This document shows, piece by piece, positions 1 through 64,000 of a DNA stretch of 64,000 nt. The notes under the pieces are model-generated. The model did no database searches, was not told where the DNA came from, and saw only the letters and a list, made by a program, of their open reading frames with translations. The DNA comes from an uncultured Clostridia bacterium. GTDB taxonomy: Bacteria; Bacillota; Clostridia; Oscillospirales; Ruminococcaceae. Position numbers and translations under genes: made by a program. The number at the start of each line of letters is the position of its first letter. Position 1 is the stretch's first letter. The stretch lies in NCBI GenBank assembly GCA_947630845.1, contig CANRJB010000002.1, positions 1-64,000 on the forward strand, read 5' to 3'.

Positions 1-50
1 AAATTAAAACAATCTTAAAAGAATAATTTCTTTCAAAACTTACTTAACTT

Positions 51-1074
51 ATGTATGCCGCCGCATGGGTAATACCACCGCAGGGGTGAGCATATCAGCG
101 GTCTGTACCCCTCCCTCAACAATCCGGACAGTATGGTATTACAGAGCTATGTGCCGATCAAAAAGAGCGGCAAGGTCACAGGGGTGCTGTTTATCGAAAT
201 GAATCCCGCTGCCATTGCCAGCGCATGGGCACCGGAGATCTATGGCGGCGCAGCTTCCTTCTGCATCATTGACAGGGAAACGGGGGATTTTCTGATCAAC
301 GGCTGGGATGATTCCATCCGGAATACGGCAGATCTACAGGATGATGCGCTTGCATCAGACATGTGCAGCGGAAAGACCGGCTTTGTCCAGATGAAAAATG
401 CTTCCGGAGAGGATATTTTTGTCTCTTTCATGCCCATGCAGATCGAAAACTGGGAGATCATGATCTCTGCAAACAAAAGCGATGTTTTCTCTTTCACCAA
501 CCAGACAAGACGCTCACTGTACCTCTTTCTGATCGGCGGTGCAGCATTGCTGATCCTCTATCTGTTCTGGCTGATGTACAATAACCGCCGCTCCATCCTT
601 GCGGCAGAAGAAAAGGCAAATAATGACGTGCTTACCGGATTGCAGAACCGTAACCGCTATGAGTCTTTCTGCAAGAAGATCGCCGATCGTGCGGAGGGGA
701 TGTGCTGCATCTACCTCGATGCCAACGGGCTGCATGAGATCAACAACACCAAAGGACATCTTGCCGGTGACCGGATGCTGCGGTTCATTGCGGATGCATT
801 GAAGGTCGCATTCGGAGAGGATGCTGTCTACCGTATCGGCGGCGATGAATTTGTGGTATTCCAGAAGAAGGCAGAGGGTGTGGAGCAGAAATTGCAGGAG
901 GTACATTCTGAGATTGAACGCAATGACTACCATGTCTCGTCCGGACTCTGTGTCTGTGAAAAGAAGATGACCGTGACTGACCTCATCAAGACTGCGGAGA
1001 AACGCATGTATGAGGCTAAGACAAAATATTACGAAAGCATCGGCAAGCAGGTGCGCAATCAGAAACAAGAATGA
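51..1074 (+). pseudogene. Truncated, frameshifted diguanylate cyclase (Cache-like remnant + TM + GGDEF)
   Basis: The longest open frame starts at ATG 133, but coding-like sequence continues upstream without a start in that frame (HISGLYPSLNNPDS). A stop lies at 70-72. In another frame, 51-86 reads MYAAAWVIPPQG and would join smoothly if one base were removed around 84-88. Upstream of 51 the DNA is AT-rich with stops in the relevant frames. From 133 the protein has the end of an extracellular sensor domain, one membrane helix (about residues 127-150) and a GGDEF domain with DVLTGLQNRNRY and an intact GGDEF signature (about 839-853), so the catalytic part could still make c-di-GMP. I infer a 5'-truncated pseudogene. 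A sequencing error or contig edge is an alternative. Confidence 0.65.
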
Positions 1075-1103
1075 GGGAGCTTATGAAAAGCTCCCTCAAT
1101 TGC
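1071..1103. terminator. Bidirectional intrinsic terminator between convergent genes
   Basis: GAGGGAGCTT and AAGCTCCCTC form a 10-bp stem with a short ATGA-type loop. It is followed by an AT-rich stretch ending in seven T on the plus strand. It sits between the plus-strand GGDEF remnant and the minus-strand gene ending at 1105, so it can serve both. Confidence 0.75.
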
Positions 1104-1104
1104 A

Positions 1105-1833
1105 TTATTTTTTTCTGCGTCTGGCAGAGATCTCCCGGAATGCCTTCAGCATTTCATCATGCCGGTGCAGCTTCAACTGTGGAAATGCCATGATGATGCG
1201 CCGCTCCTGCCAGTTGAAATGGTGCAGCAGATGTTCCTCATGCGCCTTTAACACGGCTGCTTGCCATTTCTCCTTTGCGGTATCAGCAACCTTGTACAGC
1301 TTCTCTGCCGCTTTCTCCAGCCGTTTCTGGAGATTTGCCAATACACAGAATGTTGCCACGCAATCCGTCAGAAACAATACCGCTGCCACCAGTGCCACGA
1401 TCTCCAACGCAAGCGGCGGCAGCTTTCCGAACAGTCCCGTCACTGCCGGATGGATGCAGACCATCAGCAGCACTGCCAACGTCCCGAATGCAATGGCTCC
1501 AAGCAGACAGATCCTGCCGTTCAGGTTGAAGGGCAGATCGGAATAGTCCCACCATCGGGCATGAAAGAATTTTTCCATGAGATAGGAAGTGATGTATTCG
1601 AGTGTACAGCATACGACCGCACTCGACAAAAACAGACTCAACAGATTCGTGATCTGTCCGAACAGCAGAAGGATCATCATCGCCCCTGCCCCATAGATCG
1701 GGCAGTACGGTCCATTCAGAAATCCCCGGTTGACAAATTTCCGGTCACGTATCAGATACAGCGATACTTCAAAACACCAACCAAAGACACTGTAAAACAA
1801 AAAGCAGACAAAATACAGACTGATCGTTTCCAT
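1105..1833 (-). CDS. CmpB-type putative ABC transporter permease family membrane protein
   Basis: This 242-residue protein has about five hydrophobic segments and the N-terminal signature of the 'putative ABC-transporter type IV' family (PF06541): YSVFGWCFEV followed by RGFLNGPYCPIYG. No ATPase partner is next to it. The C-terminal third is cytoplasmic, helical and basic, ending in RRRKK. The family is common in Firmicutes but its transport role is unproven. The start is ATG 1833, preceded by GGGAGAAA. A consensus promoter lies just upstream at 1901-1929, so it is probably transcribed alone. A smaller paralogue lies at 56233-56733. Confidence 0.8.
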   Translation of the reverse strand: METISLYFVCFLFYSVFGWCFEVSLYLIRDRKFVNRGFLNGPYCPIYGAGAMMILLLFGQITNLLSLFLSSAVVCCTLEYITSYLMEKFFHARWWDYSDLPFNLNGRICLLGAIAFGTLAVLLMVCIHPAVTGLFGKLPPLALEIVALVAAVLFLTDCVATFCVLANLQKRLEKAAEKLYKVADTAKEKWQAAVLKAHEEHLLHHFNWQERRIIMAFPQLKLHRHDEMLKAFREISARRRKK

Positions 1834-1900
1834 TTTCTCCCATAAGCAGATGCCCGATGCCGGTCATCTGTCCTTTCTTTCCTGTATTGATCATAATTAT

Positions 1901-1929
1901 AGTATAGCACATTTTTTCTGCCATGTCAA
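1901..1929 (-). promoter_or_regulatory. Sigma-A promoter for the CmpB-family gene
   Basis: On the minus strand, TTGACA (1929-1924), a 17-bp spacer and TATACT (1906-1901) lie about 70 bp upstream of the start at 1833. Confidence 0.75.
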
Positions 1930-2005
1930 GCCGCTTGCAGCAGGAGATCATATTTATCATAGTATCACACGGGAATATGTTTTTTATATGCCGTGCATCC
2001 ACAAT

Positions 2006-2036
2006 AATGCCCCTTGCCGTCAGACGGCAGGGGGCA
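2006..2036 (-). terminator. Terminator hairpin at the end of the FHA-ABC/kinase operon
   Basis: On the minus strand ATGCCCCCTGCCGT pairs with CGGCAAGGGGCAT around a four-base loop, with one bulge. The downstream U tract is poor (TATTG), but it is the only strong hairpin after the stop at 2053. Confidence 0.55.
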
Positions 2037-2052
2037 TCACATACTTCCTGTC

Positions 2053-2562
2053 TTACAGACCGGCAGCATCAGCCGGAAGATCGGCTTTCCATGCATACTG
2101 GATGTACCAGCTTTCCCCGATCCTGATCAGGTGGACATCATAAAATTGCTGTCCCTCGCTGCCGGAAAAACAGATCGTCACAACCGCTGTCGTCTCATCT
2201 TCCTTCACTGACAGAATGTCCGGATGAAATTCAGGGAGCTGCTCCGTTCCGGAATGCTCCAGAAACGGAAGTGTCTTTTTCAGCAGCGACATGAGGGCAC
2301 TGTCCGACACACCCTCTATCTTCTCCAGTCCCTTCCGTATCAGCTCCGCTTCAGACGGCTCGATATACCGGAGCATTCCGTCAATGTCTCTCTCATTCAG
2401 TTCGGTGATGAATGCTTCTACCGCTGCCTGCGGCTGACTCTCCTGCTCCTTATGTTCCTTCTGGTACAGAAGGAACACCAGTATCCCTGCCAGACAGAGT
2501 ATCAGCAGCATCAGGATCACGATCAGCACGACAAGCGTTCTGATGGCTCGTTTTTGCTTCAT
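2053..2562 (-). CDS. Hypothetical single-pass membrane protein, last gene of the kinase operon
   Basis: I do not recognise a family. The 169-residue protein has a short basic N-terminus (MKQKRAIR), one strong membrane helix (about residues 10-33) and an extracytoplasmic region. That region has a helical part (AVEAFITELNERD) and a beta-rich end that resembles small NTF2-like or DUF4878-type lipoprotein domains; this is a weak impression. The start at 2562 is chosen over the longer frame to 2622 because CAGGAG lies eight bases before it. It follows the SH3b gene by 56 bp and so probably belongs to the same operon. Its membrane topology matches the kinase and SH3b protein, which suggests an extracellular role. 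Confidence 0.75.
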   Translation of the reverse strand: MKQKRAIRTLVVLIVILMLLILCLAGILVFLLYQKEHKEQESQPQAAVEAFITELNERDIDGMLRYIEPSEAELIRKGLEKIEGVSDSALMSLLKKTLPFLEHSGTEQLPEFHPDILSVKEDETTAVVTICFSGSEGQQFYDVHLIRIGESWYIQYAWKADLPADAAGL

Positions 2563-2618
2563 GGCTCTCACTCCTGTGCCTGTATCAACAGGCGATGATG
2601 GCATTCGCCGGTGTTCCG

Positions 2619-4163
2619 TCATCCCTCATTCTCATAGAAGGTGAGGAAATTGCTGTCAACCCATCCGTAATAATCGCCGTCATCTGCATCATAAATCTCA
2701 TACCATTCAATGCCCATAGAGTAACAATAGGCAGTTGCCATGATATGCCATCCATCTTCCAGATCTTCCCGGACCGTTTCCTTCTCACCATGCTCACAGA
2801 CATAAGAAGTCGCAAAGCCTGCAACGCCGTTGCCTTCGATCTCTCCGTAAAGCTCCGAATCAAGATTGTAAGCGATGATCTCTTCTGCCTCTGTCTCAAC
2901 CGGGGGCTTACCGATGGTGATCATCTTATTGCTCACCCAGCCGCTTCCGTTGTCATAGACGATATAGTACCAGTACCCCTCAAAGTGCGTTGCTGTGAAC
3001 ACATCACCCTCACTCAGGGTATCAACGATGTTGCTGTCGTCTGACCTGTCGGGGCTGCACCGGACATTGCATATCTCATTGGAGACATAGCCCTCCTTTG
3101 GTGTGATGATATCGGGGGATTTTCCGGGCTTGACCATCTTATAGCTGATATAGCCGCTGCGCCCCGGATAATTGATATGATACCAGTAGCCGTCAAAGCT
3201 GTCGATCGTAAAGATCGTGCCTTCATAGAGGGTATCAATGATGTTGGAATCGGACACTTTGGATCTGGAGCTTCTGACATGGCATGATTTCACAGATACA
3301 TAGCCCTCTTTTGCATCATAATAACTCTCATCCGGCTTCGGGGGAACGCCGAGCGTGATGCTGCTGACCGAAACATAGCCCTGCACATCATAGCCGCTGC
3401 CGCCCTCCACTGTGATGTAATAAAACGAATTGCAGATGCCCAGTATGGTGACAGCATCATCCTCGTACAGCTTAAATGCCTCTCCACGGGAAGTACCGGT
3501 CGAAGCCTCCTTGTACATGTCGGTCGATTCTGCGGAACAGTAGCCGCTTTTCACCTCCCGGTATGCCATATACTCCGGATAGGAGGAGGGAATGGCAATG
3601 CCGTTGCTGTCATACTGGATCGTAATGACTTCCGGGAGCGTTTCTGCGGGGATGGTCACTTCTTCCGGCATGGTTTCCGGAACGACGACCTCCATGTTGA
3701 CTGTGCCGTCCAGTGTAAAGACGACATCCGTTACCCTGATATACCCTTCGATGTCGCCGTACCGGACATGGTACCAGTTTCCGTCCAGCTCATAGATCTC
3801 GATTCTTTCGCCGGAATACAGATATGCCACTGCGCTCGAACCATCGCTTGCCTCTGCATGCAGCACAACATATTCCAGATCTCCGCTGTCAACAAAGCCG
3901 CTTGATGCGTTGATGAAGCTATCCTCTTCTTTTTCAGAGGGAACCAAGAGCTTTACCACGACCAGCACGATCAGCACGACCATTGCAATCAGGCATATTA
4001 CTGCCGCTATGATTCCGATGATCAGTCCTGTATGCTTTCCGGACGGCGGTGTGGGCGGCGGTGCAGAAGGCTGCCCCGAAGGTTCAGCATAGGCATCTTC
4101 GCCGGCGTAGACCGTCTGGTCGTTATCTGTATAGATCTGTGTCTCCCGGTATCGTTCGTCCAT
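2619..4163 (-). CDS. Membrane-anchored protein with about five SH3b-like repeats
   Basis: The 514-residue protein has a cytoplasmic Pro-rich N-terminus (about 1-45), one membrane helix (about 46-75), then about five extracellular modules of bacterial SH3 type. The third and fourth repeats are most alike: both have EGYVS at the start, a NI(I/V)DTL core and GYWY. SH3b domains usually bind peptidoglycan or wall peptides. The first repeat contains LDGNWYHVRYGDIEGYI, almost identical to the SH3b domain of the neighbouring kinase. ATG 4163 has GGGAGG eight bases upstream and is preferred to the in-frame start at 4187. The gene sits 20 bp after the kinase gene. It could be a co-receptor, a substrate or a wall anchor for the kinase. 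Confidence 0.85.
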   Translation of the reverse strand: MDERYRETQIYTDNDQTVYAGEDAYAEPSGQPSAPPPTPPSGKHTGLIIGIIAAVICLIAMVVLIVLVVVKLLVPSEKEEDSFINASSGFVDSGDLEYVVLHAEASDGSSAVAYLYSGERIEIYELDGNWYHVRYGDIEGYIRVTDVVFTLDGTVNMEVVVPETMPEEVTIPAETLPEVITIQYDSNGIAIPSSYPEYMAYREVKSGYCSAESTDMYKEASTGTSRGEAFKLYEDDAVTILGICNSFYYITVEGGSGYDVQGYVSVSSITLGVPPKPDESYYDAKEGYVSVKSCHVRSSRSKVSDSNIIDTLYEGTIFTIDSFDGYWYHINYPGRSGYISYKMVKPGKSPDIITPKEGYVSNEICNVRCSPDRSDDSNIVDTLSEGDVFTATHFEGYWYYIVYDNGSGWVSNKMITIGKPPVETEAEEIIAYNLDSELYGEIEGNGVAGFATSYVCEHGEKETVREDLEDGWHIMATAYCYSMGIEWYEIYDADDGDYYGWVDSNFLTFYENEG

Positions 4164-4183
4164 TGTGTTTCCTCCCATCACTA

Positions 4184-6205
4184 TCACTCAGGGATCTGCA
4201 TAATGAATCCCATATTGCTTGATTTGTACTGATCGTAGCCCGAAACATCCGGAACGTCGTTCATCGTCCATTCCGAGCTTGTGCCGCCCTGCGAGGACAT
4301 GTTCCAGAGAAGCAGATACGGCTCACGGATCAGTGTTCCGTTCTTCTGATATTCATAGGCATCATAACCCGACGGTTCCCATACGTCAATCCGGGAGTTA
4401 TAATACCAGTGATCTTTTGCACTCATAATAAACTGTGTCTCTGAACCGTCCACCCATGAGAACGAGATCTCCATGGTTTCGTCGTTCAGCTCAGACTGTG
4501 CGCCAAGCCAGAGGTATTTCAATTCTGTCTGTTTTTTCTTTGCCTCATTGACAGTACTGATGATCGCATTCCAGTCCTCCTCAGAATGGATTGTTGCCAG
4601 ATGACCGCCATGCTCCTCACTGTACTGTTCTGCCTCATCCCATGTATACTTTCCACCGACAAATATGTAGATATAGTGTTCCGGCTCTGTCTCCGCAACT
4701 TCCGGTACATTCTCCGGTGCTTCCGCTTCCTCCGGCGCAAATTCGACATCACCTGCCTTGACATAGCCCTCGATGTCGCCGTACCGGACATGATACCAGT
4801 TTCCGTCGAGTGCATAGATGCCGATGCTCTCTCCGGGATTCAGCCGTGCAAGTACGGTAGAACCCTCATCCGCTCCGGAATACAGGGGAACATATTCCGC
4901 ACCATTGCTGCTGATGTAGCCGCTCGTCGTCTGCAAAGCCGTACTTTCCGTCTCTGCTGCGGAGGATACGGAAGACTCTTCCGTTTCGCCGCTCTTCATG
5001 AACCATAGCACCCAGACCAGCACACCACATGCCACAAGCATCAGCAGGATCAGGATCGGTATCAGAACATACAGATACCCACCTTTCTTCTGTGCAGCCG
5101 ATGCCTGACGGGGAGCAGGAGCAGGGGCTGGACGAGGGGCAGGACGGGATGCAGGAGAGGGAGCAGGACGGGATGCAGGACGAGGAGCAGGGCGGGGGGG
5201 CTGACTGACGTGCTGTCTTGGAATCGGTTCTTCCTCAGCATAGACAGTCCTGCCCGGATCGGCTGCCGGATGCATGGGTGCAGACTGTCCTGACCGGAGT
5301 GCCCGCAGCTCTTTCAGCATATCCTCCATCGAGGCATAACGGTCTGCCGGACGGTAGGCGCATGCTTTCAGAATAATCCGTCCGAAACGCTGCGATGCAT
5401 TCCGGGGCGGCGGAAAGGGTGTACCCTGTCTGCGCTTCTCATAGGCAATATCCTCCGTCACATCCACACTCTCCAGCGGAAAATATCCGTCATTCATGAT
5501 CTGGTACAGCACGATGCCGAAAGAATAAATGTCAGCCTGTATGGTATAGCTCTCGTTCGGGTCAGACTTTGCACTGAAAATTTCCGGTGCCATATAACTG
5601 GGGCTGCCTGCCACGGAACGTGCATTGCCGCCTCGTTTGGAGACATTGAAGTCGCCGAGCTTATAGACACCTTCCTTTGAAACGAACAGATTATCGGGCT
5701 TGACATCCCGGTGAATGATGCCGTGACGGTGCGCATACTGCAATGCCTGTCCGATATCACAGGCAAGCTGTAACACATTGTTCTCTGCATACGAGAATGT
5801 TCCGTTGTGCATCTGCGCCGTCAGAGGTGTCAGCAGCTCCATGCTGATAAGGTGGTAGTACCCCTCCACATTCTCCTCTGTAATAAACTGCTCCTGCTTC
5901 TCGTCATAGTAACGCACGATATTGGGACAGCCGTCAAGCTTCTTCATAATGACAGACTCATTGGCTGCCATGTTCCTCTGGTTCTCAAGATAGCTCTTCT
6001 TTTCTTCCGGTGTCCGGAAAGGTCGGTCTGCCACAATGGCACTGATTTTCAGTGCCCGTTCATCTACCGTACTCGTGTGTGCCTCCACACGGTGAATCGT
6101 ACTGAACGATCCGGAACCGATTTTCTCCTTGATGTACCAGTTTTCCCAGATCGGCTGCCGTATCTGCGGCAGGATACATTTTTCTATCAGATCATGAATT
6201 TCCAT
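4184..6205 (-). CDS. Receptor-like Ser/Thr protein kinase with SH3b and C-type-lectin-like ectodomains
   Basis: About 673 residues. The cytoplasmic kinase domain (about 22-290) has a Gly loop (GSGSFS), Lys in ALKIS, the catalytic loop HRDVKPDN and APE. The DFG motif is changed to DFN (GDFNVSK). A Pro-Ala-Arg-rich linker follows, then a membrane helix, an SH3b domain and a C-terminal domain of C-type lectin type (WDEAEQYSEEHGGHLATI, WLGA). Bacterial kinases of this build sense the wall outside and phosphorylate inside. The gene overlaps the end of the PP2C gene by 14 bp, so the two are probably translated together. I chose ATG 6205; ATGs at 6211 and 6238 are also in frame, and the purine-rich AGGAAGGGG precedes 6205 most suitably. 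Confidence 0.9.
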   Translation of the reverse strand: MEIHDLIEKCILPQIRQPIWENWYIKEKIGSGSFSTIHRVEAHTSTVDERALKISAIVADRPFRTPEEKKSYLENQRNMAANESVIMKKLDGCPNIVRYYDEKQEQFITEENVEGYYHLISMELLTPLTAQMHNGTFSYAENNVLQLACDIGQALQYAHRHGIIHRDVKPDNLFVSKEGVYKLGDFNVSKRGGNARSVAGSPSYMAPEIFSAKSDPNESYTIQADIYSFGIVLYQIMNDGYFPLESVDVTEDIAYEKRRQGTPFPPPRNASQRFGRIILKACAYRPADRYASMEDMLKELRALRSGQSAPMHPAADPGRTVYAEEEPIPRQHVSQPPRPAPRPASRPAPSPASRPAPRPAPAPAPRQASAAQKKGGYLYVLIPILILLMLVACGVLVWVLWFMKSGETEESSVSSAAETESTALQTTSGYISSNGAEYVPLYSGADEGSTVLARLNPGESIGIYALDGNWYHVRYGDIEGYVKAGDVEFAPEEAEAPENVPEVAETEPEHYIYIFVGGKYTWDEAEQYSEEHGGHLATIHSEEDWNAIISTVNEAKKKQTELKYLWLGAQSELNDETMEISFSWVDGSETQFIMSAKDHWYYNSRIDVWEPSGYDAYEYQKNGTLIREPYLLLWNMSSQGGTSSEWTMNDVPDVSGYDQYKSSNMGFIMQIPE

Positions 6206-7043
6206 AGCCATCCCCTTCCTGTACAGAATGCAGCACAATGCATGTCACATTGTCCTCGCCGCCATTTTCCAATGCCCGTCCGACAAGTGCCTTTGCCGGA
6301 GACTCCTGCTCCGTCTGCAAAATTCCGGCAATCTCCTCATCGGTACACATATCCGTCAGACCATCGCTGCAAAGCAGCAGCATCCCATCTTTCAGCGGAA
6401 ACGGCACAGCAGCGGCTGCCTTCAGTCCTGTTCCTCTGGTATCCACTCCGAGAAACGAGGTGATCTTGTGGGCATCCGGGCTATGTTTCGCTTCCTCCTC
6501 CGTATAGATATTGGCTTTGAGCTTTTTCATGGCAAGTGTCTGGTCCTCTGTGATCTGCCGCAGCTCGCCTGCATGGTAGTAATACACCCGGCTGTCGCCG
6601 ATGTGAAAAACAGATACCATTCCCTGTGCAACGGATACCATTGCAAGCGTGCTGCCGCTGATTCTGCAATGTTCCCGGAATGCCATCTCGCAGATCTGAT
6701 GATTTGCTTCCGTCACATACCGCTCTGTCCATGCTGTCACGTCTGTTTTCTCTGTCAGCTCCTGCCGGCAGGTCTTCATGACGGAAACGGCAAGCCGGGA
6801 TGCCTCCCTGCCGAGACTCTCTCCGCCCATACCGTCACATACCGCACATAAACACTGTGTCTGTTTCAGCTCTGTCTGCCAGAAGCCGCTTTCTTCCTCT
6901 GTATTGCCGATGCCGTCAGCATAGAAGCTGTCCTCATTGCGCTGGCGCACTCTTCCGGGGTCTGTCGCAGCGAATATCCTGAACCGCATCGGCTGTTCAC
7001 TTTTCTTCTCCGGATGGGAAAAGAATTGCAATAATCTGTTCAT
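6192..7043 (-). CDS. PP2C-family Ser/Thr protein phosphatase
   Basis: The 283-residue protein carries the PP2C metal-binding and core motifs in order: RNEDSFY near residue 36, CDGMGGES near 70, GDSRVYY, LLCSDGLTD and GGEDNVT near the end. These residues hold two divalent metals and hydrolyse phospho-Ser/Thr. It is soluble, without membrane segments, and of usual length for PrpC/Stp-type enzymes. Its gene lies between the permease (10-bp gap) and the kinase (overlap), which makes it the obvious partner reversing the kinase, and probably acting on the FHA-ABC protein as well. AAGGGGGACGGG precedes the ATG. Confidence 0.95.
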   Translation of the reverse strand: MNRLLQFFSHPEKKSEQPMRFRIFAATDPGRVRQRNEDSFYADGIGNTEEESGFWQTELKQTQCLCAVCDGMGGESLGREASRLAVSVMKTCRQELTEKTDVTAWTERYVTEANHQICEMAFREHCRISGSTLAMVSVAQGMVSVFHIGDSRVYYYHAGELRQITEDQTLAMKKLKANIYTEEEAKHSPDAHKITSFLGVDTRGTGLKAAAAVPFPLKDGMLLLCSDGLTDMCTDEEIAGILQTEQESPAKALVGRALENGGEDNVTCIVLHSVQEGDGYGNS

Positions 7044-7053
7044 CCCGTCCCCC

Positions 7054-7887
7054 TTATGACCCTCTGTTCCGGATTTTCAGACTGATAATGGCAATCAGGA
7101 TGCATACCAATCCGATCAGCATCATACATCCCCATGCGCCCATCAGATTTTCCGTCGTCGCCTCATAGGCTGCTTCGCTCTCAAGCCGGGTCACCTGCGG
7201 AAACACCAGACTCATTTTCAGGGGCAGGCTCTCACTGTTCAGATCGCCGATGCTGCCCAGTGCTGACATTCCCCACTTGCTGAATGTGATGTTGGCAATA
7301 TGCTCTGCCGCACCCTTCAGCTCAAACAGCACGCCGCTCATGACAAGCTGGAGAATCAGGACAAAGGGCATTGCTGTCATGGCAACATTCGGTGTCGATG
7401 CCACGGAGGAGATCATGATGCCCATGATATCCGAACCCCATACCACCAGAAACAGCGTCACGAAATATTCCGGCAATGCATGATCGGAAAGGATGCCCTT
7501 CTCCGGAAAATCAATGAACCAGACACAGATCCCGAGCAGGATGATCGTCTGAATCAGACACAGGAAAAAGTCAAAGATGACATGTGACAGGATATAGGAA
7601 CTCAGATGCAGTCCTGTGCGGTATTCACTCGTGATGGTGTCGTGTTCCTTGCAGATGCGCTGGATGGAATTGAAGATGCCGATCCAGATCGCTGCGGATA
7701 TGATCGCAAAGAAACCGGATTTGGTCGCCTCATAGGTGGTGAACATATCCTCTCCGACAATCGAACACACCAACAGGGAAATGACGGCTGCAATGATAAT
7801 GAATTTCCAGTCCTTCTGATTTCTGAAAAGCCGGAAATTCTTGCCGATGTAGACCGGAATCTGTCTGATCGCCTGTATGATCCCCAT
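7054..7887 (-). CDS. ABC-2 type transporter permease partnered with the FHA-ABC ATPase
   Basis: The 277-residue protein has six hydrophobic segments and the ABC-2 (ABCG-like) layout: a basic N-terminus (RNFRLFRNQKDWK-like elbow), a first helix near residue 30, a cytoplasmic stretch (RICKEHDTITSEY), and a large extracellular loop before the last helix. It would form the membrane channel for the ATPase encoded just upstream. ATG 7887 has AGGAGAGG upstream and overlaps the ATPase stop region, implying translational coupling. The longer form from TTG 7893 is less likely. The substrate is unknown; relatives export lipids, polysaccharides or drugs. Confidence 0.88.
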   Translation of the reverse strand: MGIIQAIRQIPVYIGKNFRLFRNQKDWKFIIIAAVISLLVCSIVGEDMFTTYEATKSGFFAIISAAIWIGIFNSIQRICKEHDTITSEYRTGLHLSSYILSHVIFDFFLCLIQTIILLGICVWFIDFPEKGILSDHALPEYFVTLFLVVWGSDIMGIMISSVASTPNVAMTAMPFVLILQLVMSGVLFELKGAAEHIANITFSKWGMSALGSIGDLNSESLPLKMSLVFPQVTRLESEAAYEATTENLMGAWGCMMLIGLVCILIAIISLKIRNRGS

Positions 7888-7889
7888 GC

Positions 7890-9527
7890 TCAACCTCTCC
7901 TTGTCTGTTCAAACTTCTCGATAAATTCGTCTCCTCTGCCCTTGCCGCCTTCATAGTTGATCTCCATGACGATCTCACTGAGACGCTTTACGCCGAAGAA
8001 TGACAGCGCATTCTCCACATCTCCGTAAAAGGCAAGGTGTCCTGCATCATCCTTCCTGCTCTTGGCAAGCACGATGACTTTCTTGTACATATGTGCCACA
8101 TCATCCGGATAATGCGAGATCATCAGCCCTGCGTTGCCGATCTCGGAGCAGGGGCGCAGCTGCATAGAGTTGTCCACGGACTCTTCTTTTGTGATCGGCT
8201 TGATGAGCTGTTTCATCTGATCGACTCTGCCGGCAACATCCAGACCGGAATCCGGTTCGTCATAGGTAAAGAAGCTGATGTCACCGACTGCATGGATGGC
8301 GACCTGCACTCTCTTGCGCTGTCCGCCGCTGATAACGCCGAGCATACTGTCACGGATCTGGGTGAGTGTCATGCTCTCAATGACATCTTCCACACGCTGC
8401 TCGATCTCCTTGAGGCTGTACTCTCCGGCAAGTTTTGTCCTTGCGGCATCCATGATGGTATGGTAGACGGTGTCCTGCATACGGTAGTCGGCATACTGCG
8501 GCACGATACCGATCTTATGCTTGAGCATCCGCAGATTCCGGTACAGATCCATGCCGTCCAGAAAAATCTCCCCACGGATATCCAGTATCTGTTCCGAAGA
8601 ACGCTGCTGACCGGTGATGGCTTTGATGAAGGTGGATTTTCCGGCACCTGCCCCACCGAGAATCAGTGTAAAGTCGCCTGACTCGATGTCGAGACTGATG
8701 TCTTTCAGGAGTGTCTTTTTCTTGGTAAAAACGCCCGGTCTGCGTGCGATGACCTCGTCGATATTGACACGCATCACCACAGAACGCTTGTTGTAGTCAA
8801 ATCCGGCTCTGCTGTGGAGATCAGATGACACATTGTTGAAGATGACCTCATTTCCGAGAAAGATGAGCGTGGTATTGGCGATCCGGATCACATCAAACGG
8901 ATGCAGGAGGTACTCCTTTGTCACGATCTCACCATTGACGGCAAGACCATTCTGACTGTGCTGATCTTCGATCTTCCAGCCCGCTCCGGTTCTCTGCAGG
9001 ACGGCATGATTTCTGGACACCATAAAATCCGACAGGGAAATGCCTTCGCCGCAGTTTCTCCCGACAGGTACACGCTGCATCCCATTCAGGGGAAACCGTG
9101 TCCATTTCTCATCCGGCAGAAAGGCAGTGCTGAAGATCATCTCGACCGCATCCGGATGTGGTTTGTCGAGTGTGACACGGTCGATCCGCAGCACATCGCC
9201 GTCATGCAGCGGTACTGCCTTGGTTCCCTTTTCATTGTAGGGCATCAGTTTTGCACCGTTATAGTAGGTTCCGTTCATGCTGTTGTTGTCTCTGTAATAA
9301 TAAACACCGTCCAGATAGATGAGTTCACCATGATTTCTTCCTGCGATGCCGGAAGTCAGTTTGATGTCATTGCAGTATCCCGGTGCATCCCGTCCGATGC
9401 GCATATCTCCGTTCAGCTGCACGACACGCACTTCTTTCCCATTCTCCAGAATGAGCATGGTTGCCGGCTTTGGCGGAGCAGGCGCATAGTACACGGTTTT
9501 GTTATTTTCAGCGGCAGTTCCGTTCAT
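7890..9527 (-). CDS. ABC transporter ATPase with two N-terminal FHA domains (Rv1747-like, split)
   Basis: The 545-residue protein has two forkhead-associated domains (about 25-120 and 125-215). Each has the expected GR, S..(R)NH and N-G signatures: RIGRD, AGRNH, NSMNG; VGRNC, VSRNH, HSQNG. The ABC ATPase follows (about 250-500) with Walker A GGAGAGKST, signature ISGGQRKR and Walker B FFTYDEPDSGLD. FHA domains bind phosphothreonine, so activity or assembly is probably set by the kinase and phosphatase of the same operon. Known parallel: mycobacterial Rv1747, a two-FHA ABC exporter next to kinase PknF. Here the permease is a separate gene. This is the first gene of the operon, with its own consensus promoter. 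Confidence 0.92.
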   Translation of the reverse strand: MNGTAAENNKTVYYAPAPPKPATMLILENGKEVRVVQLNGDMRIGRDAPGYCNDIKLTSGIAGRNHGELIYLDGVYYYRDNNSMNGTYYNGAKLMPYNEKGTKAVPLHDGDVLRIDRVTLDKPHPDAVEMIFSTAFLPDEKWTRFPLNGMQRVPVGRNCGEGISLSDFMVSRNHAVLQRTGAGWKIEDQHSQNGLAVNGEIVTKEYLLHPFDVIRIANTTLIFLGNEVIFNNVSSDLHSRAGFDYNKRSVVMRVNIDEVIARRPGVFTKKKTLLKDISLDIESGDFTLILGGAGAGKSTFIKAITGQQRSSEQILDIRGEIFLDGMDLYRNLRMLKHKIGIVPQYADYRMQDTVYHTIMDAARTKLAGEYSLKEIEQRVEDVIESMTLTQIRDSMLGVISGGQRKRVQVAIHAVGDISFFTYDEPDSGLDVAGRVDQMKQLIKPITKEESVDNSMQLRPCSEIGNAGLMISHYPDDVAHMYKKVIVLAKSRKDDAGHLAFYGDVENALSFFGVKRLSEIVMEINYEGGKGRGDEFIEKFEQTRRG

Positions 9528-9627
9528 TCACATTCTCTCCGATCGACAGATATCCTATCAAACTGATACTGATCTGCGGCATGAAGGAGCAGTATCCGTA
9601 TCAGGAAAATTTTACCCATATGGTTAA

Positions 9628-9656
9628 ATTATAGCACAATTCCCCCCTGATTGCAA
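9628..9656 (-). promoter_or_regulatory. Sigma-A promoter of the FHA-ABC/kinase operon
   Basis: On the minus strand TTGCAA (9656-9651), a 17-bp spacer and TATAAT (9633-9628) with an extended TGC just before the -10. It leaves a leader of about 95 bases before ATG 9527. Confidence 0.8.
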
Positions 9657-9780
9657 TTTTTTTCACGCAGTTCCTGCAAGTTTCAGCATTTTTCACAAAG
9701 AACAAAGTTGTAAATTGTAGTATATGCGATACCTGTCAGAAGGTTTCCTGTATGGGGGTTCACAGTGCGATACCAAACAC

Positions 9781-9809
9781 TTGACTTATTTTTCATGAAA
9801 TGGTATACT
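9781..9809 (+). promoter_or_regulatory. Sigma-A promoter for the lipoprotein (and perhaps sbcDC)
   Basis: TTGACT (9781-9786), 17-bp spacer, TATACT (9804-9809), about 88 bp upstream of the lipoprotein start. Confidence 0.75.
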
Positions 9810-9896
9810 GATACTGATCCCTAAAAATCTGATAGACTTGTCTGTCAAAAAGGATCGGTATGATACTAATTACTGACAGGGAAAGGAGCTGGATCC

Positions 9897-10442
9897 ATGC
9901 GGTATCCCTTATATTTTCTCATCATGCTCCCTGTCCTGTGTCTGCTTGCAGGGTGCAGCACCATACAGTCTGTCACTCCGGCAGAACAGGGAACATCTCT
10001 GACGGAGGAAACCATGCCGGAGAGCATGCTGCCTTCGGAGACGGTGAGCATATCACTGCTGACCTCTCCGGATGATATCGGGCTTTGTGACACAGACGGA
10101 GAGGATCATGACTATACATTCTGCTATGACGGAAAAATGTTCTGTGCTGTCTATACGCCGGATCACTGGAAAGTCATTGACTCCTTCCTGATCCGGAATA
10201 CGGCAGATATCGTCTATATCTGTCAGGCTCTGAAAGACGTGCATCCGATCCACAGTGCTGATATGGAGGGCTACCGTACCGCTGAGGATATGGCTTATGA
10301 ATGGCTCCAGCATAACATTGCCTATGATCTGCTGTCTGATGATTCCGAATGGAAAGCCCATGTCAGGGACGTGGACATTGACCCGAAAGATCAGGGAAAG
10401 AGTGTCTTTGATCTCTATCAGGACAGGATGGGACTGACATGA
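9897..10442 (+). CDS. Hypothetical lipoprotein
   Basis: The 181-residue protein starts with a typical lipoprotein signal peptide: MRYP, a hydrophobic core and the lipobox LLAGC with the lipid-accepting Cys at about residue 19. A Ser/Thr/Glu-rich linker follows. The mature part is acidic and probably mostly helical at its end (DLYQDRMGL). I recognise no domain. GAAAGGAG precedes the ATG. It is 24 bp upstream of sbcD and could share its transcript, though a functional link with DNA repair is not evident. It is divergent from the kinase operon, so an envelope role is equally likely. Confidence 0.75.
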   Translation: MRYPLYFLIMLPVLCLLAGCSTIQSVTPAEQGTSLTEETMPESMLPSETVSISLLTSPDDIGLCDTDGEDHDYTFCYDGKMFCAVYTPDHWKVIDSFLIRNTADIVYICQALKDVHPIHSADMEGYRTAEDMAYEWLQHNIAYDLLSDDSEWKAHVRDVDIDPKDQGKSVFDLYQDRMGLT

Positions 10443-10466
10443 TCTTACGAAAAAGGGAGTGAAGAA

Positions 10467-11582
10467 ATGAAATTACTGCACATTGCCGATCTGCATATCG
10501 GCAAGAAATTAAAAGAATATTCCTTTCTTGACGACCAGAAGGATATTCTGAACAAAATCCTGCACATCATGGATGAGAACAAGCCGGATGCCCTGCTCAT
10601 CGCCGGAGATGTCTACGACAGGTCGCTGCCGTCGGCAGATGCGGTGGCACTGCTGAACTGGTTTCTGAGCTGTCTGGTGGAACGCAGGCAGGTAACATTT
10701 ATCATCAGCGGCAACCATGATTCCGCTGAACGCATTGCCTATGCCGGAGATGTCATGAAGGCAAGCGGGATCTATGTCTCCCCTGTCTACAACGGCACAG
10801 TGCAGCCCGTCACGCTCCGGGATGCCTTTGGAGAGGTGCGGTTCTATCTGCTGCCCTTTCTCCGTCCGGTACAGATGCGTGAGCTGACGGGTGACGAAAC
10901 GATCACCACTTTTCAGGATGCGCTCCGGACTGCGGTCGGGGCAATGGACATTGACCGCAGCGTCCGGAATGTACTCCTTACACACCAGTTTGTAACGGGA
11001 GGACAGCGCAGCGGTTCGGAAGAGCTGTCTGTCGGCGGTTCAGAAAATGTGGATGCGGAGGTGTTCGGGGATTTCGATTACACGGCACTGGGACATCTGC
11101 ACAGGCAGCAGTCCGTCGGCAGAGAAACCATCCGCTATGCAGGCTCGCCGCTGAAATATTCCTTTGCGGAAGCAGCATATTCCAAATCTGCCGTCATGAT
11201 CGAACTTGCGGAGAAGGGAAATGTCTGCATCACGGACATACCGCTTGTCCCTCTGCATGAGATGGCAGAGTGGAAAGGTACTTTCCTTGAAATGACACAG
11301 ATGCCGCCGACAGAAGATCTGCTGCACATCACTTTGACCGATGAAAAGGAGACACCTGATGCCATCGGCATTTTACAGCAGCGTTTTCCGAATCTGCTCC
11401 AGCTTGAATACGATAACCGGCGCACACGGGCTTCTTCCGTTCCGGAGCTGGCATCGCAGGAGGCATCGCCGATGGAGCTGTTTGCACAGCTCTATGAAAA
11501 GAGCAATGGCAGTCAGATGGATGCCGATCAGCAGGCGTTAATGGAAACACTCATCCGCAGAGTATGGGGGGAGGATATATGA
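10467..11582 (+). CDS. sbcD: Nuclease SbcCD, subunit D (Mre11-like)
   Basis: The 371-residue metallophosphoesterase begins with the MLH/ADLHIGK type motif (HIADLHIGK). It has the other catalytic motifs: LLIAGDVYD near residue 45, SGNHDS near 87, LLTHQF and LGHLHRQQ. These bind two Mn ions and cleave DNA hairpins and blocked ends. SbcD works as a dimer with SbcC. The two genes overlap by ATGA at 11579-11582, so translation is coupled. AAAAGGGAG precedes the ATG. Length and motif order are normal for the family. Confidence 0.96.
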   Translation: MKLLHIADLHIGKKLKEYSFLDDQKDILNKILHIMDENKPDALLIAGDVYDRSLPSADAVALLNWFLSCLVERRQVTFIISGNHDSAERIAYAGDVMKASGIYVSPVYNGTVQPVTLRDAFGEVRFYLLPFLRPVQMRELTGDETITTFQDALRTAVGAMDIDRSVRNVLLTHQFVTGGQRSGSEELSVGGSENVDAEVFGDFDYTALGHLHRQQSVGRETIRYAGSPLKYSFAEAAYSKSAVMIELAEKGNVCITDIPLVPLHEMAEWKGTFLEMTQMPPTEDLLHITLTDEKETPDAIGILQQRFPNLLQLEYDNRRTRASSVPELASQEASPMELFAQLYEKSNGSQMDADQQALMETLIRRVWGEDI

Positions 11583-14500
11583 GACCATTACAGATCGAAA
11601 TGACCGCCTTCGGGACATATGTGGAACAGACGGTCATTGACCTCGGACAATTCGGAGACAGCGGACTCTACCTGATCTCAGGCTCAACAGGTTCAGGCAA
11701 GACCACGATCTTTGATGCCATCACCTATGCACTGTACGGAAAGCCAAGCGGCAAATTCCGCAATGAAAAGACATTGCTCCGCTCCAGATTCGCCAAGCCG
11801 GAGGACAAGACAAAAGTAAGGCTCAAATTCCTCTACCGTGGCAAGACTTATATCGTGGAGCGTGAGATGAACGAAAAGACCAGCAATGCACACCTCGTTC
11901 TCCCCGACGGCAGGCAGGTGGACAAGGACAGGGCTGTCACGGAAGAGATCGAAAACATCATGGGCATTAACCGTGAACAGTTCATGCAGATCGCCATGAT
12001 CGCACAGGGTACGTTCACCGACCTTCTGTATGCGGATACCAAAAAGCGCAATGAGATCCTCGGAGAGGTGTTCCGGACACAGCCCTTCAAGGAATTGCAG
12101 GAACAGCTCCGTGCCGAAAACACCAGTGCGCAGGAGCAGTACCGGGATATCGTCCATAAGCTGAACGGCATCCTGTCTGATTTTATCCTTCCGGAAAGCG
12201 ATGCGGACATGACACAGCAGGCGAAAACAGAGAGCGATCAGGACTGGACGCTGTATCTGCCCATTATAGAAAAGGTGATACAGCAGGATACAGCGGCTCA
12301 GCAGACATTGTCAGACTCGGTCGCTGCATCGGAACAGAAGCTGCGTCATCTTGATGCTGCGATCGATCAGGAACAACGCCGCAAAGCCATCCTTTCTCAG
12401 CTTGAGGATGCACGGAACATGCAGAGGGAAAAGACTGCGCTCCACGAGGAGCTGTGCAATGTCAGAACAAGGGCAGAACAGCGTACCCCTGACATACGGA
12501 TCGCTTCGGAGCAGGCTGCTGCCTTGCAGACACGTCTGCCGGAATATGCTGCACTGGAGCAGGAGCAGCAGCGGACGGATGCCTTACAGAAAGAGCAAGA
12601 TGCCATGCAGACCCGGCAGGAAGCGCAGGAAACGGCTTGCAGCAGTTTGCAGACACAGCTGGAAACGGAAAAGCAGCAGCAGAAAGCACTTGCAGATGCC
12701 GGCGAAAACATGGTGAAACTCCGTGCAGAACGGGAGATGCTTACACAGCGTGCAGAGATGCTCCGGCAGGTGCAGGATGCTGTCTCCGACCTTGCAGCAG
12801 CAAAGCGCACTTTGCATAAGGCGGAACAGGACAGGGATGCTGCCGAAAAGAAATTGCAGGATGTGCAGCAGCAGATACAGTCCCTGAAACAGCAGCAGGA
12901 ATTGCTCACAAAAGAGGCAGAAACGCTCTCTGGCTGTGAAGTGCGGCTGTCACAAGCACAGCAGGAGATGGAGAATTGCAGGAAACAGGAACAAACCATC
13001 CTGTCGCTGCAAGAGGAGCTTGCACTTCTGAAAACGCTCGAAAAAAGGGCAGAAACGGCAAAGGCTGCCTTTCTGGATGCCATGCAGAGGGCTGAGAAAA
13101 GCACATCTGCCTATGAACATGCCTATCATGCCTTTCTGGCTAACCAAGCCGGACTGCTTGCACAGACGCTGACGGACGGGGCAGCATGTCCGGTCTGCGG
13201 CAGTACGGAACATCCGCACAAGGCATTCTGTACAGAGGATGCGCCGACGGAGGAAGAACTCAGAAAACGGAAAGCCATCTCGGAGCAGGACAGGGAGACA
13301 GAACGGCAGCACAGCATTACTGCCGGAAAAGAATCGCAGAGCTTGGAGGACAAACAGAAACAGCTTGCGGCAAGAGCTGCGCAGGAATTTCACTGTGTAC
13401 CGGAGGAGCTGGCGACGGTGTGCAAGGATGAGCTTGACAGATGCAGCGCAAAGAAACGTGAGCTGACACAGGCGATCGCAGATGCAGAGCAACAGACAGA
13501 ACGCCGCAGCAGATGTCTGACGGAGTTGAAAACCATTGCAGATGCCCTGAAAACACAGGAGGAGATGCAAGCTGCGGCACAGGCAGAGCTTACCGCTTGC
13601 AGCGGACAGTTTGCACAGCAGAGCGGCATTGTCCGGCAAAAGACGGAGGATACCGCAAGCCGTATTTCCGGAACACTCGGTGCATGCGCTATGGAGGATG
13701 CCGCAGAGGTGTGTACACATGCACGGAAAGAAAATGACGATGCCATCCGGGAAAAGGACGCTGCCATCCGCACGGAGGAAACTCGTCAGCAGCAGAGAGA
13801 TGCGCTTGACAAGAAGATACCGGAGACGGAGCAGGCTGTCAAAGCCGCACAGGATGCGCTGCATACTCTCGAAAAACAGCTCACACAGTGCAGCACGGAG
13901 GTGCAAGGCTCTCTCCGTAAGGCACAGGAAATGCAAAACAAACTCCCCTTCCCCACGCAGAAAGAAGCGGAGAAACAGATCACAGCACTGCAAACAAATG
14001 CCGCAGAGATGCAGAAAGCCATTCAGGATGCCGGTGATGCTGTGCAGCGTTCCGCAGAGGAGCTGAGTACACTGAACGGGAGCATCGGACAGCTTACAAC
14101 ATCGCTGAAAGACATTCCTGAAGCGGACGAGGACAAGCTGCTTGACGAGCGCAAGCTTCTCATGGAGCAGCAGGAGAGGGAAAGGCAGGAGCTTGACCGT
14201 CTGCATGTCTGCATTGACCAGAACCAGCGGCAGATGAAGAAGCTGCACGCTGCATTGCAGCAGCATGAAGAGGCTGTCAGACGTGTCCAGTGCGTCAAGC
14301 CGCTCTATGAAACTGCCATCGGCAAGGTGAGCGGACAGGAGCGGATCAATCTCGAAACATTCGTTCTTATTTCCTTCTTTGACAGGATACTTGCCCGTGC
14401 CAACCAACGGCTGCACATCATGACGGAGTATCAGTTCTCCCTGCAACGAAGCACTGAAGGGAAGAAAAACAAACAAGCCGGTCTGGACATTGATGTCATT

Positions 14501-14833
14501 GACCACCTGAGCGGTACGGTGCGCAGTGCAAGCTCACTTTCGGGCGGCGAAGGATTTTTGGCGGCATTGTCACTGGCTCTGGGCTTTTCGGAGGAAATTC
14601 AGTCCAACGCTGGCGGCATCCGGCTGGATACCATGTTTGTGGACGAAGGGTTCGGTTCGCTGAGTGCCGACAAGCTTTCACAGGCGATCAATGCCCTGCA
14701 ATCCCTTTCGGGAGGTCATCGTCTGGTCGGCATCATCTCCCATGTTGCCTCACTGAAAGATCGTATCCACCAGCAGTTGAATGTCTCCAAAGACAAAACC
14801 GGAAGAAGTCATGCCGTGATCAAGCTGCAATAA
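11579..14833 (+). CDS. sbcC: Nuclease SbcCD, subunit C (Rad50-like ATPase)
   Basis: The 1084-residue SMC-like ATPase has Walker A (GSTGSGKTTIFD) near residue 38. Two very long Glu/Gln/Ala-rich coiled-coil arms flank a zinc hook (CPVCG, about residue 537). The C-terminal half has the signature SLSGGEGF and Walker B MFVDEGFGSLS. It powers and tethers SbcD at DNA ends and hairpins. ATG 11579 overlaps the sbcD stop and has GGGGGGAGG upstream; the ATG at 11564 would put the start inside that SD. The many Gln/Ala/Glu codons create long antisense open frames, which are not genes. Confidence 0.96.
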   Translation: MRPLQIEMTAFGTYVEQTVIDLGQFGDSGLYLISGSTGSGKTTIFDAITYALYGKPSGKFRNEKTLLRSRFAKPEDKTKVRLKFLYRGKTYIVEREMNEKTSNAHLVLPDGRQVDKDRAVTEEIENIMGINREQFMQIAMIAQGTFTDLLYADTKKRNEILGEVFRTQPFKELQEQLRAENTSAQEQYRDIVHKLNGILSDFILPESDADMTQQAKTESDQDWTLYLPIIEKVIQQDTAAQQTLSDSVAASEQKLRHLDAAIDQEQRRKAILSQLEDARNMQREKTALHEELCNVRTRAEQRTPDIRIASEQAAALQTRLPEYAALEQEQQRTDALQKEQDAMQTRQEAQETACSSLQTQLETEKQQQKALADAGENMVKLRAEREMLTQRAEMLRQVQDAVSDLAAAKRTLHKAEQDRDAAEKKLQDVQQQIQSLKQQQELLTKEAETLSGCEVRLSQAQQEMENCRKQEQTILSLQEELALLKTLEKRAETAKAAFLDAMQRAEKSTSAYEHAYHAFLANQAGLLAQTLTDGAACPVCGSTEHPHKAFCTEDAPTEEELRKRKAISEQDRETERQHSITAGKESQSLEDKQKQLAARAAQEFHCVPEELATVCKDELDRCSAKKRELTQAIADAEQQTERRSRCLTELKTIADALKTQEEMQAAAQAELTACSGQFAQQSGIVRQKTEDTASRISGTLGACAMEDAAEVCTHARKENDDAIREKDAAIRTEETRQQQRDALDKKIPETEQAVKAAQDALHTLEKQLTQCSTEVQGSLRKAQEMQNKLPFPTQKEAEKQITALQTNAAEMQKAIQDAGDAVQRSAEELSTLNGSIGQLTTSLKDIPEADEDKLLDERKLLMEQQERERQELDRLHVCIDQNQRQMKKLHAALQQHEEAVRRVQCVKPLYETAIGKVSGQERINLETFVLISFFDRILARANQRLHIMTEYQFSLQRSTEGKKNKQAGLDIDVIDHLSGTVRSASSLSGGEGFLAALSLALGFSEEIQSNAGGIRLDTMFVDEGFGSLSADKLSQAINALQSLSGGHRLVGIISHVASLKDRIHQQLNVSKDKTGRSHAVIKLQ

Positions 14834-14838
14834 CAACG

Positions 14839-14873
14839 CTCCCCCGTATCCCTGTTACAAGGATACGGGGGAG
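14839..14873. terminator. Strong hairpin shared by sbcC and the convergent JAMM gene
   Basis: CTCCCCCGTATCC (14839-14851) pairs perfectly with GGATACGGGGGAG (14861-14873) around a nine-base loop. There is no good T run on either side. The minus-strand JAMM gene has its stop inside the loop (14855-14857), so one arm is coding on that strand. Confidence 0.65.
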
Positions 14874-15298
14874 TCGTCCTGTCTGATGACAAGTTCTTCT
14901 TGTTCCACTGTTTTCGGGTCGTTTCCTGTGATGCGGAAGGCACGCAGCACCGGTCTGTCCCGTTCCATCAAAGACAGGATCAGATAACTTGCCTTGCTGT
15001 CGAAGGCAAGACGCTGATCTTCTGCGGACGGTCTTGACGGAGTCGCCGGATGGGAATGCCAGCTGCCGAGCAGCACAAGTCCCTTTGTCCGCATATCCCT
15101 GATGGCAGCAAACTGTTCTTTGGGGGCAAGGGAAAAATGCTTGTCGGAATGGTCGGTGTTGGTCAGCAGGTAGACTTCTCTGATCTCCCTGTCTTCCCCG
15201 TTCATCACACCTGCGATCAGTCCGCATGCCTCATCGGGCAGCTCACGTTCCGCATGGCGGAGCATCTTCTCATAATCGCTCTGTTTCAGGCAGATCAT
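14855..15298 (-). CDS. JAMM/MPN+ metallopeptidase (Mov34/MPN/PAD-1 type, M67)
   Basis: The 147-residue protein contains the full JAMM zinc motif: Glu23 (DEACGL), then H81-S-H83-P, Ser91 and Asp94 in HSHPATPSRPSAED. Bacterial enzymes of this kind cut C-terminal extensions from, or release products bound to, ubiquitin-like sulfur carriers (Mec in the CysO pathway). It ends nine bases before the start region of a ThiF/MoeB-like gene on the same strand and belongs to the same operon, as is usual for such pairs. No MoaD/ThiS-like carrier is encoded nearby, so the substrate must come from elsewhere. Confidence 0.9.
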   Translation of the reverse strand: MICLKQSDYEKMLRHAERELPDEACGLIAGVMNGEDREIREVYLLTNTDHSDKHFSLAPKEQFAAIRDMRTKGLVLLGSWHSHPATPSRPSAEDQRLAFDSKASYLILSLMERDRPVLRAFRITGNDPKTVEQEELVIRQDDSPVSL

Positions 15299-15307
15299 GT
15301 GTTATCC

Positions 15308-16096
15308 TCACTTGTTAAGATGTGTACCGGTCAGCTTGGTAATGGTCGGATGGTCGCCGCAGACGGCGCATCCGGACGTATCTTTCGGCAGACGTACTTT
15401 GCGGAATTCCATCGTCAGGGCATCATATGTCAGCAGCGTGCCTGTCAGCAGCTCACCTTTGCCGATGATGTACTTCACGGCTTCCATTGCCTGTAAGCTG
15501 CCGATCACGCCGGGCATTGCGCCAATGATACCTGTCTGCTTGCAGGCGGCATCCTCCGGAGGGGGATTTCCGAACACGCAGCGATAGCAGGGACCCTGTC
15601 CGGGGACATAGGTCATGAGCTGTCCCCTGAAATGGATGATACCGGCATGGGAGAACGGCTTCTTTGCTATGACACAGGCATCGTTGATGAGGAATTTGGT
15701 CGGGAAATGATCTGTGCAGTCGATGATAAAATCATAGCCGGCGATCAGCTCCATGATGGTTTCGGCAGTCACGAAGGTACGGTAAGTCCTGACAGTCACA
15801 TCGGGGTTGATCGCTTCGATGGTTTCCTTTGCCGACTGCACCTTTGCTTTTCCGATATCCGCAGTGCTGTGAATGATCTGCCGCTGTAAATTGGACAGAT
15901 CGACTGCATCCGCATCGGCAATGCCGATCGTACCCACGCCCGCTGCCGCAAGATACATTGCTGCCGGTGAACCAAGTCCGCCTGCACCGATGATCAGCAC
16001 CTTTGCCTTCAGGAGCTTTTTCTGACCCTCTGCACCCACTTCCCTGAGAATGATGTGCCGGGAATAACGTTCAAGCTGTTCATCTGAAAATGTCAT
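15308..16096 (-). CDS. ThiF/MoeB/HesA-family E1-like adenylyltransferase
   Basis: The 262-residue protein has the Rossmann motif GAGGLGSPAAMYLA near residue 37, ADAD(A)VDLSNLQRQ with the conserved Asn/Gln/Arg, CTDHF..KFLINDAC, and two zinc-type Cys pairs (CYRC and CAVC). The family adenylates the C-terminal Gly of sulfur-carrier proteins such as ThiS, MoaD or CysO. The pairing with a JAMM peptidase points to sulfur transfer, perhaps cysteine or thiamine synthesis; exact assignment is not possible from sequence. AAAGGAAAAGGAG precedes ATG 16096. A good promoter is at 16144-16172. Confidence 0.9.
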   Translation of the reverse strand: MTFSDEQLERYSRHIILREVGAEGQKKLLKAKVLIIGAGGLGSPAAMYLAAAGVGTIGIADADAVDLSNLQRQIIHSTADIGKAKVQSAKETIEAINPDVTVRTYRTFVTAETIMELIAGYDFIIDCTDHFPTKFLINDACVIAKKPFSHAGIIHFRGQLMTYVPGQGPCYRCVFGNPPPEDAACKQTGIIGAMPGVIGSLQAMEAVKYIIGKGELLTGTLLTYDALTMEFRKVRLPKDTSGCAVCGDHPTITKLTGTHLNK

Positions 16097-16143
16097 GATC
16101 TACTCCTTTTCCTTTATGATCGACGGTATTGTCCTTCTTTTTC

Positions 16144-16172
16144 ATTCTACCACATACTTCCTGCAAAGTCAA
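16144..16172 (-). promoter_or_regulatory. Sigma-A promoter of the ThiF-JAMM operon
   Basis: Minus strand TTGACT (16172-16167), 17-bp spacer, TAGAAT (16149-16144). Confidence 0.65.
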
Positions 16173-16249
16173 TGGGAATGCGATCGTTTGCCCATTTTCA
16201 TCACATGCATCCGGTTTCTGCATCATTTTGGTTTTTTTCTCATTTTCCC

Positions 16250-16278
16250 TTGACAATCCCTACAGAATGTGCTATAAT
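16250..16278 (+). promoter_or_regulatory. Sigma-A promoter of secG
   Basis: TTGACA (16250-16255), 17-bp spacer, TATAAT (16273-16278) with an extended TGC. It is full consensus, 43 bp before the secG start. Confidence 0.85.
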
Positions 16279-16320
16279 ATGTAGGTGTAATTCTTTTAAC
16301 AAAGTAAGGAGCGAAGATAA

Positions 16321-16602
16321 ATGGAATTGTATGAAATCATCTGTGGGGCAGTGACACTGCTGATCTCTCTGCTTATCATCATTCTCTGTCTGATGCAGGA
16401 TAATAAGAGTCAGGACAGCATGACCTCTGCACTCGGCGGCGGCTTCAATGAGTCCTTCTACGGACAGAACGAAGGCAACACAAGGGAAGCTGCGCTTGCA
16501 AAGCTGACCAAAATTCTCGGTATCATCGGCTTTATTCTGATTCTTGTCATGAATATTGCGATACCGTATATCATGACGTTTTTTGAGTCATCCGCTGAAT
16601 AA
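16321..16602 (+). CDS. secG: Preprotein translocase subunit SecG
   Basis: The 93-residue protein has two membrane helices (about 8-26 and 62-86) joined by a cytoplasmic loop with the SecG-type sequence LMQDNKSQDSM followed by ALGGG. SecG assists SecYE in protein export. AAGGAGCGAAGATAA precedes ATG. A strong terminator directly follows, then rnr, the frequent secG-rnr order of Firmicutes, although smpB is not seen here. Some rnr transcription may come from read-through, since I see no clear promoter between them. Confidence 0.93.
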   Translation: MELYEIICGAVTLLISLLIIILCLMQDNKSQDSMTSALGGGFNESFYGQNEGNTREAALAKLTKILGIIGFILILVMNIAIPYIMTFFESSAE

Positions 16603-16607
16603 TACAG

Positions 16608-16630
16608 CCCCCCATCCGGGGGGTTTTTTT
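16608..16630 (+). terminator. Intrinsic terminator/attenuator between secG and rnr
   Basis: CCCCCC-ATCC-GGGGGG followed by seven T. The rnr SD (GAGGAGG) starts three bases later, so read-through must supply rnr unless a promoter is hidden in secG. Confidence 0.85.
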
Positions 16631-16644
16631 CGAGGAGGTAAGAT

Positions 16645-18810
16645 ATGGCTCGCCATAACCGCAAGCATGACCGCCGCAAACACTCCCTTCAGCATCCAGA
16701 TTTTGCCTTGCAGGAAACATTCCTCCGGCGCATCCGCACGGTCTTGGAACACAGCCCCCATCAACAGGCATTGCAGCGTTCCATGCCGAAATTATGCAAT
16801 GCCAGATCCGCTCCGGCTTCCTTTCAGGCTGCCGTGCAGCAGGCTCTGCGGGAGGGCATCATCCGGGAGAGAGGGCAGCATTATGTGCTGTGCGACGGAG
16901 ACGGCAGCTTTCCGGCAGAGATCATACGGCTCTCCGGCGGCATGGGTTTCCTGCGTGATGCACAGGGAACGGAGTATTTCGTTCCGGGGAAATACCTGCG
17001 TGGCAGCATGCCCGGCGACAAAGTCCTTGCACGGAACATTCCCTCCCGTTCCGATGACGGTCTGCCAAGTGCAGAAGTGCTTCTGGTGACGGAGGAAGCA
17101 AAGGATGTGCGCATTTCCGGCATGATCGTGCCGACGGAAAGAGGGCTGTGCCTTTTCACCATGAATCTGTGCATGCGCATCGACTACCGGGAAAGCGTCC
17201 CCTACAAGAGCGGCGACAAGGTACTCTGTGTCCTGACAAGCAGAGGTCTGCGGCATACGGAACACAGGGTGAAGGTCATCCTTAATTTTGGCAGTGCGGA
17301 ATGTGCCGGAAACTGCATCCAAGCCCGTATTGCTGAACAGAATATCCCCACTGCATTTCCGCAGGAAGTGCTGCACGATGCCGGCAAGCTTGCGGAAATG
17401 GGCGTGACGGCATTTGATACAGAGGGGCGGCTTGATTTGCGTGAGGAGTGCATTTTTACCATCGACGGAGCGCATTCCAAAGACCTTGACGATGCTGTCT
17501 CCCTGCGGCAGCATGAGGACGGCAGCTATACGCTCGGTGTTCATATTGCCGATGTTTCGCACTATGTACGGGGCAACACGCCGCTGGACAGAGAAGCGTA
17601 TCTGCGTGGGACAAGTATTTATTATGCCGACAAGGTCATTCCCATGCTGCCGCCGGCATTGTCAAACGGCATCTGTTCGCTGAATGCAGGCGAGGACAGG
17701 CTGACGATCTCGGCGATCCTGCACCTGTCGCCGGAGGGAGAGCTGCGGAAAGCGGAATTTCATAAGTCCGTCATCCGTTCCCGGGTAAGGGGTGTCTATA
17801 CGGAATGCAATGCTGTTCTGGAGGGTACGGCAGATGCTGCGCTGTGTGAAAAGTATGGGGACGTGACTGCTGTGCTGCGTCTCCTTGATGAACTGACGGA
17901 CAAGCTCGAACGCCTGCGTACAAGGCGTGGTGCGCCTGCGCTGGAGAGTACGGAATATGAACTGCTGCTCGATGAAAATGGTATCTGTACCGGAGTGACA
18001 CCTGTGCAGAGGGGCAGAAGTGAGCATATCATAGAAGCCTGTATGCTCTGTGCAAATGAGGCTGCTGCACGGCTGGCAAGAGAGAGGGAAATCCCCTTTG
18101 TCTACCGGGTGCATGAAAACCCCTCTCCCGACCGCATTGCCCAACTCCGTGAGATGCTTTTGCGGTTCGGAAAGGAGCTGCGGTCTGAAACAGTAAGTCC
18201 GGAGGAGATCCGGAAGATGCTCGAGGACTGTAAGGATGAACCGTATTTTCCGACTGTCAACATGATGACGCTGCGTGCGATGGCGAAGGCAAGGTACAGC
18301 CCTGAACCGCTCGGACATTTCGGACTTGCGCTGCATGACTATGCACACTTTACTTCACCGATCCGCCGGTATGCTGACCTTGCGGTGCATCGCATCCTGA
18401 CGGACTGCCTTGCCGGCGGGGACAAAGAATGGATGGCGAAACGCTATTCTGTGTTTGCAGACCATGCCGCACAGCAGGCATCCGATACAGAGCTGCGTGC
18501 GCAGCAATTGGAGAGAGAAGCCGACAGCTGTTATGCGGCAGAATATATGCAGGCGCATCTGGGTGAAGTGTTCCACGGCGTTGTGACAAGTATTCAGGAA
18601 TACGGCATGTATATCATGCTCGACAATCATGTGGAGGGGCTGCTGCCGCTGCACGATCTGCCGGAGGGAGAATATGAACTCCATGACGGCTGGTATCTGA
18701 AAGACACGCTGTCCGGACGGGAATTCCGGCTTGGCATGACGGCAGATGTCGTCTGCGCAAGGGCAGATGTCAACACGGGACATGTTGACCTTGTCCTGTA
18801 CGAAAGCTGA
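16645..18810 (+). CDS. rnr: Ribonuclease R (RNase II/RNB family exoribonuclease)
   Basis: The 721-residue protein has a basic N-terminus (MARHNRKHDRRKH), a winged-helix/cold-shock N-terminal part, and the catalytic RNB domain with TIDGAHSKDLDDAVSL near residue 275, whose Asp cluster binds Mg. CSLNAGEDRLT and HFTSPIRRYADL are further family motifs. The C-terminal S1 domain runs from about 625 (GEVFHGVVTSIQEYGMYI). It degrades structured RNA 3' to 5'. The length is normal. GAGGAGGTAAGAT precedes ATG. It is followed after 12 bp by the isomerase-like gene. Confidence 0.95.
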   Translation: MARHNRKHDRRKHSLQHPDFALQETFLRRIRTVLEHSPHQQALQRSMPKLCNARSAPASFQAAVQQALREGIIRERGQHYVLCDGDGSFPAEIIRLSGGMGFLRDAQGTEYFVPGKYLRGSMPGDKVLARNIPSRSDDGLPSAEVLLVTEEAKDVRISGMIVPTERGLCLFTMNLCMRIDYRESVPYKSGDKVLCVLTSRGLRHTEHRVKVILNFGSAECAGNCIQARIAEQNIPTAFPQEVLHDAGKLAEMGVTAFDTEGRLDLREECIFTIDGAHSKDLDDAVSLRQHEDGSYTLGVHIADVSHYVRGNTPLDREAYLRGTSIYYADKVIPMLPPALSNGICSLNAGEDRLTISAILHLSPEGELRKAEFHKSVIRSRVRGVYTECNAVLEGTADAALCEKYGDVTAVLRLLDELTDKLERLRTRRGAPALESTEYELLLDENGICTGVTPVQRGRSEHIIEACMLCANEAAARLAREREIPFVYRVHENPSPDRIAQLREMLLRFGKELRSETVSPEEIRKMLEDCKDEPYFPTVNMMTLRAMAKARYSPEPLGHFGLALHDYAHFTSPIRRYADLAVHRILTDCLAGGDKEWMAKRYSVFADHAAQQASDTELRAQQLEREADSCYAAEYMQAHLGEVFHGVVTSIQEYGMYIMLDNHVEGLLPLHDLPEGEYELHDGWYLKDTLSGREFRLGMTADVVCARADVNTGHVDLVLYES

Positions 18811-18822
18811 AGGAGGACGATC

Positions 18823-19632
18823 ATGCAGGCAGGCGTATCCACGGCATGCTGCTATCCGCAGCCGACAGAAGAAGCACTCTATGAACTTGCGCTCAACGGC
18901 ATCAGCCATGTTGAGATCTTCATCAATGCCGATTCCGACATCACACGCACCCGTGTCCATACCCTGAAAACCATCCTCATGCGCTATGGCATGACCTGTC
19001 CGGCAGTGCATCCGTTCGCCTGTCCGCTTGAACCGGTGATGTTGTTTTCGGATTATGGGCGGCGTGTGGACGACATGATCGACTACTATCGCCGGACGTT
19101 TGCGGTGATGCAGGAGCTGGGGGCAGAGATCTTCGTCTTTCACGGCAATGACAGGAAACACCCTGTCACGCCCGGATTGTACTGTGAACGCTTTCTGCGG
19201 CTTGCTGAGGCAGGGAAGGAATTTGGCGTGACGGTGGCGCAGGAGAATGTGGAGCGGTGTCAGAGCGGTTCGCTGCATTTTCTGCATGAGATGGTGCGGA
19301 TACTCGGAGAGGATGCACATTTTGTCCTCGATGTCAAGCAGGCTGTCCGTGCCGGAGAATCCCCCGTCAACATGCTCCACATGCTCGGCTCGCATGTCTC
19401 TCATGTCCACATCAGTGACCATGGTGAAAAGGGGGACTGCCTGCTGCTCGGCGCAGGGACATTCCCTGTCCGGAGCTTTCTTGATGTCCTTCACCGATGC
19501 GCTCCGGAATGTGCTGTGATACTGGAGCTGTACCGGGATTGCTGGCGAGGGATCTCCGATCTTGTCAGCAGCTACCGGATGTTGTCCTTCCTCATCGGCA
19601 GCACTGAACGGAATGCCGGAAAATCCGGGTAA
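18823..19632 (+). CDS. Sugar phosphate isomerase/epimerase-like TIM-barrel protein
   Basis: The 269-residue protein fits the xylose isomerase-like TIM barrel (AP endonuclease 2 family). It has metal-ligand type motifs FVFHGND near residue 106, VAQENVER near 141, FVLDVKQAVRAG near 169 and VSHVHISDHGEKGD near 191. Members include sugar isomerases, IolE/IolI enzymes and endonuclease IV; the substrate cannot be told. AAGGAGG lies six bases before ATG. It lies 12 bp after rnr, probably cotranscribed. Confidence 0.8.
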   Translation: MQAGVSTACCYPQPTEEALYELALNGISHVEIFINADSDITRTRVHTLKTILMRYGMTCPAVHPFACPLEPVMLFSDYGRRVDDMIDYYRRTFAVMQELGAEIFVFHGNDRKHPVTPGLYCERFLRLAEAGKEFGVTVAQENVERCQSGSLHFLHEMVRILGEDAHFVLDVKQAVRAGESPVNMLHMLGSHVSHVHISDHGEKGDCLLLGAGTFPVRSFLDVLHRCAPECAVILELYRDCWRGISDLVSSYRMLSFLIGSTERNAGKSG

Positions 19633-19661
19633 ACTTGGTGCATTCTTGTGAAAAATCAGTA

Positions 19662-19690
19662 TTGACAGAATGCGCCGTATTTGCTATAAT
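19662..19690 (+). promoter_or_regulatory. Consensus sigma-A promoter of nrdR
   Basis: TTGACA (19662-19667), 17-bp spacer, TATAAT (19685-19690) with an extended TGC. It matches consensus at every position and decides that nrdR starts at 19725, not at the upstream in-frame codon at 19635. Confidence 0.9.
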
Positions 19691-19724
19691 GAAACTATGC
19701 AGAGCAAAGACCGGAGGTAAACAG

Positions 19725-20189
19725 ATGAAGTGTCCATACTGCGGCAATGAGGATTCAAAGGTCATTGATTCCCGTCCCTCGGAAGAAAAGAAACGCCGCC
19801 GGCGGGAATGTATCCGATGCGGCAAACGGTTCACGACCTATGAGATCGTGGAACAGCCGCTGCGTATCGTCATTAAGCGTGACGGATCGTTCGAGACGTA
19901 TGACCGCAACAAATTGCTCAGCGGTATTTACCATGCCATCAAGAAACGTCCGGTCACTGTGGAACAGGTCAACATGATCGCCGATCGTGTGGAGGATGTC
20001 TATGCCGGAAGCTGGACCAGTCAGATGACTTCTGACCGCATCGGTGCGCTCGTGCTGGAGCAGCTCCGGGATATTGACCAGATCGCTTACATACGCTTTG
20101 CATCCGTCTATCAGGATTTTAAGGATGTTGCCGGCTTTATCGCTGCGATCACATCCCTCGATCCGTCATCACAAAAGGAGGAAAAGTAA
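19725..20189 (+). CDS. nrdR: Transcriptional repressor NrdR
   Basis: The 154-residue protein begins MKCPYCGNEDSKVIDSR and has the NrdR zinc ribbon (CPYC and CIRC, about residues 3-34), then an ATP-cone domain (about 46-136). NrdR senses (d)ATP and represses ribonucleotide reductase genes. GGAGGTAAACAG precedes ATG. No nrd genes are in the window. It is followed after one base by a membrane protein gene with its own strong SD, so they form an operon. Confidence 0.96.
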   Translation: MKCPYCGNEDSKVIDSRPSEEKKRRRRECIRCGKRFTTYEIVEQPLRIVIKRDGSFETYDRNKLLSGIYHAIKKRPVTVEQVNMIADRVEDVYAGSWTSQMTSDRIGALVLEQLRDIDQIAYIRFASVYQDFKDVAGFIAAITSLDPSSQKEEK

Positions 20190-20190
20190 A

Positions 20191-20595
20191 ATGGATTTCA
20201 ATAATATCATGGAACAGATCCAGAATCCGGAAAACGTCACAGATATGTTCACCCCGGAGGATGTGCAAAAGAATAAGATAAGTGCCGTACTGGCAACATT
20301 TCCGATCTTATTCTGGATGCCGCTCGTCATCGACTCCAATTCCGGATATGGCAAATTCTATGCCAATCAGGGACTGATCGAGCTTATCGTAAGTGCCGTA
20401 CTGAGTGCCGCAGCCGGTATTCTCTCATTGATACTTGGGCTGATTCCCTTTCTGGGGGGCGTGCTTGCAGGGATCATCGGACTGGTTGTTGGTCTGGTCA
20501 ATTTCGGCTTATGGCTGTTCCTGTTCATTGCTGCATTGCAGGACAAGGCAGTGTATCTTCCGGTTGTCGGCAAAATGTTTACCGCTTTCAAGTAA
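20191..20595 (+). CDS. Small multi-pass membrane protein (DUF4870/Tic20-like appearance)
   Basis: The 134-residue protein has a soluble N-terminus (about 30 residues, MDFNNIMEQIQNPE), then three to four hydrophobic segments. The YGKFYANQGLIELI stretch followed by a Gly-rich double helix and a final LQDKAVYLPVVGK resembles DUF4870-type proteins, whose function is unknown. AAAAGGAGG lies eight bases before ATG 20191. It is downstream of nrdR in the same transcript and is closed by a good terminator. Confidence 0.75.
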   Translation: MDFNNIMEQIQNPENVTDMFTPEDVQKNKISAVLATFPILFWMPLVIDSNSGYGKFYANQGLIELIVSAVLSAAAGILSLILGLIPFLGGVLAGIIGLVVGLVNFGLWLFLFIAALQDKAVYLPVVGKMFTAFK

Positions 20596-20613
20596 ATTCC
20601 TGAACATCAGAAA

Positions 20614-20645
20614 TGCCCTCCCACGTAATGGGGAGGGCAATTTTT
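20614..20645. terminator. Bidirectional terminator between nrdR operon and heat-shock operon
   Basis: TGCCCTCCC (20614-20622) pairs with GGGAGGGCA (20631-20639), followed by ATTTTT on the plus strand. The minus-strand RCC1 gene ends at 20644. Confidence 0.8.
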
Positions 20646-22032
20646 ATTGTATCAGATCTGCAAAGGTCACGTCTGTATTGCCGGAACCCATCTCGGCAAC
20701 ATATTGAAGAATCAGGGCAGCATCTGCTGTATCAACGGTGTGGTCATAATTAACATCCGCACCATAATAAGCCTGTAACCCTGTCAATCCTGTGATATAT
20801 CCTGCACCGACCTGTGCAATGTCCACCAGAATGTTTGCCGCATCCGATGTCGTGATGATCCTGTCACTGTCAACATCGCCTTGCAGCACAACGCCGTCCG
20901 GATCGCCTTCAAAAATGACGCAGGGGTCAATGACATCTTCTGAATTGATTTCGCCAAGCTCCCCAGTATTATCATATGCTGCGATCTCGCCGTTCCCAAC
21001 GATACCCGTGTCATTTTCTCCCCATGTATAAAGCGTTCCTTCTTCTGTGATGACTGCAAAGTTATTTCCGGATGCAGCTGCACGATAGATATTGCCAATG
21101 AGGGGCATTTCCGTAAAGATCACTTCCTGACTTCCCGGTTCCTTACCGCCGAAATAGCCCCACGGTGCATCTCCGAATGCATACATGACACGATCTTCAT
21201 TAAACAGAAAGAGCGTTGAGCCGCCATGGAAGGAAGAGCCTGCTTCAAAATCATAGACTTCATTGAAAAGGGACGGAAAATCAACAGATGAGCTGTCATA
21301 ATCACATATGCACAGATCATGATTTTCGGTCAGAATATAGAGATCACCGAATGTTCCATTGAATTTCGCATCAATGACCCTTTCCTCCAGTTCGACCTTT
21401 TTCGGGTACAATTCGATCTGTGAATAGGTTTCATATTCCGGATGATCGGAAATATAGCCGAGGTGTCCGTTGCCATATGCCTGTGCATCCATATTTGACC
21501 CCCATGTATACAGCGAGCCGTCATTCGTCACGGCACAGGAAAACCATGGATCGCTATATGCCGACACCACATGCTCCAGACCCTTGACCTTGACAGCACC
21601 TGTATATCCATAGGAGAGGGTATTGCCGTTTCCGTCATAGACAGGGTCGAACACATACAGATCACCGTTCTGCGTAATTGCTGAACGATAGCATAATTTT
21701 GATGCGCCCGACATGATTTTTTCATAGCTCGGTGTCGCATGGGAAAAATCAAAACGATAGACATCACGATCTTCCGTCATGACATAATTTTCTTCAACTG
21801 CGACCGCCTTTTTGTCAAACCTGATCTTCTGGGGGGAAGGGCAGATGATCCCATCCTCATATGCATTTCCCCACCAGTACAGGTCGCCATTTTTCATGAC
21901 GCTGATCATCGCAAAATTCCCGACCGACACATCCACACAGCAATCCGAATCTGCTGCTGCTGTCTCCATCGGTAAAGCCGTCATGCTGCATGCAAGAAGT
22001 CCGGCTATCAGTACAGATTTTATTTTTTTCAT
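20644..22032 (-). CDS. Secreted RCC1-repeat protein with C-terminal type I dockerin
   Basis: The 462-residue protein has a signal peptide (MKKIKSVLIAGLLACSM, predicted cut after AAA), then beta-propeller repeats of RCC1 type recognised by DGSLYTWGSN and EGTLYTWGEND. The C-terminal dockerin has two EF-hand-like calcium repeats, GDVDSDRIITTSDAANIL and ADVNYDHTVDTADAALIL. Dockerins plug secreted proteins into cohesin scaffolds of cellulosomes. An RCC1 passenger is unusual for a plant-fibre enzyme complex. ATG 22032 has AGAGGT close upstream; the in-frame ATG at 22050 lacks an SD. The gene lies 14 bp downstream of dnaJ. Confidence 0.88.
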   Translation of the reverse strand: MKKIKSVLIAGLLACSMTALPMETAAADSDCCVDVSVGNFAMISVMKNGDLYWWGNAYEDGIICPSPQKIRFDKKAVAVEENYVMTEDRDVYRFDFSHATPSYEKIMSGASKLCYRSAITQNGDLYVFDPVYDGNGNTLSYGYTGAVKVKGLEHVVSAYSDPWFSCAVTNDGSLYTWGSNMDAQAYGNGHLGYISDHPEYETYSQIELYPKKVELEERVIDAKFNGTFGDLYILTENHDLCICDYDSSSVDFPSLFNEVYDFEAGSSFHGGSTLFLFNEDRVMYAFGDAPWGYFGGKEPGSQEVIFTEMPLIGNIYRAAASGNNFAVITEEGTLYTWGENDTGIVGNGEIAAYDNTGELGEINSEDVIDPCVIFEGDPDGVVLQGDVDSDRIITTSDAANILVDIAQVGAGYITGLTGLQAYYGADVNYDHTVDTADAALILQYVAEMGSGNTDVTFADLIQ

Positions 22033-22046
22033 ATGTGACCTCTTTT

Positions 22047-23192
22047 TCATCCCTGAAGCAGATCTTTGATCTTATCAAAGAAAGTCTTTCGCTTTACATA
22101 GTGCTTTTCGGTGAGGGAATTGTCAAATTCACGGAGCAGATCTTTCTGTTTCTTTGACAGATTCTTCGGCACTTCAATGTAGAGCTTCACATACTGGTCG
22201 CCCCGTTTGTCCTGCTGGAGATACTTGATGCCCTTGCCTTTCAGACGGTGTTTTGCGCCATTCTGCGTGCCTTCGGGAATGGTGAATTTGACGTTGCCAT
22301 CAATCGTGGGAACGGTGATCTCATCGCCGAGTACTGCCTGTGCATAGGTGATCGGTATCTCACAATGCACATCATAGCCCTCTCTGCTGAAGATCGGATG
22401 CGGTCTTACTCCGACACTGACATTCAGATTGCCTGCCGGTCCGCCGTTGATGCCGCAGTCGCCCTCGCCGGTGACACGCAGCACAAGTCCGTCATCAATA
22501 CCTGCCGGTATGTTGAGGTTCACACGCTTGGACACCTTTGCCCTGCCGACTCCCCGGCATTTCTGACAGGGGGTTTTTATGACCGTGCCTTTGCCGCTGC
22601 AATGCGGACAGGGTCTGGTCGAAGAGATCGCTCCGAAAGGTGTCTGCTGTGTAGTCTTGACATTACCACGCCCATGACAGTCGGGGCAGACCTCTGTGGA
22701 AGTGCCGGGTTCTGCACCTGTACCGCCGCATGCCGTGCATTTCTCCTGATGGGTGATGGTAATTTCCTGCGATTTGCCGGTGCATGCCTCCATAAAGGAG
22801 ATGCTGACGCTGGTGTTGATATCCCTGCCCTTACGGGGGGCATTGGCGGTGTTGGCACGCACGCCGCCGCCGAAAATATTTCCGAAGAAACTGTCGAAGA
22901 TATCGCCCATATCGCCGCTGTAGCTGCCGGTAAATCCGCTGAATCCGCCGAATCCGTCGCCATCCATGCTTGCATGCCCGAATTGGTCGTAATGCTGACG
23001 CTTTTCGGGGTCGGACAGGACGCTGTACGCTTCGTTGATCTCCTTCATCTTCTCTTCGCATTCTTCCACCTTGTCCGGATGAAGATCGGGGTGGTTCTCA
23101 CGTGCCAGTTTCCGGTATGCCTTCTTGATCTCGTCCTCACTTGCACCCTTCTGGATCCCCAGCACATCGTAATAATCACGTTTCTCAGCCAT
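22047..23192 (-). CDS. dnaJ: Chaperone DnaJ
   Basis: The 381-residue protein has an N-terminal J domain with the HPD motif (ENHPDLHPD, about residue 33), a Gly/Phe-rich region (about 75-110) and four zinc-binding CxxCxGxG repeats between about 150 and 215 (CTACGGTG, CPDCHGRG, CPHCSGKG, CQKCRGVG). The C-terminal peptide-binding domains follow. It delivers clients to DnaK and stimulates its ATPase. It is the fourth gene of the CIRCE-controlled operon; a hairpin in the 98-bp gap after dnaK may lower its expression. Confidence 0.98.
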   Translation of the reverse strand: MAEKRDYYDVLGIQKGASEDEIKKAYRKLARENHPDLHPDKVEECEEKMKEINEAYSVLSDPEKRQHYDQFGHASMDGDGFGGFSGFTGSYSGDMGDIFDSFFGNIFGGGVRANTANAPRKGRDINTSVSISFMEACTGKSQEITITHQEKCTACGGTGAEPGTSTEVCPDCHGRGNVKTTQQTPFGAISSTRPCPHCSGKGTVIKTPCQKCRGVGRAKVSKRVNLNIPAGIDDGLVLRVTGEGDCGINGGPAGNLNVSVGVRPHPIFSREGYDVHCEIPITYAQAVLGDEITVPTIDGNVKFTIPEGTQNGAKHRLKGKGIKYLQQDKRGDQYVKLYIEVPKNLSKKQKDLLREFDNSLTEKHYVKRKTFFDKIKDLLQG

Positions 23193-23252
23193 ACGTATCC
23201 TGCCGCTTCACTGCGGCGCTCCTTTCATGAAATCTGACATCGTATCCGGCAA

Positions 23253-23276
23253 CAGGGGCAGAAAATTCTGCCCCTG
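23253..23276 (-). terminator. Hairpin between dnaK and dnaJ
   Basis: CAGGGGCAGAA pairs with TTCTGCCCCTG (perfect 11-bp arms). On the minus strand only TTG follows, so it is probably a partial terminator or an RNA-stabilising element at the dnaK 3' end. Confidence 0.55.
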
Positions 23277-23290
23277 ATGTTACAATAGGA

Positions 23291-25120
23291 TCATGCCTCT
23301 GTAAAGTCCGCATCTATGACATCGTCGTCATCGCTGCCGGTGCTGCCGCCCATCGGCTGACCGGGGTCAACACTCTGCTGCGGTGCGCCCTGCTGGTATA
23401 TTTTTGACCCGACATCCATGAGTACCTTTTGCAGCTCATCCATCTTTGTCTTCATGTCGGCTGTGTTGTTTGCATCAATGGCATTCTGCAATTCCGATGC
23501 CTTGCTGCGCACTGCCATCTGGTCTGCTTCCGGCACTTTATCCCCCAGTTCCTTGAGTGTGTTCTCGGACTGGAGTACCATGTTCTCTGCCTGATTCTTT
23601 GTCTCCACCTCTTCACGGCGCTTCTTGTCCTCTTCAGCATATGCCTCTGCTTCCTTGACAGCCTTGTCGATATCCTCCTTCGACATGTTGGTGGAGGCAG
23701 TGATGGAGATGTTCTGCTCCTTGCCCGTGCCCAGATCCTTTGCGGATACATGCACAATGCCGTTTCTGTCAATGTCAAATGTGACTTCGATTCTCGGCAC
23801 ACCTCTCATTGCCGGAGCAATGCCGTCCAGACGGAATGTGCCAAGCTGCTTGTTATCACGGGCAAATTCACGCTCACCCTGCAAGACATTGATGTCTACA
23901 GCAGGCTGGTTGTCGGCGTAGGTAGAGAACACCTCAGACTTCTTGGTCGGGATGGTGGTGTTTCTCGGGATCATCTTCGTGCAGACACCTCCGGCTGTCT
24001 CAATTCCCAGAGACAGCGGGGTAACATCAAGAAGCATCAGCCCTTCCTTTACATCGCCGCCAAGTACGCCGCCCTGCAATGCTGCTCCGAGTGCTACGCA
24101 TTCATCAGGGTTGATGCCCTTGAACGGTTCCTTGCCGATGAGCTTTCTGACTGCTTCCTGCACTGCCGGGATTCTGGACGAACCGCCTACCATGAGTACC
24201 TTGTTCAGCTCGGATGCGCTCATGCCGCTGTCGTCGAGTGCCTGACGGACAGGACCCATCGTTGCCTGTACGAGATCAGCGGTCAGCTCGTTGAACTTTG
24301 CCTGTGAGAGGGTGAGATCAAGATGCTTCGGACCGCTTGCATCTGCGGTAATGAACGGCAGGTTAATGTTTGTGGTGGGTGTTGCGGACAGCTCGATCTT
24401 TGCCTTTTCTGCGGCATCTTTCAGTCTCTGCATTACCATCTTGTCGGTGGAGAGGTCAATGCCCTGATCTTTGCGGAATTCATCGACCATCCAGTTGATG
24501 ATCCTCTGGTCAAAATCATCGCCGCCGAGGTGGTTGTTACCTGCGGTAGCCACTACCTGCTGGAAGCCCTCACCCATCTCAATGATGGATACATCGAACG
24601 TACCGCCGCCAAGGTCATAGACCATTACCTTCTGGTCTTCTTCCTTGTCAATGCCGTAGGACAGTGCTGCTGCGGTCGGCTCGTTGATGATACGCTTTAC
24701 CACAAGACCTGCGATCTGTCCGGCATCCTTTGTTGCCTGACGCTGTGCATCGGTGAAGTATGCCGGCACGGTGATGACTGCCTCATTCACAGTCTCACCG
24801 AGGTACGCTTCTGCATCTGCCTTCAGCTTCTGAAGGATCATTGCAGAGATCTCCTGCGGTGTATACTTCTTGCCGTCGATATCTACCTTATAATTAGAAC
24901 CCATATGCCGCTTGATGGACGAAATGGTCTTGTCGGGGTTGGTGATCGCCTGATTCTTGGCTACCTTACCGATCAGACGCTCCCCCGTCTTGGAAAATGC
25001 CACCACGGATGGGGTCGTTCTTGCGCCCTCTGCATTCGGGATCACGACTGCATTGCCGCCCTCTACGACTGCAACGCATGAATTTGTGGTTCCCAGATCA
25101 ATTCCGATAATTTTTCCCAT
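23291..25120 (-). CDS. dnaK: Chaperone DnaK (Hsp70)
   Basis: The 609-residue Hsp70 begins [14 protein letters not shown] and has the ATPase motifs [12 protein letters not shown] and [10 protein letters not shown], the interdomain linker [11 protein letters not shown]-type segment ([11 protein letters not shown]) and a substrate-binding domain. The tail ends in a Gly-rich stretch and DDDVIDADF, close to the EEVDAEF type. ATG 25120 has AAAGGAAG seven bases upstream; the codon two triplets earlier is TTG and less likely. It binds unfolded proteins with DnaJ and GrpE. Confidence 0.98.
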
Positions 25121-25174
25121 AATCAATCTTCCTTTCTATGATATCTCTCCATCTGTTTGCCTGCCGCACGCTGA

Positions 25175-25732
25175 CTATCCTGCAACAGCAACCATAGCCG
25201 GGCGGATCAGGCGGTCTTTCAGCATATAGCCCTTCTGGAACACCTCACAGATCGTTCCTTCGGGGTAATCGTCCGAAGGTCCTGCCTGTTTGATGGCATT
25301 GTGGACATTCGGGTCAAAGGGCTTTCCGAGCGATTCGATCTCGGACACGCCGGCTTTCTCAAGAAATGTCCGCAGCTGACTGAGGATCATGACCATACCG
25401 GAGTGATAGGTCTGATCTGAACAGGGCGCATCAATTGCCCTCTCGAAATTATCGACCACCGGCAAAAGCTGCTCGATACAGCGTGCCGTTGCCTCTCCGT
25501 AGGCTTCGAGTTTTTCTTTGGCGGTACGTTTCCGGAAATTATCAAATTCCGCATACAGCCGCAGATAACGTTCCCGTTCCTCCTCCAGAGCATCGTCCGC
25601 ATCCTCCTGCGTTTCCTCCTCGGTCACAGCATCCGCATCATGGTCTTCCGTCTCCGCAGTTTCGTCCGCAATTTCCGAACGTTCTGCCACATCTTCAAGC
25701 AGCTCATCCAGAATTTCCTCTGTGTCGTTCAT
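25175..25732 (-). CDS. grpE: Nucleotide exchange factor GrpE
   Basis: The 185-residue protein has a long acidic N-terminus (Glu/Asp-rich to about residue 50), a coiled coil with YAEFDNFRKRT, and the C-terminal beta domain with FDPNVHNAI, GTICEVFQKGY and RPAMVAVA. It releases ADP from DnaK. ATG 25732 is set by AGGAG eight bases upstream; GTG 25741 is in frame but closer to that SD. It starts six bases after hrcA ends. Confidence 0.96.
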   Translation of the reverse strand: MNDTEEILDELLEDVAERSEIADETAETEDHDADAVTEEETQEDADDALEEERERYLRLYAEFDNFRKRTAKEKLEAYGEATARCIEQLLPVVDNFERAIDAPCSDQTYHSGMVMILSQLRTFLEKAGVSEIESLGKPFDPNVHNAIKQAGPSDDYPEGTICEVFQKGYMLKDRLIRPAMVAVAG

Positions 25733-25737
25733 GGGAC

Positions 25738-26787
25738 TCACTCCTTTCTGTTTTCATCTGTCATGCTGTCCTGACCGGAAGGCTCTTCCGAGATCAGGTC
25801 AGTGATCTTCTGTGAGAAATAGGCGATATAGGGAATCACCTTCGCATAATCAAGGCGCATCGGACCGATGACACCGAGCGAACCGACATTGTGTCCGCCC
25901 TTCCGGTATTTCGAGACGATCATCGAGGAATTGCCGATGACAAAGCTCCCTTCATCCTCTCCGAACATCACCCGGATGCCGCTGAACGAATCGTCAAGCA
26001 GCTGCACGAGTTCATCCTTATGTTCGATGAGCTGTACAACTTCCATTTTGTCTAAGTCTTCATAGGAGAACAGATTGTTCTCCCCCTTAAACAGCAGTGC
26101 ATGATGCCGCAGATCTCTGGACAGCTCGCAGATGCCCTCGACGAGCGGAGCCATCGTCATCATGTAGGCGCTCATCGCAGCCGTAAGGTTCTGCATCCGT
26201 TCTTCCGACAGCTCCTCGACCGAGACACCTTCAAGATGCTCTGCAAGGAAATCGGAGACCAGTGCAAGCTGTTCATTCGTCAGGTCAAATTCCAGCCGGC
26301 ATGCCTTATTCTTGATCGAGCCTGCGGATGTGATGAGCAGCACCACATACACACGCTTTCCTGCCGGAATGACTTCGACCTTAGAAATGACCGAAAACTT
26401 CGGCGAAAAATCCGACACCACCGCAGCGCACTGTGTCAGTTCCGCAAGGGCAGTAGTCGCATTCTGGATCAGCAATTCTTCCGTCATCGGACCCTGATCT
26501 GCAAGCATTTTGTCAAGCCGTTCCTGCTCCTCACCGGGGAGGGAGGGATGCGACATCAATTCTTCTATATAAAGCCGGTAACCGCTGATGGTAGGGACTC
26601 TGCCTGCGGAAGTATGGGGCTGTTCAAGGAATCCAAGCTGTTCGAGCATTGCCATATCGTTCCGGACAGTTGCGGCAGAGACACCGATACCCGGCAGACT
26701 GGCGATCACCTTTGAACCGACCGGTTCTCCGGTACGCACATACTCCTCCACAACGGCAGCCAGTATTTTCAACTTCCGCTCATTCAA
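25738..26787 (-). CDS. hrcA: Heat-inducible transcription repressor HrcA
   Basis: The 349-residue repressor starts with TTG at 26787 (reading LNERKLKIL), with AAAGGAG about ten bases before. Family members begin at this point, and the longer open frame to 26919 would run through the promoter and operator. The N-terminal winged helix includes GEPVGSK and SAATVRNDMA; the later GAF-like region ends with GPMRLDYAKVI. HrcA binds CIRCE and needs GroEL for folding. It is the first gene of hrcA-grpE-dnaK-dnaJ, so it represses itself. Confidence 0.96.
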   Translation of the reverse strand: MNERKLKILAAVVEEYVRTGEPVGSKVIASLPGIGVSAATVRNDMAMLEQLGFLEQPHTSAGRVPTISGYRLYIEELMSHPSLPGEEQERLDKMLADQGPMTEELLIQNATTALAELTQCAAVVSDFSPKFSVISKVEVIPAGKRVYVVLLITSAGSIKNKACRLEFDLTNEQLALVSDFLAEHLEGVSVEELSEERMQNLTAAMSAYMMTMAPLVEGICELSRDLRHHALLFKGENNLFSYEDLDKMEVVQLIEHKDELVQLLDDSFSGIRVMFGEDEGSFVIGNSSMIVSKYRKGGHNVGSLGVIGPMRLDYAKVIPYIAYFSQKITDLISEEPSGQDSMTDENRKE

Positions 26788-26828
26788 AGGAATACGCTCT
26801 CCTTTCTGGCAGTCTACGTTTTGAAGTG

Positions 26829-26855
26829 TTAGCACTCTATCTCTTTGAGTGCTAA
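26829..26855. promoter_or_regulatory. CIRCE operator (HrcA binding site)
   Basis: TTAGCACTC-N9-GAGTGCTAA is present without a mismatch, just downstream of the -10 box of the hrcA promoter. This is direct evidence for HrcA control of the operon. Confidence 0.97.
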
Positions 26856-26859
26856 GTTT

Positions 26860-26888
26860 AGTGTACCACGATTTGCACCGGATGTCAA
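26860..26888 (-). promoter_or_regulatory. Sigma-A promoter of hrcA-grpE-dnaK-dnaJ
   Basis: Minus strand TTGACA (26888-26883), 17-bp spacer, TACACT (26865-26860). CIRCE begins five bases downstream of the -10. Confidence 0.88.
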
Positions 26889-27006
26889 GGGTTCTCCGAA
26901 TTTTTGGAGGAATAGCCAAATATCAACCGTTCTACATGGTGATAATTGATATTTTGACGCTTTCTGCCCCTGCACCATGCCGCAGAGATGGCAGGAGACG
27001 GCACAG

Positions 27007-27033
27007 AAAAAGCTCCGCCCTTGCGGACGGAGC
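27007..27033 (-). terminator. Intrinsic terminator of the zinc-ribbon/SHOCT-like gene
   Basis: On the minus strand GCTCCGTCC and GGGCGGAGC form a stem with a short loop, followed by TTTTT. Confidence 0.75.
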
Positions 27034-27058
27034 AAGCGAGCCGATGCAGAAATCAGTC

Positions 27059-27616
27059 TCATGCGCCTAAAAGCTGTTTCTTTTTTGCATTAAATTCCTC
27101 TTCGGAAATGACACCGCTGTCAAGAAGTTCTTTGTACTTGACCAAAGCATCCGCAGTCTCTGCAGCAGATGACTTTGCCTTCTGTGCGGCTTTCTCCTGC
27201 TCTATCCTTTCCTTCACACGAGTGTTGTCTTTCTTCGGGACACCGCATACGCAGGTCGTGATATAAGAAGCATTCACAGCACCGCAGGATGCACATCGCC
27301 AACCGCCGTTCTGGAGCAAATGTTCATTATGACTTACGGTAGAGGAATCCTGAAACAGGGGGCTGCCGCCATCGTCAGAGGAATCCTGAAATAAGGGTCT
27401 GCCGCTGTAGCCATAGGAGCTGTCCGATTGACTTGTGTAGCTGCGATTGTCCGGCTTGACTGCCACCACGATCACACCAATTACACCAAGGAAGAACCCC
27501 CACCAGAAACCACCGTAATAGCCCTTGCTTTCATTGATCTTTTTTGTCACAACGCCCCATATCACTGCACCGACAAGACCTCCGATGATCGTTCCGATAT
27601 AATAAGCACCATCCAT
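27059..27616 (-). CDS. Membrane protein with zinc ribbon and C-terminal SHOCT-like motif
   Basis: The 185-residue protein begins MDGAYYIGTIIGG and has one or two membrane segments in the first 55 residues. A Ser/Asp-rich linker follows with a repeated PLFQDSS element, then a zinc ribbon (CASC...CVC, about residues 107-125). The end, LVKYKELLDSGVISEEEFNAKK, matches the SHOCT short C-terminal motif. SHOCT modules are found on many membrane and stress proteins and are thought to mediate oligomerisation or membrane targeting. ATG 27616 has AAAGGAGGG upstream; the longer frame to 27706 lacks support. Function unknown. Confidence 0.8.
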   Translation of the reverse strand: MDGAYYIGTIIGGLVGAVIWGVVTKKINESKGYYGGFWWGFFLGVIGVIVVAVKPDNRSYTSQSDSSYGYSGRPLFQDSSDDGGSPLFQDSSTVSHNEHLLQNGGWRCASCGAVNASYITTCVCGVPKKDNTRVKERIEQEKAAQKAKSSAAETADALVKYKELLDSGVISEEEFNAKKKQLLGA

Positions 27617-27812
27617 CGTTTTATCCCTCCTTTCCTGTTTCTTTCTTCTATCATACCACAGTCCTGCCCCAAAAAGATAGACACACTTCTGACAGCAGAT
27701 GTGCATCTTTTCTGCATCACTTCTGCATCATCTGTTCCCCTGCGGACTGTGTCAGCAGGGGGAGAGCGGTTCTCTCCCAGATCCGGCATGCTGAAAAAAT
27801 CCAAAAATCCCC

Positions 27813-27841
27813 TTGTAATCTTTGCACTTTTATGCTATAAT
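27813..27841 (+). promoter_or_regulatory. Sigma-A promoter of ung-metF-metH operon
   Basis: TTGTAA (27813-27818), 17-bp spacer, TATAAT (27836-27841) with an extended TGC. Confidence 0.75.
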
Positions 27842-27867
27842 AGAAAAGATAAGAACGGAGGTGTGCT

Positions 27868-28539
27868 ATGATAACGACCGGAAATGAGTGGGAAGTCCTG
27901 CTGAAAGAGGAGACGGAAAAGCCGTATTTTCAGAAACTCTGCGATTTTCTTGCAGAGGAGTACCGGACACAGACAGTTTATCCCGAACAACAGAACGTCT
28001 TCAATGCCCTGCGCAGTACAACTTATAGCAGTGTGCGCTGCGTCATTCTTGGACAAGACCCCTATCATGGCGAAGGACAGGCACATGGGCTGAGCTTTTC
28101 GGTGCGTGAGGGGGTCATGCCGCCGCCGTCGCTGCTGAATATCTATAAGGAAATTGAAAGTGATCTCGGTATCCGGAATCCCCGTGATTACGGCGAGCTG
28201 ACACGCTGGACACAGCAGGGCGTGCTGCTGCTCAATACCGTCCTGACCGTCCGAAAGGATGCTGCCGGCAGCCATCGTGGAAAGGGCTGGGAAACCTTTA
28301 CCGACTACATCATCAGATTGCTCAACGTCAGGGAAGACCCCATCGTCTTTCTGCTCTGGGGTGCGCCTGCCGGAAAGAAAGCTGCCCTCATCACCAATCC
28401 CTGTCATCTTGTACTGAAAGCTGCGCATCCGAGTCCGCTTTCTGCAAACAAGGGATTTTTCGGATGCCGGCATTTTTCACAGGCAAATGCTTTTTTACGT
28501 GAACATGGCTCTCAGGAAATTGACTGGAGTGTCAGATAG
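27868..28539 (+). CDS. ung: Uracil-DNA glycosylase
   Basis: The 223-residue enzyme has all family-1 UDG motifs: the catalytic GQDPYHGEGQAHGLSFSV near residue 62 (water-activating Asp), PPSLLNIYKE, LLLNTVLTV, and HPSPLSANKGFFGC near the C-terminus with the catalytic His. It removes uracil from DNA. ACGGAGGTGTGCT precedes ATG. It is the first gene after a good promoter and lies nine bases upstream of metF. Confidence 0.97.
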   Translation: MITTGNEWEVLLKEETEKPYFQKLCDFLAEEYRTQTVYPEQQNVFNALRSTTYSSVRCVILGQDPYHGEGQAHGLSFSVREGVMPPPSLLNIYKEIESDLGIRNPRDYGELTRWTQQGVLLLNTVLTVRKDAAGSHRGKGWETFTDYIIRLLNVREDPIVFLLWGAPAGKKAALITNPCHLVLKAAHPSPLSANKGFFGCRHFSQANAFLREHGSQEIDWSVR

Positions 28540-28548
28540 GAGAATGAC

Positions 28549-29394
28549 ATGGAAAAACCGATCTATTCGTTTGAAGTGTTTCCGCCGAAGCCCGATGCAC
28601 CGGTGGAAACGGTATCACGGTGTTTTGCGGAGCTGTCAGCTTTGCAGCCGGATTTTATCAGCGTGACTTATGGCGCAGGCGGCGGTACTGCCGGCGGCAA
28701 GCTCACCTGTGAGCTTGCGGCAAGGCTCAGGAATGAATACGGCATCAAACCTGTTGCCCATCTGCCCTGCATTTCTTACACAAAAGAGGAGATCACTGCC
28801 GTGCTGGAGGAGTTTCAGGCAAACGGCATCACCGATGTCCTTGCCCTGCGTGGGGACAAAAGCCCCGACCGACCGGAAAAGGATGATTTTCACTATGCGT
28901 CCGAACTGATCGACTTCATCCGGACAAAGGGAGATTTTGAGATCTACGGCGCATGTTATCCGGAAGTCCACCCCGAGGCAAGGTCTGCCGGAGACGATCT
29001 GCGCCACCTGAAAGAAAAGGTGGAGAAGGGTGCATCGCATCTCATTTCACAGTTGTTTTTTGACAATGCGCTGTTTTATGATTTTATTGAAAAATGCGAC
29101 ATCATCGGCATTGATGTGCCCATCGAAGCAGGTATCATGCCGGTGGTGAATGCCGCACAGATACAGCGGATGGTGAGTCTCTGCGGCGCAAGCCTGCCGA
29201 GGAAATTCACAGCCATGATGCAGCGTTTCGGACATTCTCCGGAGGCGATGCGGGATGCCGGTATTGCCTATGCCGTTGACCAGATCGTTGACCTTGCGGC
29301 TAACGGTGTGGACGGCATCCATCTCTACACCATGAACAATCCCTATGTGGCACGGCGGATCACGGAGGCTGTATCCGGCATTTTAGGGCGATGA
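28549..29394 (+). CDS. metF: 5,10-methylenetetrahydrofolate reductase
   Basis: The 281-residue TIM-barrel flavoprotein has the family features SFEVFPPK at residue 7, ISVTYGAGG(G) near 38, DVLALRGD near 98, and QLFFDNALFYDFI near 165. It reduces methylene-THF to methyl-THF, the methyl donor for MetH. The stop overlaps the next start as ATGA (29391-29394). The downstream genes encode MetH and its reactivation module, so this is a methionine-synthesis operon. Confidence 0.96.
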   Translation: MEKPIYSFEVFPPKPDAPVETVSRCFAELSALQPDFISVTYGAGGGTAGGKLTCELAARLRNEYGIKPVAHLPCISYTKEEITAVLEEFQANGITDVLALRGDKSPDRPEKDDFHYASELIDFIRTKGDFEIYGACYPEVHPEARSAGDDLRHLKEKVEKGASHLISQLFFDNALFYDFIEKCDIIGIDVPIEAGIMPVVNAAQIQRMVSLCGASLPRKFTAMMQRFGHSPEAMRDAGIAYAVDQIVDLAANGVDGIHLYTMNNPYVARRITEAVSGILGR

Positions 29395-30056
29395 TGCTTA
29401 CCTCTGTTGACCGGAAGCAGGCGTTCCGGTATCTGGGACTGCATGACAGTCCGGATGCAGTGATGCTGGCGACCGCCGACCGCTGTGAACGGCTGCTGCT
29501 TGCTGCGGTCAAGCCACGCTTTGCCTATCAGGTCTGCCCCCTTACCTTCACGCCGGAGGGCATCCTCTGTGAAGGGAGTACGCTGCTGTTGCAGGGGCAG
29601 GATATCCGGACACATCTGAACGGCTGTACACAGGGCATTCTGCTGTGTGCGACACTCTCTGCCGGAGCAGATACTGCCATCCGGAGAGCAGGGGCAGAGG
29701 ATGTGCTTGCCGGAATGATGACCGACGCTATGGCAAGTGCCCTCACGGAACAGCTCTGTGACTGTGCCGAAAAGGAGATCCTTGCGCAGTTCCCGGAACT
29801 GTATGCCACATGGCGGTTCAGTCCGGGGTACGGCGATCTTCCGCTTGCCGTGCAGGGGGATTTCCTGCATGCGGTCAATGCCGGACGGCGTGTGGGTGTC
29901 TCTCTCAGCGACGGCGGCATGCTCGTACCTACCAAATCTGTGACAGCCATTATCGGTCTGTCGGAACATCCCATACCGAAGGGCAAGCGTGGATGTGCCG
30001 TCTGCAAGGCGGCTGCAAGCTGCCCCTATCGGGCGAAAGGAGAACATTGCAAATGA
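29391..30056 (+). CDS. Stand-alone methionine synthase reactivation (AdoMet-binding) domain protein
   Basis: The 221-residue protein resembles the C-terminal activation domain of cobalamin-dependent methionine synthase. It carries FSPGYGDLPLAVQ near residue 143, then the LVPTKSVTAIIGLS segment. The end has a Cys cluster (CAVCKAAASCPY) typical of the stand-alone forms. In full-length MetH this domain uses S-adenosylmethionine to remethylate oxidised cob(II)alamin. Here it is a separate gene, and the following MetH lacks it. It overlaps both neighbours by ATGA, implying tight coupling. Confidence 0.88.
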   Translation: MMLTSVDRKQAFRYLGLHDSPDAVMLATADRCERLLLAAVKPRFAYQVCPLTFTPEGILCEGSTLLLQGQDIRTHLNGCTQGILLCATLSAGADTAIRRAGAEDVLAGMMTDAMASALTEQLCDCAEKEILAQFPELYATWRFSPGYGDLPLAVQGDFLHAVNAGRRVGVSLSDGGMLVPTKSVTAIIGLSEHPIPKGKRGCAVCKAAASCPYRAKGEHCK

Positions 30057-32383
30057 CAGAATTTCTGATGCTCGACGGCGGCATGGGGACGATCTTACAG
30101 GCGAAGGGGCTTCCTCTCGGCGGCATTCCGGAGCTGTGGAATCTTGAACAGCCCGACATCATCACATCCGTCCACCGTGCCTATGTGGAGGCAGGGGCAG
30201 ATGTGGTCTATACGAACACTTTCGGCTGCAACCGCCTGAAAATGGCAAGAACCGGACATTCTGTTCAGGAGCTGATCGCTGCGGCGGTCACGAATGCAAG
30301 GCGTTCCGGCACAAAGCAGGTCGCCCTTGACATCGGTCCGATCGGACAGATGCTTGAACCGACGGGAACACTGCGTTTTGAAGAAGCATATGAGATCTTC
30401 AAAGAACAGATCCTTGCCGGGCAGGATGCGGATCTGTATGTATTGGAAACGATGAGCGATCTGGCAGAAGTGCGTGCCGGCGTGCTTGCGGCAAGGGAAC
30501 ATGGCGGCGGCAAGCCCATTTTTGTCACGATGAGTTTTGAGGAAACCGGCAGGACATTCACCGGCTGCTGCATTCCGTCCATGGCACTGACTTTGGAAGG
30601 GCTTGGTGTGGATGCCATCGGTGTGAACTGTTCACTCGGTCCGGAGGAGCTTGTGCCCATCGTGGAGGAGCTGTGCCGATGGACAACGCTTCCCGTTATC
30701 GTCAAGCCCAATGCCGGACTTCCGGATCCCGTGACAAACACTTACCACTTCACGCCGGAACGCTTTGCGGCATGCATGAAACCATTCGTGGAAATGGGCG
30801 CAGTCATTTTCGGCGGCTGCTGCGGTACAACGCCGGAACATATCCGTGCGGCAGCGCAATTCATCCGCAGCTCCCATCCCGTGGAACGGCATCCAGTCAT
30901 CCCGTCAGCCGTCTGCACGCCCAACCGGACGGTCATCATCGACCAGCCCCGCATCATTGGCGAACGCATCAACCCGACCGGAAAAAAACGCTTTCAACAG
31001 GCACTCCGGGAACATGACACGGATTATATCTTAGGTCAGGCACTCCAGCAAATTGATGCCGGAGCAGATATTCTTGATGTGAATGTGGGGCTGCCGGACA
31101 TTGACGAAACGGAGATGATGCAGACCGCTGTCAAGGCGATCCAGAGCGTCACGGATACCCCCTTGCAGCTTGATACTACCAACGCTGCCGCACTCGAAGC
31201 AGGACTGCGTCTCTACTGCGGCAAGCCGATCGTCAATTCTGTCAACGGCGAGGAAAGCTCTTTGAATACGGTGCTGCCGCTTGTCAAGAAATATGGTGCG
31301 GCTGTTGTGGGGCTGACGCTCGACAAGGACGGCATCCCGAAAACCGCAGAAGGGCGGTTCGCCATTGCGGAACGCATCCTGAAACGGGCATTGTCGCTGG
31401 GTATCCGGCATGAGGATGTGTACATTGACTGCCTGACGCTGACGGCATCTGCGGAACAGGAAGGCGTGATGGAAACGCTGCATGCCGTAGAGCGTGTGAA
31501 GAAGGAACTCGGACTGCGCACTGTGCTGGGCGTATCGAATATTTCGTTCGGTCTGCCAAGCCGTGAGCTTGTCACACGTAATTTCCTGACGATGGCACTC
31601 TATGCCGGACTGGATCTGCCCATCATCAACCCCAACACGGAGAGTATGACGGCTGCCGTCCGTACCTATAAATTACTTGCTGCGATCGACAAAAACGCTG
31701 AGGATTTCATTGCTTTTTACGGCACAGAACAGAAACCTGCACCCGTGCAGAACACCACTTCCCTGACCCTCGGTGATGCCGTCATGGCAGGGCTGAAAAA
31801 TGAATCCGGTTCGCTCACCAAAGCTCTGCTTGCGGAAACCGAACCGATGCAGATCGTCAACGGCGAACTCATTCCGGCTCTTGACCGGGTGGGGGCAGAG
31901 TATGAGAAAGGTGCTATTTTCCTGCCGCAGCTCATTTCGGCAGCATCGGCAGCACAGGCTGCGTTTGAAGTTATCAAGGTCTATCTGTCTGAACACAGTG
32001 AGGGGACAGTTGACCGGGGCACGATCGTGCTTGCGACCGTCAAGGGCGATATCCATGACATCGGGAAAAATATTGTGAAGATCCTGCTCGAAAATTATGG
32101 CTATCAGGTCATTGACCTCGGGAAGGATGTGCCCTGTGAGACAGTGGTGCAGGCAACTGTGCAGAGTCATGCGCCGCTTGTCGGGCTGTCCGCTCTCATG
32201 ACGACCACGCTCCCCTCTATGGAGGAGACGGTGAAGCTGCTCCGGAAGCAGTGCCCGTGGTGCAAGACGGTGGTGGGCGGTGCTGTCCTGACTCCGGAAT
32301 ATGCACAGAGGATCGGTGCGGATTTCTACGCAAAGGACGCAAAGGAAACTGTTGATATCGCAAAGCGTGTGTTCGGTGCATGA
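30053..32383 (+). CDS. metH: Cobalamin-dependent methionine synthase lacking the activation domain
   Basis: The 776-residue protein has three parts. A homocysteine methyltransferase barrel (about 1-290) has LDGGMGT at the start and zinc-ligand GGCCGTTP. A pterin-binding barrel (about 300-560) has IGERINPTGKK. A cobalamin cap and binding domain (about 580-776) has the B12-ligating DIHDIGKN. The usual fourth domain of the approximately 1200-residue enzyme is absent and is provided by the preceding gene. ATG 30053 overlaps that gene's stop and has AAAGGAGAACATTGCAA upstream. It makes methionine from homocysteine and methyl-THF. Confidence 0.95.
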   Translation: MTEFLMLDGGMGTILQAKGLPLGGIPELWNLEQPDIITSVHRAYVEAGADVVYTNTFGCNRLKMARTGHSVQELIAAAVTNARRSGTKQVALDIGPIGQMLEPTGTLRFEEAYEIFKEQILAGQDADLYVLETMSDLAEVRAGVLAAREHGGGKPIFVTMSFEETGRTFTGCCIPSMALTLEGLGVDAIGVNCSLGPEELVPIVEELCRWTTLPVIVKPNAGLPDPVTNTYHFTPERFAACMKPFVEMGAVIFGGCCGTTPEHIRAAAQFIRSSHPVERHPVIPSAVCTPNRTVIIDQPRIIGERINPTGKKRFQQALREHDTDYILGQALQQIDAGADILDVNVGLPDIDETEMMQTAVKAIQSVTDTPLQLDTTNAAALEAGLRLYCGKPIVNSVNGEESSLNTVLPLVKKYGAAVVGLTLDKDGIPKTAEGRFAIAERILKRALSLGIRHEDVYIDCLTLTASAEQEGVMETLHAVERVKKELGLRTVLGVSNISFGLPSRELVTRNFLTMALYAGLDLPIINPNTESMTAAVRTYKLLAAIDKNAEDFIAFYGTEQKPAPVQNTTSLTLGDAVMAGLKNESGSLTKALLAETEPMQIVNGELIPALDRVGAEYEKGAIFLPQLISAASAAQAAFEVIKVYLSEHSEGTVDRGTIVLATVKGDIHDIGKNIVKILLENYGYQVIDLGKDVPCETVVQATVQSHAPLVGLSALMTTTLPSMEETVKLLRKQCPWCKTVVGGAVLTPEYAQRIGADFYAKDAKETVDIAKRVFGA

Positions 32384-32441
32384 ACCTGCCCGGAACACAG
32401 GGCGAAAGCAGAATCAGAACAAGAGGAACAGGAGAGAAGAT

Positions 32442-32462
32442 ATGGGTGATACCATCCCATGA
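32442..32462 (+). other. Six-codon leader ORF overlapping the GH25 start
   Basis: GGAGAG is followed by ATG 32442 reading MGDTIP and stop TGA 32460-32462. The stop overlaps ATG 32459 of the lysozyme gene as ATGA. The lysozyme start has no SD of its own at normal spacing, so its translation may depend on termination of this mini-ORF. This is inference. Confidence 0.4.
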
Positions 32463-33259
32463 AACCAAAACGCAGAATAGCCTATAAACGGATCATTTGC
32501 TTTGTCATCATTCCGATCCTGCTGATCGCAGGCATCAGTAAGCTCATCTGGCTTAAAAAAGTCTATGATGGAGAGATCATCGCCAATATCCCCGATCCGG
32601 AGGAATTTCCGGTCATGGGGGTAGATGTGTCCCGGTATCAGGGAAATATCGACTGGGACACCATCGCCTCACAAGATGTGACCTTTGCCTTTATCAAGGC
32701 AACGGAAGGGAGCAATCATCAGGATCCCTGTTTTGCCTACAACTGGAAGGCATCGCAGGAGAGCGGTGTCTATGCAGGCGCATATCATTTTTTCAGCTTT
32801 GAGAGCAGCGGCGAAACACAGGCACAGAATTTCATAGCGACCGTCGGTTCACTCGACGGTGCCTTGCCGCCGGTCATTGATCTGGAATTTTACGGCGATT
32901 ATTACGAAACGCCCCTGTCCAAAAAGGAAACACGGGTCATTCTCGATGCCCTGCTTTCGACACTGGAAAATTACTACGGCGTCAAACCCATCATATATAC
33001 CACAACACGGGCATACTATAGCTATATCCTCGGAGGCGGCTATGGGGATTATCCGCTCTGGATGCGTGATGTCTACATGGAGCCGTCACTCATGGGCTGG
33101 ACGTTCTGGCAGTATTCCGACAAGGGAAGGCTGGACGGCTACGACGGCGTACAGACCGACCACACGGAAATGTACATCGACCTGAATGTGTACCATGATT
33201 CCTATGAGGCGTTCTTAGAGGAGTTTTCACTTCCGGAAAGAGAGGAGAACACGGAATGA
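32459..33259 (+). CDS. Membrane-anchored GH25 lysozyme (N-acetylmuramidase)
   Basis: The 266-residue protein has a basic N-terminus, one membrane helix or uncleaved signal (about 12-28), and a GH25 domain. The catalytic motifs are GVDVSRYQGNIDW near residue 57 and VIDLEFYG near 139, with GAYHFF and WTFWQYSD. It cleaves the peptidoglycan glycan chain outside the cell. No lipobox or wall-binding repeat is seen. It follows metH by 75 bp and overlaps manA by ATGA. The start has a distant SD, see the leader ORF. Confidence 0.92.
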   Translation: MKPKRRIAYKRIICFVIIPILLIAGISKLIWLKKVYDGEIIANIPDPEEFPVMGVDVSRYQGNIDWDTIASQDVTFAFIKATEGSNHQDPCFAYNWKASQESGVYAGAYHFFSFESSGETQAQNFIATVGSLDGALPPVIDLEFYGDYYETPLSKKETRVILDALLSTLENYYGVKPIIYTTTRAYYSYILGGGYGDYPLWMRDVYMEPSLMGWTFWQYSDKGRLDGYDGVQTDHTEMYIDLNVYHDSYEAFLEEFSLPEREENTE

Positions 33260-34170
33260 AGCCATTTTTGCTTGGAGCAGTCTGTAAGGACTATATCTGG
33301 GGGGGCAACCGTCTGCGTGGATTCGGAAAGGTTTCCGAAGCAGACAGGATCGCAGAGAGCTGGGAGCTGTCCACCCATCCGGACGGGGAGAGCATCATTA
33401 CGACCGGAACCAGCCGGGGGATGAAGTTAGGCACATTTCTGAAAGCACATCCGGAGACGATGGCATTGACGGGAACACCCTTTGATCCGTTTCCGGTCAT
33501 CGTCAAGCTCATAGATGCACATGAGGATCTGTCCGTTCAGGTGCATCCGGATAAGACGGAGCTATGGTATGTGATCGATGCCGAACCGGGGGCATCTGTC
33601 CTCTACGGATTTGCACATGAGATCACGCCGGAGGACTATGTCAATGCGATACGGGAGGAAAAACTGCTTTCACTCATGAAACAGATCCCGGTCAAAGCCG
33701 GAGATGTGTTCCTGATTCCGAAAGGTACGCTCCATTCCATCGGAAAGGGGCTGCTGTTAGCAGAAATTCAGCAAAATTCCAATATCACCTACCGTGTGTA
33801 TGATCATCACCGTGACAGGGAGCTGCACATTGCGCAGGCTCTGCCGGTCACAAATCTGAAACCTGTGACCAACCCACCCCCACATCCGACAGTTCCGTTT
33901 TCACCGGAAAATGGCGACACCATACAGATACTTGGCGGATGCCGGTATTTCACCTCGTGTATCAGCAGCATCACGTTCCACCGTGAAGCAAAGAGCAGCT
34001 TCAGCTATGAACACCTGCTCGTACTGGATGGCTATGCTAACCTGTCCACGGAGGAAGGCTCATTGCAGATACAGAAGGGAAACAGTGTGTTCATACCGGC
34101 AGGCACGGCATATGATCTGTGGGGGGAGTGCAGACTGCTCAGCACCACGACTGTGCCGAATGGATGTTAA
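33256..34170 (+). CDS. manA: Mannose-6-phosphate isomerase, class I
   Basis: The 304-residue cupin metalloenzyme has the short Firmicutes build. DYIWGGNRL and ESWELS(THPDG) lie at the start, zinc-binding LSVQVHPDK near residue 93, and IPKGTLHSIGKG near 156. It interconverts mannose-6-phosphate and fructose-6-phosphate. The ATG overlaps the GH25 stop. The gene is followed by a ROK glucokinase, so both serve hexose entry into glycolysis. Confidence 0.95.
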   Translation: MKPFLLGAVCKDYIWGGNRLRGFGKVSEADRIAESWELSTHPDGESIITTGTSRGMKLGTFLKAHPETMALTGTPFDPFPVIVKLIDAHEDLSVQVHPDKTELWYVIDAEPGASVLYGFAHEITPEDYVNAIREEKLLSLMKQIPVKAGDVFLIPKGTLHSIGKGLLLAEIQQNSNITYRVYDHHRDRELHIAQALPVTNLKPVTNPPPHPTVPFSPENGDTIQILGGCRYFTSCISSITFHREAKSSFSYEHLLVLDGYANLSTEEGSLQIQKGNSVFIPAGTAYDLWGECRLLSTTTVPNGC

Positions 34171-34208
34171 TTACCGCCACACGGCGGAAAATAAAGGAGG
34201 ACAATCTT

Positions 34209-35168
34209 ATGAAGTATTACATCGGTATTGACTTGGGCGGCACGAACATCGTTGCCGCAGTTGTGGACGAGAATTACAACATTGTGACCAAGTCAAGCAC
34301 AAAGACCAACCGCCCACGTCCGGCAGAGGCAATTGCGGACGATATGGCAGCAATGGCGATCAAGGCAGTGGAGGATGCCGGTCTGACGATGGAGCAGATC
34401 GAATGGGTCGGTGTCGGTACGCCCGGCATTGCCAACAGTGAGACTGGAATCGTAGAATTTTCGGGGAATCTGGGCTTTGAGAACACACCTCTTGCCGACT
34501 ACATCCGCAAACACATCGACAAGCCCGTTTACGTGGAGAACGATGCCAATGCGGCTGCCTATGGTGAATACCTTGCCGGTGCGGCAAAGGGGGCAAAGAA
34601 TGCAGTCTGCATCACCCTCGGCACAGGTGTCGGCGGCGGCATCATCATTGACGGCAAGATCTATGCCGGCTCGAATTTCGGCGGTGCAGAGATCGGTCAC
34701 ATGGTCATTGATATGGACGGACCGCAGTGTACCTGCGGACGGAAGGGCTGTTTTGAGGTCTATTCTTCCGCTACCGGGCTTATCCGCATGACGAAGGAGA
34801 AGATGGAGCAGGTGCCCGACAGCAAGATGCATGCCATTACAGAAGAACGCAATGGCAAGGTTTCCGCACGGACAGCATTCGATGCCATGCGGCAGGGCGA
34901 TACTGCTGCCAAAGAGGTGGTCGATTTCTATATCAAGGCACTGGCAGCCGGTATCACCAACACCATCAACATCTTCCAGCCGGATATCCTGTGCATCGGC
35001 GGCGGTGTGTGCAATGAGGGCGATCCGCTTCTGCTGCCGATGAAAGCGATCGTGGAGCAGGAAAACTTTACACGCAACTCCCCCAAAAACGCAAAAATCG
35101 TCATCGCTGAGCTTGGCAACGATGCCGGACTCATCGGTGCAGCATTCTTGGGGGCAGCAAGAGCCTGA
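34209..35168 (+). CDS. glcK: ROK-family glucokinase
   Basis: The 319-residue kinase starts MKYYIGIDLGGTNIV (phosphate-binding loop) and has ENDANAAAYGE near residue 112 with the catalytic Asp. GTGVGGGIIIDG follows, with a sugar/zinc motif EIGHMVID and CTCGRKGCFEVY, and then GGGVCNEGD near the end. AAAGGAGG lies seven bases before ATG 34209; the longer open frame inside manA is not supported. It phosphorylates glucose with ATP. Confidence 0.94.
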   Translation: MKYYIGIDLGGTNIVAAVVDENYNIVTKSSTKTNRPRPAEAIADDMAAMAIKAVEDAGLTMEQIEWVGVGTPGIANSETGIVEFSGNLGFENTPLADYIRKHIDKPVYVENDANAAAYGEYLAGAAKGAKNAVCITLGTGVGGGIIIDGKIYAGSNFGGAEIGHMVIDMDGPQCTCGRKGCFEVYSSATGLIRMTKEKMEQVPDSKMHAITEERNGKVSARTAFDAMRQGDTAAKEVVDFYIKALAAGITNTINIFQPDILCIGGGVCNEGDPLLLPMKAIVEQENFTRNSPKNAKIVIAELGNDAGLIGAAFLGAARA

Positions 35169-35186
35169 CGGTCAGGAGGGGTGTCT

Positions 35187-35741
35187 GTGAATACTGCAAA
35201 GAAAGAAGAAACATTCTTCTATACGGCTGAGGAATACTATGCCGTGACACGGAATTATGATGCCAAAACCGAACTGCATGAGGGCGAGATCGTCTATCAG
35301 GCAAGCCCGTCTGCCCGACACAATGATGTTTCCTTTGAATTGACAGCGGAGTTTAAGAAATTTGTCCGGGACAATCAGGGAAAATGTAAGGTGCATCTGC
35401 TGAATTTTGATGTGCAGCTCACAAGGAACATTGTCCTTGTGCCGGATGTTGTCGTGATCTGTGACCCAGACAAGCTTGACGACAAGCGTTGTTATGGTGC
35501 GCCTGACTTGGTGGTGGAGGTCGTTTCCTCGGATAGGAAGGTGGATTTTGTCAAGAAACTGCACTGGTATGAAGAAGCCGGCGTAAAGGAATACTGGATC
35601 GTTGACCTGAAATACCGCAGGACACATGTCTATGTCTTTGCCGATACAGACACCCCTGTTACCTATGAATTTGATGAACCGATACCGGTCGGGATCTGGG
35701 ATGACCGATTGCATGTGACGATCAGCGAGTATCTTTCTTAG
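35187..35741 (+). CDS. Uma2-family (DUF820) putative restriction-like nuclease
   Basis: The 184-residue protein fits the Uma2/DUF820 family with PD-(D/E)xK fold: YYAVTR and ELHEGEIVY at the start, VLVPDVVVICD near residue 93, PDLVVEVVSS near 112, and WYEEAGVKEYWIVD near 131. Such genes are frequent in cyanobacteria and some Firmicutes; their biological role is unclear. GTG 35187 is chosen because CAGGAGGG is seven bases upstream; GTG 35181 is too close. It follows the glucokinase by 18 bp. Another nuclease-like gene follows. Confidence 0.85.
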   Translation: MNTAKKEETFFYTAEEYYAVTRNYDAKTELHEGEIVYQASPSARHNDVSFELTAEFKKFVRDNQGKCKVHLLNFDVQLTRNIVLVPDVVVICDPDKLDDKRCYGAPDLVVEVVSSDRKVDFVKKLHWYEEAGVKEYWIVDLKYRRTHVYVFADTDTPVTYEFDEPIPVGIWDDRLHVTISEYLS

Positions 35742-35794
35742 ACAAGACAGCTCTGGCACGGGCATGACCCGCACTGCAAATTCGCATTTTTCCA

Positions 35795-35823
35795 TTGCTT
35801 TTTTCTTTTGGATGTGATATAAT
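35795..35823 (+). promoter_or_regulatory. Promoter of the Rpn-like gene
   Basis: TTGCTT (35795-35800), 17-bp spacer, TATAAT (35818-35823). Confidence 0.65.
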
Positions 35824-35857
35824 AGGAATAAAGAAAAACCCGATGGAGTTGATACCC

Positions 35858-36754
35858 ATGCCGAAAGATATGTCTTTGAACCGACAGTCCAAAAACAGTG
35901 TATTTGTCAGTTTCTTCACGGACAAATCGCATATTTTACAGTTGTATCAGGAGCTTCACCCGGAAGCAACCGATATCAATGAAAATGACATTACGATAGA
36001 TACCCTTGCATCCATGATCGTTACTACTCTGTATAACGATCTGGGGTTTCTTGTAAAAGACAAATATGTATTTCTTGTAGAAGCACAGAGCACTTGGAAC
36101 AAAAATATTGCACTCCGCATGCTTTTCTACCTTGCCGAAACATTCCGCAGATATATCAACACTACACAGCAGAGTGAACTTGACGACAAAAGAGTCACTC
36201 TGCCGACACCTGAATTGTATGTGATCTATTCAGGCTCAGGCAAGAAACCTGATGTTGTCTCTCTCAGCGAGGACTTTTTCGGAGGCAACCCTGATATTGA
36301 ACTGAAAGTCCATGTTCTCAGCAAAGTCGACAATACGCTTTCGGGACAGTACATCGGCTTCTGCAAGGTATTTGACGAGCAGAGAACGCTCCATGATGAT
36401 GCAATGACAATTGCAAGGGAAACGTATCGCATCTGCATCGAAAAAGGATACCTGTCAGAGTTTATGAAAGAACATGAAAAGGAGGTTATCAGTATGATGT
36501 ACGAGTTGTTTGATGAAGAAACCATGCGTAAGCAGCTTGACACAGCCAGAAGCAGGAGAGATCTTGAAAAGGGCAGAGCTGAAGGAAAAGCTGAAGGAAG
36601 AACAGAAGGAAAAGCAGAAGAAAAGATTTCTATTGCCCTCAATATGTTGGCAAAGGGGAAATTGTCGGTCGAGGAGGTTGCAGAATACAGCGACCTTGCT
36701 CTTGAAAAAGTAAAAGAGCTTGCTTCTCATACTCCCTCCACAGCTCACGCATAA
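35858..36754 (+). CDS. Rpn/PD-(D/E)xK transposase-like family protein
   Basis: The 298-residue protein resembles the Rpn / 'PD-(D/E)xK nuclease transposase' family. NSVFVSFFTD lies at the start, FLVEAQSTWN with the Glu-x-Gln nuclease motif near residue 70, then MLFYLAETFRRY. The C-terminal charged repeat EGKAEGRTEGKAE is typical. Members are often called recombination-promoting nucleases or transposases but usually lack inverted repeats; I see none here. ATG 35858 has GGAG nine bases upstream; ATG 35843 is an alternative. Confidence 0.82.
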   Translation: MPKDMSLNRQSKNSVFVSFFTDKSHILQLYQELHPEATDINENDITIDTLASMIVTTLYNDLGFLVKDKYVFLVEAQSTWNKNIALRMLFYLAETFRRYINTTQQSELDDKRVTLPTPELYVIYSGSGKKPDVVSLSEDFFGGNPDIELKVHVLSKVDNTLSGQYIGFCKVFDEQRTLHDDAMTIARETYRICIEKGYLSEFMKEHEKEVISMMYELFDEETMRKQLDTARSRRDLEKGRAEGKAEGRTEGKAEEKISIALNMLAKGKLSVEEVAEYSDLALEKVKELASHTPSTAHA

Positions 36755-36776
36755 ACTGGCATTTCAGAGAATACAA

Positions 36777-36811
36777 GAGGCTGCACAATTTCATCATGCA
36801 GCCTCTTTTTT
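36777..36811. terminator. Bidirectional terminator between Rpn-like gene and gpr
   Basis: GAGGCTGCA and TGCAGCCTC pair (9 bp) around an 11-base loop, followed by a run of six T on the plus strand. Confidence 0.82.
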
Positions 36812-36832
36812 GCTGTGGGGGCTCTGTATGGG

Positions 36833-37681
36833 TCATATCGCTGCCACATCTGCATAATCCATCTGTGGCTGGAGTGCAAGGTTGATGCCGCAGGCAAGGA
36901 GATGTGATGCCTGTGAGATGAGTCTGTCTACATCCCGTGGCGTGACCATCATATCCTGTTTCGTGGGCAGCGGCAAACGTCCTGTCAGATCTTCGGCGAT
37001 CGTGCGCATCCCGATGACCGTCGGCACGCCGATGCCGATCACGGGAATGCCGAATGTTCTGGTGTCCAGCGCATTCCGATGGTTGGCAACGCCGCTGCCG
37101 GGAGCTATGCCGGTGTCGGAGATCTGGATCGTCGTCCCCAGTCGTTCCAGTGAGGAACATGCAAGCGCATCAATGGCAATGATTGCCGTCGGATGGATGA
37201 AATTCGCAACTGCCTGTATCAGTTCGGCAGTCTCAATGCCTGTCTGCCCCAGAACACCGCCTGCGATCACGCTCACTTGCCGCAGTGATTTCAGAAATTC
37301 CTCATCTTCTTCCGCAAGCTCCTTCCTTAAGTGACGGGTCGCAAGGACTTTTGCAGTCGTCCTCGGTCCGAGGGCATCCGGCGTGATGTCCATGTTCCCA
37401 AGCCCTGCAACAAGCACGCACCCTTCCTCCGGCAGAAGCTGCCGCAGCTCCTCCGCAAGTTCCTCTGCCATCGTTTCATATTGGTCGGAGAATCTCGACA
37501 GCGGCTCACTCTCCAGCGTGATATAACGTCCCTTCCCCTTACCCAACGGCTTGCCGCTTTCGTCGTCGGCAATGTGTATCTCCGTGATGCGGAAGGCTTT
37601 CCCCCGTTTATGCTCCGTGATGCCGCTTCTGCTCCGGACTCCGGCAAGGCTCTCTACGGCAAGGTCTGTTCTGTACTGCAT
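36833..37681 (-). CDS. gpr: Spore germination protease GPR
   Basis: The 282-residue protein begins MQYRTDLAVE, the conserved region where the GPR zymogen is processed. LVAGLGNMDITPDALGP lies near residue 85, then IAIDALA and QISDTGIAPGSGVANHR. It degrades small acid-soluble spore proteins at germination. ATG 37681 follows AAAGGAG; the longer open frame to 37852 would run through a hairpin and lacks an SD. Presence of gpr supports endospore formation. A perfect 12-bp inverted repeat lies directly upstream of its SD. It is read alone, convergent with the Rpn-like gene. Confidence 0.95.
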   Translation of the reverse strand: MQYRTDLAVESLAGVRSRSGITEHKRGKAFRITEIHIADDESGKPLGKGKGRYITLESEPLSRFSDQYETMAEELAEELRQLLPEEGCVLVAGLGNMDITPDALGPRTTAKVLATRHLRKELAEEDEEFLKSLRQVSVIAGGVLGQTGIETAELIQAVANFIHPTAIIAIDALACSSLERLGTTIQISDTGIAPGSGVANHRNALDTRTFGIPVIGIGVPTVIGMRTIAEDLTGRLPLPTKQDMMVTPRDVDRLISQASHLLACGINLALQPQMDYADVAAI

Positions 37682-37693
37682 GGCTCTCCTTTC

Positions 37694-37725
37694 TTTTCCA
37701 CAATGCTGTCTTACATTGTGGAAAA
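37694..37725 (-). promoter_or_regulatory. Perfect inverted repeat immediately upstream of the gpr SD
   Basis: TTTTCCACAATG and CATTGTGGAAAA (12-bp arms, 8-base loop). In the mRNA this hairpin would end a few bases before the SD; in DNA it could be an operator. It resembles neither CIRCE nor a terminator, as no T run follows on the minus strand. Confidence 0.5.
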
Positions 37726-37790
37726 CCGGCTCTTGTGAAATATACCAAAAAATCTGGCAGAAATTTGGCGCAGATTCGTGAAAAAAATGC

Positions 37791-37819
37791 TTGCAAACTG
37801 CGCAGGAATGTGGTATAAT
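37791..37819 (+). promoter_or_regulatory. Sigma-A promoter of rpsT
   Basis: TTGCAA (37791-37796), 17-bp spacer, TATAAT (37814-37819). It leaves a leader of about 135 bases with small hairpins (ACGGAC/GTCCGT near 37851-37871 and CAGCGT/ACGCTG near 37915-37932), which could take part in ribosomal-protein feedback; this is inference. Confidence 0.75.
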
Positions 37820-37959
37820 AGAATGCAGGTGTAGTAACGGCATACTATACACGGACTTCGTTCCTGTCCGTAAAGCGGCATCGTGTCTCGCTGCTTTCCT
37901 ATTTTATGCCGGTTCAGCGTTTTTATACGCTGCATTTTGTTCAGGGAGGTGTACGTAAA

Positions 37960-38214
37960 GTGCCGAATATCAAATCTGCCAAGAAGAGAGTCAAGGTCAA
38001 TAGAACAAAGGCTGCTGCCAATAAGGCAAGAAAGTCTAATCTCAAGACCATGATCAAAAAGGCTGAGCTTGCTGCTGCTACCAATGCGCCCGATAAAGAG
38101 GCTGTTGTCAGAGCTGCGATCAAACGTGTCGATCAGGCTTGTGCAAAGAATCTGCTGCATAAGAACAATGCCGCAAGAAAGAAGTCACATCTGGCTAAGC
38201 TTCTGAATGCGTAA
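37960..38214 (+). CDS. rpsT: 30S ribosomal protein S20
   Basis: The 84-residue basic protein begins at GTG 37960 (read as Met, then PNIKSAKKRVKV), the normal N-terminus of S20, and ends KSHLAKLLNA. S20 binds 16S rRNA early in 30S assembly. GGGAGG lies ten bases before the GTG; the upstream in-frame ATG at 37906 would add residues not found in the family. Downstream is a strong terminator, so it is a single-gene unit. Confidence 0.97.
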   Translation: MPNIKSAKKRVKVNRTKAAANKARKSNLKTMIKKAELAAATNAPDKEAVVRAAIKRVDQACAKNLLHKNNAARKKSHLAKLLNA

Positions 38215-38230
38215 ACATGATGAAAAAACC

Positions 38231-38263
38231 ATCTCGCCTTATCTCATGAAGGCGAGATTTTTT
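38231..38263 (+). terminator. rpsT intrinsic terminator
   Basis: ATCTCGCCTT / AAGGCGAGAT (10-bp stem) followed by TTTTTT. Confidence 0.9.
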
Positions 38264-38298
38264 TATGTTCTCATCCTCCCGTAAAGAAGGGAAAAGAA

Positions 38299-38322
38299 AT
38301 GCCTGCGCCGAAGCGCAGGCAT
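38299..38322 (-). terminator. serC-serA terminator
   Basis: Minus-strand ATGCCTGCGC-TTCG-GCGCAGGCAT, a 10-bp stem with the very stable TTCG loop, followed by TTCTTTT. It begins four bases after the serA stop. Confidence 0.85.
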
Positions 38323-38326
38323 GATA

Positions 38327-39436
38327 TCATTCGATCACTCTGACTCTGATGACGCCGTCCTTTGCGGCAAGGGCTTCCGCATCGGCATCGCCCGTGAAGA
38401 TGGCGTAGCCATAGCCCTTCTTGACACCGGAACAGCATGCACCGGTCACATCTGCGCCTTCCTTATACAGAACGCAGACCTTTCTGCCCTTTTCTTCGCA
38501 GACCACATTCGGGAAGTTGACACTGTTCTTGATGTTGCCGTTCTCGATGTAGTCGATCAGCTCCATAGCAGCCATCCATGCGCAGTTTTCCTCCGACTCC
38601 GGTGTGGATGCGCCCAGATGCGGGATGGCGATCACGCCGTCCATTGCCACTGTCTTTGCATTCGGGAAGTCCGTTACATAGCATGCGATCTTGCCGGATG
38701 CAATTGCCTTCTCCAGATCATCATCATTTACCAGCTCACCACGGGCAAAGTTCAGAAGTCTTACGCCATCCTTCAACTGTGCGAATACCTCAGCATTCAT
38801 GAAGCCCTTTGTCTCATTGTTGCACGGTACATGCAAGGAGATGAAATCAGCCTCCCGATAGACCTCTTCCTTCGTGGCAACGATCTTGCAGTAGGGTTCC
38901 AGACGCTCGATATCTGTTTCCGTCAGGAACGGATCTGTAGCAATTACGACCATGCCCAGTCCGGATGCACACTGTGCGATCTTGCGACCGATCGCACCCA
39001 GTCCGATGATGCCCATTACCTTGCCTATGACTTCCGGTCCTGCAAACTGGCTCTTGCCTTTCTCGACCTGCTTTGCAACGGTCATTTCCTCGGTGTCCTT
39101 CAGACCGGATGCCCATGTGATGGCATCCGTGATCTTACGGCAGGACAGGAACAAACCGGCAAGCACAAGTTCCTTGACGGCATTTGCATTTGCGCCGGGG
39201 GTATTGAACACAACGATGCCCTGCTCTGCACATCTGTCAACAGGGATGTTGTTTGTGCCTGCGCCGGCTCTGCCGATGGCAAGCAGATCTGAACCGAATT
39301 CCATGTCATGCATTACAGCAGAACGCACGAGAATGCCGGTCGGATTTTCGACAGAATCCGACACCGTGTACTTTGCCTTGTCAAACTTGCTTGTACCCAA
39401 TTCGGCAATCTTGTTCAAAGTCAGAATATTGTACAT
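38327..39436 (-). CDS. serA: D-3-phosphoglycerate dehydrogenase
   Basis: The 369-residue enzyme has the catalytic domain with RAGAGTNNIPVD near residue 58, an NAD-binding Rossmann fold (GKVMGIIGLGAIGRK near 138), the conserved Arg in NFARGELVND, and the catalytic His in IPHLGAST. The last 50 residues after VNFPNV (VLYKEGADVTGACCSG) do not look like a usual ACT domain, so serine feedback may be missing or different. It performs the first step of serine synthesis. GGAGGAG precedes ATG 39436, 19 bp after serC. Confidence 0.93.
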   Translation of the reverse strand: MYNILTLNKIAELGTSKFDKAKYTVSDSVENPTGILVRSAVMHDMEFGSDLLAIGRAGAGTNNIPVDRCAEQGIVVFNTPGANANAVKELVLAGLFLSCRKITDAITWASGLKDTEEMTVAKQVEKGKSQFAGPEVIGKVMGIIGLGAIGRKIAQCASGLGMVVIATDPFLTETDIERLEPYCKIVATKEEVYREADFISLHVPCNNETKGFMNAEVFAQLKDGVRLLNFARGELVNDDDLEKAIASGKIACYVTDFPNAKTVAMDGVIAIPHLGASTPESEENCAWMAAMELIDYIENGNIKNSVNFPNVVCEEKGRKVCVLYKEGADVTGACCSGVKKGYGYAIFTGDADAEALAAKDGVIRVRVIE

Positions 39437-39455
39437 GGGAAACTCCTCCTACCTG

Positions 39456-40541
39456 TTATGCGTTTTCTTCTTCAAACTTCTTCATGAAGGCAACGAGCTT
39501 TTCAACGCCCTCGATCGGCATTGCATTATAGATGGATGCTCTCATGCCGCCGACAGTTCTGTGACCCTTGAGGTTCTCGAATCCTGCCTTCTTTGCCTCT
39601 GCCACAAACTTTGCATCAAGATCGGCATCGCCTGTCACGAACGGTACATTCATCAGCGAACGATCTTCCTTGCGGACAGTACCCTTGAACAGCTTGCTCT
39701 GGTCAAGGAAATCATAGAGGATGGCAGCTTTCTTTTCATTCAGTGCCTTCATTGCCTCAAGACCGCCCATTTTCTTCAGCCACTTGAACACCTTGCCGCA
39801 GATGTAGATACCGTAGCAGGGGGGTGTGTTGTACAGGGAAGCGGCATCTGCCTGTGTTTTCCATGCAAGCATGGTGGGGGTATTCTGAACCGGCGGCACA
39901 TCCGGAATGAGATCCTCACGGATGATGGCGATGACCACGCCGGCAGGACCGATATTCTTCTGCACGCCGCCATAGATAACGCCGTACTTCGTCACGTCGA
40001 TCGGCTCGCTCAGGAAGCAGGACGAAACGTCTGCAACGAGAGTTTTGCCCTTGGTATCAGGCAGTTCCTTGAATACTGTACCATAAATGGTATTATTCTG
40101 GCAGATGTACACATAATCGGCATCTTCCGGAATGTCCAGATCAGAGCAGTCCGGGATATAGGAGAAGGTCTTGTCGGCAGAGGAGGCAAGCTCCACAGCA
40201 TCGCCGAATTTCTTGGCTTCCTGATAAGCCTTCTTTGCCCACTGACCGGTAATGATATAGCCTGCCTTGCCGTTTTTCATCAGGTTCATCGGCACAGCGG
40301 CAAACTGCTGCGATGCGCCGCCCTGAAGGAACAGCACCTTGTAATTATCCGGGATCTGCATCAGGTCACGCAGATCCTGTTCTGCATCGTCGATGATCTG
40401 CTGGAACATCTTGGAACGGTGGGACATTTCCATCACGGACATGCCGCAGCCCTGATAGTCCAGCATTTCCTCTGCTGCTTCTTTCAGCACTTCCTCCGGC
40501 AGGACAGCCGGTCCTGCGCTGAAATTGTAAACTCTGCTCAT
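39456..40541 (-). CDS. serC: Phosphoserine aminotransferase
   Basis: The 361-residue PLP enzyme begins MSRVYNFSAGPAVLPEEVL. It has GGASQQFAAVPMN near residue 75, DVSSCFLSEPIDV near 172 and the PLP-Lys region GGVQKNIGPAG near 192. It makes phosphoserine from 3-phosphohydroxypyruvate, the product of SerA encoded just downstream. ATG 40541 has GGAGG eight bases upstream; the in-frame ATG at 40556 overlaps that SD. The SerB phosphatase is not in the window. Confidence 0.96.
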   Translation of the reverse strand: MSRVYNFSAGPAVLPEEVLKEAAEEMLDYQGCGMSVMEMSHRSKMFQQIIDDAEQDLRDLMQIPDNYKVLFLQGGASQQFAAVPMNLMKNGKAGYIITGQWAKKAYQEAKKFGDAVELASSADKTFSYIPDCSDLDIPEDADYVYICQNNTIYGTVFKELPDTKGKTLVADVSSCFLSEPIDVTKYGVIYGGVQKNIGPAGVVIAIIREDLIPDVPPVQNTPTMLAWKTQADAASLYNTPPCYGIYICGKVFKWLKKMGGLEAMKALNEKKAAILYDFLDQSKLFKGTVRKEDRSLMNVPFVTGDADLDAKFVAEAKKAGFENLKGHRTVGGMRASIYNAMPIEGVEKLVAFMKKFEEENA

Positions 40542-40627
40542 TGGGATTACCTCCATTATGTATTCTTAGGTTCAGGACGGGTTTGTGAAAAATTTCACAC
40601 TCCAACATCCATGCAGTCAATGATTTT

Positions 40628-40656
40628 ATTATACAATGTTTTCTCTCATAAGTCAA
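40628..40656 (-). promoter_or_regulatory. Sigma-A promoter of serC-serA
   Basis: Minus strand TTGACT (40656-40651), 17-bp spacer, TATAAT (40633-40628). Confidence 0.82.
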
Positions 40657-40899
40657 GATTTTCTGGAATATTCTTCCCATTTTGGTGATTATGCCACAAA
40701 CTTACCTCATACATTTGTATGATTTTGCGAGATGCCGCCATGTGCCGCATGGCAAGGCTGACCGGAGACATGCCGTCCGCAGAAAATGGATGCTGCCGGA
40801 GATCATCGTCTGCGGTGCAGAGAATTTGTGAAAAACGACTGTTTTCCACAGGCAGTTTTGGCGATTTCTTTGTATTTCGGAAAAAATATAAAAATCCCC

Positions 40900-40928
40900 T
40901 TGACAGACTGCGCCGAATACGTTATAAT
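40900..40928 (+). promoter_or_regulatory. Sigma-A promoter of rpmH
   Basis: TTGACA (40900-40905), 17-bp spacer, TATAAT (40923-40928), a full consensus match as expected for a ribosomal-protein gene. Confidence 0.9.
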
Positions 40929-40983
40929 AATAGGGTATGAGAGTGTATGTATATGCACAGAAAAGACGAGAGGAGGAGATCGT

Positions 40984-41118
40984 GTGAAAAGAACGTATCA
41001 GCCGAAGAAGATCCATAGAAAAAAGGAACATGGCTTCATGAAGAGAATGTCCGACAGAAACGGCAGAAAGGTTTTAGCTCGCAGGAGAGCAAAGGGCAGA
41101 AAAAGACTTTCCCATTGA
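40984..41118 (+). CDS. rpmH: 50S ribosomal protein L34
   Basis: The 44-residue, very basic protein starts at GTG 40984 (read as Met, then [13 protein letters not shown]) and ends AKGRKRLSH, the whole L34 family pattern at the usual 44-46 residues. GAGGAGGAGATC precedes the GTG. It opens the conserved rpmH-rnpA-yidD-yidC-jag-mnmE-mnmG cluster. A strong terminator follows at once. Confidence 0.97.
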
Positions 41119-41123
41119 CGAGT

Positions 41124-41156
41124 AGACCACAAATGCAGAATTTGTGGTCTTTTTAT
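41124..41156 (+). terminator. Terminator/attenuator between rpmH and rnpA
   Basis: AGACCACAAAT and ATTTGTGGTCT (11-bp perfect stem, five-base loop) followed by TTTT-A-TTT. It would make L34 mRNA far more abundant than the rnpA-yidD-yidC part. Confidence 0.88.
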
Positions 41157-41176
41157 TTACCGTCCGGAGGTGGCAC

Positions 41177-41545
41177 ATGCTCTATACTGTGGTCATGAAC
41201 CGGAACAGGGACTTTCAGCTCTGTTACCGGAAAGGAGTCTGCATCCCGTCAAGGCTTGTCGTGATGTATGCAAGACCCAATCGCCTTCCCTATGACCGGC
41301 TCGGCATTACTGCCGGAAAGAAGATCGGCGGTGCTGTCGTGCGCAGCAGGGCAAGACGGCTCATCCGGCAGGCATGGCGTGAAAATGAATGCGATGCCCC
41401 CATCGGACTCGATCTCGTCATCGTGGCAAGACATGCCCTTCCGGAGGCAGGCGCAGACAAGCTCAGCCGCTATCTCCGGAAAGAGGGCATCCCTGCCCTT
41501 CGCAAAGCATTCGGAGGAGATCGCTCATGTTCAGAAAGATCATGA
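41177..41545 (+). CDS. rnpA: Ribonuclease P protein component
   Basis: The 122-residue protein has the RNase P signature: a basic helix [22 protein letters not shown] near residues 47-70 (given in part), and [13 protein letters not shown] at the start. It helps RNase P RNA cleave tRNA 5' leaders. ATG 41177 follows CGGAGG by six bases. The yidD gene starts inside its end (19-bp overlap). It lies downstream of the rpmH terminator, so expression depends on read-through. Confidence 0.95.
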
Positions 41546-41811
41546 TCCTCCCCATCCTTTTTTACCGGAAATGCATCTCGCCGCTGTTTCCGCCGTGCTG
41601 TCGGTATTATCCGACCTGTTCGGCATATGCGGTCACGGCAATTGAGCGGTTCGGGGTCTTGCGGGGGGGCTTCCTTGCGGTAAAGCGCATCCTTCGCTGC
41701 CATCCGTGGGCAAGGGGCGGTCTTGACTTTGTTCCGGAACAGTATCCGGTGAAAATCGTATATCAGAGAAACCATCTGCGGTCATTCCGCTTTACAAAAG
41801 GAAAGAGGTAA
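41527..41811 (+). CDS. yidD: Membrane protein insertion efficiency factor YidD
   Basis: The 94-residue protein has the YidD pattern: [23 protein letters not shown] near residues 10-32 (shown in part), with YPTCSAYA and the Cys-His-Pro-Trp motif [11 protein letters not shown]. It is thought to help YidC membrane insertion. ATG 41527 has GGAGGAG upstream within rnpA. The yidC start follows after three bases. Confidence 0.93.
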
Positions 41812-41814
41812 CCA

Positions 41815-43098
41815 TTGTTTAACGGTATCATTAACCTGATCGGCATCCCACTCGGCTGGATCATGAAACTCATCTATACCGGAGTCGGGAATTACGGCAT
41901 CGCCATTATTCTCTTCACTTTGGTGACAAAGCTGATCCTGCTCCCCGTAACTTATAAATCCCAGAAAAATTCAGCCCGTCTCCAGCTCATCAACCCTAAA
42001 CTCAAACAACTCCGGGAACGCTACGCCAATTCCCCTGAAAAACTCCAGATCGAGACAACCAAACTCTATCAGGAGGAAAATATCAATCCCTATTCTTCCT
42101 GCCTGACTTCCTTTATTCCGCTCATCCTGCTCTGGGGCGTGCTGGCAGTTGTGTACAAGCCGATGACCTATATCCTTGACTATGACGAAGGGGTCATTGC
42201 GGATGCCAAGGCGATCGTTATCTCCATCGCCGATGACAAGAAAGCAGCTCGTGACCAGATCGAGAACAACTCCCTCCGGCAGGAGCTTGTCATTATGGAA
42301 CAGATGCTGAAAGATCCGGATGCGTTCCGTGCGGCACTGGAAAATGCGGAAGTCATTTCTGTCGATAAAAACGGCGAAGATCTCCCCGTCACCATCGCTG
42401 ACATCAAGGAGCTGGATTTCATCGGGGAAGTAACACGCTTTGCCGATACCTTCACCATCGGCAGCACCAACCTCAGTGAAACGCCTACATGGAAACTGAA
42501 AGAAAATTCAACCTTTTTCCTGTTCCTGATCCCGATCCTGTCCGGTCTGATGCAGCTTGCGCTGACGATCTACATGCAGATCATGCAGAAAAAGCGCAAT
42601 CCGGATATGCCCAATATGGGCGCAATGAATATCATGCTGTTCGGTATGCCGCTGTTCTCGGTTTGGCTGGCATTTACCGTGCCTGCCGGCGTGGGATTCT
42701 ACTGGCTGTGTTCGTCAGGGTTCTCCTTTCTCCAGACCGTGCTGCTGTATGCATGGTTCAATGAAAAGCGGGTACAGAAGATCGGTGAGGCAGAGCGGAA
42801 AAAGGCAAAGAAGGCAAACCGCCGCCCGACCATGATGCAGAGACTCATGGAACAGCAGGAGGAACTGCTCCGGCAGCAGGAACAGTCCAGTCAGAGCAGC
42901 GCAAGACTGGCTGGCGGTCCGTCCAATCGGGTGCGTTATTCTGACGATGACGGGGAACGGAAATTCTCACGTGCAGAGTTGGAAGAATATAATACGACCG
43001 TCATTCGTGAAGCAAGAAGGCGTATGGCTGCCAAGTACGGCGAGGAATTGCCGCCGGAAACCAAGCCTGAGAATAATCCTAAGAAAAAGAAGAAATAG
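41815..43098 (+). CDS. yidC: YidC/Oxa1-family membrane protein insertase
   Basis: The 427-residue insertase starts at TTG 41815 (then FNGIINLIGIPLGWIMK), with GAGGTAACCA before it. The Oxa1 core has five or so membrane segments, with QLRERYANSPEKLQ coiled cytoplasmic hairpin and SFIPLILLWG after it. A larger extracytoplasmic insertion lies between helices 2 and 3 (about residues 120-225). The C-terminal tail is long and charged (ends NPKKKKK), which can bind ribosomes. It inserts membrane proteins alone or with SecYEG. Confidence 0.93.
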   Translation: MFNGIINLIGIPLGWIMKLIYTGVGNYGIAIILFTLVTKLILLPVTYKSQKNSARLQLINPKLKQLRERYANSPEKLQIETTKLYQEENINPYSSCLTSFIPLILLWGVLAVVYKPMTYILDYDEGVIADAKAIVISIADDKKAARDQIENNSLRQELVIMEQMLKDPDAFRAALENAEVISVDKNGEDLPVTIADIKELDFIGEVTRFADTFTIGSTNLSETPTWKLKENSTFFLFLIPILSGLMQLALTIYMQIMQKKRNPDMPNMGAMNIMLFGMPLFSVWLAFTVPAGVGFYWLCSSGFSFLQTVLLYAWFNEKRVQKIGEAERKKAKKANRRPTMMQRLMEQQEELLRQQEQSSQSSARLAGGPSNRVRYSDDDGERKFSRAELEEYNTTVIREARRRMAAKYGEELPPETKPENNPKKKKK

Positions 43099-43109
43099 GA
43101 GGGTCAGCT

Positions 43110-44243
43110 ATGACACAGATCATTACTGCGAAAACTGTTGAAGAAGCAAAGGCAATTGCCGCCCGTACCTTTGGCAGACCGCAATCAGAGATCACCTTCG
43201 AGGTCATTGAAGAACCGAAAAAGGGCTTTTTGGGCTTCAAGAAGGGAGAAGCAAAGGTACGTGCTACCTATGTTTCCATTGACATTTCTGCCGATGACAA
43301 GAGAACCATTGTGCCGCCGGTCGTAGAGTATCAGGATGTTCCGGGTGAGGATGCTCCGGTTGAGGAGAAAGCACCGGTTGAAGAACCTGCGGCTGTGGAA
43401 GAAGCTCCGGCTGTGGAGGAAACTCCGGCTGTGGAGGAAGCTCCGGTTGAAGAAGAAACTCCGGCTGTGGAGGAAGCTCCGGTTACAGAGGATGCTCCGG
43501 CTGTGGAGAATGGACAGAACATGGATGAAAATCATATACCGGATGATGAGGAGCTTGTTTCGGGTGAGCCGTCGGAAAGTGCGCTGGCGAAGATCGAGCT
43601 GGCAAAGGCATATCTGTCTAAGGTGCTGCTTGCAATGGGCGTGGAGGCAGAATTGCAGGTCAGCGCAGGTGCGGAAAGTGCCATCATCGACATCGTAACA
43701 CAGCACAGCGGTACGGTCATCGGCAGAAGGGGCGATACGCTTGATTCGCTCCAGTACCTGACGTTCCTTGCATCCAACCGGAATGACAAGGAATATTACC
43801 GCATTATCCTGAATAGTGCAAATTACCGTGAACGCCGTCGCAAGACCCTTGAGGAGCTTGCCGCAAAGATCGCAAAGAGTGTCATCCGCACCGGACGGAG
43901 ACAGACACTCGAACCAATGAATCCGTATGAGAGACGGATCGTACATTCTGCCATCGCTGAGATCGAGGGCGTAACGTCAAGAAGTATCGGAGAAGAGCCG
44001 TACCGCAAGGTCATCGTTTCGTCCACCAGTGCCAAACCTGTACGCCGCAGGAGACCGCCGCAGGATCACAATGACCGTGGCGGCAGACCCGATAACAGAC
44101 GGCGTGACCGCAGGAGAGATGGTGAAACTCCGTCAGAACGCATTTCGATGGACTCCATGAAAACGAGCTTTGAAAAGGATTACAAACGTCCCAAAGCGGA
44201 AGATGAGATCAATGCAGGGCTGTACGGTAAAATTGAATTATGA
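43110..44243 (+). CDS. khpB (jag): RNA-binding protein KhpB/Jag with an expanded Val-Glu-Glu-Ala-Pro repeat
   Basis: The 377-residue protein has an N-terminal Jag domain (about 1-52; AKTVEEAKAIAA, GFLGFKKGEAKV), an acidic low-complexity repeat (about 80-135; variants of PAVEEA and PVEEE), and a KH domain (about 170-245, VIGRRGDTLDSLQYL). An R3H domain follows (NPYERRIVHSAI) and then an Arg-rich tail. Jag/KhpB binds RNA and affects cell division and wall growth in Firmicutes. The length beyond the usual 200-330 comes mainly from the repeat and tail. Confidence 0.94.
   Translation: MTQIITAKTVEEAKAIAARTFGRPQSEITFEVIEEPKKGFLGFKKGEAKVRATYVSIDISADDKRTIVPPVVEYQDVPGEDAPVEEKAPVEEPAAVEEAPAVEETPAVEEAPVEEETPAVEEAPVTEDAPAVENGQNMDENHIPDDEELVSGEPSESALAKIELAKAYLSKVLLAMGVEAELQVSAGAESAIIDIVTQHSGTVIGRRGDTLDSLQYLTFLASNRNDKEYYRIILNSANYRERRRKTLEELAAKIAKSVIRTGRRQTLEPMNPYERRIVHSAIAEIEGVTSRSIGEEPYRKVIVSSTSAKPVRRRRPPQDHNDRGGRPDNRRRDRRRDGETPSERISMDSMKTSFEKDYKRPKAEDEINAGLYGKIEL
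43350..43506 (+). repeat. Minisatellite-like repeat inside jag
   Basis: Imperfect copies of GCTCCGGCTGTGGAGGAA-like units (15-30 bp) encode Pro-(A/V)-Val-Glu-Glu repeats. The near-identical DNA copies suggest recent slippage; length is likely to vary among strains. Confidence 0.75.
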
Positions 44244-44310
44244 TCTTGATCCCTGATACCGATCCCCGACATCTGACAGAAGCAGTCGGGGAACGCCTGC
44301 TACAAGAAGT

Positions 44311-44353
44311 CTCCGTCCAATGACAGCATGAGTTGTCATTGACGGAGTTTTCT
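44311..44353 (+). terminator. Terminator between jag and mnmE
   Basis: CTCCGTC-CAATGACA pairs with TGTCATT-GACGGAG (about 14 bp, one bulge), followed by TTTTCTGTT. Confidence 0.82.
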
Positions 44354-44379
44354 GTTATGATTTCATGAAGGAGTTTGCA

Positions 44380-45732
44380 ATGGATACAATTGCTGCAATT
44401 GCCACGCCGCATGGTTCAGGAGGGATGGCTGTCATCCGTATTTCAGGAGAGGACGCCATCCGCCGTGCGGATGCGCTTTTTATTCCCATGAGGGGAAAAC
44501 GTCCGGCAGAGATGGACGGCTATACCTGCGCATATGGCTATATCATGCAGAATGAAACACGGCTTGATGATGTGGTGCTGACGGTGTTCCGCAAGCCCCA
44601 CAGTTATACAGGTGAAGATGTGGTGGAGATCTCCTGTCATGGGGGATGCTATCTGGCGGAACAGGTACTGCGGACGGTACTCTGCGGCGATGTGCGCATG
44701 GCAGAACCGGGCGAATTTACAAAGCGTGCCTTCCTTCACGGCAAACTCTCCCTCACACAGGCAGAAGCTGTCGCTGACCTCATCTCGGCATCGGGCATGG
44801 GCGCACTGAAATGTGCCCGGAGTCTGCGTGACGGGGCGATGTTCCGGCGCATTTCTGCACTGTCGGAGCAGCTGCTCACGATCTTATCTGACCTTGCGGT
44901 GTGGGCAGATTATCCGGATGAGGACATCCCGGAAGTGGACGGAGAGATGCTGACCGGACGGTTGGAACGATTACTGAACGAAATGCAGCAGCTTGCGGCT
45001 ACTTATGATAACGGTCGGATCCTGCGTGAGGGGGTGGCAACGGCAATTGTGGGCAAGCCGAATGTCGGCAAATCCACGCTGTTCAACGCCCTGACGGGAT
45101 ATGAGCGGAGCATTGTGACGGACATTGCCGGAACGACAAGGGATGTGGTCGAGGAGCAGGTGCGTGTGGGGGACTATTTTCTGCGGCTGTCGGATACGGC
45201 TGGTGTGCATGATACGGATGAAGTAATTGAAAAGATCGGCGTGGAGAGAAGTCTGACGCATTTACAGGAAGCACAACTGGTGTTGGCGGTATTTGATATC
45301 AGCCGTCCGCAGGAAAAGGAAGATGCTGCACTGCTGAACATGCTGCCCATCGGGAGAACCATTTGTGTGTGCAATAAATCCGACCTTGGCACGGTCTGGA
45401 AACCGGAGGGAGAGTTTGCGGATATTGTCTGTATTTCTGCAAAAAATGACGATATTCAGGGACTGCTCTCTGCGGTGGATGGCTACATCAGGAACATTGG
45501 TTCTGTTTCGGAGGAAAGTGCAGTCATTGCCAACGAACGGCAGTACCGCTGTTTAAGGGATGCTGTTAATGGGGTGCAGGAAGCATTGGATGCGCTGCAT
45601 TCCGGCATGGCTTACGATGCGGTCACGGTCTGTCTGGATGAGGCGGAAAATGCGTTGTTGCAGTTGACGGGGGAACGCATCACGGACAAGGTCGTGGACA
45701 CTGTTTTTTCCCGATTCTGCGTCGGAAAGTGA
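44380..45732 (+). CDS. mnmE: tRNA modification GTPase MnmE
   Basis: The 450-residue GTPase starts [15 protein letters not shown]. It has a folate-binding N-terminal domain, a helical domain, an inserted G domain ([14 protein letters not shown] near residue 224, [12 protein letters not shown](V)HD, NKSD) and the conserved C-terminal FCVGK with the catalytic-type Cys. With MnmG it modifies the wobble uridine of certain tRNAs. ATG 44380 follows AAGGAG by six bases; ATG 44365 lies on that SD. It is followed by mnmG after seven bases. Confidence 0.97.
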
Positions 45733-45739
45733 GGGTGTT

Positions 45740-47623
45740 ATGGAGTATCATTATGATGTCATCGTGATCGGCGCAGGGCATGCCGGAGTTGAGGCAGGGC
45801 TTGCGGCAGCACGGCTCGGATGCAGGACGCTGCTGCTGACGATCTCTCTTGACCAGATCGCCAACATGCCCTGTAATCCGTCCATCGGCGGCACGGCAAA
45901 GGGGCATCTTGTCCGGGAGATCGATGCGCTCGGCGGACAGATGGGGAAGGCGGCAGACTGCTGCTTTCTCCAGAGCAGGATGCTGAACCGTGGGAAAGGT
46001 CCGGCTGTGCATAGTCTCCGTGTGCAGGCGGACAGGGCGATGTATCATTTATATATGAAGCATATCTGCGAAATGCAGGAAAATTTGTATGTCAAGCAGG
46101 GAGAAGCGGTGCGTGTCCTGACGGAACATGGCGCAGTGACGGGTGTGATGACGAAACTGGGCACGCAATTCTATGGAAAAGCTGTCATCATTGCCACAGG
46201 AACGTATCTAAAAGGTAAGATCCATGTGGGGGAAGCATCCTATGAGAGCGGTCCGGATGCATCGCTGCCGGCGAATGCATTGGGTGAGTCGCTCCGGGAG
46301 ATGCTGCCGCTGCGGCGTTTCAAGACAGGGACACCCTGTCGGGTACATCGGCGGAGCATTGATTTTTCCCGTCTGGAACGGCAGGACGGTGATGCCGAAA
46401 TTACGCCCTTTTCCTTTGAAAGCGATCACCATGGCATGCGCAATCAGGTGAGCTGCTACATCACCTATACCAACGAGCGCACGCATCAGGTCATTCGGGA
46501 CAATCTGCACCGTTCGCCTCTTTATGCCGGACGCATTGAAGGGGTCGGACCGAGGTATTGTCCGTCCATTGAGGATAAGGTGGTGCGGTTTGCCGATAAG
46601 GAACGGCATCAGATCTTCATTGAACCCATGGGGCTGCAAACGGAGGAATGCTATTTGCAGGGGATGAGTTCATCGCTGCCGGAAGAAGTGCAGCTTGCTT
46701 TTCTGCGGACGATCGTGGGATTGGAGCAGGTAGAAATTCTGCGTCCGGCATATGCGATCGAATACGACTGCATTGACCCGACGGCACTCTGCCCTACCCT
46801 CGAAACAAAGGCAATTCGGGGACTCTATGGTGCAGGGCAGTTCAACGGAAGTTCCGGCTATGAGGAAGCTGCGGCACAGGGTCTGGTCGCAGGCATCAAT
46901 GCGGCATTGCAGGTGCATGGTCAGGATCCACTTGTCTTGGAGCGTTCCGGCTCGTATATCGGGACACTCATCGACGATCTTGTCTCAAAGGGGTGCAGCG
47001 ATCCGTACCGGATGATGACATCACGGAGTGAATATCGACTGATTCTGCGGCAGGACAATGCCGATCTCCGGCTGATGCCCATCGGCAGAAAGATCGGTCT
47101 GCTGCCCGAAAGCCGGTATCAGAAGATGCTGCAAAAATATGCACTGGTGGATGCGGAGATCAAGCGGGTGAATACGTCCAATCTTTCGCCGTCCGACGGA
47201 CTGAATGCGTTTTTACAGGAACATGGCACTGCACCACTGCACACGGGATGCAAGATCGCTGACCTGATCCGCCGTCCGCAGCTTGGGTATGCGATGCTGC
47301 AAGCATTTGATGCGCAGCGTCCTGCGCTGTCACATGATGTGCAGGAACAGGTGGAAATACAGATCAAGTATGAGGGTTACATCCGGCGGCAGGAAGAATC
47401 CATCCGACAGGCACAGAAATTAGAATCCCGTAAGCTGCCGCCTGATCTCGATTATGGGACGGTGCGTGGACTGCGGCTTGAGGCTGCGGAAAAATTGAAC
47501 AAGATACAACCACTCAGCATCGGACAGGCTTCCCGTATCTCAGGGGTGTCCCCTGCGGATATTTCTGTGCTGCTTGTGTGGCTGGCTCAGCATAAGGAGG
47601 ATGAACATGCTGCCGGAGTATGA
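45740..47623 (+). CDS. mnmG: tRNA uridine-5-carboxymethylaminomethyl modification enzyme MnmG
   Basis: The 627-residue flavoprotein has the FAD-binding motif [19 protein letters not shown] near residue 9, [14 protein letters not shown] near 47, GTYLKG, and the family stretch [13 protein letters not shown](FNG) near 355. It ends with a helical MnmE-binding domain ([18 protein letters not shown]). It forms a complex with MnmE. It overlaps rsmG by 17 bp. The normal length and order support the assignment. Confidence 0.97.
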
Positions 47624-48317
47624 GCAGGCGAAAATGCTGTTTTTACAGTATGATTTGGATGTTTCACGTGAAACATATCAAAAAATGGAATGTTACGCAT
47701 CTTTTCTACTCGACTACAACGAAAAGGTCAATCTCACAGCACTTACGGATGCAGACGATATCCTGAAAAAACATTTCTTAGACAGCATGCTGTTATACGG
47801 GAAGTGCAGTTTTTGCTTTCCGGAGAGGGGAAAGGTACTCGACATCGGGAGCGGTGCAGGGTTTCCGGGTGTTCCGCTCGGATTGCAGCGTGACGATCTA
47901 CAGATCACACTGCTTGACAGTCTGCAAAAACGAATCGTCTTTCTGAAATTACTCTGCGAAAAGTTGGGATGCCGTTATGAGGCAGTGCATGGGCGTGCAG
48001 AGGAAATGGGGAAAGGGGCGGCATATCGAGAAAGCTTTGATGTGGTGACGGCAAGGGCTGTGGCTGCGATGCCGATGCTTGCGGAATATGCGCTGCCCTT
48101 CGTCAAGCCGGGCGGCTACTGGCTTGCCATGAAAGGGCATGAGGAGTTTGCCCCTGCGGCACATGCAGTCACGATGCTTGGCGGTACGCTCGAACAGACC
48201 ATTTCCTATGCGCTTCCGGATGGGGACAAAAGGGTGATTTATGTCGTGAAAAAGACTGGCATATGTCCGACAAAATACCCTCGCAATAGCGGTCAGATTA
48301 AGCAAAAACCGCTGTAA
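47607..48317 (+). CDS. rsmG: 16S rRNA (guanine527-N7)-methyltransferase RsmG
   Basis: The 236-residue SAM-dependent methyltransferase has NEKVNLTAL near residue 41, HFLDSM, the SAM loop [15 protein letters not shown] near 78, and ARAVA(AMPML) near 145. It methylates G527 in 16S rRNA. ATG 47607 has AAGGAGG six bases upstream inside mnmG. A perfect parS site lies within codons that read DVSRET (about residues 17-23), so this gene also carries a centromere element. Confidence 0.95.
47660..47675. promoter_or_regulatory. parS site 1 (inside rsmG)
   Basis: TGTTTCACGTGAAACA, a perfect match to the bacterial parS consensus bound by ParB. Confidence 0.95.
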
Positions 48318-48337
48318 GGGATGACGAAAATGTAAGG

Positions 48338-48373
48338 AAATCCGTTATTTTCAAAAGAAATAACGGATTTTTT
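48338..48373 (+). terminator. rsmG terminator
   Basis: AAATCCGTTATTT and AAATAACGGATTT (13-bp stem, seven-base loop) ending in TTTTTT. Confidence 0.85.
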
Positions 48374-48390
48374 CAGTAGCGTGTGCCGCC

Positions 48391-48405
48391 GGTATCTGGT
48401 ATAAT
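48391..48405 (+). promoter_or_regulatory. Extended -10 promoter before noc
   Basis: TGG-TATAAT (-10 at 48400-48405) without a clear -35 element at 17 bp. Confidence 0.5.
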
Positions 48406-48436
48406 AAAATTATCAAAGAGATATAAGGAGGCAGCT

Positions 48437-49258
48437 ATGACAGGATTATTTCCATTTACAAAAGAAAGGACTGAGGAGGGTAAGGTGCTGTTGCTCAACG
48501 TGGAGCAGATACGACCGAATCCCCATCAGCCACGAGTCCATTTTACGCCGGAAGAGCTGCGTGCGCTTTCCGACAGCATCCGGCAGAATGGCATCTTGCA
48601 GCCGCTGACCGTACGGCGGTGCGGAGAGGAGTATGAGCTGATTGCCGGAGAAAGGCGGCTGAGAGCTGCCAAATTGGCAGGCATGCAAACAGTGCCATGC
48701 ATCGTCATGGAAATTAACGACCGCAATTCTGCCATACTGGCACTGGTCGAAAACATCCAGCGAGAAGATCTGAATTATTTTGAAGAAGCGGCAGCTCTGG
48801 AAAAGTTGATCACCTACTACGGCATGACGCAGGAGGATGCTGCCCTGAAACTCGGACGAGCCCAGAGTACCGTCGCCAACAAACTCCGCCTGTTGCGCCT
48901 GACACAGGAGGAGCGGGATTACATTTTAGAGCATCATCTCACCGAACGCCATGCACGCACGCTGCTTCGTCTCGGCAGTCCGGAAGAACGCATGCAGGTA
49001 CTTGCAAAGGTGACGAAACTGCACCTGAATGTCGAGAAAACAGAGCAGCTCATTGACGGTCTGATCGGGAAACGAAAGGAGGAGGAGAGCTTTCGGAAAC
49101 GCAGCGTACTGTTCCGGGATGTGCGGCTGTTCACAAACACCATCAATCATGCAATCGAAACCATGCAGGCAGCCGGCATTCCGGCAGCATCGCAAAAAAT
49201 GCAGTTTGATGATTATATTGAGTACCGCATCAGGATCCCGCTGATCAAGCAGGAGTAG
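48437..49258 (+). CDS. noc: ParB-like nucleoid occlusion protein Noc
   Basis: The 273-residue ParB-family protein has the CTP-binding boxes GERRLRAAKLAG near residue 73 and ENIQREDLNYFEEAAAL near 107. A helix-turn-helix follows (TQEDAALKLGRAQSTVANKLRLL, shown here as two parts: TQEDAALKL and STVANKLRLL). The position directly after rsmG and before parA is that of noc in Bacillus; it could equally be a second ParB paralogue. Noc links chromosome position to septum placement. ATAAGGAGG precedes ATG 48437. Confidence 0.88.
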   Translation: MTGLFPFTKERTEEGKVLLLNVEQIRPNPHQPRVHFTPEELRALSDSIRQNGILQPLTVRRCGEEYELIAGERRLRAAKLAGMQTVPCIVMEINDRNSAILALVENIQREDLNYFEEAAALEKLITYYGMTQEDAALKLGRAQSTVANKLRLLRLTQEERDYILEHHLTERHARTLLRLGSPEERMQVLAKVTKLHLNVEKTEQLIDGLIGKRKEEESFRKRSVLFRDVRLFTNTINHAIETMQAAGIPAASQKMQFDDYIEYRIRIPLIKQE

Positions 49259-49265
49259 ATCGACT

Positions 49266-49294
49266 TTGCTCAGGGCAGTGCTGTCCTGAGCAAA
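49266..49294 (+). terminator. Hairpin after noc
   Basis: TTGCTCAGG-GCAG...CTGT-CCTGAGCAA forms a stem with two mismatches; only a weak AT tail follows. It could be a terminator before the parA promoter. Confidence 0.5.
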
Positions 49295-49310
49295 AATATT
49301 GCAAAATCAC

Positions 49311-49339
49311 TTTACAAATAGAGAAAAACATGGTATAAT
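49311..49339 (+). promoter_or_regulatory. Sigma-A promoter of parA-parB-serS
   Basis: TTTACA (49311-49316), 17-bp spacer, TATAAT (49334-49339). Confidence 0.78.
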
Positions 49340-49369
49340 AAATACAAAGAAAAAGAAAGGAGTTCTCTT

Positions 49370-50176
49370 ATGGGTAAAGTGATCGCTGCCGCAAATCAGA
49401 AAGGCGGCGTGGGAAAGTCAACAACTGTCGTCAACCTCTCTGCCTATCTTGGGTCGAAGGGCAAAAAAGTCCTATGTATCGACATTGATGCGCAGGGGAA
49501 TGCGACAACGGGCTACGGCATCCGGAAAAAGGGACTGAAAGCTTCAGCGTACGACATCCTCATCGGCAAGGCGAAAATCGAGGATGCGATCGTAAAAACG
49601 GAGTTTGAAAATGTGTCCATTGTGCCGGGTACAGCAGATCTTGCCGGTGCAGAGATCGAATTGACGCAGATGGAGGAGCGGTTTTACCGCCTGAAAATGC
49701 AGGTACTGACCGTCAAGGAGCAGTACGACTACATCTTCATTGACTGTCCGCCGGCATTAGGATTGCTGACGCTGAATGGTCTGACCGCTGCGGATGAGGT
49801 AATCATTCCGATGTTAGCAGAATATTATGCACTCGAAGGACTGACACAGCTTGCCAATACGCTGCGGCTGGTGCGGACAAATTACAATCCGAATCTCGAA
49901 ATATGCGGCATTCTGTTCACGATGTATGACGCAAGGCTGAATGTGTCTAAACAGGTCGTGGACGAGGTAGAAAAGTATTTTCCGGGGAAGATCTTTGAGA
50001 CGAAGATTCCCAGAAATGTCCGTCTGTCCGAAGCCCCGAGCTATGGTACTCCGGTCATGTATTATGACAAAACATCCAAAGGCGCACTGTTCTATGAATT
50101 GCTCGGGAAGGAAATTCTTGGCGAAGAGTTGGATAATAAAACAAAATGGCGTGTCAGGTTGGCGAAAACGTCCTGA
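49370..50176 (+). CDS. parA: Chromosome partitioning ATPase ParA (Soj)
   Basis: The 268-residue deviant-Walker ATPase has NQKGGVGKSTT near residue 9, DIDAQGNATTG near 40, FIDCPPALGLLT near 124 and RLSEAPSYGTPV near 223. Soj/ParA cooperates with ParB on parS to place origins and, in Bacillus, controls DnaA. AAGGAG precedes ATG. parB follows after 17 bp. Confidence 0.97.
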   Translation: MGKVIAAANQKGGVGKSTTVVNLSAYLGSKGKKVLCIDIDAQGNATTGYGIRKKGLKASAYDILIGKAKIEDAIVKTEFENVSIVPGTADLAGAEIELTQMEERFYRLKMQVLTVKEQYDYIFIDCPPALGLLTLNGLTAADEVIIPMLAEYYALEGLTQLANTLRLVRTNYNPNLEICGILFTMYDARLNVSKQVVDEVEKYFPGKIFETKIPRNVRLSEAPSYGTPVMYYDKTSKGALFYELLGKEILGEELDNKTKWRVRLAKTS

Positions 50177-50193
50177 CCGGAGGAGGGTAAATT

Positions 50194-51030
50194 ATGGTGA
50201 AAGGTGGTCTGGGCGGCGGACTGGATTCGCTGTTTGCGGACAATGCATCAGAAGTACAGGTGAAAAAACAGCTGCGGATTTCGGAGATCGAACCGAACCG
50301 CTCACAGCCCAGAAAAACATTTGACGAATCTGCAATTACAGCACTTGCACAATCCATTCAGGAACATGGCGTACTACAGCCGATTTTAGTGCGTCCCCTT
50401 CCGATGGGCGGTTATCAGATCGTTGCCGGAGAGCGGCGTTGGCGTGCGGCACGGATGGTGGGGCTGGATGAAGTGCCTGTTGTCATCCGGGAGATGACTG
50501 ACCTTGAGGCGGCACAGATTGCGCTGATCGAAAATTTACAGCGTGAAAACCTGAATCCGTTGGAAGAAGCGCAGGGATACCGCAGGCTGATGGACGATTT
50601 TGGGATGAAGCAGGAGGATGTGGCGAAAACGGTGGGACGCTCCCGCAGTGCGATCGCCAATGCCATCCGTCTGCTGCGGCTGCCGGAGGAAATTCAGGGC
50701 TATCTGGTGGACGGCAGCATTACATCGGGACATGCACGTGCGCTGCTTGGCTTTACGGATGAGGACACGATGGTCACGGCTGCACACAAAGCGGCTGCTG
50801 GGCTGCTGACTGTACGGCAGCTTGAACAGATGGCATCCGAACCGACACCGAAAAAATATGTGCCTGTGATTGAAAATTCCTATTATGGCGAAGTAGAGCA
50901 TTCCCTGCACACAAGGCTCGGCAGGAAGGTCAGTGTGCAGTATAAGAAAAATAAGGGGACTCTCACGCTTGAATTTTATGACGAGGACGATCTTCGGGAA
51001 TTGGCAAACCTGCTTTCGCCGGAAGACTAA
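50194..51030 (+). CDS. parB: Chromosome partitioning protein ParB (Spo0J)
   Basis: The 278-residue protein starts MVKGGLGGGLDSLF as usual for Spo0J. It has PNRSQPRK near residue 32, box I GERRWRAARMVG near 76, box II ENLQRENLNPLEEAQGY near 112, and an HTH that reads parS (EDVAKTVGRSRSAIANAI). The C-terminal dimer domain ends in the gene at 51030. ParB clamps spread from parS and load SMC. A parS site begins two bases after its stop. Confidence 0.97.
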   Translation: MVKGGLGGGLDSLFADNASEVQVKKQLRISEIEPNRSQPRKTFDESAITALAQSIQEHGVLQPILVRPLPMGGYQIVAGERRWRAARMVGLDEVPVVIREMTDLEAAQIALIENLQRENLNPLEEAQGYRRLMDDFGMKQEDVAKTVGRSRSAIANAIRLLRLPEEIQGYLVDGSITSGHARALLGFTDEDTMVTAAHKAAAGLLTVRQLEQMASEPTPKKYVPVIENSYYGEVEHSLHTRLGRKVSVQYKKNKGTLTLEFYDEDDLRELANLLSPED

Positions 51031-51031
51031 A

Positions 51032-51047
51032 TGTTTCACGTGAAACA
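51032..51047. promoter_or_regulatory. parS site 2 (between parB and serS)
   Basis: TGTTTCACGTGAAACA, perfect consensus, just after the parB stop and 24 bases before the serS ATG. Confidence 0.96.
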
Positions 51048-51070
51048 TATCGGAAAGGAAGAAAATCAAC

Positions 51071-52357
51071 ATGTTGGATATGAAATTTCTGAGAGAGAAT
51101 CCGGAGCTTGTGAAGGAGAACATCCGGAACAAGTTTCAGGACAAAAAACTGCCGTTGGTGGACGAGGTCATTGCACTGGACAAGGAATACCGTGCTGCGA
51201 AGGTAAAGGGCGACACGCTGCGTTCTGAACGCAAATCCAAAAGCAAACAGATCGGCGGACTCATGGGCAAGGGCGACAAGGAAGGCGCAGAAAAGCTCAA
51301 AGCAGAAGTGGCAGCGATGGGTGATGCCCTTGCTGCACTGGAGGCAAGTGAGGATGCGCTACAAAAGAAAATCCGTGAGATCATGCTTGTGATTCCGAAC
51401 ATTATCGACAAATCCGTGCCGATCGGCAAGGTCGACAGCGAAAATGTAGAAATTGAGCGTTTCGGAGAACCATTCGTGCCGGAATTTGAAGTGCCGTATC
51501 ATGTGGACATCATGGAAAAGCTCCACGGCATTGATCTCGATTCCGCAAGAAAGACATCCGGCAACGGATTTTATTACCTCTGCGGCGACATTGCAAGGCT
51601 GCACTCCTCCATCCTGTCCTACGCACGGGATTTTATGATCGGGCGTGGATTTACCTACTATATCCCACCATTCATGATTCGTTCCGAAGTCGTGACCGGC
51701 GTCATGAGTTTTGAGGAAATGGAAGGCATGATGTACAAGATCGAGGGAGAAGACCTCTATCTCATCGGCACAAGTGAACATTCCATGATCGGCAAATTCA
51801 TTGACACCATTCTCCCGGAAGACGAACTGCCGCAGAAACTGACAAGCTATTCCCCTTGTTTCCGCAAGGAAGTCGGTGCGCACGGCATTGAAGAACGTGG
51901 TGTCTATCGCATCCATCAGTTTGAAAAGCAGGAAATGATCGTAGTCTGCAAGCCGGAGGAGAGCATGCAGTATTTCGATGTGCTGTGGAAGAATACTGTG
52001 GATTTCTTCCGCACACTGGACATTCCGGTGCGCACACTCGAATGCTGTTCCGGCGATCTTGCAGATCTGAAAGTCAAGAGCCTTGATGTGGAGGCATGGT
52101 CACCCCGTCAGCAGAAATATTTTGAAGTGGGAAGCTGTTCCAACTTAGGCGATGCACAGGCAAGACGGCTTGGCATCCGTGTCAAGACTGCGGACGGCAG
52201 CAAGTATTTTGCACATACGCTGAATAATACCGTTGTTGCGCCGCCCAGAATGCTGATTGCCTTCCTTGAAAACAACCTCAACGCCGACGGCAGTATCCGC
52301 ATTCCGACGGCACTGCGTCCGTACATGGGCGGACAATCCGAAATTTCTGTGAAATAA
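51071..52357 (+). CDS. serS: Seryl-tRNA synthetase
   Basis: The 428-residue class II synthetase begins MLDMKFLRENPELVKENI, with the N-terminal antiparallel coiled coil (about 27-105) that grips tRNA-Ser. The catalytic core has IGTSEHSMIG near residue 236, motif 2 PCFRKEVGAHG then VYRIHQFEKQE, and motif 3 NNTVVAPPRMLIAFLEN near 382. A GGAAAGGAAG SD precedes ATG. No T-box leader is seen; it follows parB in the same transcript. Confidence 0.96.
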   Translation: MLDMKFLRENPELVKENIRNKFQDKKLPLVDEVIALDKEYRAAKVKGDTLRSERKSKSKQIGGLMGKGDKEGAEKLKAEVAAMGDALAALEASEDALQKKIREIMLVIPNIIDKSVPIGKVDSENVEIERFGEPFVPEFEVPYHVDIMEKLHGIDLDSARKTSGNGFYYLCGDIARLHSSILSYARDFMIGRGFTYYIPPFMIRSEVVTGVMSFEEMEGMMYKIEGEDLYLIGTSEHSMIGKFIDTILPEDELPQKLTSYSPCFRKEVGAHGIEERGVYRIHQFEKQEMIVVCKPEESMQYFDVLWKNTVDFFRTLDIPVRTLECCSGDLADLKVKSLDVEAWSPRQQKYFEVGSCSNLGDAQARRLGIRVKTADGSKYFAHTLNNTVVAPPRMLIAFLENNLNADGSIRIPTALRPYMGGQSEISVK

Positions 52358-52359
52358 CA

Positions 52360-52390
52360 AAAGAGGGCTTCCTTTCCGGAAGTCCTCTTT
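52360..52390. terminator. Bidirectional terminator between serS and birA
   Basis: AAAGAGG-G-CTTCC pairs with GGAAG-T-CCTCTTT. The last T is also the first base of parS site 3. Confidence 0.75.
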
Positions 52391-52405
52391 GTTTCACGTG
52401 AAACA
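52390..52405. promoter_or_regulatory. parS site 3 (after serS)
   Basis: TGTTTCACGTGAAACA, perfect consensus, in the gap between the serS terminator and the convergent birA gene. Confidence 0.96.
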
Positions 52406-52406
52406 T

Positions 52407-53372
52407 TCAATCAATGATCTGTGCCGTGCCCGTGCGGATGATCTCTCTCGAACCATCAGGAAACACCACGATCAGACCTGCATCGTCAGAAAACCCTACC
52501 GCAAGCGCAGTACTCAGCCCACGCTCTGCCATCACACGCACATGATGCCCAAGCGTACAGGAATTTTGGGTGTAAACAGGCAGATAGGTGCGCTCCGGCA
52601 GCCCATCTATATACCGCTCAAGCTGCCGCAAGATTGCAGCCAACAGTCTGGTGCGGTCAACATGTTTCTCCGTCTCCGTGAACAAGTCCGTCACGATCGA
52701 CTGTAACTCCTCCGGCAGATCGGGGTCTTTCCGCAGATTGATGCCGATACCGACCACCATGTATTCCATCCGCAAAAGCTCTGCCGAAAATTCGCCTTCG
52801 GACAAAATGCCGCAGACCTTTTTTCCGTTCAGAAACAGATCATTGACCCACTTGATCTGCGTAGGGATACCAAATTCCATCAGTGCCTGATGCACCGCAG
52901 CCGCAGTACAAGCCGTCAGAGCCATCATGTCCATAAGCGGCAGCTGCGGACGCAGGATGACAGAAAAATACAATCCTCCTGCCGGTGAATGGAACTGCTT
53001 TCCCATCCGCCCTCTGCCGGAAGTCTGCCTGTCCGCAAGTACGACCATGCCGGCAGCAGCCCCTTCCGAAGCAAGTCTTTTTGCCTCATTATTGGTAGAA
53101 TCAATTACCTGAAGATGCCGCACCTGCCACCCCGTCCGGCAGTCTTTCACCAGATCCTGAAATGCCTGTGGACAAAACAAATCGGACAGATTCGTCAGCC
53201 GGTATCCCTTTTTCGTCAGAGCCTCAATGCAGCATCCCTCTCCCTTCAACTGCTCCACAGCCTTCCACACTGCCGTCCTGCTGACATGGAACAGATCGGC
53301 AAGCATTGCACCGGAGCAGTATTCACCATTCGCCTGCATCAATTGTTTCAGAACTTTTTCTTTCAGAGACAT
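52407..53372 (-). CDS. birA: Biotin ligase / biotin operon repressor BirA
   Basis: The 321-residue protein has an N-terminal winged helix (about 1-60, LADLFHVSRTAVWKAVEQL), so it can repress biotin genes. The ligase domain has the ATP/biotin motif SGRGRMGKQFHSPAGG near residue 118, then KWVNDLFLNGKKVCGIL, and a small SH3-like C-terminal domain. It attaches biotin to carboxylases. ATG 53372 follows AAGGAGGGG; the upstream in-frame codon at 53399 is not needed. Convergent with serS. Confidence 0.95.
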   Translation of the reverse strand: MSLKEKVLKQLMQANGEYCSGAMLADLFHVSRTAVWKAVEQLKGEGCCIEALTKKGYRLTNLSDLFCPQAFQDLVKDCRTGWQVRHLQVIDSTNNEAKRLASEGAAAGMVVLADRQTSGRGRMGKQFHSPAGGLYFSVILRPQLPLMDMMALTACTAAAVHQALMEFGIPTQIKWVNDLFLNGKKVCGILSEGEFSAELLRMEYMVVGIGINLRKDPDLPEELQSIVTDLFTETEKHVDRTRLLAAILRQLERYIDGLPERTYLPVYTQNSCTLGHHVRVMAERGLSTALAVGFSDDAGLIVVFPDGSREIIRTGTAQIID

Positions 53373-53445
53373 GTTCTCCCCTCCTTGATCATAGATCACG
53401 GATACCGCCTGAACGGCGTTTTTTACTTATGGACAATCTATTACC

Positions 53446-53474
53446 ATTATACCACACATTAAGAAAAAAAGCAA
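53446..53474 (-). promoter_or_regulatory. Sigma-A promoter of birA
   Basis: Minus strand TTGCTT (53474-53469), 17-bp spacer, TATAAT (53451-53446). Confidence 0.72.
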
Positions 53475-53554
53475 CCAATAATTGGATATTTTTCAATTAT
53501 TTTTGCATATCGTGTCCGTCTGCCTGCATAAGATGGGAAAAAGGAGGGAATGCC

Positions 53555-55573
53555 ATGCCGGAGATGAAGAAACCGGACTACTGCATCGCACTTGCCGGAA
53601 ATCCGAATGTAGGGAAAACGACCGTATTCAATGCCCTCACCGGCTTGCACCAGCATACCGGAAACTGGGCAGGCAAGACGGTAGCCTGTGCGGAAGGGAC
53701 ATATACATATGAGGGGGTGCTTTACCGCCTGATCGACCTGCCGGGGACATATTCGCTCCGTGTCAATTCCGCAGAAGAACAGGTCGCAAGGGATTTTCTG
53801 TGCTTCTCCGCACCCGATGCCGTCATCGTGGTATGCGATGCCTGCTGTCTGGAGCGGAATCTCTGTCTTGCCTTACAGGTAACAGAGCTGTCGGAACGTG
53901 TCGTGATCGCAGTCAATCTTGCGGATGAGGCGGAGAAAAAGGGGATCACCGTAGATATTGCCGGACTGGAAGAACTGCTCGGCATCCCCGTCGTTGCGCT
54001 CAGTGCAAGGGAAAACAAGGGCATTGACACTTTGCTGCACCGTCTGCATGAAGTCCTGACCGGAACGCCGTCACATGACCGTCCGCATCCGGACTATGGC
54101 GAAACCATACAGAACGCCGTTCAGGAACTTGTGCCGGAATTAGAGGAACTGCACTTCCCCTTTCCTGCGCAATGGGCAGCACTGCGCATCCTTGAACATG
54201 ACGAGAGCTTTTGCGGATGGCTTGCAGCGCAGAAGCATCCCATCATGCCCCCCGAAGACCTCTCGCCCGTCACCGTGCAGGACACCATCATCGCTGCAAC
54301 GGTACAGCTTGCCGAGGAGATCGCCGCAAAGTCTGTCAGCGGCATGCAAAACAGCGACCGCAAAGACCGACGCATTGACCGCATCCTCACAGACAGGCGG
54401 TTCGGCATCCCCGTCATGCTGCTGCTGCTTGCCGGCATCCTCTGGCTGACGATGATCGGAGCAAATTATCCGTCCGATGCCCTGTCAACGCTGCTGTTTT
54501 CTGTAGGTGAACACCTCCGGAACGGACTGCAAATGCTCCATGCCCCCGTCTGGCTCACAGCATTGCTGATCGACGGCATGTACCGTGTACTCGCATGGGT
54601 CGTCTCCGTCATGCTGCCGCCGATGGCAATTTTTTTTCCGCTGTTCACCTTATTGGAAGATGCAGGCTATCTGCCGAGGGTCGCTTTTTTACTGGACAAC
54701 AGCTTCCGGAAAGCTGGCGCATGCGGCAAGCAGGCACTCACGATGTGCATGGGACTGGGCTGCAATGCCTGCGGCGTGACTGGCTGCCGCATCATTGATT
54801 CCCCCCGTGAGCGTCTCATTGCCATCCTGACGAATGTATTTATCCCCTGCAACGGCAGATTTCCGCTGTTCATTGCCCTGATCTCCATGTTCTTTCTCAC
54901 AGGCACAGCCTCTCTCCTGTCGGCAGTCCTGCTGCTTGCGGTAATCCTGTGTGGTGTCGGGATGACATTTCTGACAGCTAAACTCCTGTCCTGCACACTG
55001 CTGAAAGGCATCCCTTCGTCCTTCACGCTCGAACTGCCGCCCTACCGCCGCCCACAGATCACCAAAGTGCTGCTGCGTTCCGTGATGGACAGGACATTGT
55101 TTGTATTGGGAAGGGCATGTGCAGTGGCTGCCCCGGCAGGACTGATCATCTGGCTGCTGGCTAACATCCGCATCGGCAGCATGAGTCTGCTTGCACACTG
55201 CACCTCTTTCCTTGACCCCCTCGGCAGCATACTCGGGATGGACGGCACGATTTTGCTCTCGTTTCTCTTGGGGTTTCCGGCAAATGAGATCGTCATCCCT
55301 CTCATCCTGATGGGCTATCTGTCACAGGGTACACTGGTGGAACTGAACGACCTGCATGCGCTGCATGCCATCTTCACGGAACATGGCTGGACATGGCTGA
55401 CTGCGCTCTGTACGATGTGTTTTTCCCTGTTCCATTTTCCCTGCTCCACAACGGTACTTACCATTTATAAGGAGACAAAAAGCCTGAAATGGACTGCATT
55501 TTCCATCATCATGCCGACCCTCTGCGGCATGGTGGTATGCTGTCTGTGCAATCTGATCGGACACGTATTCTGA
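53555..55573 (+). CDS. feoB: Ferrous iron transport protein B
   Basis: The 672-residue protein has an N-terminal G domain (AGNPNVGKTTVFNALTG near residue 15, DLPGTYSL near 61, NLADEAEKKG). A helical spacer follows (about 170-265), then a polytopic membrane part with the two conserved Gate motifs (PRVAFLLDNSFR and a later FLLGFPANEIV). CGLGCNACG-type Cys residues (MGLGCNACGVTGCR) lie in the pore region. It imports Fe(II). AAGGAGGG precedes ATG 53555. feoA is not adjacent; it lies about 4 kb downstream. Confidence 0.96.
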   Translation: MPEMKKPDYCIALAGNPNVGKTTVFNALTGLHQHTGNWAGKTVACAEGTYTYEGVLYRLIDLPGTYSLRVNSAEEQVARDFLCFSAPDAVIVVCDACCLERNLCLALQVTELSERVVIAVNLADEAEKKGITVDIAGLEELLGIPVVALSARENKGIDTLLHRLHEVLTGTPSHDRPHPDYGETIQNAVQELVPELEELHFPFPAQWAALRILEHDESFCGWLAAQKHPIMPPEDLSPVTVQDTIIAATVQLAEEIAAKSVSGMQNSDRKDRRIDRILTDRRFGIPVMLLLLAGILWLTMIGANYPSDALSTLLFSVGEHLRNGLQMLHAPVWLTALLIDGMYRVLAWVVSVMLPPMAIFFPLFTLLEDAGYLPRVAFLLDNSFRKAGACGKQALTMCMGLGCNACGVTGCRIIDSPRERLIAILTNVFIPCNGRFPLFIALISMFFLTGTASLLSAVLLLAVILCGVGMTFLTAKLLSCTLLKGIPSSFTLELPPYRRPQITKVLLRSVMDRTLFVLGRACAVAAPAGLIIWLLANIRIGSMSLLAHCTSFLDPLGSILGMDGTILLSFLLGFPANEIVIPLILMGYLSQGTLVELNDLHALHAIFTEHGWTWLTALCTMCFSLFHFPCSTTVLTIYKETKSLKWTAFSIIMPTLCGMVVCCLCNLIGHVF

Positions 55574-55635
55574 TACAACAATTCACACCACCCCGGCTTT
55601 CCGCATATCATGTAAGGAAAGTCGAGGTGATTCTC

Positions 55636-56238
55636 ATGCTAAGGGCATGCCTGCTGTCAGCGGCAGTGTGCATGGATGTTTTCTTTGCGGCAATGGGATG
55701 CAGCATGAACGGCATCCACATCCCGAAACGCTGTTCCCTGCTCATCAGCATAGTGGGGACAGTCTTTCTTGCAGCATCACTGATGGGCGCAGAGCTGCTG
55801 AACCATCTGTTCCCGGAAGGCGTGCTGCGGTACGGAGGGACAGCACTGCTCATCGGGATGGGCAGCATCACGCTCATGAAAGAGGGGATGAAAACATTCT
55901 TCCGCACACACCCCCACATCCGCCGGAAAGCAATGGGACTGGTGATCGACATCTGTTTTGATGAGACACTTGCGGATGCAGACAATTCCAAGACCCTGAG
56001 CATGAAGGAAGCCCTGACCTTTTCCGCTGCCATGTCACTGGATTCCTTGGCAAGCGGACTGGGTGCAGGGCTGATGCCGGAGGGGATACCGCTGTGTCTG
56101 GTGCTGACGCTGTTACTTGGTTATGTGCTGACGGTGGCAGGATGCCATGTGGGAAAAAGATGCAGCGGCAGAAGGGGGACATGGCTTGGCGGTATCATGC
56201 TGATCTTGCTCGGCATATTACGATGGCATGTGTCATAA
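55636..56238 (+). CDS. ytaF: YtaF-like sporulation membrane protein (MntP/cation-efflux fold)
   Basis: The 200-residue protein has six hydrophobic segments in two similar halves. Each has the MntP/YtaF-type Asp: CMDVFFAAMG near residue 14 and SLDSLASGLGAGL near 137. A cytoplasmic loop with DADNSKTLSMKEAL is characteristic of YtaF. The family relates to Mn efflux pumps, and YtaF is expressed in sporulation in Bacillus. The start is ATG 55636 after GAGGTGATTCTC. It converges on the next gene, with a 6-bp overlap of the ends. Confidence 0.82.
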   Translation: MLRACLLSAAVCMDVFFAAMGCSMNGIHIPKRCSLLISIVGTVFLAASLMGAELLNHLFPEGVLRYGGTALLIGMGSITLMKEGMKTFFRTHPHIRRKAMGLVIDICFDETLADADNSKTLSMKEALTFSAAMSLDSLASGLGAGLMPEGIPLCLVLTLLLGYVLTVAGCHVGKRCSGRRGTWLGGIMLILLGILRWHVS

Positions 56239-56733
56239 CAAAAACGTCCACACCGCATCCCCAATCAGCAGCAGCCCGAACATGACCCCCATTCCGCATG
56301 TCACCCATTGCGGAGCATTCCGCTCCATCTTCCGCATCAGCGGATGCACGCATTTCACAAGCAGTACACTCATTGCCCCGAAAATCAGAGAACTGAGCAG
56401 CGAGATGCGCCCTTCATAATTCAGTATCCATGCCGAATAGTCCCACAGTACATATCCCATGCGTTCAAGCAGATAGGAGCTTACCAGCTCCAGTGCCGTC
56501 GTCACCAGCGTACTGATGCAGAATACCGCAGCCGCACTATGCTGCTGCCGGAACAAAGCTGCTAATATCAGCCCGAAAAATCCATAAATGGGCAGCATCG
56601 GCAGATGCAAAATTCCCCTGTCCGCATAGGCATGGTACACAAGCAGTTCAAGCGACTCCTCAAACAGCCATCCACACAAACTGCATATCGTAAATTCGAT
56701 CACATAACTGCACAGGCAAGTAAATTGCTTCAT
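56233..56733 (-). CDS. Second CmpB-type putative ABC permease family membrane protein
   Basis: The 166-residue protein has four to five hydrophobic segments and a shortened version of the PF06541 pattern: FTICSLCGWLFEESLEL, then RGILHLPMLPIYGF and LLERMGYVLWDYS. Compared with the protein at 1105-1833 it lacks the basic C-terminal tail. ATG 56733 has AAGGAGG six bases upstream; the longer frame to 56820 overruns the promoter. Function unknown. The ends of this gene and the ytaF-like gene overlap by six bases. Confidence 0.78.
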   Translation of the reverse strand: MKQFTCLCSYVIEFTICSLCGWLFEESLELLVYHAYADRGILHLPMLPIYGFFGLILAALFRQQHSAAAVFCISTLVTTALELVSSYLLERMGYVLWDYSAWILNYEGRISLLSSLIFGAMSVLLVKCVHPLMRKMERNAPQWVTCGMGVMFGLLLIGDAVWTFLL

Positions 56734-56767
56734 AGCAACCTCCTTCCTATCATAATTTGTTATTCGT

Positions 56768-56796
56768 AGTATACCACACATCCGACCGCTTGTCAA
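56768..56796 (-). promoter_or_regulatory. Sigma-A promoter of the second CmpB-family gene
   Basis: Minus strand TTGACA (56796-56791), 17-bp spacer, TATACT (56773-56768). Confidence 0.8.
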
Positions 56797-56888
56797 TGGG
56801 AATGCACGCCATAGGTGCAAAAATCAATATAAAAGGTTTGCAGCAGGGGCGTGAAATACGCCAAAATGCCGATTTCTGCCGGAAAGCC

Positions 56889-56917
56889 TTGCATTTTCGG
56901 AAGGAATGTGCTATACT
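56889..56917 (+). promoter_or_regulatory. Sigma-A promoter of typA
   Basis: TTGCAT (56889-56894), 17-bp spacer, TATACT (56912-56917). Confidence 0.75.
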
Positions 56918-56954
56918 GTAAAATGGATTATCAGCGAAAAGGAAGGATATCAGA

Positions 56955-58775
56955 ATGATCAGAGAAGATTTACGGAACATTGCCATCATTGCCCACGTTG
57001 ACCACGGCAAAACGACACTCGTCGATGAAATGCTGAAACAGGGCGGCGTATTCCGGGAAAACCAGAATATATCGGAGCGTGTGATGGACTCCAACGACCT
57101 CGAACGGGAACGGGGCATCACCATCTTAGCCAAAAATACTGCCGTCCGCTATCACGACATCAGGATCAATGTCATTGATACCCCCGGACATGCAGACTTC
57201 GGCGGCGAAGTGGAGCGTGTGCTGTCTATGGCAGATGGCGTGATTCTGCTCGTGGATGCCGCAGAAGGACCTATGCCGCAGACAAGATTCGTCCTCTCTA
57301 AGGCTCTGGAAATGGGACAGAAGATCATCATCGTCGTCAACAAGATCGACCGCCCCGATGCAAGACTTGATGAGATTGCGGACGAAGTGCAGCTTCTTCT
57401 CCTCGACCTCGATGCCGATGATGCGCAGCTTGAAAGCCCCATCCTCTACTGTTCCGGCAGGAGCGGCACGGCATCTTTCGACAAGGATGTGCCCGGCACA
57501 GACCTTACCCCCCTGTTTGAAACGATCGTCAAGGAGATCGAACCGCCGCAGGGAGATCCGGATGCACCGCTTCAGTTACTCGTCTCCTCCATTGATTATA
57601 ATGACTATGTGGGACGCATCGCCATCGGCAGGATCCAGAGAGGTACGATCAGAGTCAACCAGCCCGTGACCGTCGTCAATGCCAATGATCCGGAAAAGCA
57701 CAATTCTGCAAAAATCGTCTCCCTTGCCCAGATGCAGGGGCTGTCGCAGGTCAATACCGAAACCGCAACCGTCGGCGACATCGTCATCGTGAGCGGCATT
57801 GCAGACATCACCATCGGGGACACCATCTGCGCACCGGAAACCCCCGAAGCACTCCCCTTTACCCACATCAGCGAACCGACTATGGAAATGACCTTTTCCG
57901 TAAATGACTCCCCGTTTGCAGGACGGGAGGGAAAATATGTCACATCCCGTCAGCTGCGGGAGCGTCTGTTCCGGGAACTGTTGAAGGATGTGTCGCTCCG
58001 TGTGACCGAGACAGACAGCACGGATGCTTTCACCGTGGCAGGTCGTGGCGAAATGCACCTTTCCATCCTTGTGGAAACGATGCGGCGTGAGGGCTATGAA
58101 CTTGCCGTCTCCACGCCAAGAGTGCTGCTGAAAACCATAGACGGCAAGCTCTGCGAACCGTTGGAACGGCTTGTGGTCGATGTGCCGGAAGAATGCGTCG
58201 GCACGGTCATGGAAAAGATGGGTACACGAAAAGGTGAACTGCAATCCATGCAGCCGCAGGGCAGCCGGACAAAGCTTACCTTTCTCATCCCGTCAAGAGG
58301 TCTGTTCGGCTACCGGAGCGAATTTCTCACCAACACAAGGGGCGAAGGCATCATGAGCAGTGTCTTTGACAGTTATGTCCCATATAAGGGAGAAATTCCA
58401 AGGAGAACGACCGGTTCGCTCATCTGTCATGAAAGCGGCGAAGCCGTCACCTACGGACTGTACAATGCACAGGAGCGAGGCACACTTTTCATTGGTGCAG
58501 GCGTGCCGGTGTATGAAGGGATGGTCGTGGGCGTGTCACCGAAGGCAGAAGATCTGGTCGTCAACGTCTGCAAGCGTAAGCACCTGACCAACACCCGTGC
58601 AAGCGGCAGTGATGATGCCCTGCGCCTTGTACCGCCGAGGGTGATGAGCTTGGAAGATTGTCTTGAATTTCTGGCAGATGATGAGCTGCTTGAAGTGACA
58701 CCGAAAAATCTGCGCATCCGGAAACGCATTCTGGACAATGTGCAGAGAGCCAAGATCAGAGGGAAAAAATCATGA
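56955..58775 (+). CDS. typA: Translational GTPase TypA/BipA
   Basis: The 606-residue GTPase begins with [17 protein letters not shown] near residue 11 and has [17 protein letters not shown] near 47, DTPGHADF near 75 and VNKIDRPDA near 129. EF-G-like domains II, III and V follow, then the BipA-specific C-terminal domain ([14 protein letters not shown]). It acts on ribosome assembly and stress adaptation. AAGGAAGG precedes ATG. The stop overlaps the next gene's ATG. Confidence 0.97.
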
Positions 58776-59467
58776 AACGCAGCTATCTTCCCATCCTCCT
58801 GCTGACAACACTGCTGTGCGGATGCAGTCAGTCTGCGCTGCCTGCCGAGACATCGGAAGAAAAGCAGGAAGAAGACTCCCTTGTGGAACAGTGGGTCGGT
58901 GATACCACAGAACCCCCCGTCACAGAACCCGATGCCAAAGCAGAGAACGGTGCAACTCCCCTCGACAACTTCACCTACACCATCAAGGACGATGGTACCG
59001 CTGCCATCCTTGACTACACAGGCAAGGAACAGGAGATCATCATCAGCTCCCATATCGGCGATGCCCCCGTGACGGAGATCGGGGACTATGCCTTTGAGGC
59101 AGCATGGGATGCACAGAAGATCGTCATCCCCGATACAGTGACGATCATCGGAGAACAGGCATTCTTAGACTGTTCCTCCCTGACAGACATCACCATCCCG
59201 GCAGGGGTCACAGAGCTGAAACGTGCCACATTTGCCGGATGCAGTTCCCTGACGGTACTGACGATCCCGGCAGGCGTTACCGTGACGGATGAAGAGCTGC
59301 TGAGCGGATGTATGCTGACAGATCTATATGTAGAGAACCCGTCACTGCCCTATGCAAGCTGGGGACTGGAGGAGCTTGAACCGAAGTGTACCATCCATGC
59401 CCCCGAAGGCGCAGCCATCCTGACATGGGCGCAGGAGAACGGATTCCCCACATCAGATGAAATGTAG
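58772..59467 (+). CDS. Lipoprotein with BspA-type leucine-rich repeats (LRR_5)
   Basis: The 231-residue protein has a lipoprotein signal ([19 protein letters not shown], lipid Cys at about 18), an acidic linker, then LRR_5 repeats: IGDYAFEAAWDAQKIVIPD, IGEQAFLDCSSLTDITIP, LKRATFAGCSSLTVLTIP. BspA-like repeats mediate surface contacts and are abundant in gut Firmicutes. It ends in a single incomplete cap (WAQENGFP). It overlaps typA by ATGA, so they are cotranscribed, but a shared function is not obvious. Confidence 0.88.
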   Translation: MKRSYLPILLLTTLLCGCSQSALPAETSEEKQEEDSLVEQWVGDTTEPPVTEPDAKAENGATPLDNFTYTIKDDGTAAILDYTGKEQEIIISSHIGDAPVTEIGDYAFEAAWDAQKIVIPDTVTIIGEQAFLDCSSLTDITIPAGVTELKRATFAGCSSLTVLTIPAGVTVTDEELLSGCMLTDLYVENPSLPYASWGLEELEPKCTIHAPEGAAILTWAQENGFPTSDEM

Positions 59468-59518
59468 ACAGTGACCCCCTGCCCACCTGCCGCATAGACT
59501 GGTAACGGGGGGCAAATT

Positions 59519-59776
59519 ATGGATACACTCGATCTGTTAGGTGAAGGCGATACAGGAAAGGTGCTTTCCGTGCGCAGCAGTGGTGCAGTCCGCAGCCGGT
59601 TACAGGACATCGGACTGATACCGGGCACGAGCGTGACCTGTGTCAGGATCGGGACTGGAATTGCGGCGTACCGCATCCGTGGCGCAGTCATCGCCCTGCG
59701 CACACAGGAAGCACAGCATGTTTGCATGACAAGGAGCAACCCTGCAGGCAAATCGTTCTTTCTCCCGTCCCGATGA
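59519..59776 (+). CDS. feoA: Ferrous iron transport protein A
   Basis: The 85-residue protein is a compact SH3-like FeoA: LGEGDTGKVLSV, then SRLQDIGLIPGTSVTCV and YRIRGAVIALR. FeoA is a small cytoplasmic partner of FeoB. Here it is separated from feoB by the ytaF-like gene, the minus-strand CmpB gene, typA and the lipoprotein, an unusual distance. GGGG-rich sequence precedes the ATG (weak SD). It probably belongs to the typA transcript. Confidence 0.9.
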   Translation: MDTLDLLGEGDTGKVLSVRSSGAVRSRLQDIGLIPGTSVTCVRIGTGIAAYRIRGAVIALRTQEAQHVCMTRSNPAGKSFFLPSR

Positions 59777-59797
59777 AAAGGGAAACATCCTCAAAAG

Positions 59798-59832
59798 CCA
59801 TGCCCCCCTGCATTCCGTGCAAGGGGGCATGG
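59798..59832 (+). terminator. Hairpin after feoA
   Basis: CCATGCCCCCCTGCA pairs with TGCAAGGGGGCATGG (one mismatch). There is no T run on the plus strand, so its strength is uncertain. Confidence 0.5.
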
Positions 59833-59938
59833 TCTGCATGCACAGTCAGCAGGATGCATCTTTGTTAAAAAAAAATGAAAGAATGTTACAAAACAAATAC
59901 AATTCTTCCCTCAAAATCTCCGGAAATCCCGAATACGG

Positions 59939-59967
59939 TTGACAAGCGGAAGAAAAACTGATAAAAT
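59939..59967 (+). promoter_or_regulatory. Sigma-A promoter of the PASTA pseudokinase gene
   Basis: TTGACA (59939-59944), 17-bp spacer, TAAAAT (59962-59967). Confidence 0.78.
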
Positions 59968-60050
59968 AGTAAGGTAAAGAGTATGGAGAAAGAGGTCAGG
60001 AAATGACACATTTCCTGAAGCAAAATATCAAAAAGAAAGGAGTCAGCCCC

Positions 60051-61907
60051 ATGGGAGAAAAAAGGATGTGCTACGGCTGTATGGAACGGATACCCGAAGA
60101 AAGTACCGTCTGCCCGATCTGCGGCTATCATGAATCGACCCCGACGGACAGGAACTATCTTACACCCGGCACTCTTCTCAATAACCGCTATATTGTCGGC
60201 ATTCTGCTGAATCATAACAGCGAAGGGGCTACCTATATCGGCTATAACCAGTCTATCAACTGTAAAGTCCTCATCCGGGAATATATGCCCACCGTGTTCT
60301 GCTCCCGTGTGAGAGGGAAAGCTACCATCAGCGTCAATCCGCAGCAGCTTGTACAGTATAAGGCACTGATGGCAGATTTTACGGAACTGAACAAAAACCT
60401 TGCCCAGATGCGCAGTGCCGCACTCATCAATCCGACACTCGATCTTTTCTCCGAAAATAATACGACCTATGCCATCTCTGAATATATCGAAGGTGTCAAG
60501 CTCGTGGATTACCTCAAAGACAATGCCGGCGAGCTGACATGGAATCAGGTATCCACCATGTTCCCCCCCTTCTTTACCACACTGAGCCTTGTCCACAATA
60601 ACAACATCATCCACCGTGCCATCAGCCCGGAGACGATCTATGTCACGGAAAAAGGGGAGATGAAGCTCTGTGGTTTCTGCATCCCGACCGTCCGCACGGT
60701 ACATACCGATCTGCCGTGTGAGATGTTTCATGGCTATGCCGCACCGGAGCAGTACAGCCCCAGTACCCGGCAGGGTACATGGACAGATGTTTACGGCATC
60801 TGTGCCGTGCTGTACCGCATTCTGACCGGATGCAAGCCGACCGATGCCCCGAGCCGGATGCAGAATGACAATCTCTGCGCACCGCATGAGATGAATCCGA
60901 ATATTCCGAAGCATGTTTCCCGTGTCATCATGAAGGGCATGAGCCTGTTTTCCGAAGACCGCATCCAGACGGTCACGGAGCTTGTCACACAGCTTTTCGA
61001 GCAGGAGAACGATGCAGCACCAAAGCCCGTCCCACAGGAACCCACACGCCGTCAGCAGCAGTCAAAACAGCAGCGTCATCCTGAACCGGAGCATCGCCGT
61101 TCTCCCCAGAAAGAGACATTCCATACACGGGAAGATTATGTGGTGCAGAGCCATGAAAACGTCATCGACCGCATCAAGATCCCGATCATTATCACTGTTT
61201 TGCTTGTCTGCGTCGTGCTGGTCATTATCATCGTTGCGATCAATCTGTTCGGTATGAATACACTGCCGGCTGAGCAGAGCCAGATCGAGACGGTCATGAC
61301 ACAGCCGCCCTACGAGACGAATAATATTGTACTTGAATCCGAAGTAGAAACGACCGAACCCACTGCGGACAGCCAGATGCCCGATCTGGTCGGCAAGAAT
61401 TACGAGACCAAGAAAGAACTGCTCGAACAGGACGGATGGCTGTATCTTGAAGCGGAATATGATTTCAGTGATGAATACAAGGCAGGCTTGATCATAGAAC
61501 AGGAGCTTGCACCGGGTACACCTTTCCAGAGCGGCACGACTGTGAAGGTCGTCGTCAGCAAAGGACCGTCGTCTATTGTGCTGCCGGATTTCGAGGGCTT
61601 GACCCTGTCGGAGTACGAAGCAAAGCTTGACGAGTTAGGGCTGACTGCCCACAACAGCGAAGCCGTGGTGAATTACGATTATAAAAACGGCTATGTTGTC
61701 TCCCTGAGCCACGAAGTCGGAGAGAAGTTTGACATGACCGGTTCAGAGACACTCAAGATCTATTATGCCAACAATCCCGAACCGACAAGCAGTCCGGAAC
61801 CGATCAACACAACTCCTGCTGAAGAAAGCTATGGCGGCGAAGAGCCAAATGTGGACATCCCGCCGGAGGAATCCATTGAACCGCCTCCTGCACCCATGCC
61901 TGAGTAA
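60051..61907 (+). CDS. Zinc-ribbon, membrane-anchored PASTA protein kinase homologue, probably a pseudokinase
   Basis: The 618-residue protein has an N-terminal zinc ribbon (C7, C10, C21, C24), a kinase-like domain (about 40-320), a charged linker and a membrane helix (about 380-405). Two PASTA domains follow (about 440-580; MPDLVGKNYETKK, LPDFEGLTLSEYEAK), then a Pro/Glu-rich tail. Key kinase residues are lost: the catalytic loop reads HRAISPETI (HRD Asp to Ala), DFG is GFC (in LCGFCIP), and the Gly loop is degenerate. APE-type (AAPEQY) and helical-lobe features remain. PASTA domains usually bind muropeptides or beta-lactams. ATG 60051 follows AAAGGAG by nine bases. It is transcribed alone. 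Confidence 0.9.
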   Translation: MGEKRMCYGCMERIPEESTVCPICGYHESTPTDRNYLTPGTLLNNRYIVGILLNHNSEGATYIGYNQSINCKVLIREYMPTVFCSRVRGKATISVNPQQLVQYKALMADFTELNKNLAQMRSAALINPTLDLFSENNTTYAISEYIEGVKLVDYLKDNAGELTWNQVSTMFPPFFTTLSLVHNNNIIHRAISPETIYVTEKGEMKLCGFCIPTVRTVHTDLPCEMFHGYAAPEQYSPSTRQGTWTDVYGICAVLYRILTGCKPTDAPSRMQNDNLCAPHEMNPNIPKHVSRVIMKGMSLFSEDRIQTVTELVTQLFEQENDAAPKPVPQEPTRRQQQSKQQRHPEPEHRRSPQKETFHTREDYVVQSHENVIDRIKIPIIITVLLVCVVLVIIIVAINLFGMNTLPAEQSQIETVMTQPPYETNNIVLESEVETTEPTADSQMPDLVGKNYETKKELLEQDGWLYLEAEYDFSDEYKAGLIIEQELAPGTPFQSGTTVKVVVSKGPSSIVLPDFEGLTLSEYEAKLDELGLTAHNSEAVVNYDYKNGYVVSLSHEVGEKFDMTGSETLKIYYANNPEPTSSPEPINTTPAEESYGGEEPNVDIPPEESIEPPPAPMPE

Positions 61908-61917
61908 TATGGAATAC

Positions 61918-61954
61918 GCCCCCTTTGCCGTATGGCAAGGGGGGAAATTTTTTT
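61918..61954 (+). terminator. Terminator after the PASTA pseudokinase
   Basis: CCCCCTTTGCC-GTAT-GGCAAGGGGGG followed by AAATTTTTTT. Confidence 0.88.
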
Positions 61955-61964
61955 GAAAAAACAC

Positions 61965-61993
61965 TTGACAAATGTATTTTCATGTGGTATACT
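61965..61993 (+). promoter_or_regulatory. Sigma-A promoter of cysK
   Basis: TTGACA (61965-61970), 17-bp spacer, TATACT (61988-61993). Just downstream lies ACATATA-GGTT-TATATGT (about 62007-62024), a candidate operator. Confidence 0.82.
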
Positions 61994-62006
61994 ATAAACA
62001 TACAAA

Positions 62007-62024
62007 ACATATAGGTTTATATGT
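62007..62024. promoter_or_regulatory. Candidate operator in the cysK leader
   Basis: The 7-bp inverted repeat ACATATA/TATATGT with a GGTT spacer sits directly after the cysK -10. Cysteine genes in Firmicutes are often repressed by Rrf2-type regulators (CymR). The match to a defined CymR box is not exact. Confidence 0.35.
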
Positions 62025-62046
62025 AGTTTGAAAGGAGTGTTTCCTG

Positions 62047-62979
62047 ATGGGAAAGGTATATGAGAATTTCACGGAGCTGATCGGCAGCACACCACTGCTG
62101 CACCTGCGCCACATCGAACAGGCAGAGGGTCTGTCTGCCACGATCCTCGGCAAGATCGAAGCTTTCAATCCGGCAGGCTCTGTCAAGGACAGAGTCGCAC
62201 TTGCCATGATCAATGATGCAGAAGAAAGAGGTGTCCTGAAACAGGGCAGCGTCATCATCGAACCCACTTCCGGCAATACCGGCATCGGACTTGCGGCAGT
62301 TGCCGCAGTGCGTGGATATCGCATCATCATCGTCATGCCGGAAACCATGAGCATCGAACGCCGCAACCTCATGAAGGCATACGGTGCAGAGCTGGTGCTG
62401 ACCGAAGGGGCAAAGGGCATGAAGGGTGCTGTCGAAAAGGCAGAGGAGCTGGCAAAGGAGATCCCCGGCAGCTTCATCCCGTCGCAGTTCACAAATCCGG
62501 CAAACCCGGCAATGCATGAACGGACGACAGGTGTCGAGATCTGGGAGGATACAGACGGCAAGGTCGATATCTTTGTAGCCGGAGTCGGCACAGGCGGCAC
62601 GATCAGCGGCGTAGGTGCATATCTGAAGGCAAAGAAACCGGATGTGCAGATCGTGGCAGTTGAACCGAAAACCTCTCCGCTGCTGTCCGAAGGTCATGCA
62701 GGCGGTCATAAAATTCAGGGTATCGGTGCAAACTTTGTGCCGGAAACACTCAACACCAGTATTTACAATGAGATCATCACTGTAGAGAACGAAGCAGCCT
62801 TTGAAACAGGCAGAGAGATCGCACGGAAAGAGGGAATGCTCGTCGGCATTTCTTCCGGTGCGGCAGTATGGGCTGCGATCGAGCTGGCAAAGCGTCCGGA
62901 AAACAAGGGCAAGACCATTGTGGCACTGCTTCCGGATACAGGCGAACGCTATCTTTCCACTCCCATGTTTGCAGGTTAA
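62047..62979 (+). CDS. cysK: Cysteine synthase A (O-acetylserine sulfhydrylase)
   Basis: The 310-residue PLP enzyme has [11 protein letters not shown] near residue 8, the PLP-Lys motif NPAGSVKDR near 41, the substrate loop [11 protein letters not shown] near 70, and [10 protein letters not shown] near 179. The C-terminal [10 protein letters not shown] is typical. It makes cysteine from O-acetylserine and sulfide. The serine precursor pathway (serC-serA) is also in the window. A GAAAGGAG SD and a strong promoter with a possible operator precede it. Confidence 0.97.
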
Positions 62980-62984
62980 ACAAA

Positions 62985-63019
62985 AGATGCCCCCTTTCAC
63001 AGGCGAAAAGGGGGCATCT
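62985..63019 (+). terminator. cysK terminator
   Basis: AGATGCCCCCTTT pairs with AAAGGGGGCATCT (13 bp) with a loop of about nine bases, followed by a pyrimidine-rich CTCTCT. Confidence 0.75.
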
Positions 63020-63080
63020 CTCTGCATAAGTTTCAGATTCCCTGCATATCCTGTACCAAAACCCATGGGAGGAAACAAGT

Positions 63081-63356
63081 ATGCAGGAACAGATTGCCGA
63101 AAACCAGACACTGATCTTAGAGAACCGACATACCCTGACCATCTCCGGCGTTACCGACATTGACCGGTTTGATGAGCGTGAGATCGTCCTCTACACAAAG
63201 CTTGGCGAACTTACCATAGACGGCAGGGAGCTGCATATCAATGCCATCAGCATCGAAAAAGGCGATCTTTCCGTCGAAGGGGACATCTGGGGCATGCGCT
63301 ACGGCGACAAGGATAAACGCTCCCCCGTTTCCTTTATCGGGAGACTGTTCCGATGA
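63081..63356 (+). CDS. yabP: Sporulation protein YabP
   Basis: The 91-residue protein matches YabP: ILENRHTLTISGVTDIDRFDE, then VLYTKLGELTIDG(RELHI) and KGDLSVEGDI. It is a spore-coat/cortex assembly factor needed for spore formation in Bacillus. GGGAGGAAACAAGT precedes ATG. Its stop overlaps the start of yabQ (ATGA), the conserved yabP-yabQ-divIC order. Confidence 0.93.
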   Translation: MQEQIAENQTLILENRHTLTISGVTDIDRFDEREIVLYTKLGELTIDGRELHINAISIEKGDLSVEGDIWGMRYGDKDKRSPVSFIGRLFR

Positions 63357-63871
63357 TCACCTTTTCTGTACAGGATGAACTGCTGCGGTTTGCAGGGGCA
63401 TGTCTGCTCGGCATACCATCAGGTTTGCTGTTCGATGCCATGCGTCTCCTGCGCAGGCTCATCCGCCACAACGGAATTGCTGTGGCAGCGGAAGATCTGC
63501 TGTGGGTGCTGTCGGTATGTCTGATGCTGCTGATGTATGCGTCCGCATTTACGGAAGGCGTGTTCCGTGGATACTATGCCATCGGGTGTCTGCTTGGGTT
63601 TGCGGTCTATGAATGCCTGTTCGGACAGCCGGTAATGCGGCTGCTCACAGCGATCCTGCACCAGATGGCAGTACCGATGCGGACAATTGTGCAAAGGTTT
63701 GTACTGATATGTAAAAAAATAAGTATGAGATTTGTGAAAGTCTCCGAAAAAAAGGAAAAAGGAAAGGATTTTTATCAAAATCGCTTGCAGAGATCTATGA
63801 AAATGGTGTATAATAAACAAAGAGGGATAAAGGAAGGTAAGGCAAATGGCAGACAAAGAAAAAAACCCTGA
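63353..63871 (+). CDS. yabQ: Spore cortex biosynthesis protein YabQ
   Basis: The 172-residue protein has about three to four membrane helices in its first 110 residues. YabQ family features are seen: FAGACLLGIPSGLLFD near residue 12 and GYYAIGCLLGF. The rest is a basic cytoplasmic tail (KEKGKDFYQNRL). YabQ is essential for cortex peptidoglycan in Bacillus. Its ATG overlaps yabP. The last 26 bases overlap the next gene. Confidence 0.92.
   Translation: MITFSVQDELLRFAGACLLGIPSGLLFDAMRLLRRLIRHNGIAVAAEDLLWVLSVCLMLLMYASAFTEGVFRGYYAIGCLLGFAVYECLFGQPVMRLLTAILHQMAVPMRTIVQRFVLICKKISMRFVKVSEKKEKGKDFYQNRLQRSMKMVYNKQRGIKEGKANGRQRKKP
63785..63814 (+). promoter_or_regulatory. Possible promoter for divIC inside yabQ
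   Basis: TTGCAG (63785-63790), 18-bp spacer, TATAAT (63809-63814), about 31 bp before the divIC-like ATG. Confidence 0.55.
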
Positions 63872-64000
63872 AAAAAAGAAACGCTTCGGTGCTAAACTGC
63901 TCGGACGAATCGCAATCGTGCTGTTCATTCTGTTCTGTGCCGTTTCCGTGATCTCTATGCAGAATACCATCATAGAAAAGAGAAATGAACTTGCTGAACT
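63846..64000 (+). CDS. divIC: Septum formation initiator DivIC/FtsB-like (partial, cut by the window end)
   Basis: The ATG at 63846 follows AAGGAAGGTAAGGCAA. The first 51 residues are visible: a very basic N-terminus (MADKEKNPEKKKRFG), one membrane helix (RIAIVLFILFCAVSVISM) and the start of a coiled-coil extracellular region (ISMQNTIIEKRNEL), as in DivIC/FtsB. It would act with FtsL and DivIB at the division septum. The gene order yabP-yabQ-divIC supports the call. The 3' part is outside the window. Confidence 0.85.
   Translation, partial: MADKEKNPEKKKRFGAKLLGRIAIVLFILFCAVSVISMQNTIIEKRNELAE

Follow-up and report, generated by a model that had tools for sequence, protein, structure and literature searches.

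An operon joining an FHA-FHA-ABCG-type ATPase to a receptor-like kinase and a PP2C phosphatase in an uncultured Clostridia bacterium: a possible receptor-controlled transporter module

Could a signal from outside the cell switch a membrane pump by phosphorylation? This question is raised by an operon in a 64,000-nt stretch of DNA from an uncultured Clostridia bacterium of the Ruminococcaceae (the window; positions 1 to 64,000 of contig CANRJB010000002.1, assembly GCA_947630845.1), because a presumed surface-sensing kinase, a phosphatase and a presumed phosphate-reading pump sit together there. The kinds of parts are known; their layout, and a short motif common to the operon proteins, look new. 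A receptor-kinase-controlled ABCG-type transporter module seems to be the best explanation, in which we infer the phospho-control, and judging from sequence we would give it an even chance of being right. In this analysis the lineage turned up chiefly in bins from rumen (RUG bins) and gut.

The features on which this reading is built are as follows.

9628..9656 (-): promoter-like site, TTGCAA-17-TATAAT with TG
7890..9527 (-): FHA-FHA-ABCG-type ATPase, 545 aa (Pfam, model)
9489..9497 (-): TVY in the disordered ATPase N-tail (KTVYY), candidate phosphosite (sequence, model)
9183..9401 (-): FHA1, Gly replacing the Ser of SRxH
8880..9065 (-): FHA2, canonical residues GR..SRNH..NG retained
8250..8708 (-): ABC_tran match with Walker A, signature and Walker B intact
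7054..7893 (-): ABC-2 permease, 279 aa, six predicted TM segments (Pfam ABC2_membrane, 3.6e-17)
6192..7043 (-): PP2C phosphatase, 283 aa (Pfam PP2C_2, 2.7e-12)
4184..6205 (-): one-pass Hanks-type kinase, preferred start ATG 6205 (TTG 6238 also open)
5240..5248 (-): TVY (GRTVYAEEE) on the juxtamembrane tail of the kinase (sequence)
4731..4924 (-): kinase ectodomain, stretch coding for SH3b (one of the two copies of a 194-nt direct repeat)
4433..4651 (-): kinase ectodomain, partial match to C-type lectin (Lectin_C)
2619..4163 (-): SH3b-repeat membrane protein, preferred start ATG 4163 (GTG 4187 also open)
4107..4115 (-): TVY (QTVYAGED) of the SH3b protein, in its predicted cytosolic tail (sequence)
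3709..3902 (-): other copy of the 194-nt repeat coding for SH3b, 71% identical
2053..2622 (-): one-TM protein with a near-threshold DUF4878 match (Pfam, 6e-5)
2004..2040 (-): hairpin 3' of the last gene, possible terminator (fold energy)

The operon of six genes is real. A preliminary description of this DNA had reported six packed genes on one strand, and the open reading frames with their Pfam matches bear this out: all six lie within 2053..9527 on the minus strand and encode, in order, the ATPase, the permease, the PP2C, the one-pass kinase, the SH3b membrane protein and the small DUF4878-like membrane protein. Among the loci examined, this exact set occurs only in the window. With junction lengths computed from the preferred start codons, the PP2C and kinase genes share 14 nt, as had been claimed; the overlap also claimed between ATPase and permease amounts to 4 nt if the permease starts at TTG 7893, but start ATG 7887 leaves 2 nt between the genes. 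There is a gap of 10 nt from permease to PP2C, one of 20 nt from kinase to SH3b gene, and a 4-nt overlap between the last two genes. The single promoter proposed at 9628-9656 does exist as a site, but similar matches are common (21 found vs 13.1 +/- 4.0 in shuffles). At the other end, the 66-nt stretch folded around the hairpin reaches -29.3 kcal/mol, and its T run is weak.

The presence of two FHA domains on the ATPase is confirmed by Pfam, which matches FHA in two stretches (4.9e-25) beside ABC_tran (3.5e-21). The core residues of FHA domains are GR, SxxH and NG; in FHA1 a Gly stands where relatives carry the Ser. Catalytic motifs were identified by eye and go by their usual names: in the ATPase these are Walker A, ISGGQ, Walker B DE and the H-loop. 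By sequence and modelled fold the ATP-binding part is ABCG-type, the structure comparison bearing on this part and barely covering the FHA domains. Residues 1-19, the N-tail, have pLDDT below 50 in the model.

The permease is encoded by its own gene, and a PDB search with its sequence gave no hit at 0.01. The label "exporter" given to the operon earlier is a presumption; against it, G139, the closest relative and of the same genus, keeps ATPase, PP2C and kinase side by side, while no permease was found in the 45.7 of 49.7 kb of its contig that were covered. The same observation would fit a different reading, in which the kinase delivers the output and the ABC part, with or without a permease, serves as sensor or FHA scaffold, reporting the transport state in the manner of BceAB-type flux sensing in the first case. 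The kinase ectodomains are large and varied, and further targets are possible, which also fits. On the other hand, most other FHA-ABC loci have a permease match within or adjoining the ATPase gene, and the ATPase motifs are intact; we consider this reading distinctly unlikely.

The phosphatase motifs are intact. The PP2C has RxxNED, DGMGG, SDG and DN, and its best NCBIfam match is NF033484 (Stp1/IreP) with 173 bits, below the cut-off of 230. The kinase (Pkinase, 3.9e-35) has HRDVKPDN, and DFN in place of the usual DFG, as also in G139. Its Pfam scan gave no PASTA domain; in its place are SH3_3 (1.1e-7) and Lectin_C (2e-6), which make an ectodomain of wall or glycan type. Of the ectodomain described earlier as SH3b plus C-type-lectin-like, the SH3b part stands, but the lectin match is partial (63 of 107 profile positions). 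The model for PASTA kinases, NF033483, scores 134.4 bits against a cut-off of 450, and the host genome has a separate PASTA kinase adjoining another PP2C-like ORF. Among related kinases, placed in a tree built without L097 and L099, ectodomains are exchanged wholesale: LRR, PASTA, NPCBM, discoidin-like, RCC1 and lectin types were read in the 26 of 51 kinase rows covered. This swapping is a new feature.

The SH3b protein matches SH3_3 in three stretches (2.9e-24), and the duplicated SH3b is common to it and the kinase. It had been suggested to be a co-receptor or cargo-related. A cargo role is unlikely, and that of a proposed co-receptor fits better, because the protein is membrane-anchored, shares its SH3b with the kinase and carries the same TVY motif. 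An ectodomain common to kinase and accessory protein was found in 3 of 33 loci only (the window, L058 and L059), and such sharing was thus rejected as a general rule. For the small one-TM protein, the DUF4878 match reaches 23.8 bits, just below the cut-off of 24.1, and a homologue is present in locus L019.

The preliminary description had proposed a neighbourhood search, with lack of joint conservation as a refutation, and this refutation fails on the whole, since a kinase and/or PP2C lies within six genes at 42 of 59 Bacillota FHA-ABC loci versus 1 of 21 FHA-less ABCG-type homologues (Fisher 7e-8; L098, a duplicate of L056, dropped). Under a stricter rule (same strand, three genes), and with the loci thinned at 60% identity, the counts are 21/36 and 1/20 (Fisher 6e-5; L168, a duplicate of L082, dropped). 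Neither gene is nearby at the remaining 17 of the 59, a set drawn up without the FHA-ABC loci of Actinomycetota and Pseudomonadota. The controls include a Spirochaetales MAG (L079) and an IMG/VR contig (L200), and L075 among them may be a degenerate FHA-ABC. As the genome searches scored only part of the candidates in each genome (2 in several), the locus counts are lower bounds. With only one control of 21 positive, the association follows the FHA domains. This argues against the idea that the neighbourhood is shared without direct phospho-gating, kinase and phosphatase steering wall genes in general while the transporter is merely co-expressed. Wall-related accessory genes do occur, namely an M15 peptidase in G139 and, weakly, a YkuD match below cut-off in L059, but we find this idea quite improbable.

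The controlled-transporter reading has a known counterpart in the mycobacterial Rv1747, described as ABCG (PMC3908365), which is phosphorylated by PknF and forms condensates reversed by PstP (PMC9312465, PMC3908365); PIM glycolipid export has been proposed for it (PMC5549992). As in Rv1747, two FHA domains precede an ABCG-type ATP-binding domain in one polypeptide, and as in the Rv1747-PknF pair, for which phospho-control of the exporter is proposed (PMC3908365, PMC9312465), a kinase gene is in the same operon. The window operon differs in having a PP2C, the SH3b/lectin ectodomain and the proposed SH3b co-receptor, and its permease is separate, whereas permease and ATPase are fused in the Mycobacterium loci. 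FHA1 and FHA2 are 1 residue apart here but 89-136 in five proteins of four Mycobacterium loci. More broadly, the gap never exceeds 7 residues in the 54 two-FHA proteins from Bacillota (profiles recognised only one FHA in five further Bacillota-locus proteins, L071, L073, L151, L159 and L160) versus 74-136 in eight actinobacterial ones; the long linker, as far as profile-recognised domains indicate, is an actinobacterial feature in the set compared. In an ATPase tree that is midpoint-rooted only and leaves out L023, L151, L098 and L200, the window falls in a different clade, of 22 rows, 21 of them split (support 95/88). Mycobacterium is in a fused clade of 39 rows (100/97) in which mycobacterial and streptomycete ATPases nest and which also holds many Clostridia; the fused side of the tree includes another four split rows. 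The earlier view of a split Firmicutes counterpart of Rv1747 holds for the architecture, but to describe the operon as Rv1747 minus its fused permease would be too simple.

Other known systems resemble parts of the operon. The FhaB-RodA-PbpA gene row belongs to this background. A one-pass Hanks-type kinase beside a PP2C gene recalls PknB/PrkC/StkP with Stp/PrpC, but the window kinase lacks PASTA and its gene belongs to a transporter operon. StkP has known juxtamembrane Thr sites, and the phosphorylated juxtamembrane tail of PknB binds FhaA (PMC12077195, the latter as cited there). OdhI/GarA likewise have an FHA domain preceded by an N-terminal tail with a Thr, which a kinase phosphorylates and a phosphatase restores (Thr14 in OdhI; PMC9769921); here the switch would act on an ABC ATPase. 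PpkA-PppA-Fha of type VI secretion likewise combines kinase, PP2C and FHA protein in the control of an export machine (PMC3953482, PMC6213207), but the presumed output here is an ABC transporter and the operon is without secretion-system genes. A link to type VII secretion was rejected: EssC/WXG100 gave no phmmer match at 1e-4 in the window, and just two of the loci searched, L019 and L063, gave a match. By title or abstract start, no clostridial operon of this kind was found in the open-access literature searched, nor any paper there treating FHA-domain ABC transporters together with PP2C in Firmicutes, or with Ruminococcus.

What might wire the kinase to the FHA domains? The occurrence of Thr-Val-Tyr in three predicted cytosolic tails, those of the ATPase, the kinase and the SH3b protein, is a new feature. 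This clustering was noticed post hoc; TVY occurs 6 times in 19,558 residues (53 window ORFs), three of them in these three tails and a fourth inside the ATP-binding domain of the same ATPase. Related motifs return in relatives: [DEN]xT[VTAIEM]x[VIAYFLM] is found in 18/38 ATPase tails and 18/28 kinase tails of the set on which it was defined, where it is strongest and the sequences are related, and 0 of 5000 shuffles matched these counts. Control kinases have it in 1 of 18 cases (all kinases whose tail was usable in the loci tried, including L031; PASTA was confirmed only for the host-genome kinase). The motif test fixed beforehand on new class-level loci failed for ATPase tails (1/8; 1047/5000 shuffles as good), while kinase tails were weakly positive (3 motifs in 2/6 sequences; 22/5000 shuffles as good by motif count, 167/5000 by sequences). 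A further order-level locus, L198, has the motif in both tails; in L199 it is absent from the ATPase tail, the kinase tail not being usable. A looser T-x-x-[YF] in ATPase tails (17/38, 0/5000 shuffles; new 4/10, 126/5000) was set aside, as it was picked after both sets had been seen. Accessory membrane proteins were rejected as general carriers (6/44 tails, shuffled mean 1.74, 22/3000 shuffles as good), and no motif is claimed for them because the reading frames behind several of these six tails seem questionable.

It may be that phospho-control is right but TVY is not the wiring, kinase and FHA meeting through other sites (the activation loop, an FHA surface) and the motif being due to chance or to other partners. 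The failed ATPase-tail test speaks for this, as do the accessory tails without clear enrichment and the several FHA-ABC proteins that start straight at FHA1, almost tail-less. Against it stand the three TVY in three window tails, the shuffles of the defining set, the control kinases and the new kinase tails; we consider it unlikely.

A mobile or phage origin was rejected: a single-protein search found no viral-contig relative, a profile gave 14 viral contigs of which the best (L200) covers the ATP-binding part only, plasmid matches are at most 33.5% identical, and GC is 0.50-0.53 vs 0.52 for the window. A defence or conflict system might be suspected from PADLOC, where the kinase best matches mad6 (1.4e-53), along with many PD-T4-6 kinases, and the ATPase matches mad3 (1.4e-14) and mad8 (4.2e-8). 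These matches, however, span kinase and ATP-binding domains only, the permease, PP2C, SH3b and DUF genes have none at 1e-5, and with the NCBIfam MAD6 model 100.7 of the required 460 bits are reached, so that such a role is very improbable.

Under the preferred reading, receptor-kinase control of the transporter, a ligand would bind the SH3b/lectin ectodomain with the aid of the proposed SH3b co-receptor and activate the kinase, which would phosphorylate the Thr of TVY in its own juxtamembrane tail, the co-receptor tail and the ATPase N-tail. FHA2 would read these marks and gather ATPase, kinase and co-receptor at the membrane; the ATPase N-tail may also bind its own FHA2 in an OdhI/GarA-like intramolecular switch. 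PP2C would erase the marks, and the output would be control of the permease. The DFN of the kinase and the Gly in FHA1 weigh against this reading, as do the failed ATPase-tail test, the 17 loci with neither neighbour and the contig of G139. A wall or lipid-linked cargo is a guess only, from Rv1747 and the sensor type. Extended to relatives, this would give a patchy gut-Clostridia family of plug-in receptor modules, with a constant cytosolic core (FHA-FHA-ABCG ATPase, PP2C and kinase domain), interchangeable sensor ectodomains and a short pThr code, written in the tails of kinase, co-receptor and transporter, through which FHA2 would bring together a receptor-transporter complex that the phosphatase can reverse. 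We put this forward tentatively, its chances as a whole being below even.

If true, the module would be a bacterial counterpart to receptor-like kinases, its direct effector being a membrane pump. The window holds a split, self-contained version of the FHA-ABC transporter, complete with phosphatase, candidate co-receptor and clearly defined candidate phosphosites, and laboratory hosts could be used to rebuild it. Since ectodomains are swapped across relatives, domain exchange could serve for ligand finding, and if the tail code is right, the wiring would be testable by one phosphopeptide-binding experiment.

Six ORFs follow one another in close succession on the minus strand of the window, from 9527 to 2053, with a promoter-like site upstream and a hairpin downstream, and they encode the following products, the ATPase and PP2C motifs being intact:

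7890-9527, minus strand: FHA-FHA-ABC ATPase, 545 aa, two FHA domains and an ABC ATPase domain
minus strand: ABC-2 permease, 279 aa
minus strand: PP2C, 283 aa
minus strand: one-pass kinase, 684 aa, SH3b and a partial C-type-lectin match on the outside
minus strand: SH3b-repeat membrane protein, 522 aa
minus strand: one-TM protein near DUF4878, 189 aa

With the preferred starts, the PP2C and kinase genes overlap by 14 nt and the SH3b and DUF genes by 4 nt, while the remaining gaps do not exceed 20 nt. ORFs, domain matches and spacing thus bear out the close-packed six-gene operon, with its two-FHA ATPase, of the preliminary description. At residues about 444-464 the ATP-binding domain of the ATPase carries an insert of ~20 residues, modelled with low confidence and, among seven aligned homologues, common only to G139, the same-genus relative.

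The distribution of FHA-ABC genes is patchy, all counts being lower bounds. Protein searches matched at least 8/197 genomes in the family (at 1e-40; the FHA part was reached in 5 of these) and 4/38 in the genus; for profile searches the minimum figures were 17/394 (order), 18/391 (class, where four matches begin after FHA1) and 3/398 (phylum, where one match lacks the FHA part). The nearest named relatives come from bins of uncultured Clostridiales and Ruminococcus, RUG records for the most part.

ORFs near the fetched homologues were annotated by profiles made from the window's domains. Within six genes of the Bacillota FHA-ABC loci we found a kinase in 37/59, PP2C in 31/59, both in 26/59 and either in 42/59, whereas among FHA-less ABCG-type homologues a kinase was nearby in 1/21 and PP2C in 0/21 (42/59 versus 1/21, Fisher 7e-8). 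A stricter count, which thinned the ATPases at 60% identity and required neighbours within three genes on the same strand, gave 21/36 versus 1/20 (Fisher 6e-5). The kinase/PP2C association therefore tracks the FHA domains; the claim that these genes are kept together with the ABC gene holds on the whole, although 17/59 loci have neither within six genes. The FHA-less homologues L025, L026, L027, L064 and L165-L167, which have no kinase or PP2C neighbours, carry additional TM segments at the N-terminus, and their permease is a separate protein. At locus L019, WXG100 proteins (4784-5723) lie immediately 3' of an FHA-ABC/permease/DUF/PP2C operon, and the kinase-like gene is degenerate (302 aa).

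In the ATPase tree (65 rows, midpoint root) the window groups with G139 (100/100), next with L065-L067 (99/91) and next with L019 (97/88). Its clade holds 21 split ATPases and one fused to its permease; four more split ones lie on the other side of the tree, and the Mycobacterium and Streptomycetaceae proteins fall within a 39-row fused clade, alongside many Clostridia. The FHA1-FHA2 gap is at most 7 residues in 54/54 Bacillota proteins with both FHA domains recognised and 74-136 residues in eight actinobacterial ones. In mycobacterial Rv1747 the long, disordered inter-FHA linker is described as part of a phosphorylation-dependent condensing module (PMC9312465), whereas the window's group combines a short gap with a permease mostly split off. 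Thus, of the proposed split Firmicutes counterpart of Rv1747, a like regulatory principle remains, but the clade is another one, the long linker is missing and the regulatory solution differs.

The kinase tree (36 rows) places the window with G139, L060, L061 and L158 (98/96), all split-ATPase loci, yet L067, whose ATPase is close, has a kinase of another type; the kinase is therefore partly co-inherited with the ATPase and partly exchanged. Among 26 kinases scanned, the ectodomain differs almost from locus to locus: SH3b plus lectin (window), discoidin-like (L018, L077), LRR (L022, L055), BspA-type LRR plus PASTA (L054), PASTA (L059), PASTA plus SH3b (L067), RCC1 (L074), NPCBM (seven kinases, L051 below cut-off, TPR-like matches in most), TPR (L048; L024 below cut-off), Big_2 plus lectin (L058), SH3b and DUF2963 (the two kinases of L089), DUF6273 (L050), a pectate-lyase-like adhesive domain (L056) and a marginal lipocalin (L053), with none recognised by the domain scan in L020 and L085. 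The window kinase and the SH3b protein have a duplicated SH3b in common (194-nt repeat, 71%; 57% over 58 aa), suggesting a common ligand for the two proteins. Accessory genes elsewhere encode an M15-family peptidase (G139), a glycerophosphodiesterase with Big_2 (L058) and a YkuD match below cut-off (L059); they are surface-related, although this is not decisive.

Three window tails carry a TVY motif: the N-tail of the ATPase (KTVYY), the juxtamembrane tail of the kinase (GRTVYAEEE) and the tail of the SH3b protein (QTVYAGED). They account for 3 of the 6 TVY across 53 window ORFs totalling 19,558 residues, a tally made after the pattern had been spotted; a fourth sits in the ATP-binding domain of the ATPase. 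Comparable repeated motifs occur in kinase tails at other loci; for instance, the G139 kinase tail has five N-x-T-[AE]-Y copies, and that of L048 has DKTTSVRRAP / DKTTAVRKAP. In the motif-defining set, 18/38 ATPase and 18/28 kinase tails were positive, reached by 0/5000 shuffles; of the control kinases, 1/18 was positive. The motif, [DEN]xT[VTAIEM]x[VIAYFLM], was fixed in writing before its trial on new loci. There the ATPase tails failed (1/8, matched by 1047/5000 shuffles), and 2/6 kinase tails were positive (22/5000 shuffles by motif count, 167/5000 by sequences); both tails were positive at L198, while at L199 the ATPase tail lacked the motif and the kinase tail was not usable. We therefore take the tail motif to be probably genuine within the window's order, but not a general feature outside it. 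TQYF occurs in the juxtamembrane tails of several control kinases (PF00069 top hits in the genus, e.g. L031, L171; also L173, L176, L178, L187) and may be where a further FHA protein docks.

The same genome holds further kinase and FHA loci. A soluble kinase on C38 (L030) ends in DDTVYMDSS, with PP2C adjoining and an FHA match close by, so that TVY again stands beside an FHA. On C11, a type VIIb-like secretion locus (L029, 4401-17055) contains an FHA-bearing FtsK/EssC-like protein, WXG100, a DUF6382-FHA protein, PP2C and a kinase, a second such set round an export machine. On C30 (L028, 5467-8589), an FHA protein, an FtsW/RodA protein and a further one-TM protein are consecutive, resembling the mycobacterial order FhaB-RodA-PbpA. 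In the window, 60003-61907 on the plus strand encodes a probable PASTA pseudokinase, with two PASTA stretches, HRA for HRD and CGFC at the DFG position.

Kinase, phosphatase and FHA genes are already known to cluster (PMC1262709); FHA-ABC under kinase control (PMC3908365) and, in general, varied ectodomains of bacterial kinases (PMC12077195, PMC1262709) are likewise described. In the open-access literature searched we did not find a split, linker-less FHA-ABC with a candidate co-receptor, ectodomain exchange around one FHA-ABC core, or the shared tail motif.

Our best reading is that the receptor kinase would sense and then phosphorylate the tails at putative phosphosites, on which FHA2 would dock. 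Against it stand the failure of the ATPase tails in the motif test, DFN in the window kinase and the G139 locus, where a scan of 45.7 kb of the 49.7-kb contig found no permease. Precedents exist for one single step each: PknB-FhaA, where an FHA protein docks on a phosphorylated juxtamembrane tail (cited in PMC12077195), and OdhI Thr14, an N-terminal Thr switch (PMC9769921). In this inferred scheme, direction, transport and cargo included, docking would then control the transporter, and PP2C would reset the system.
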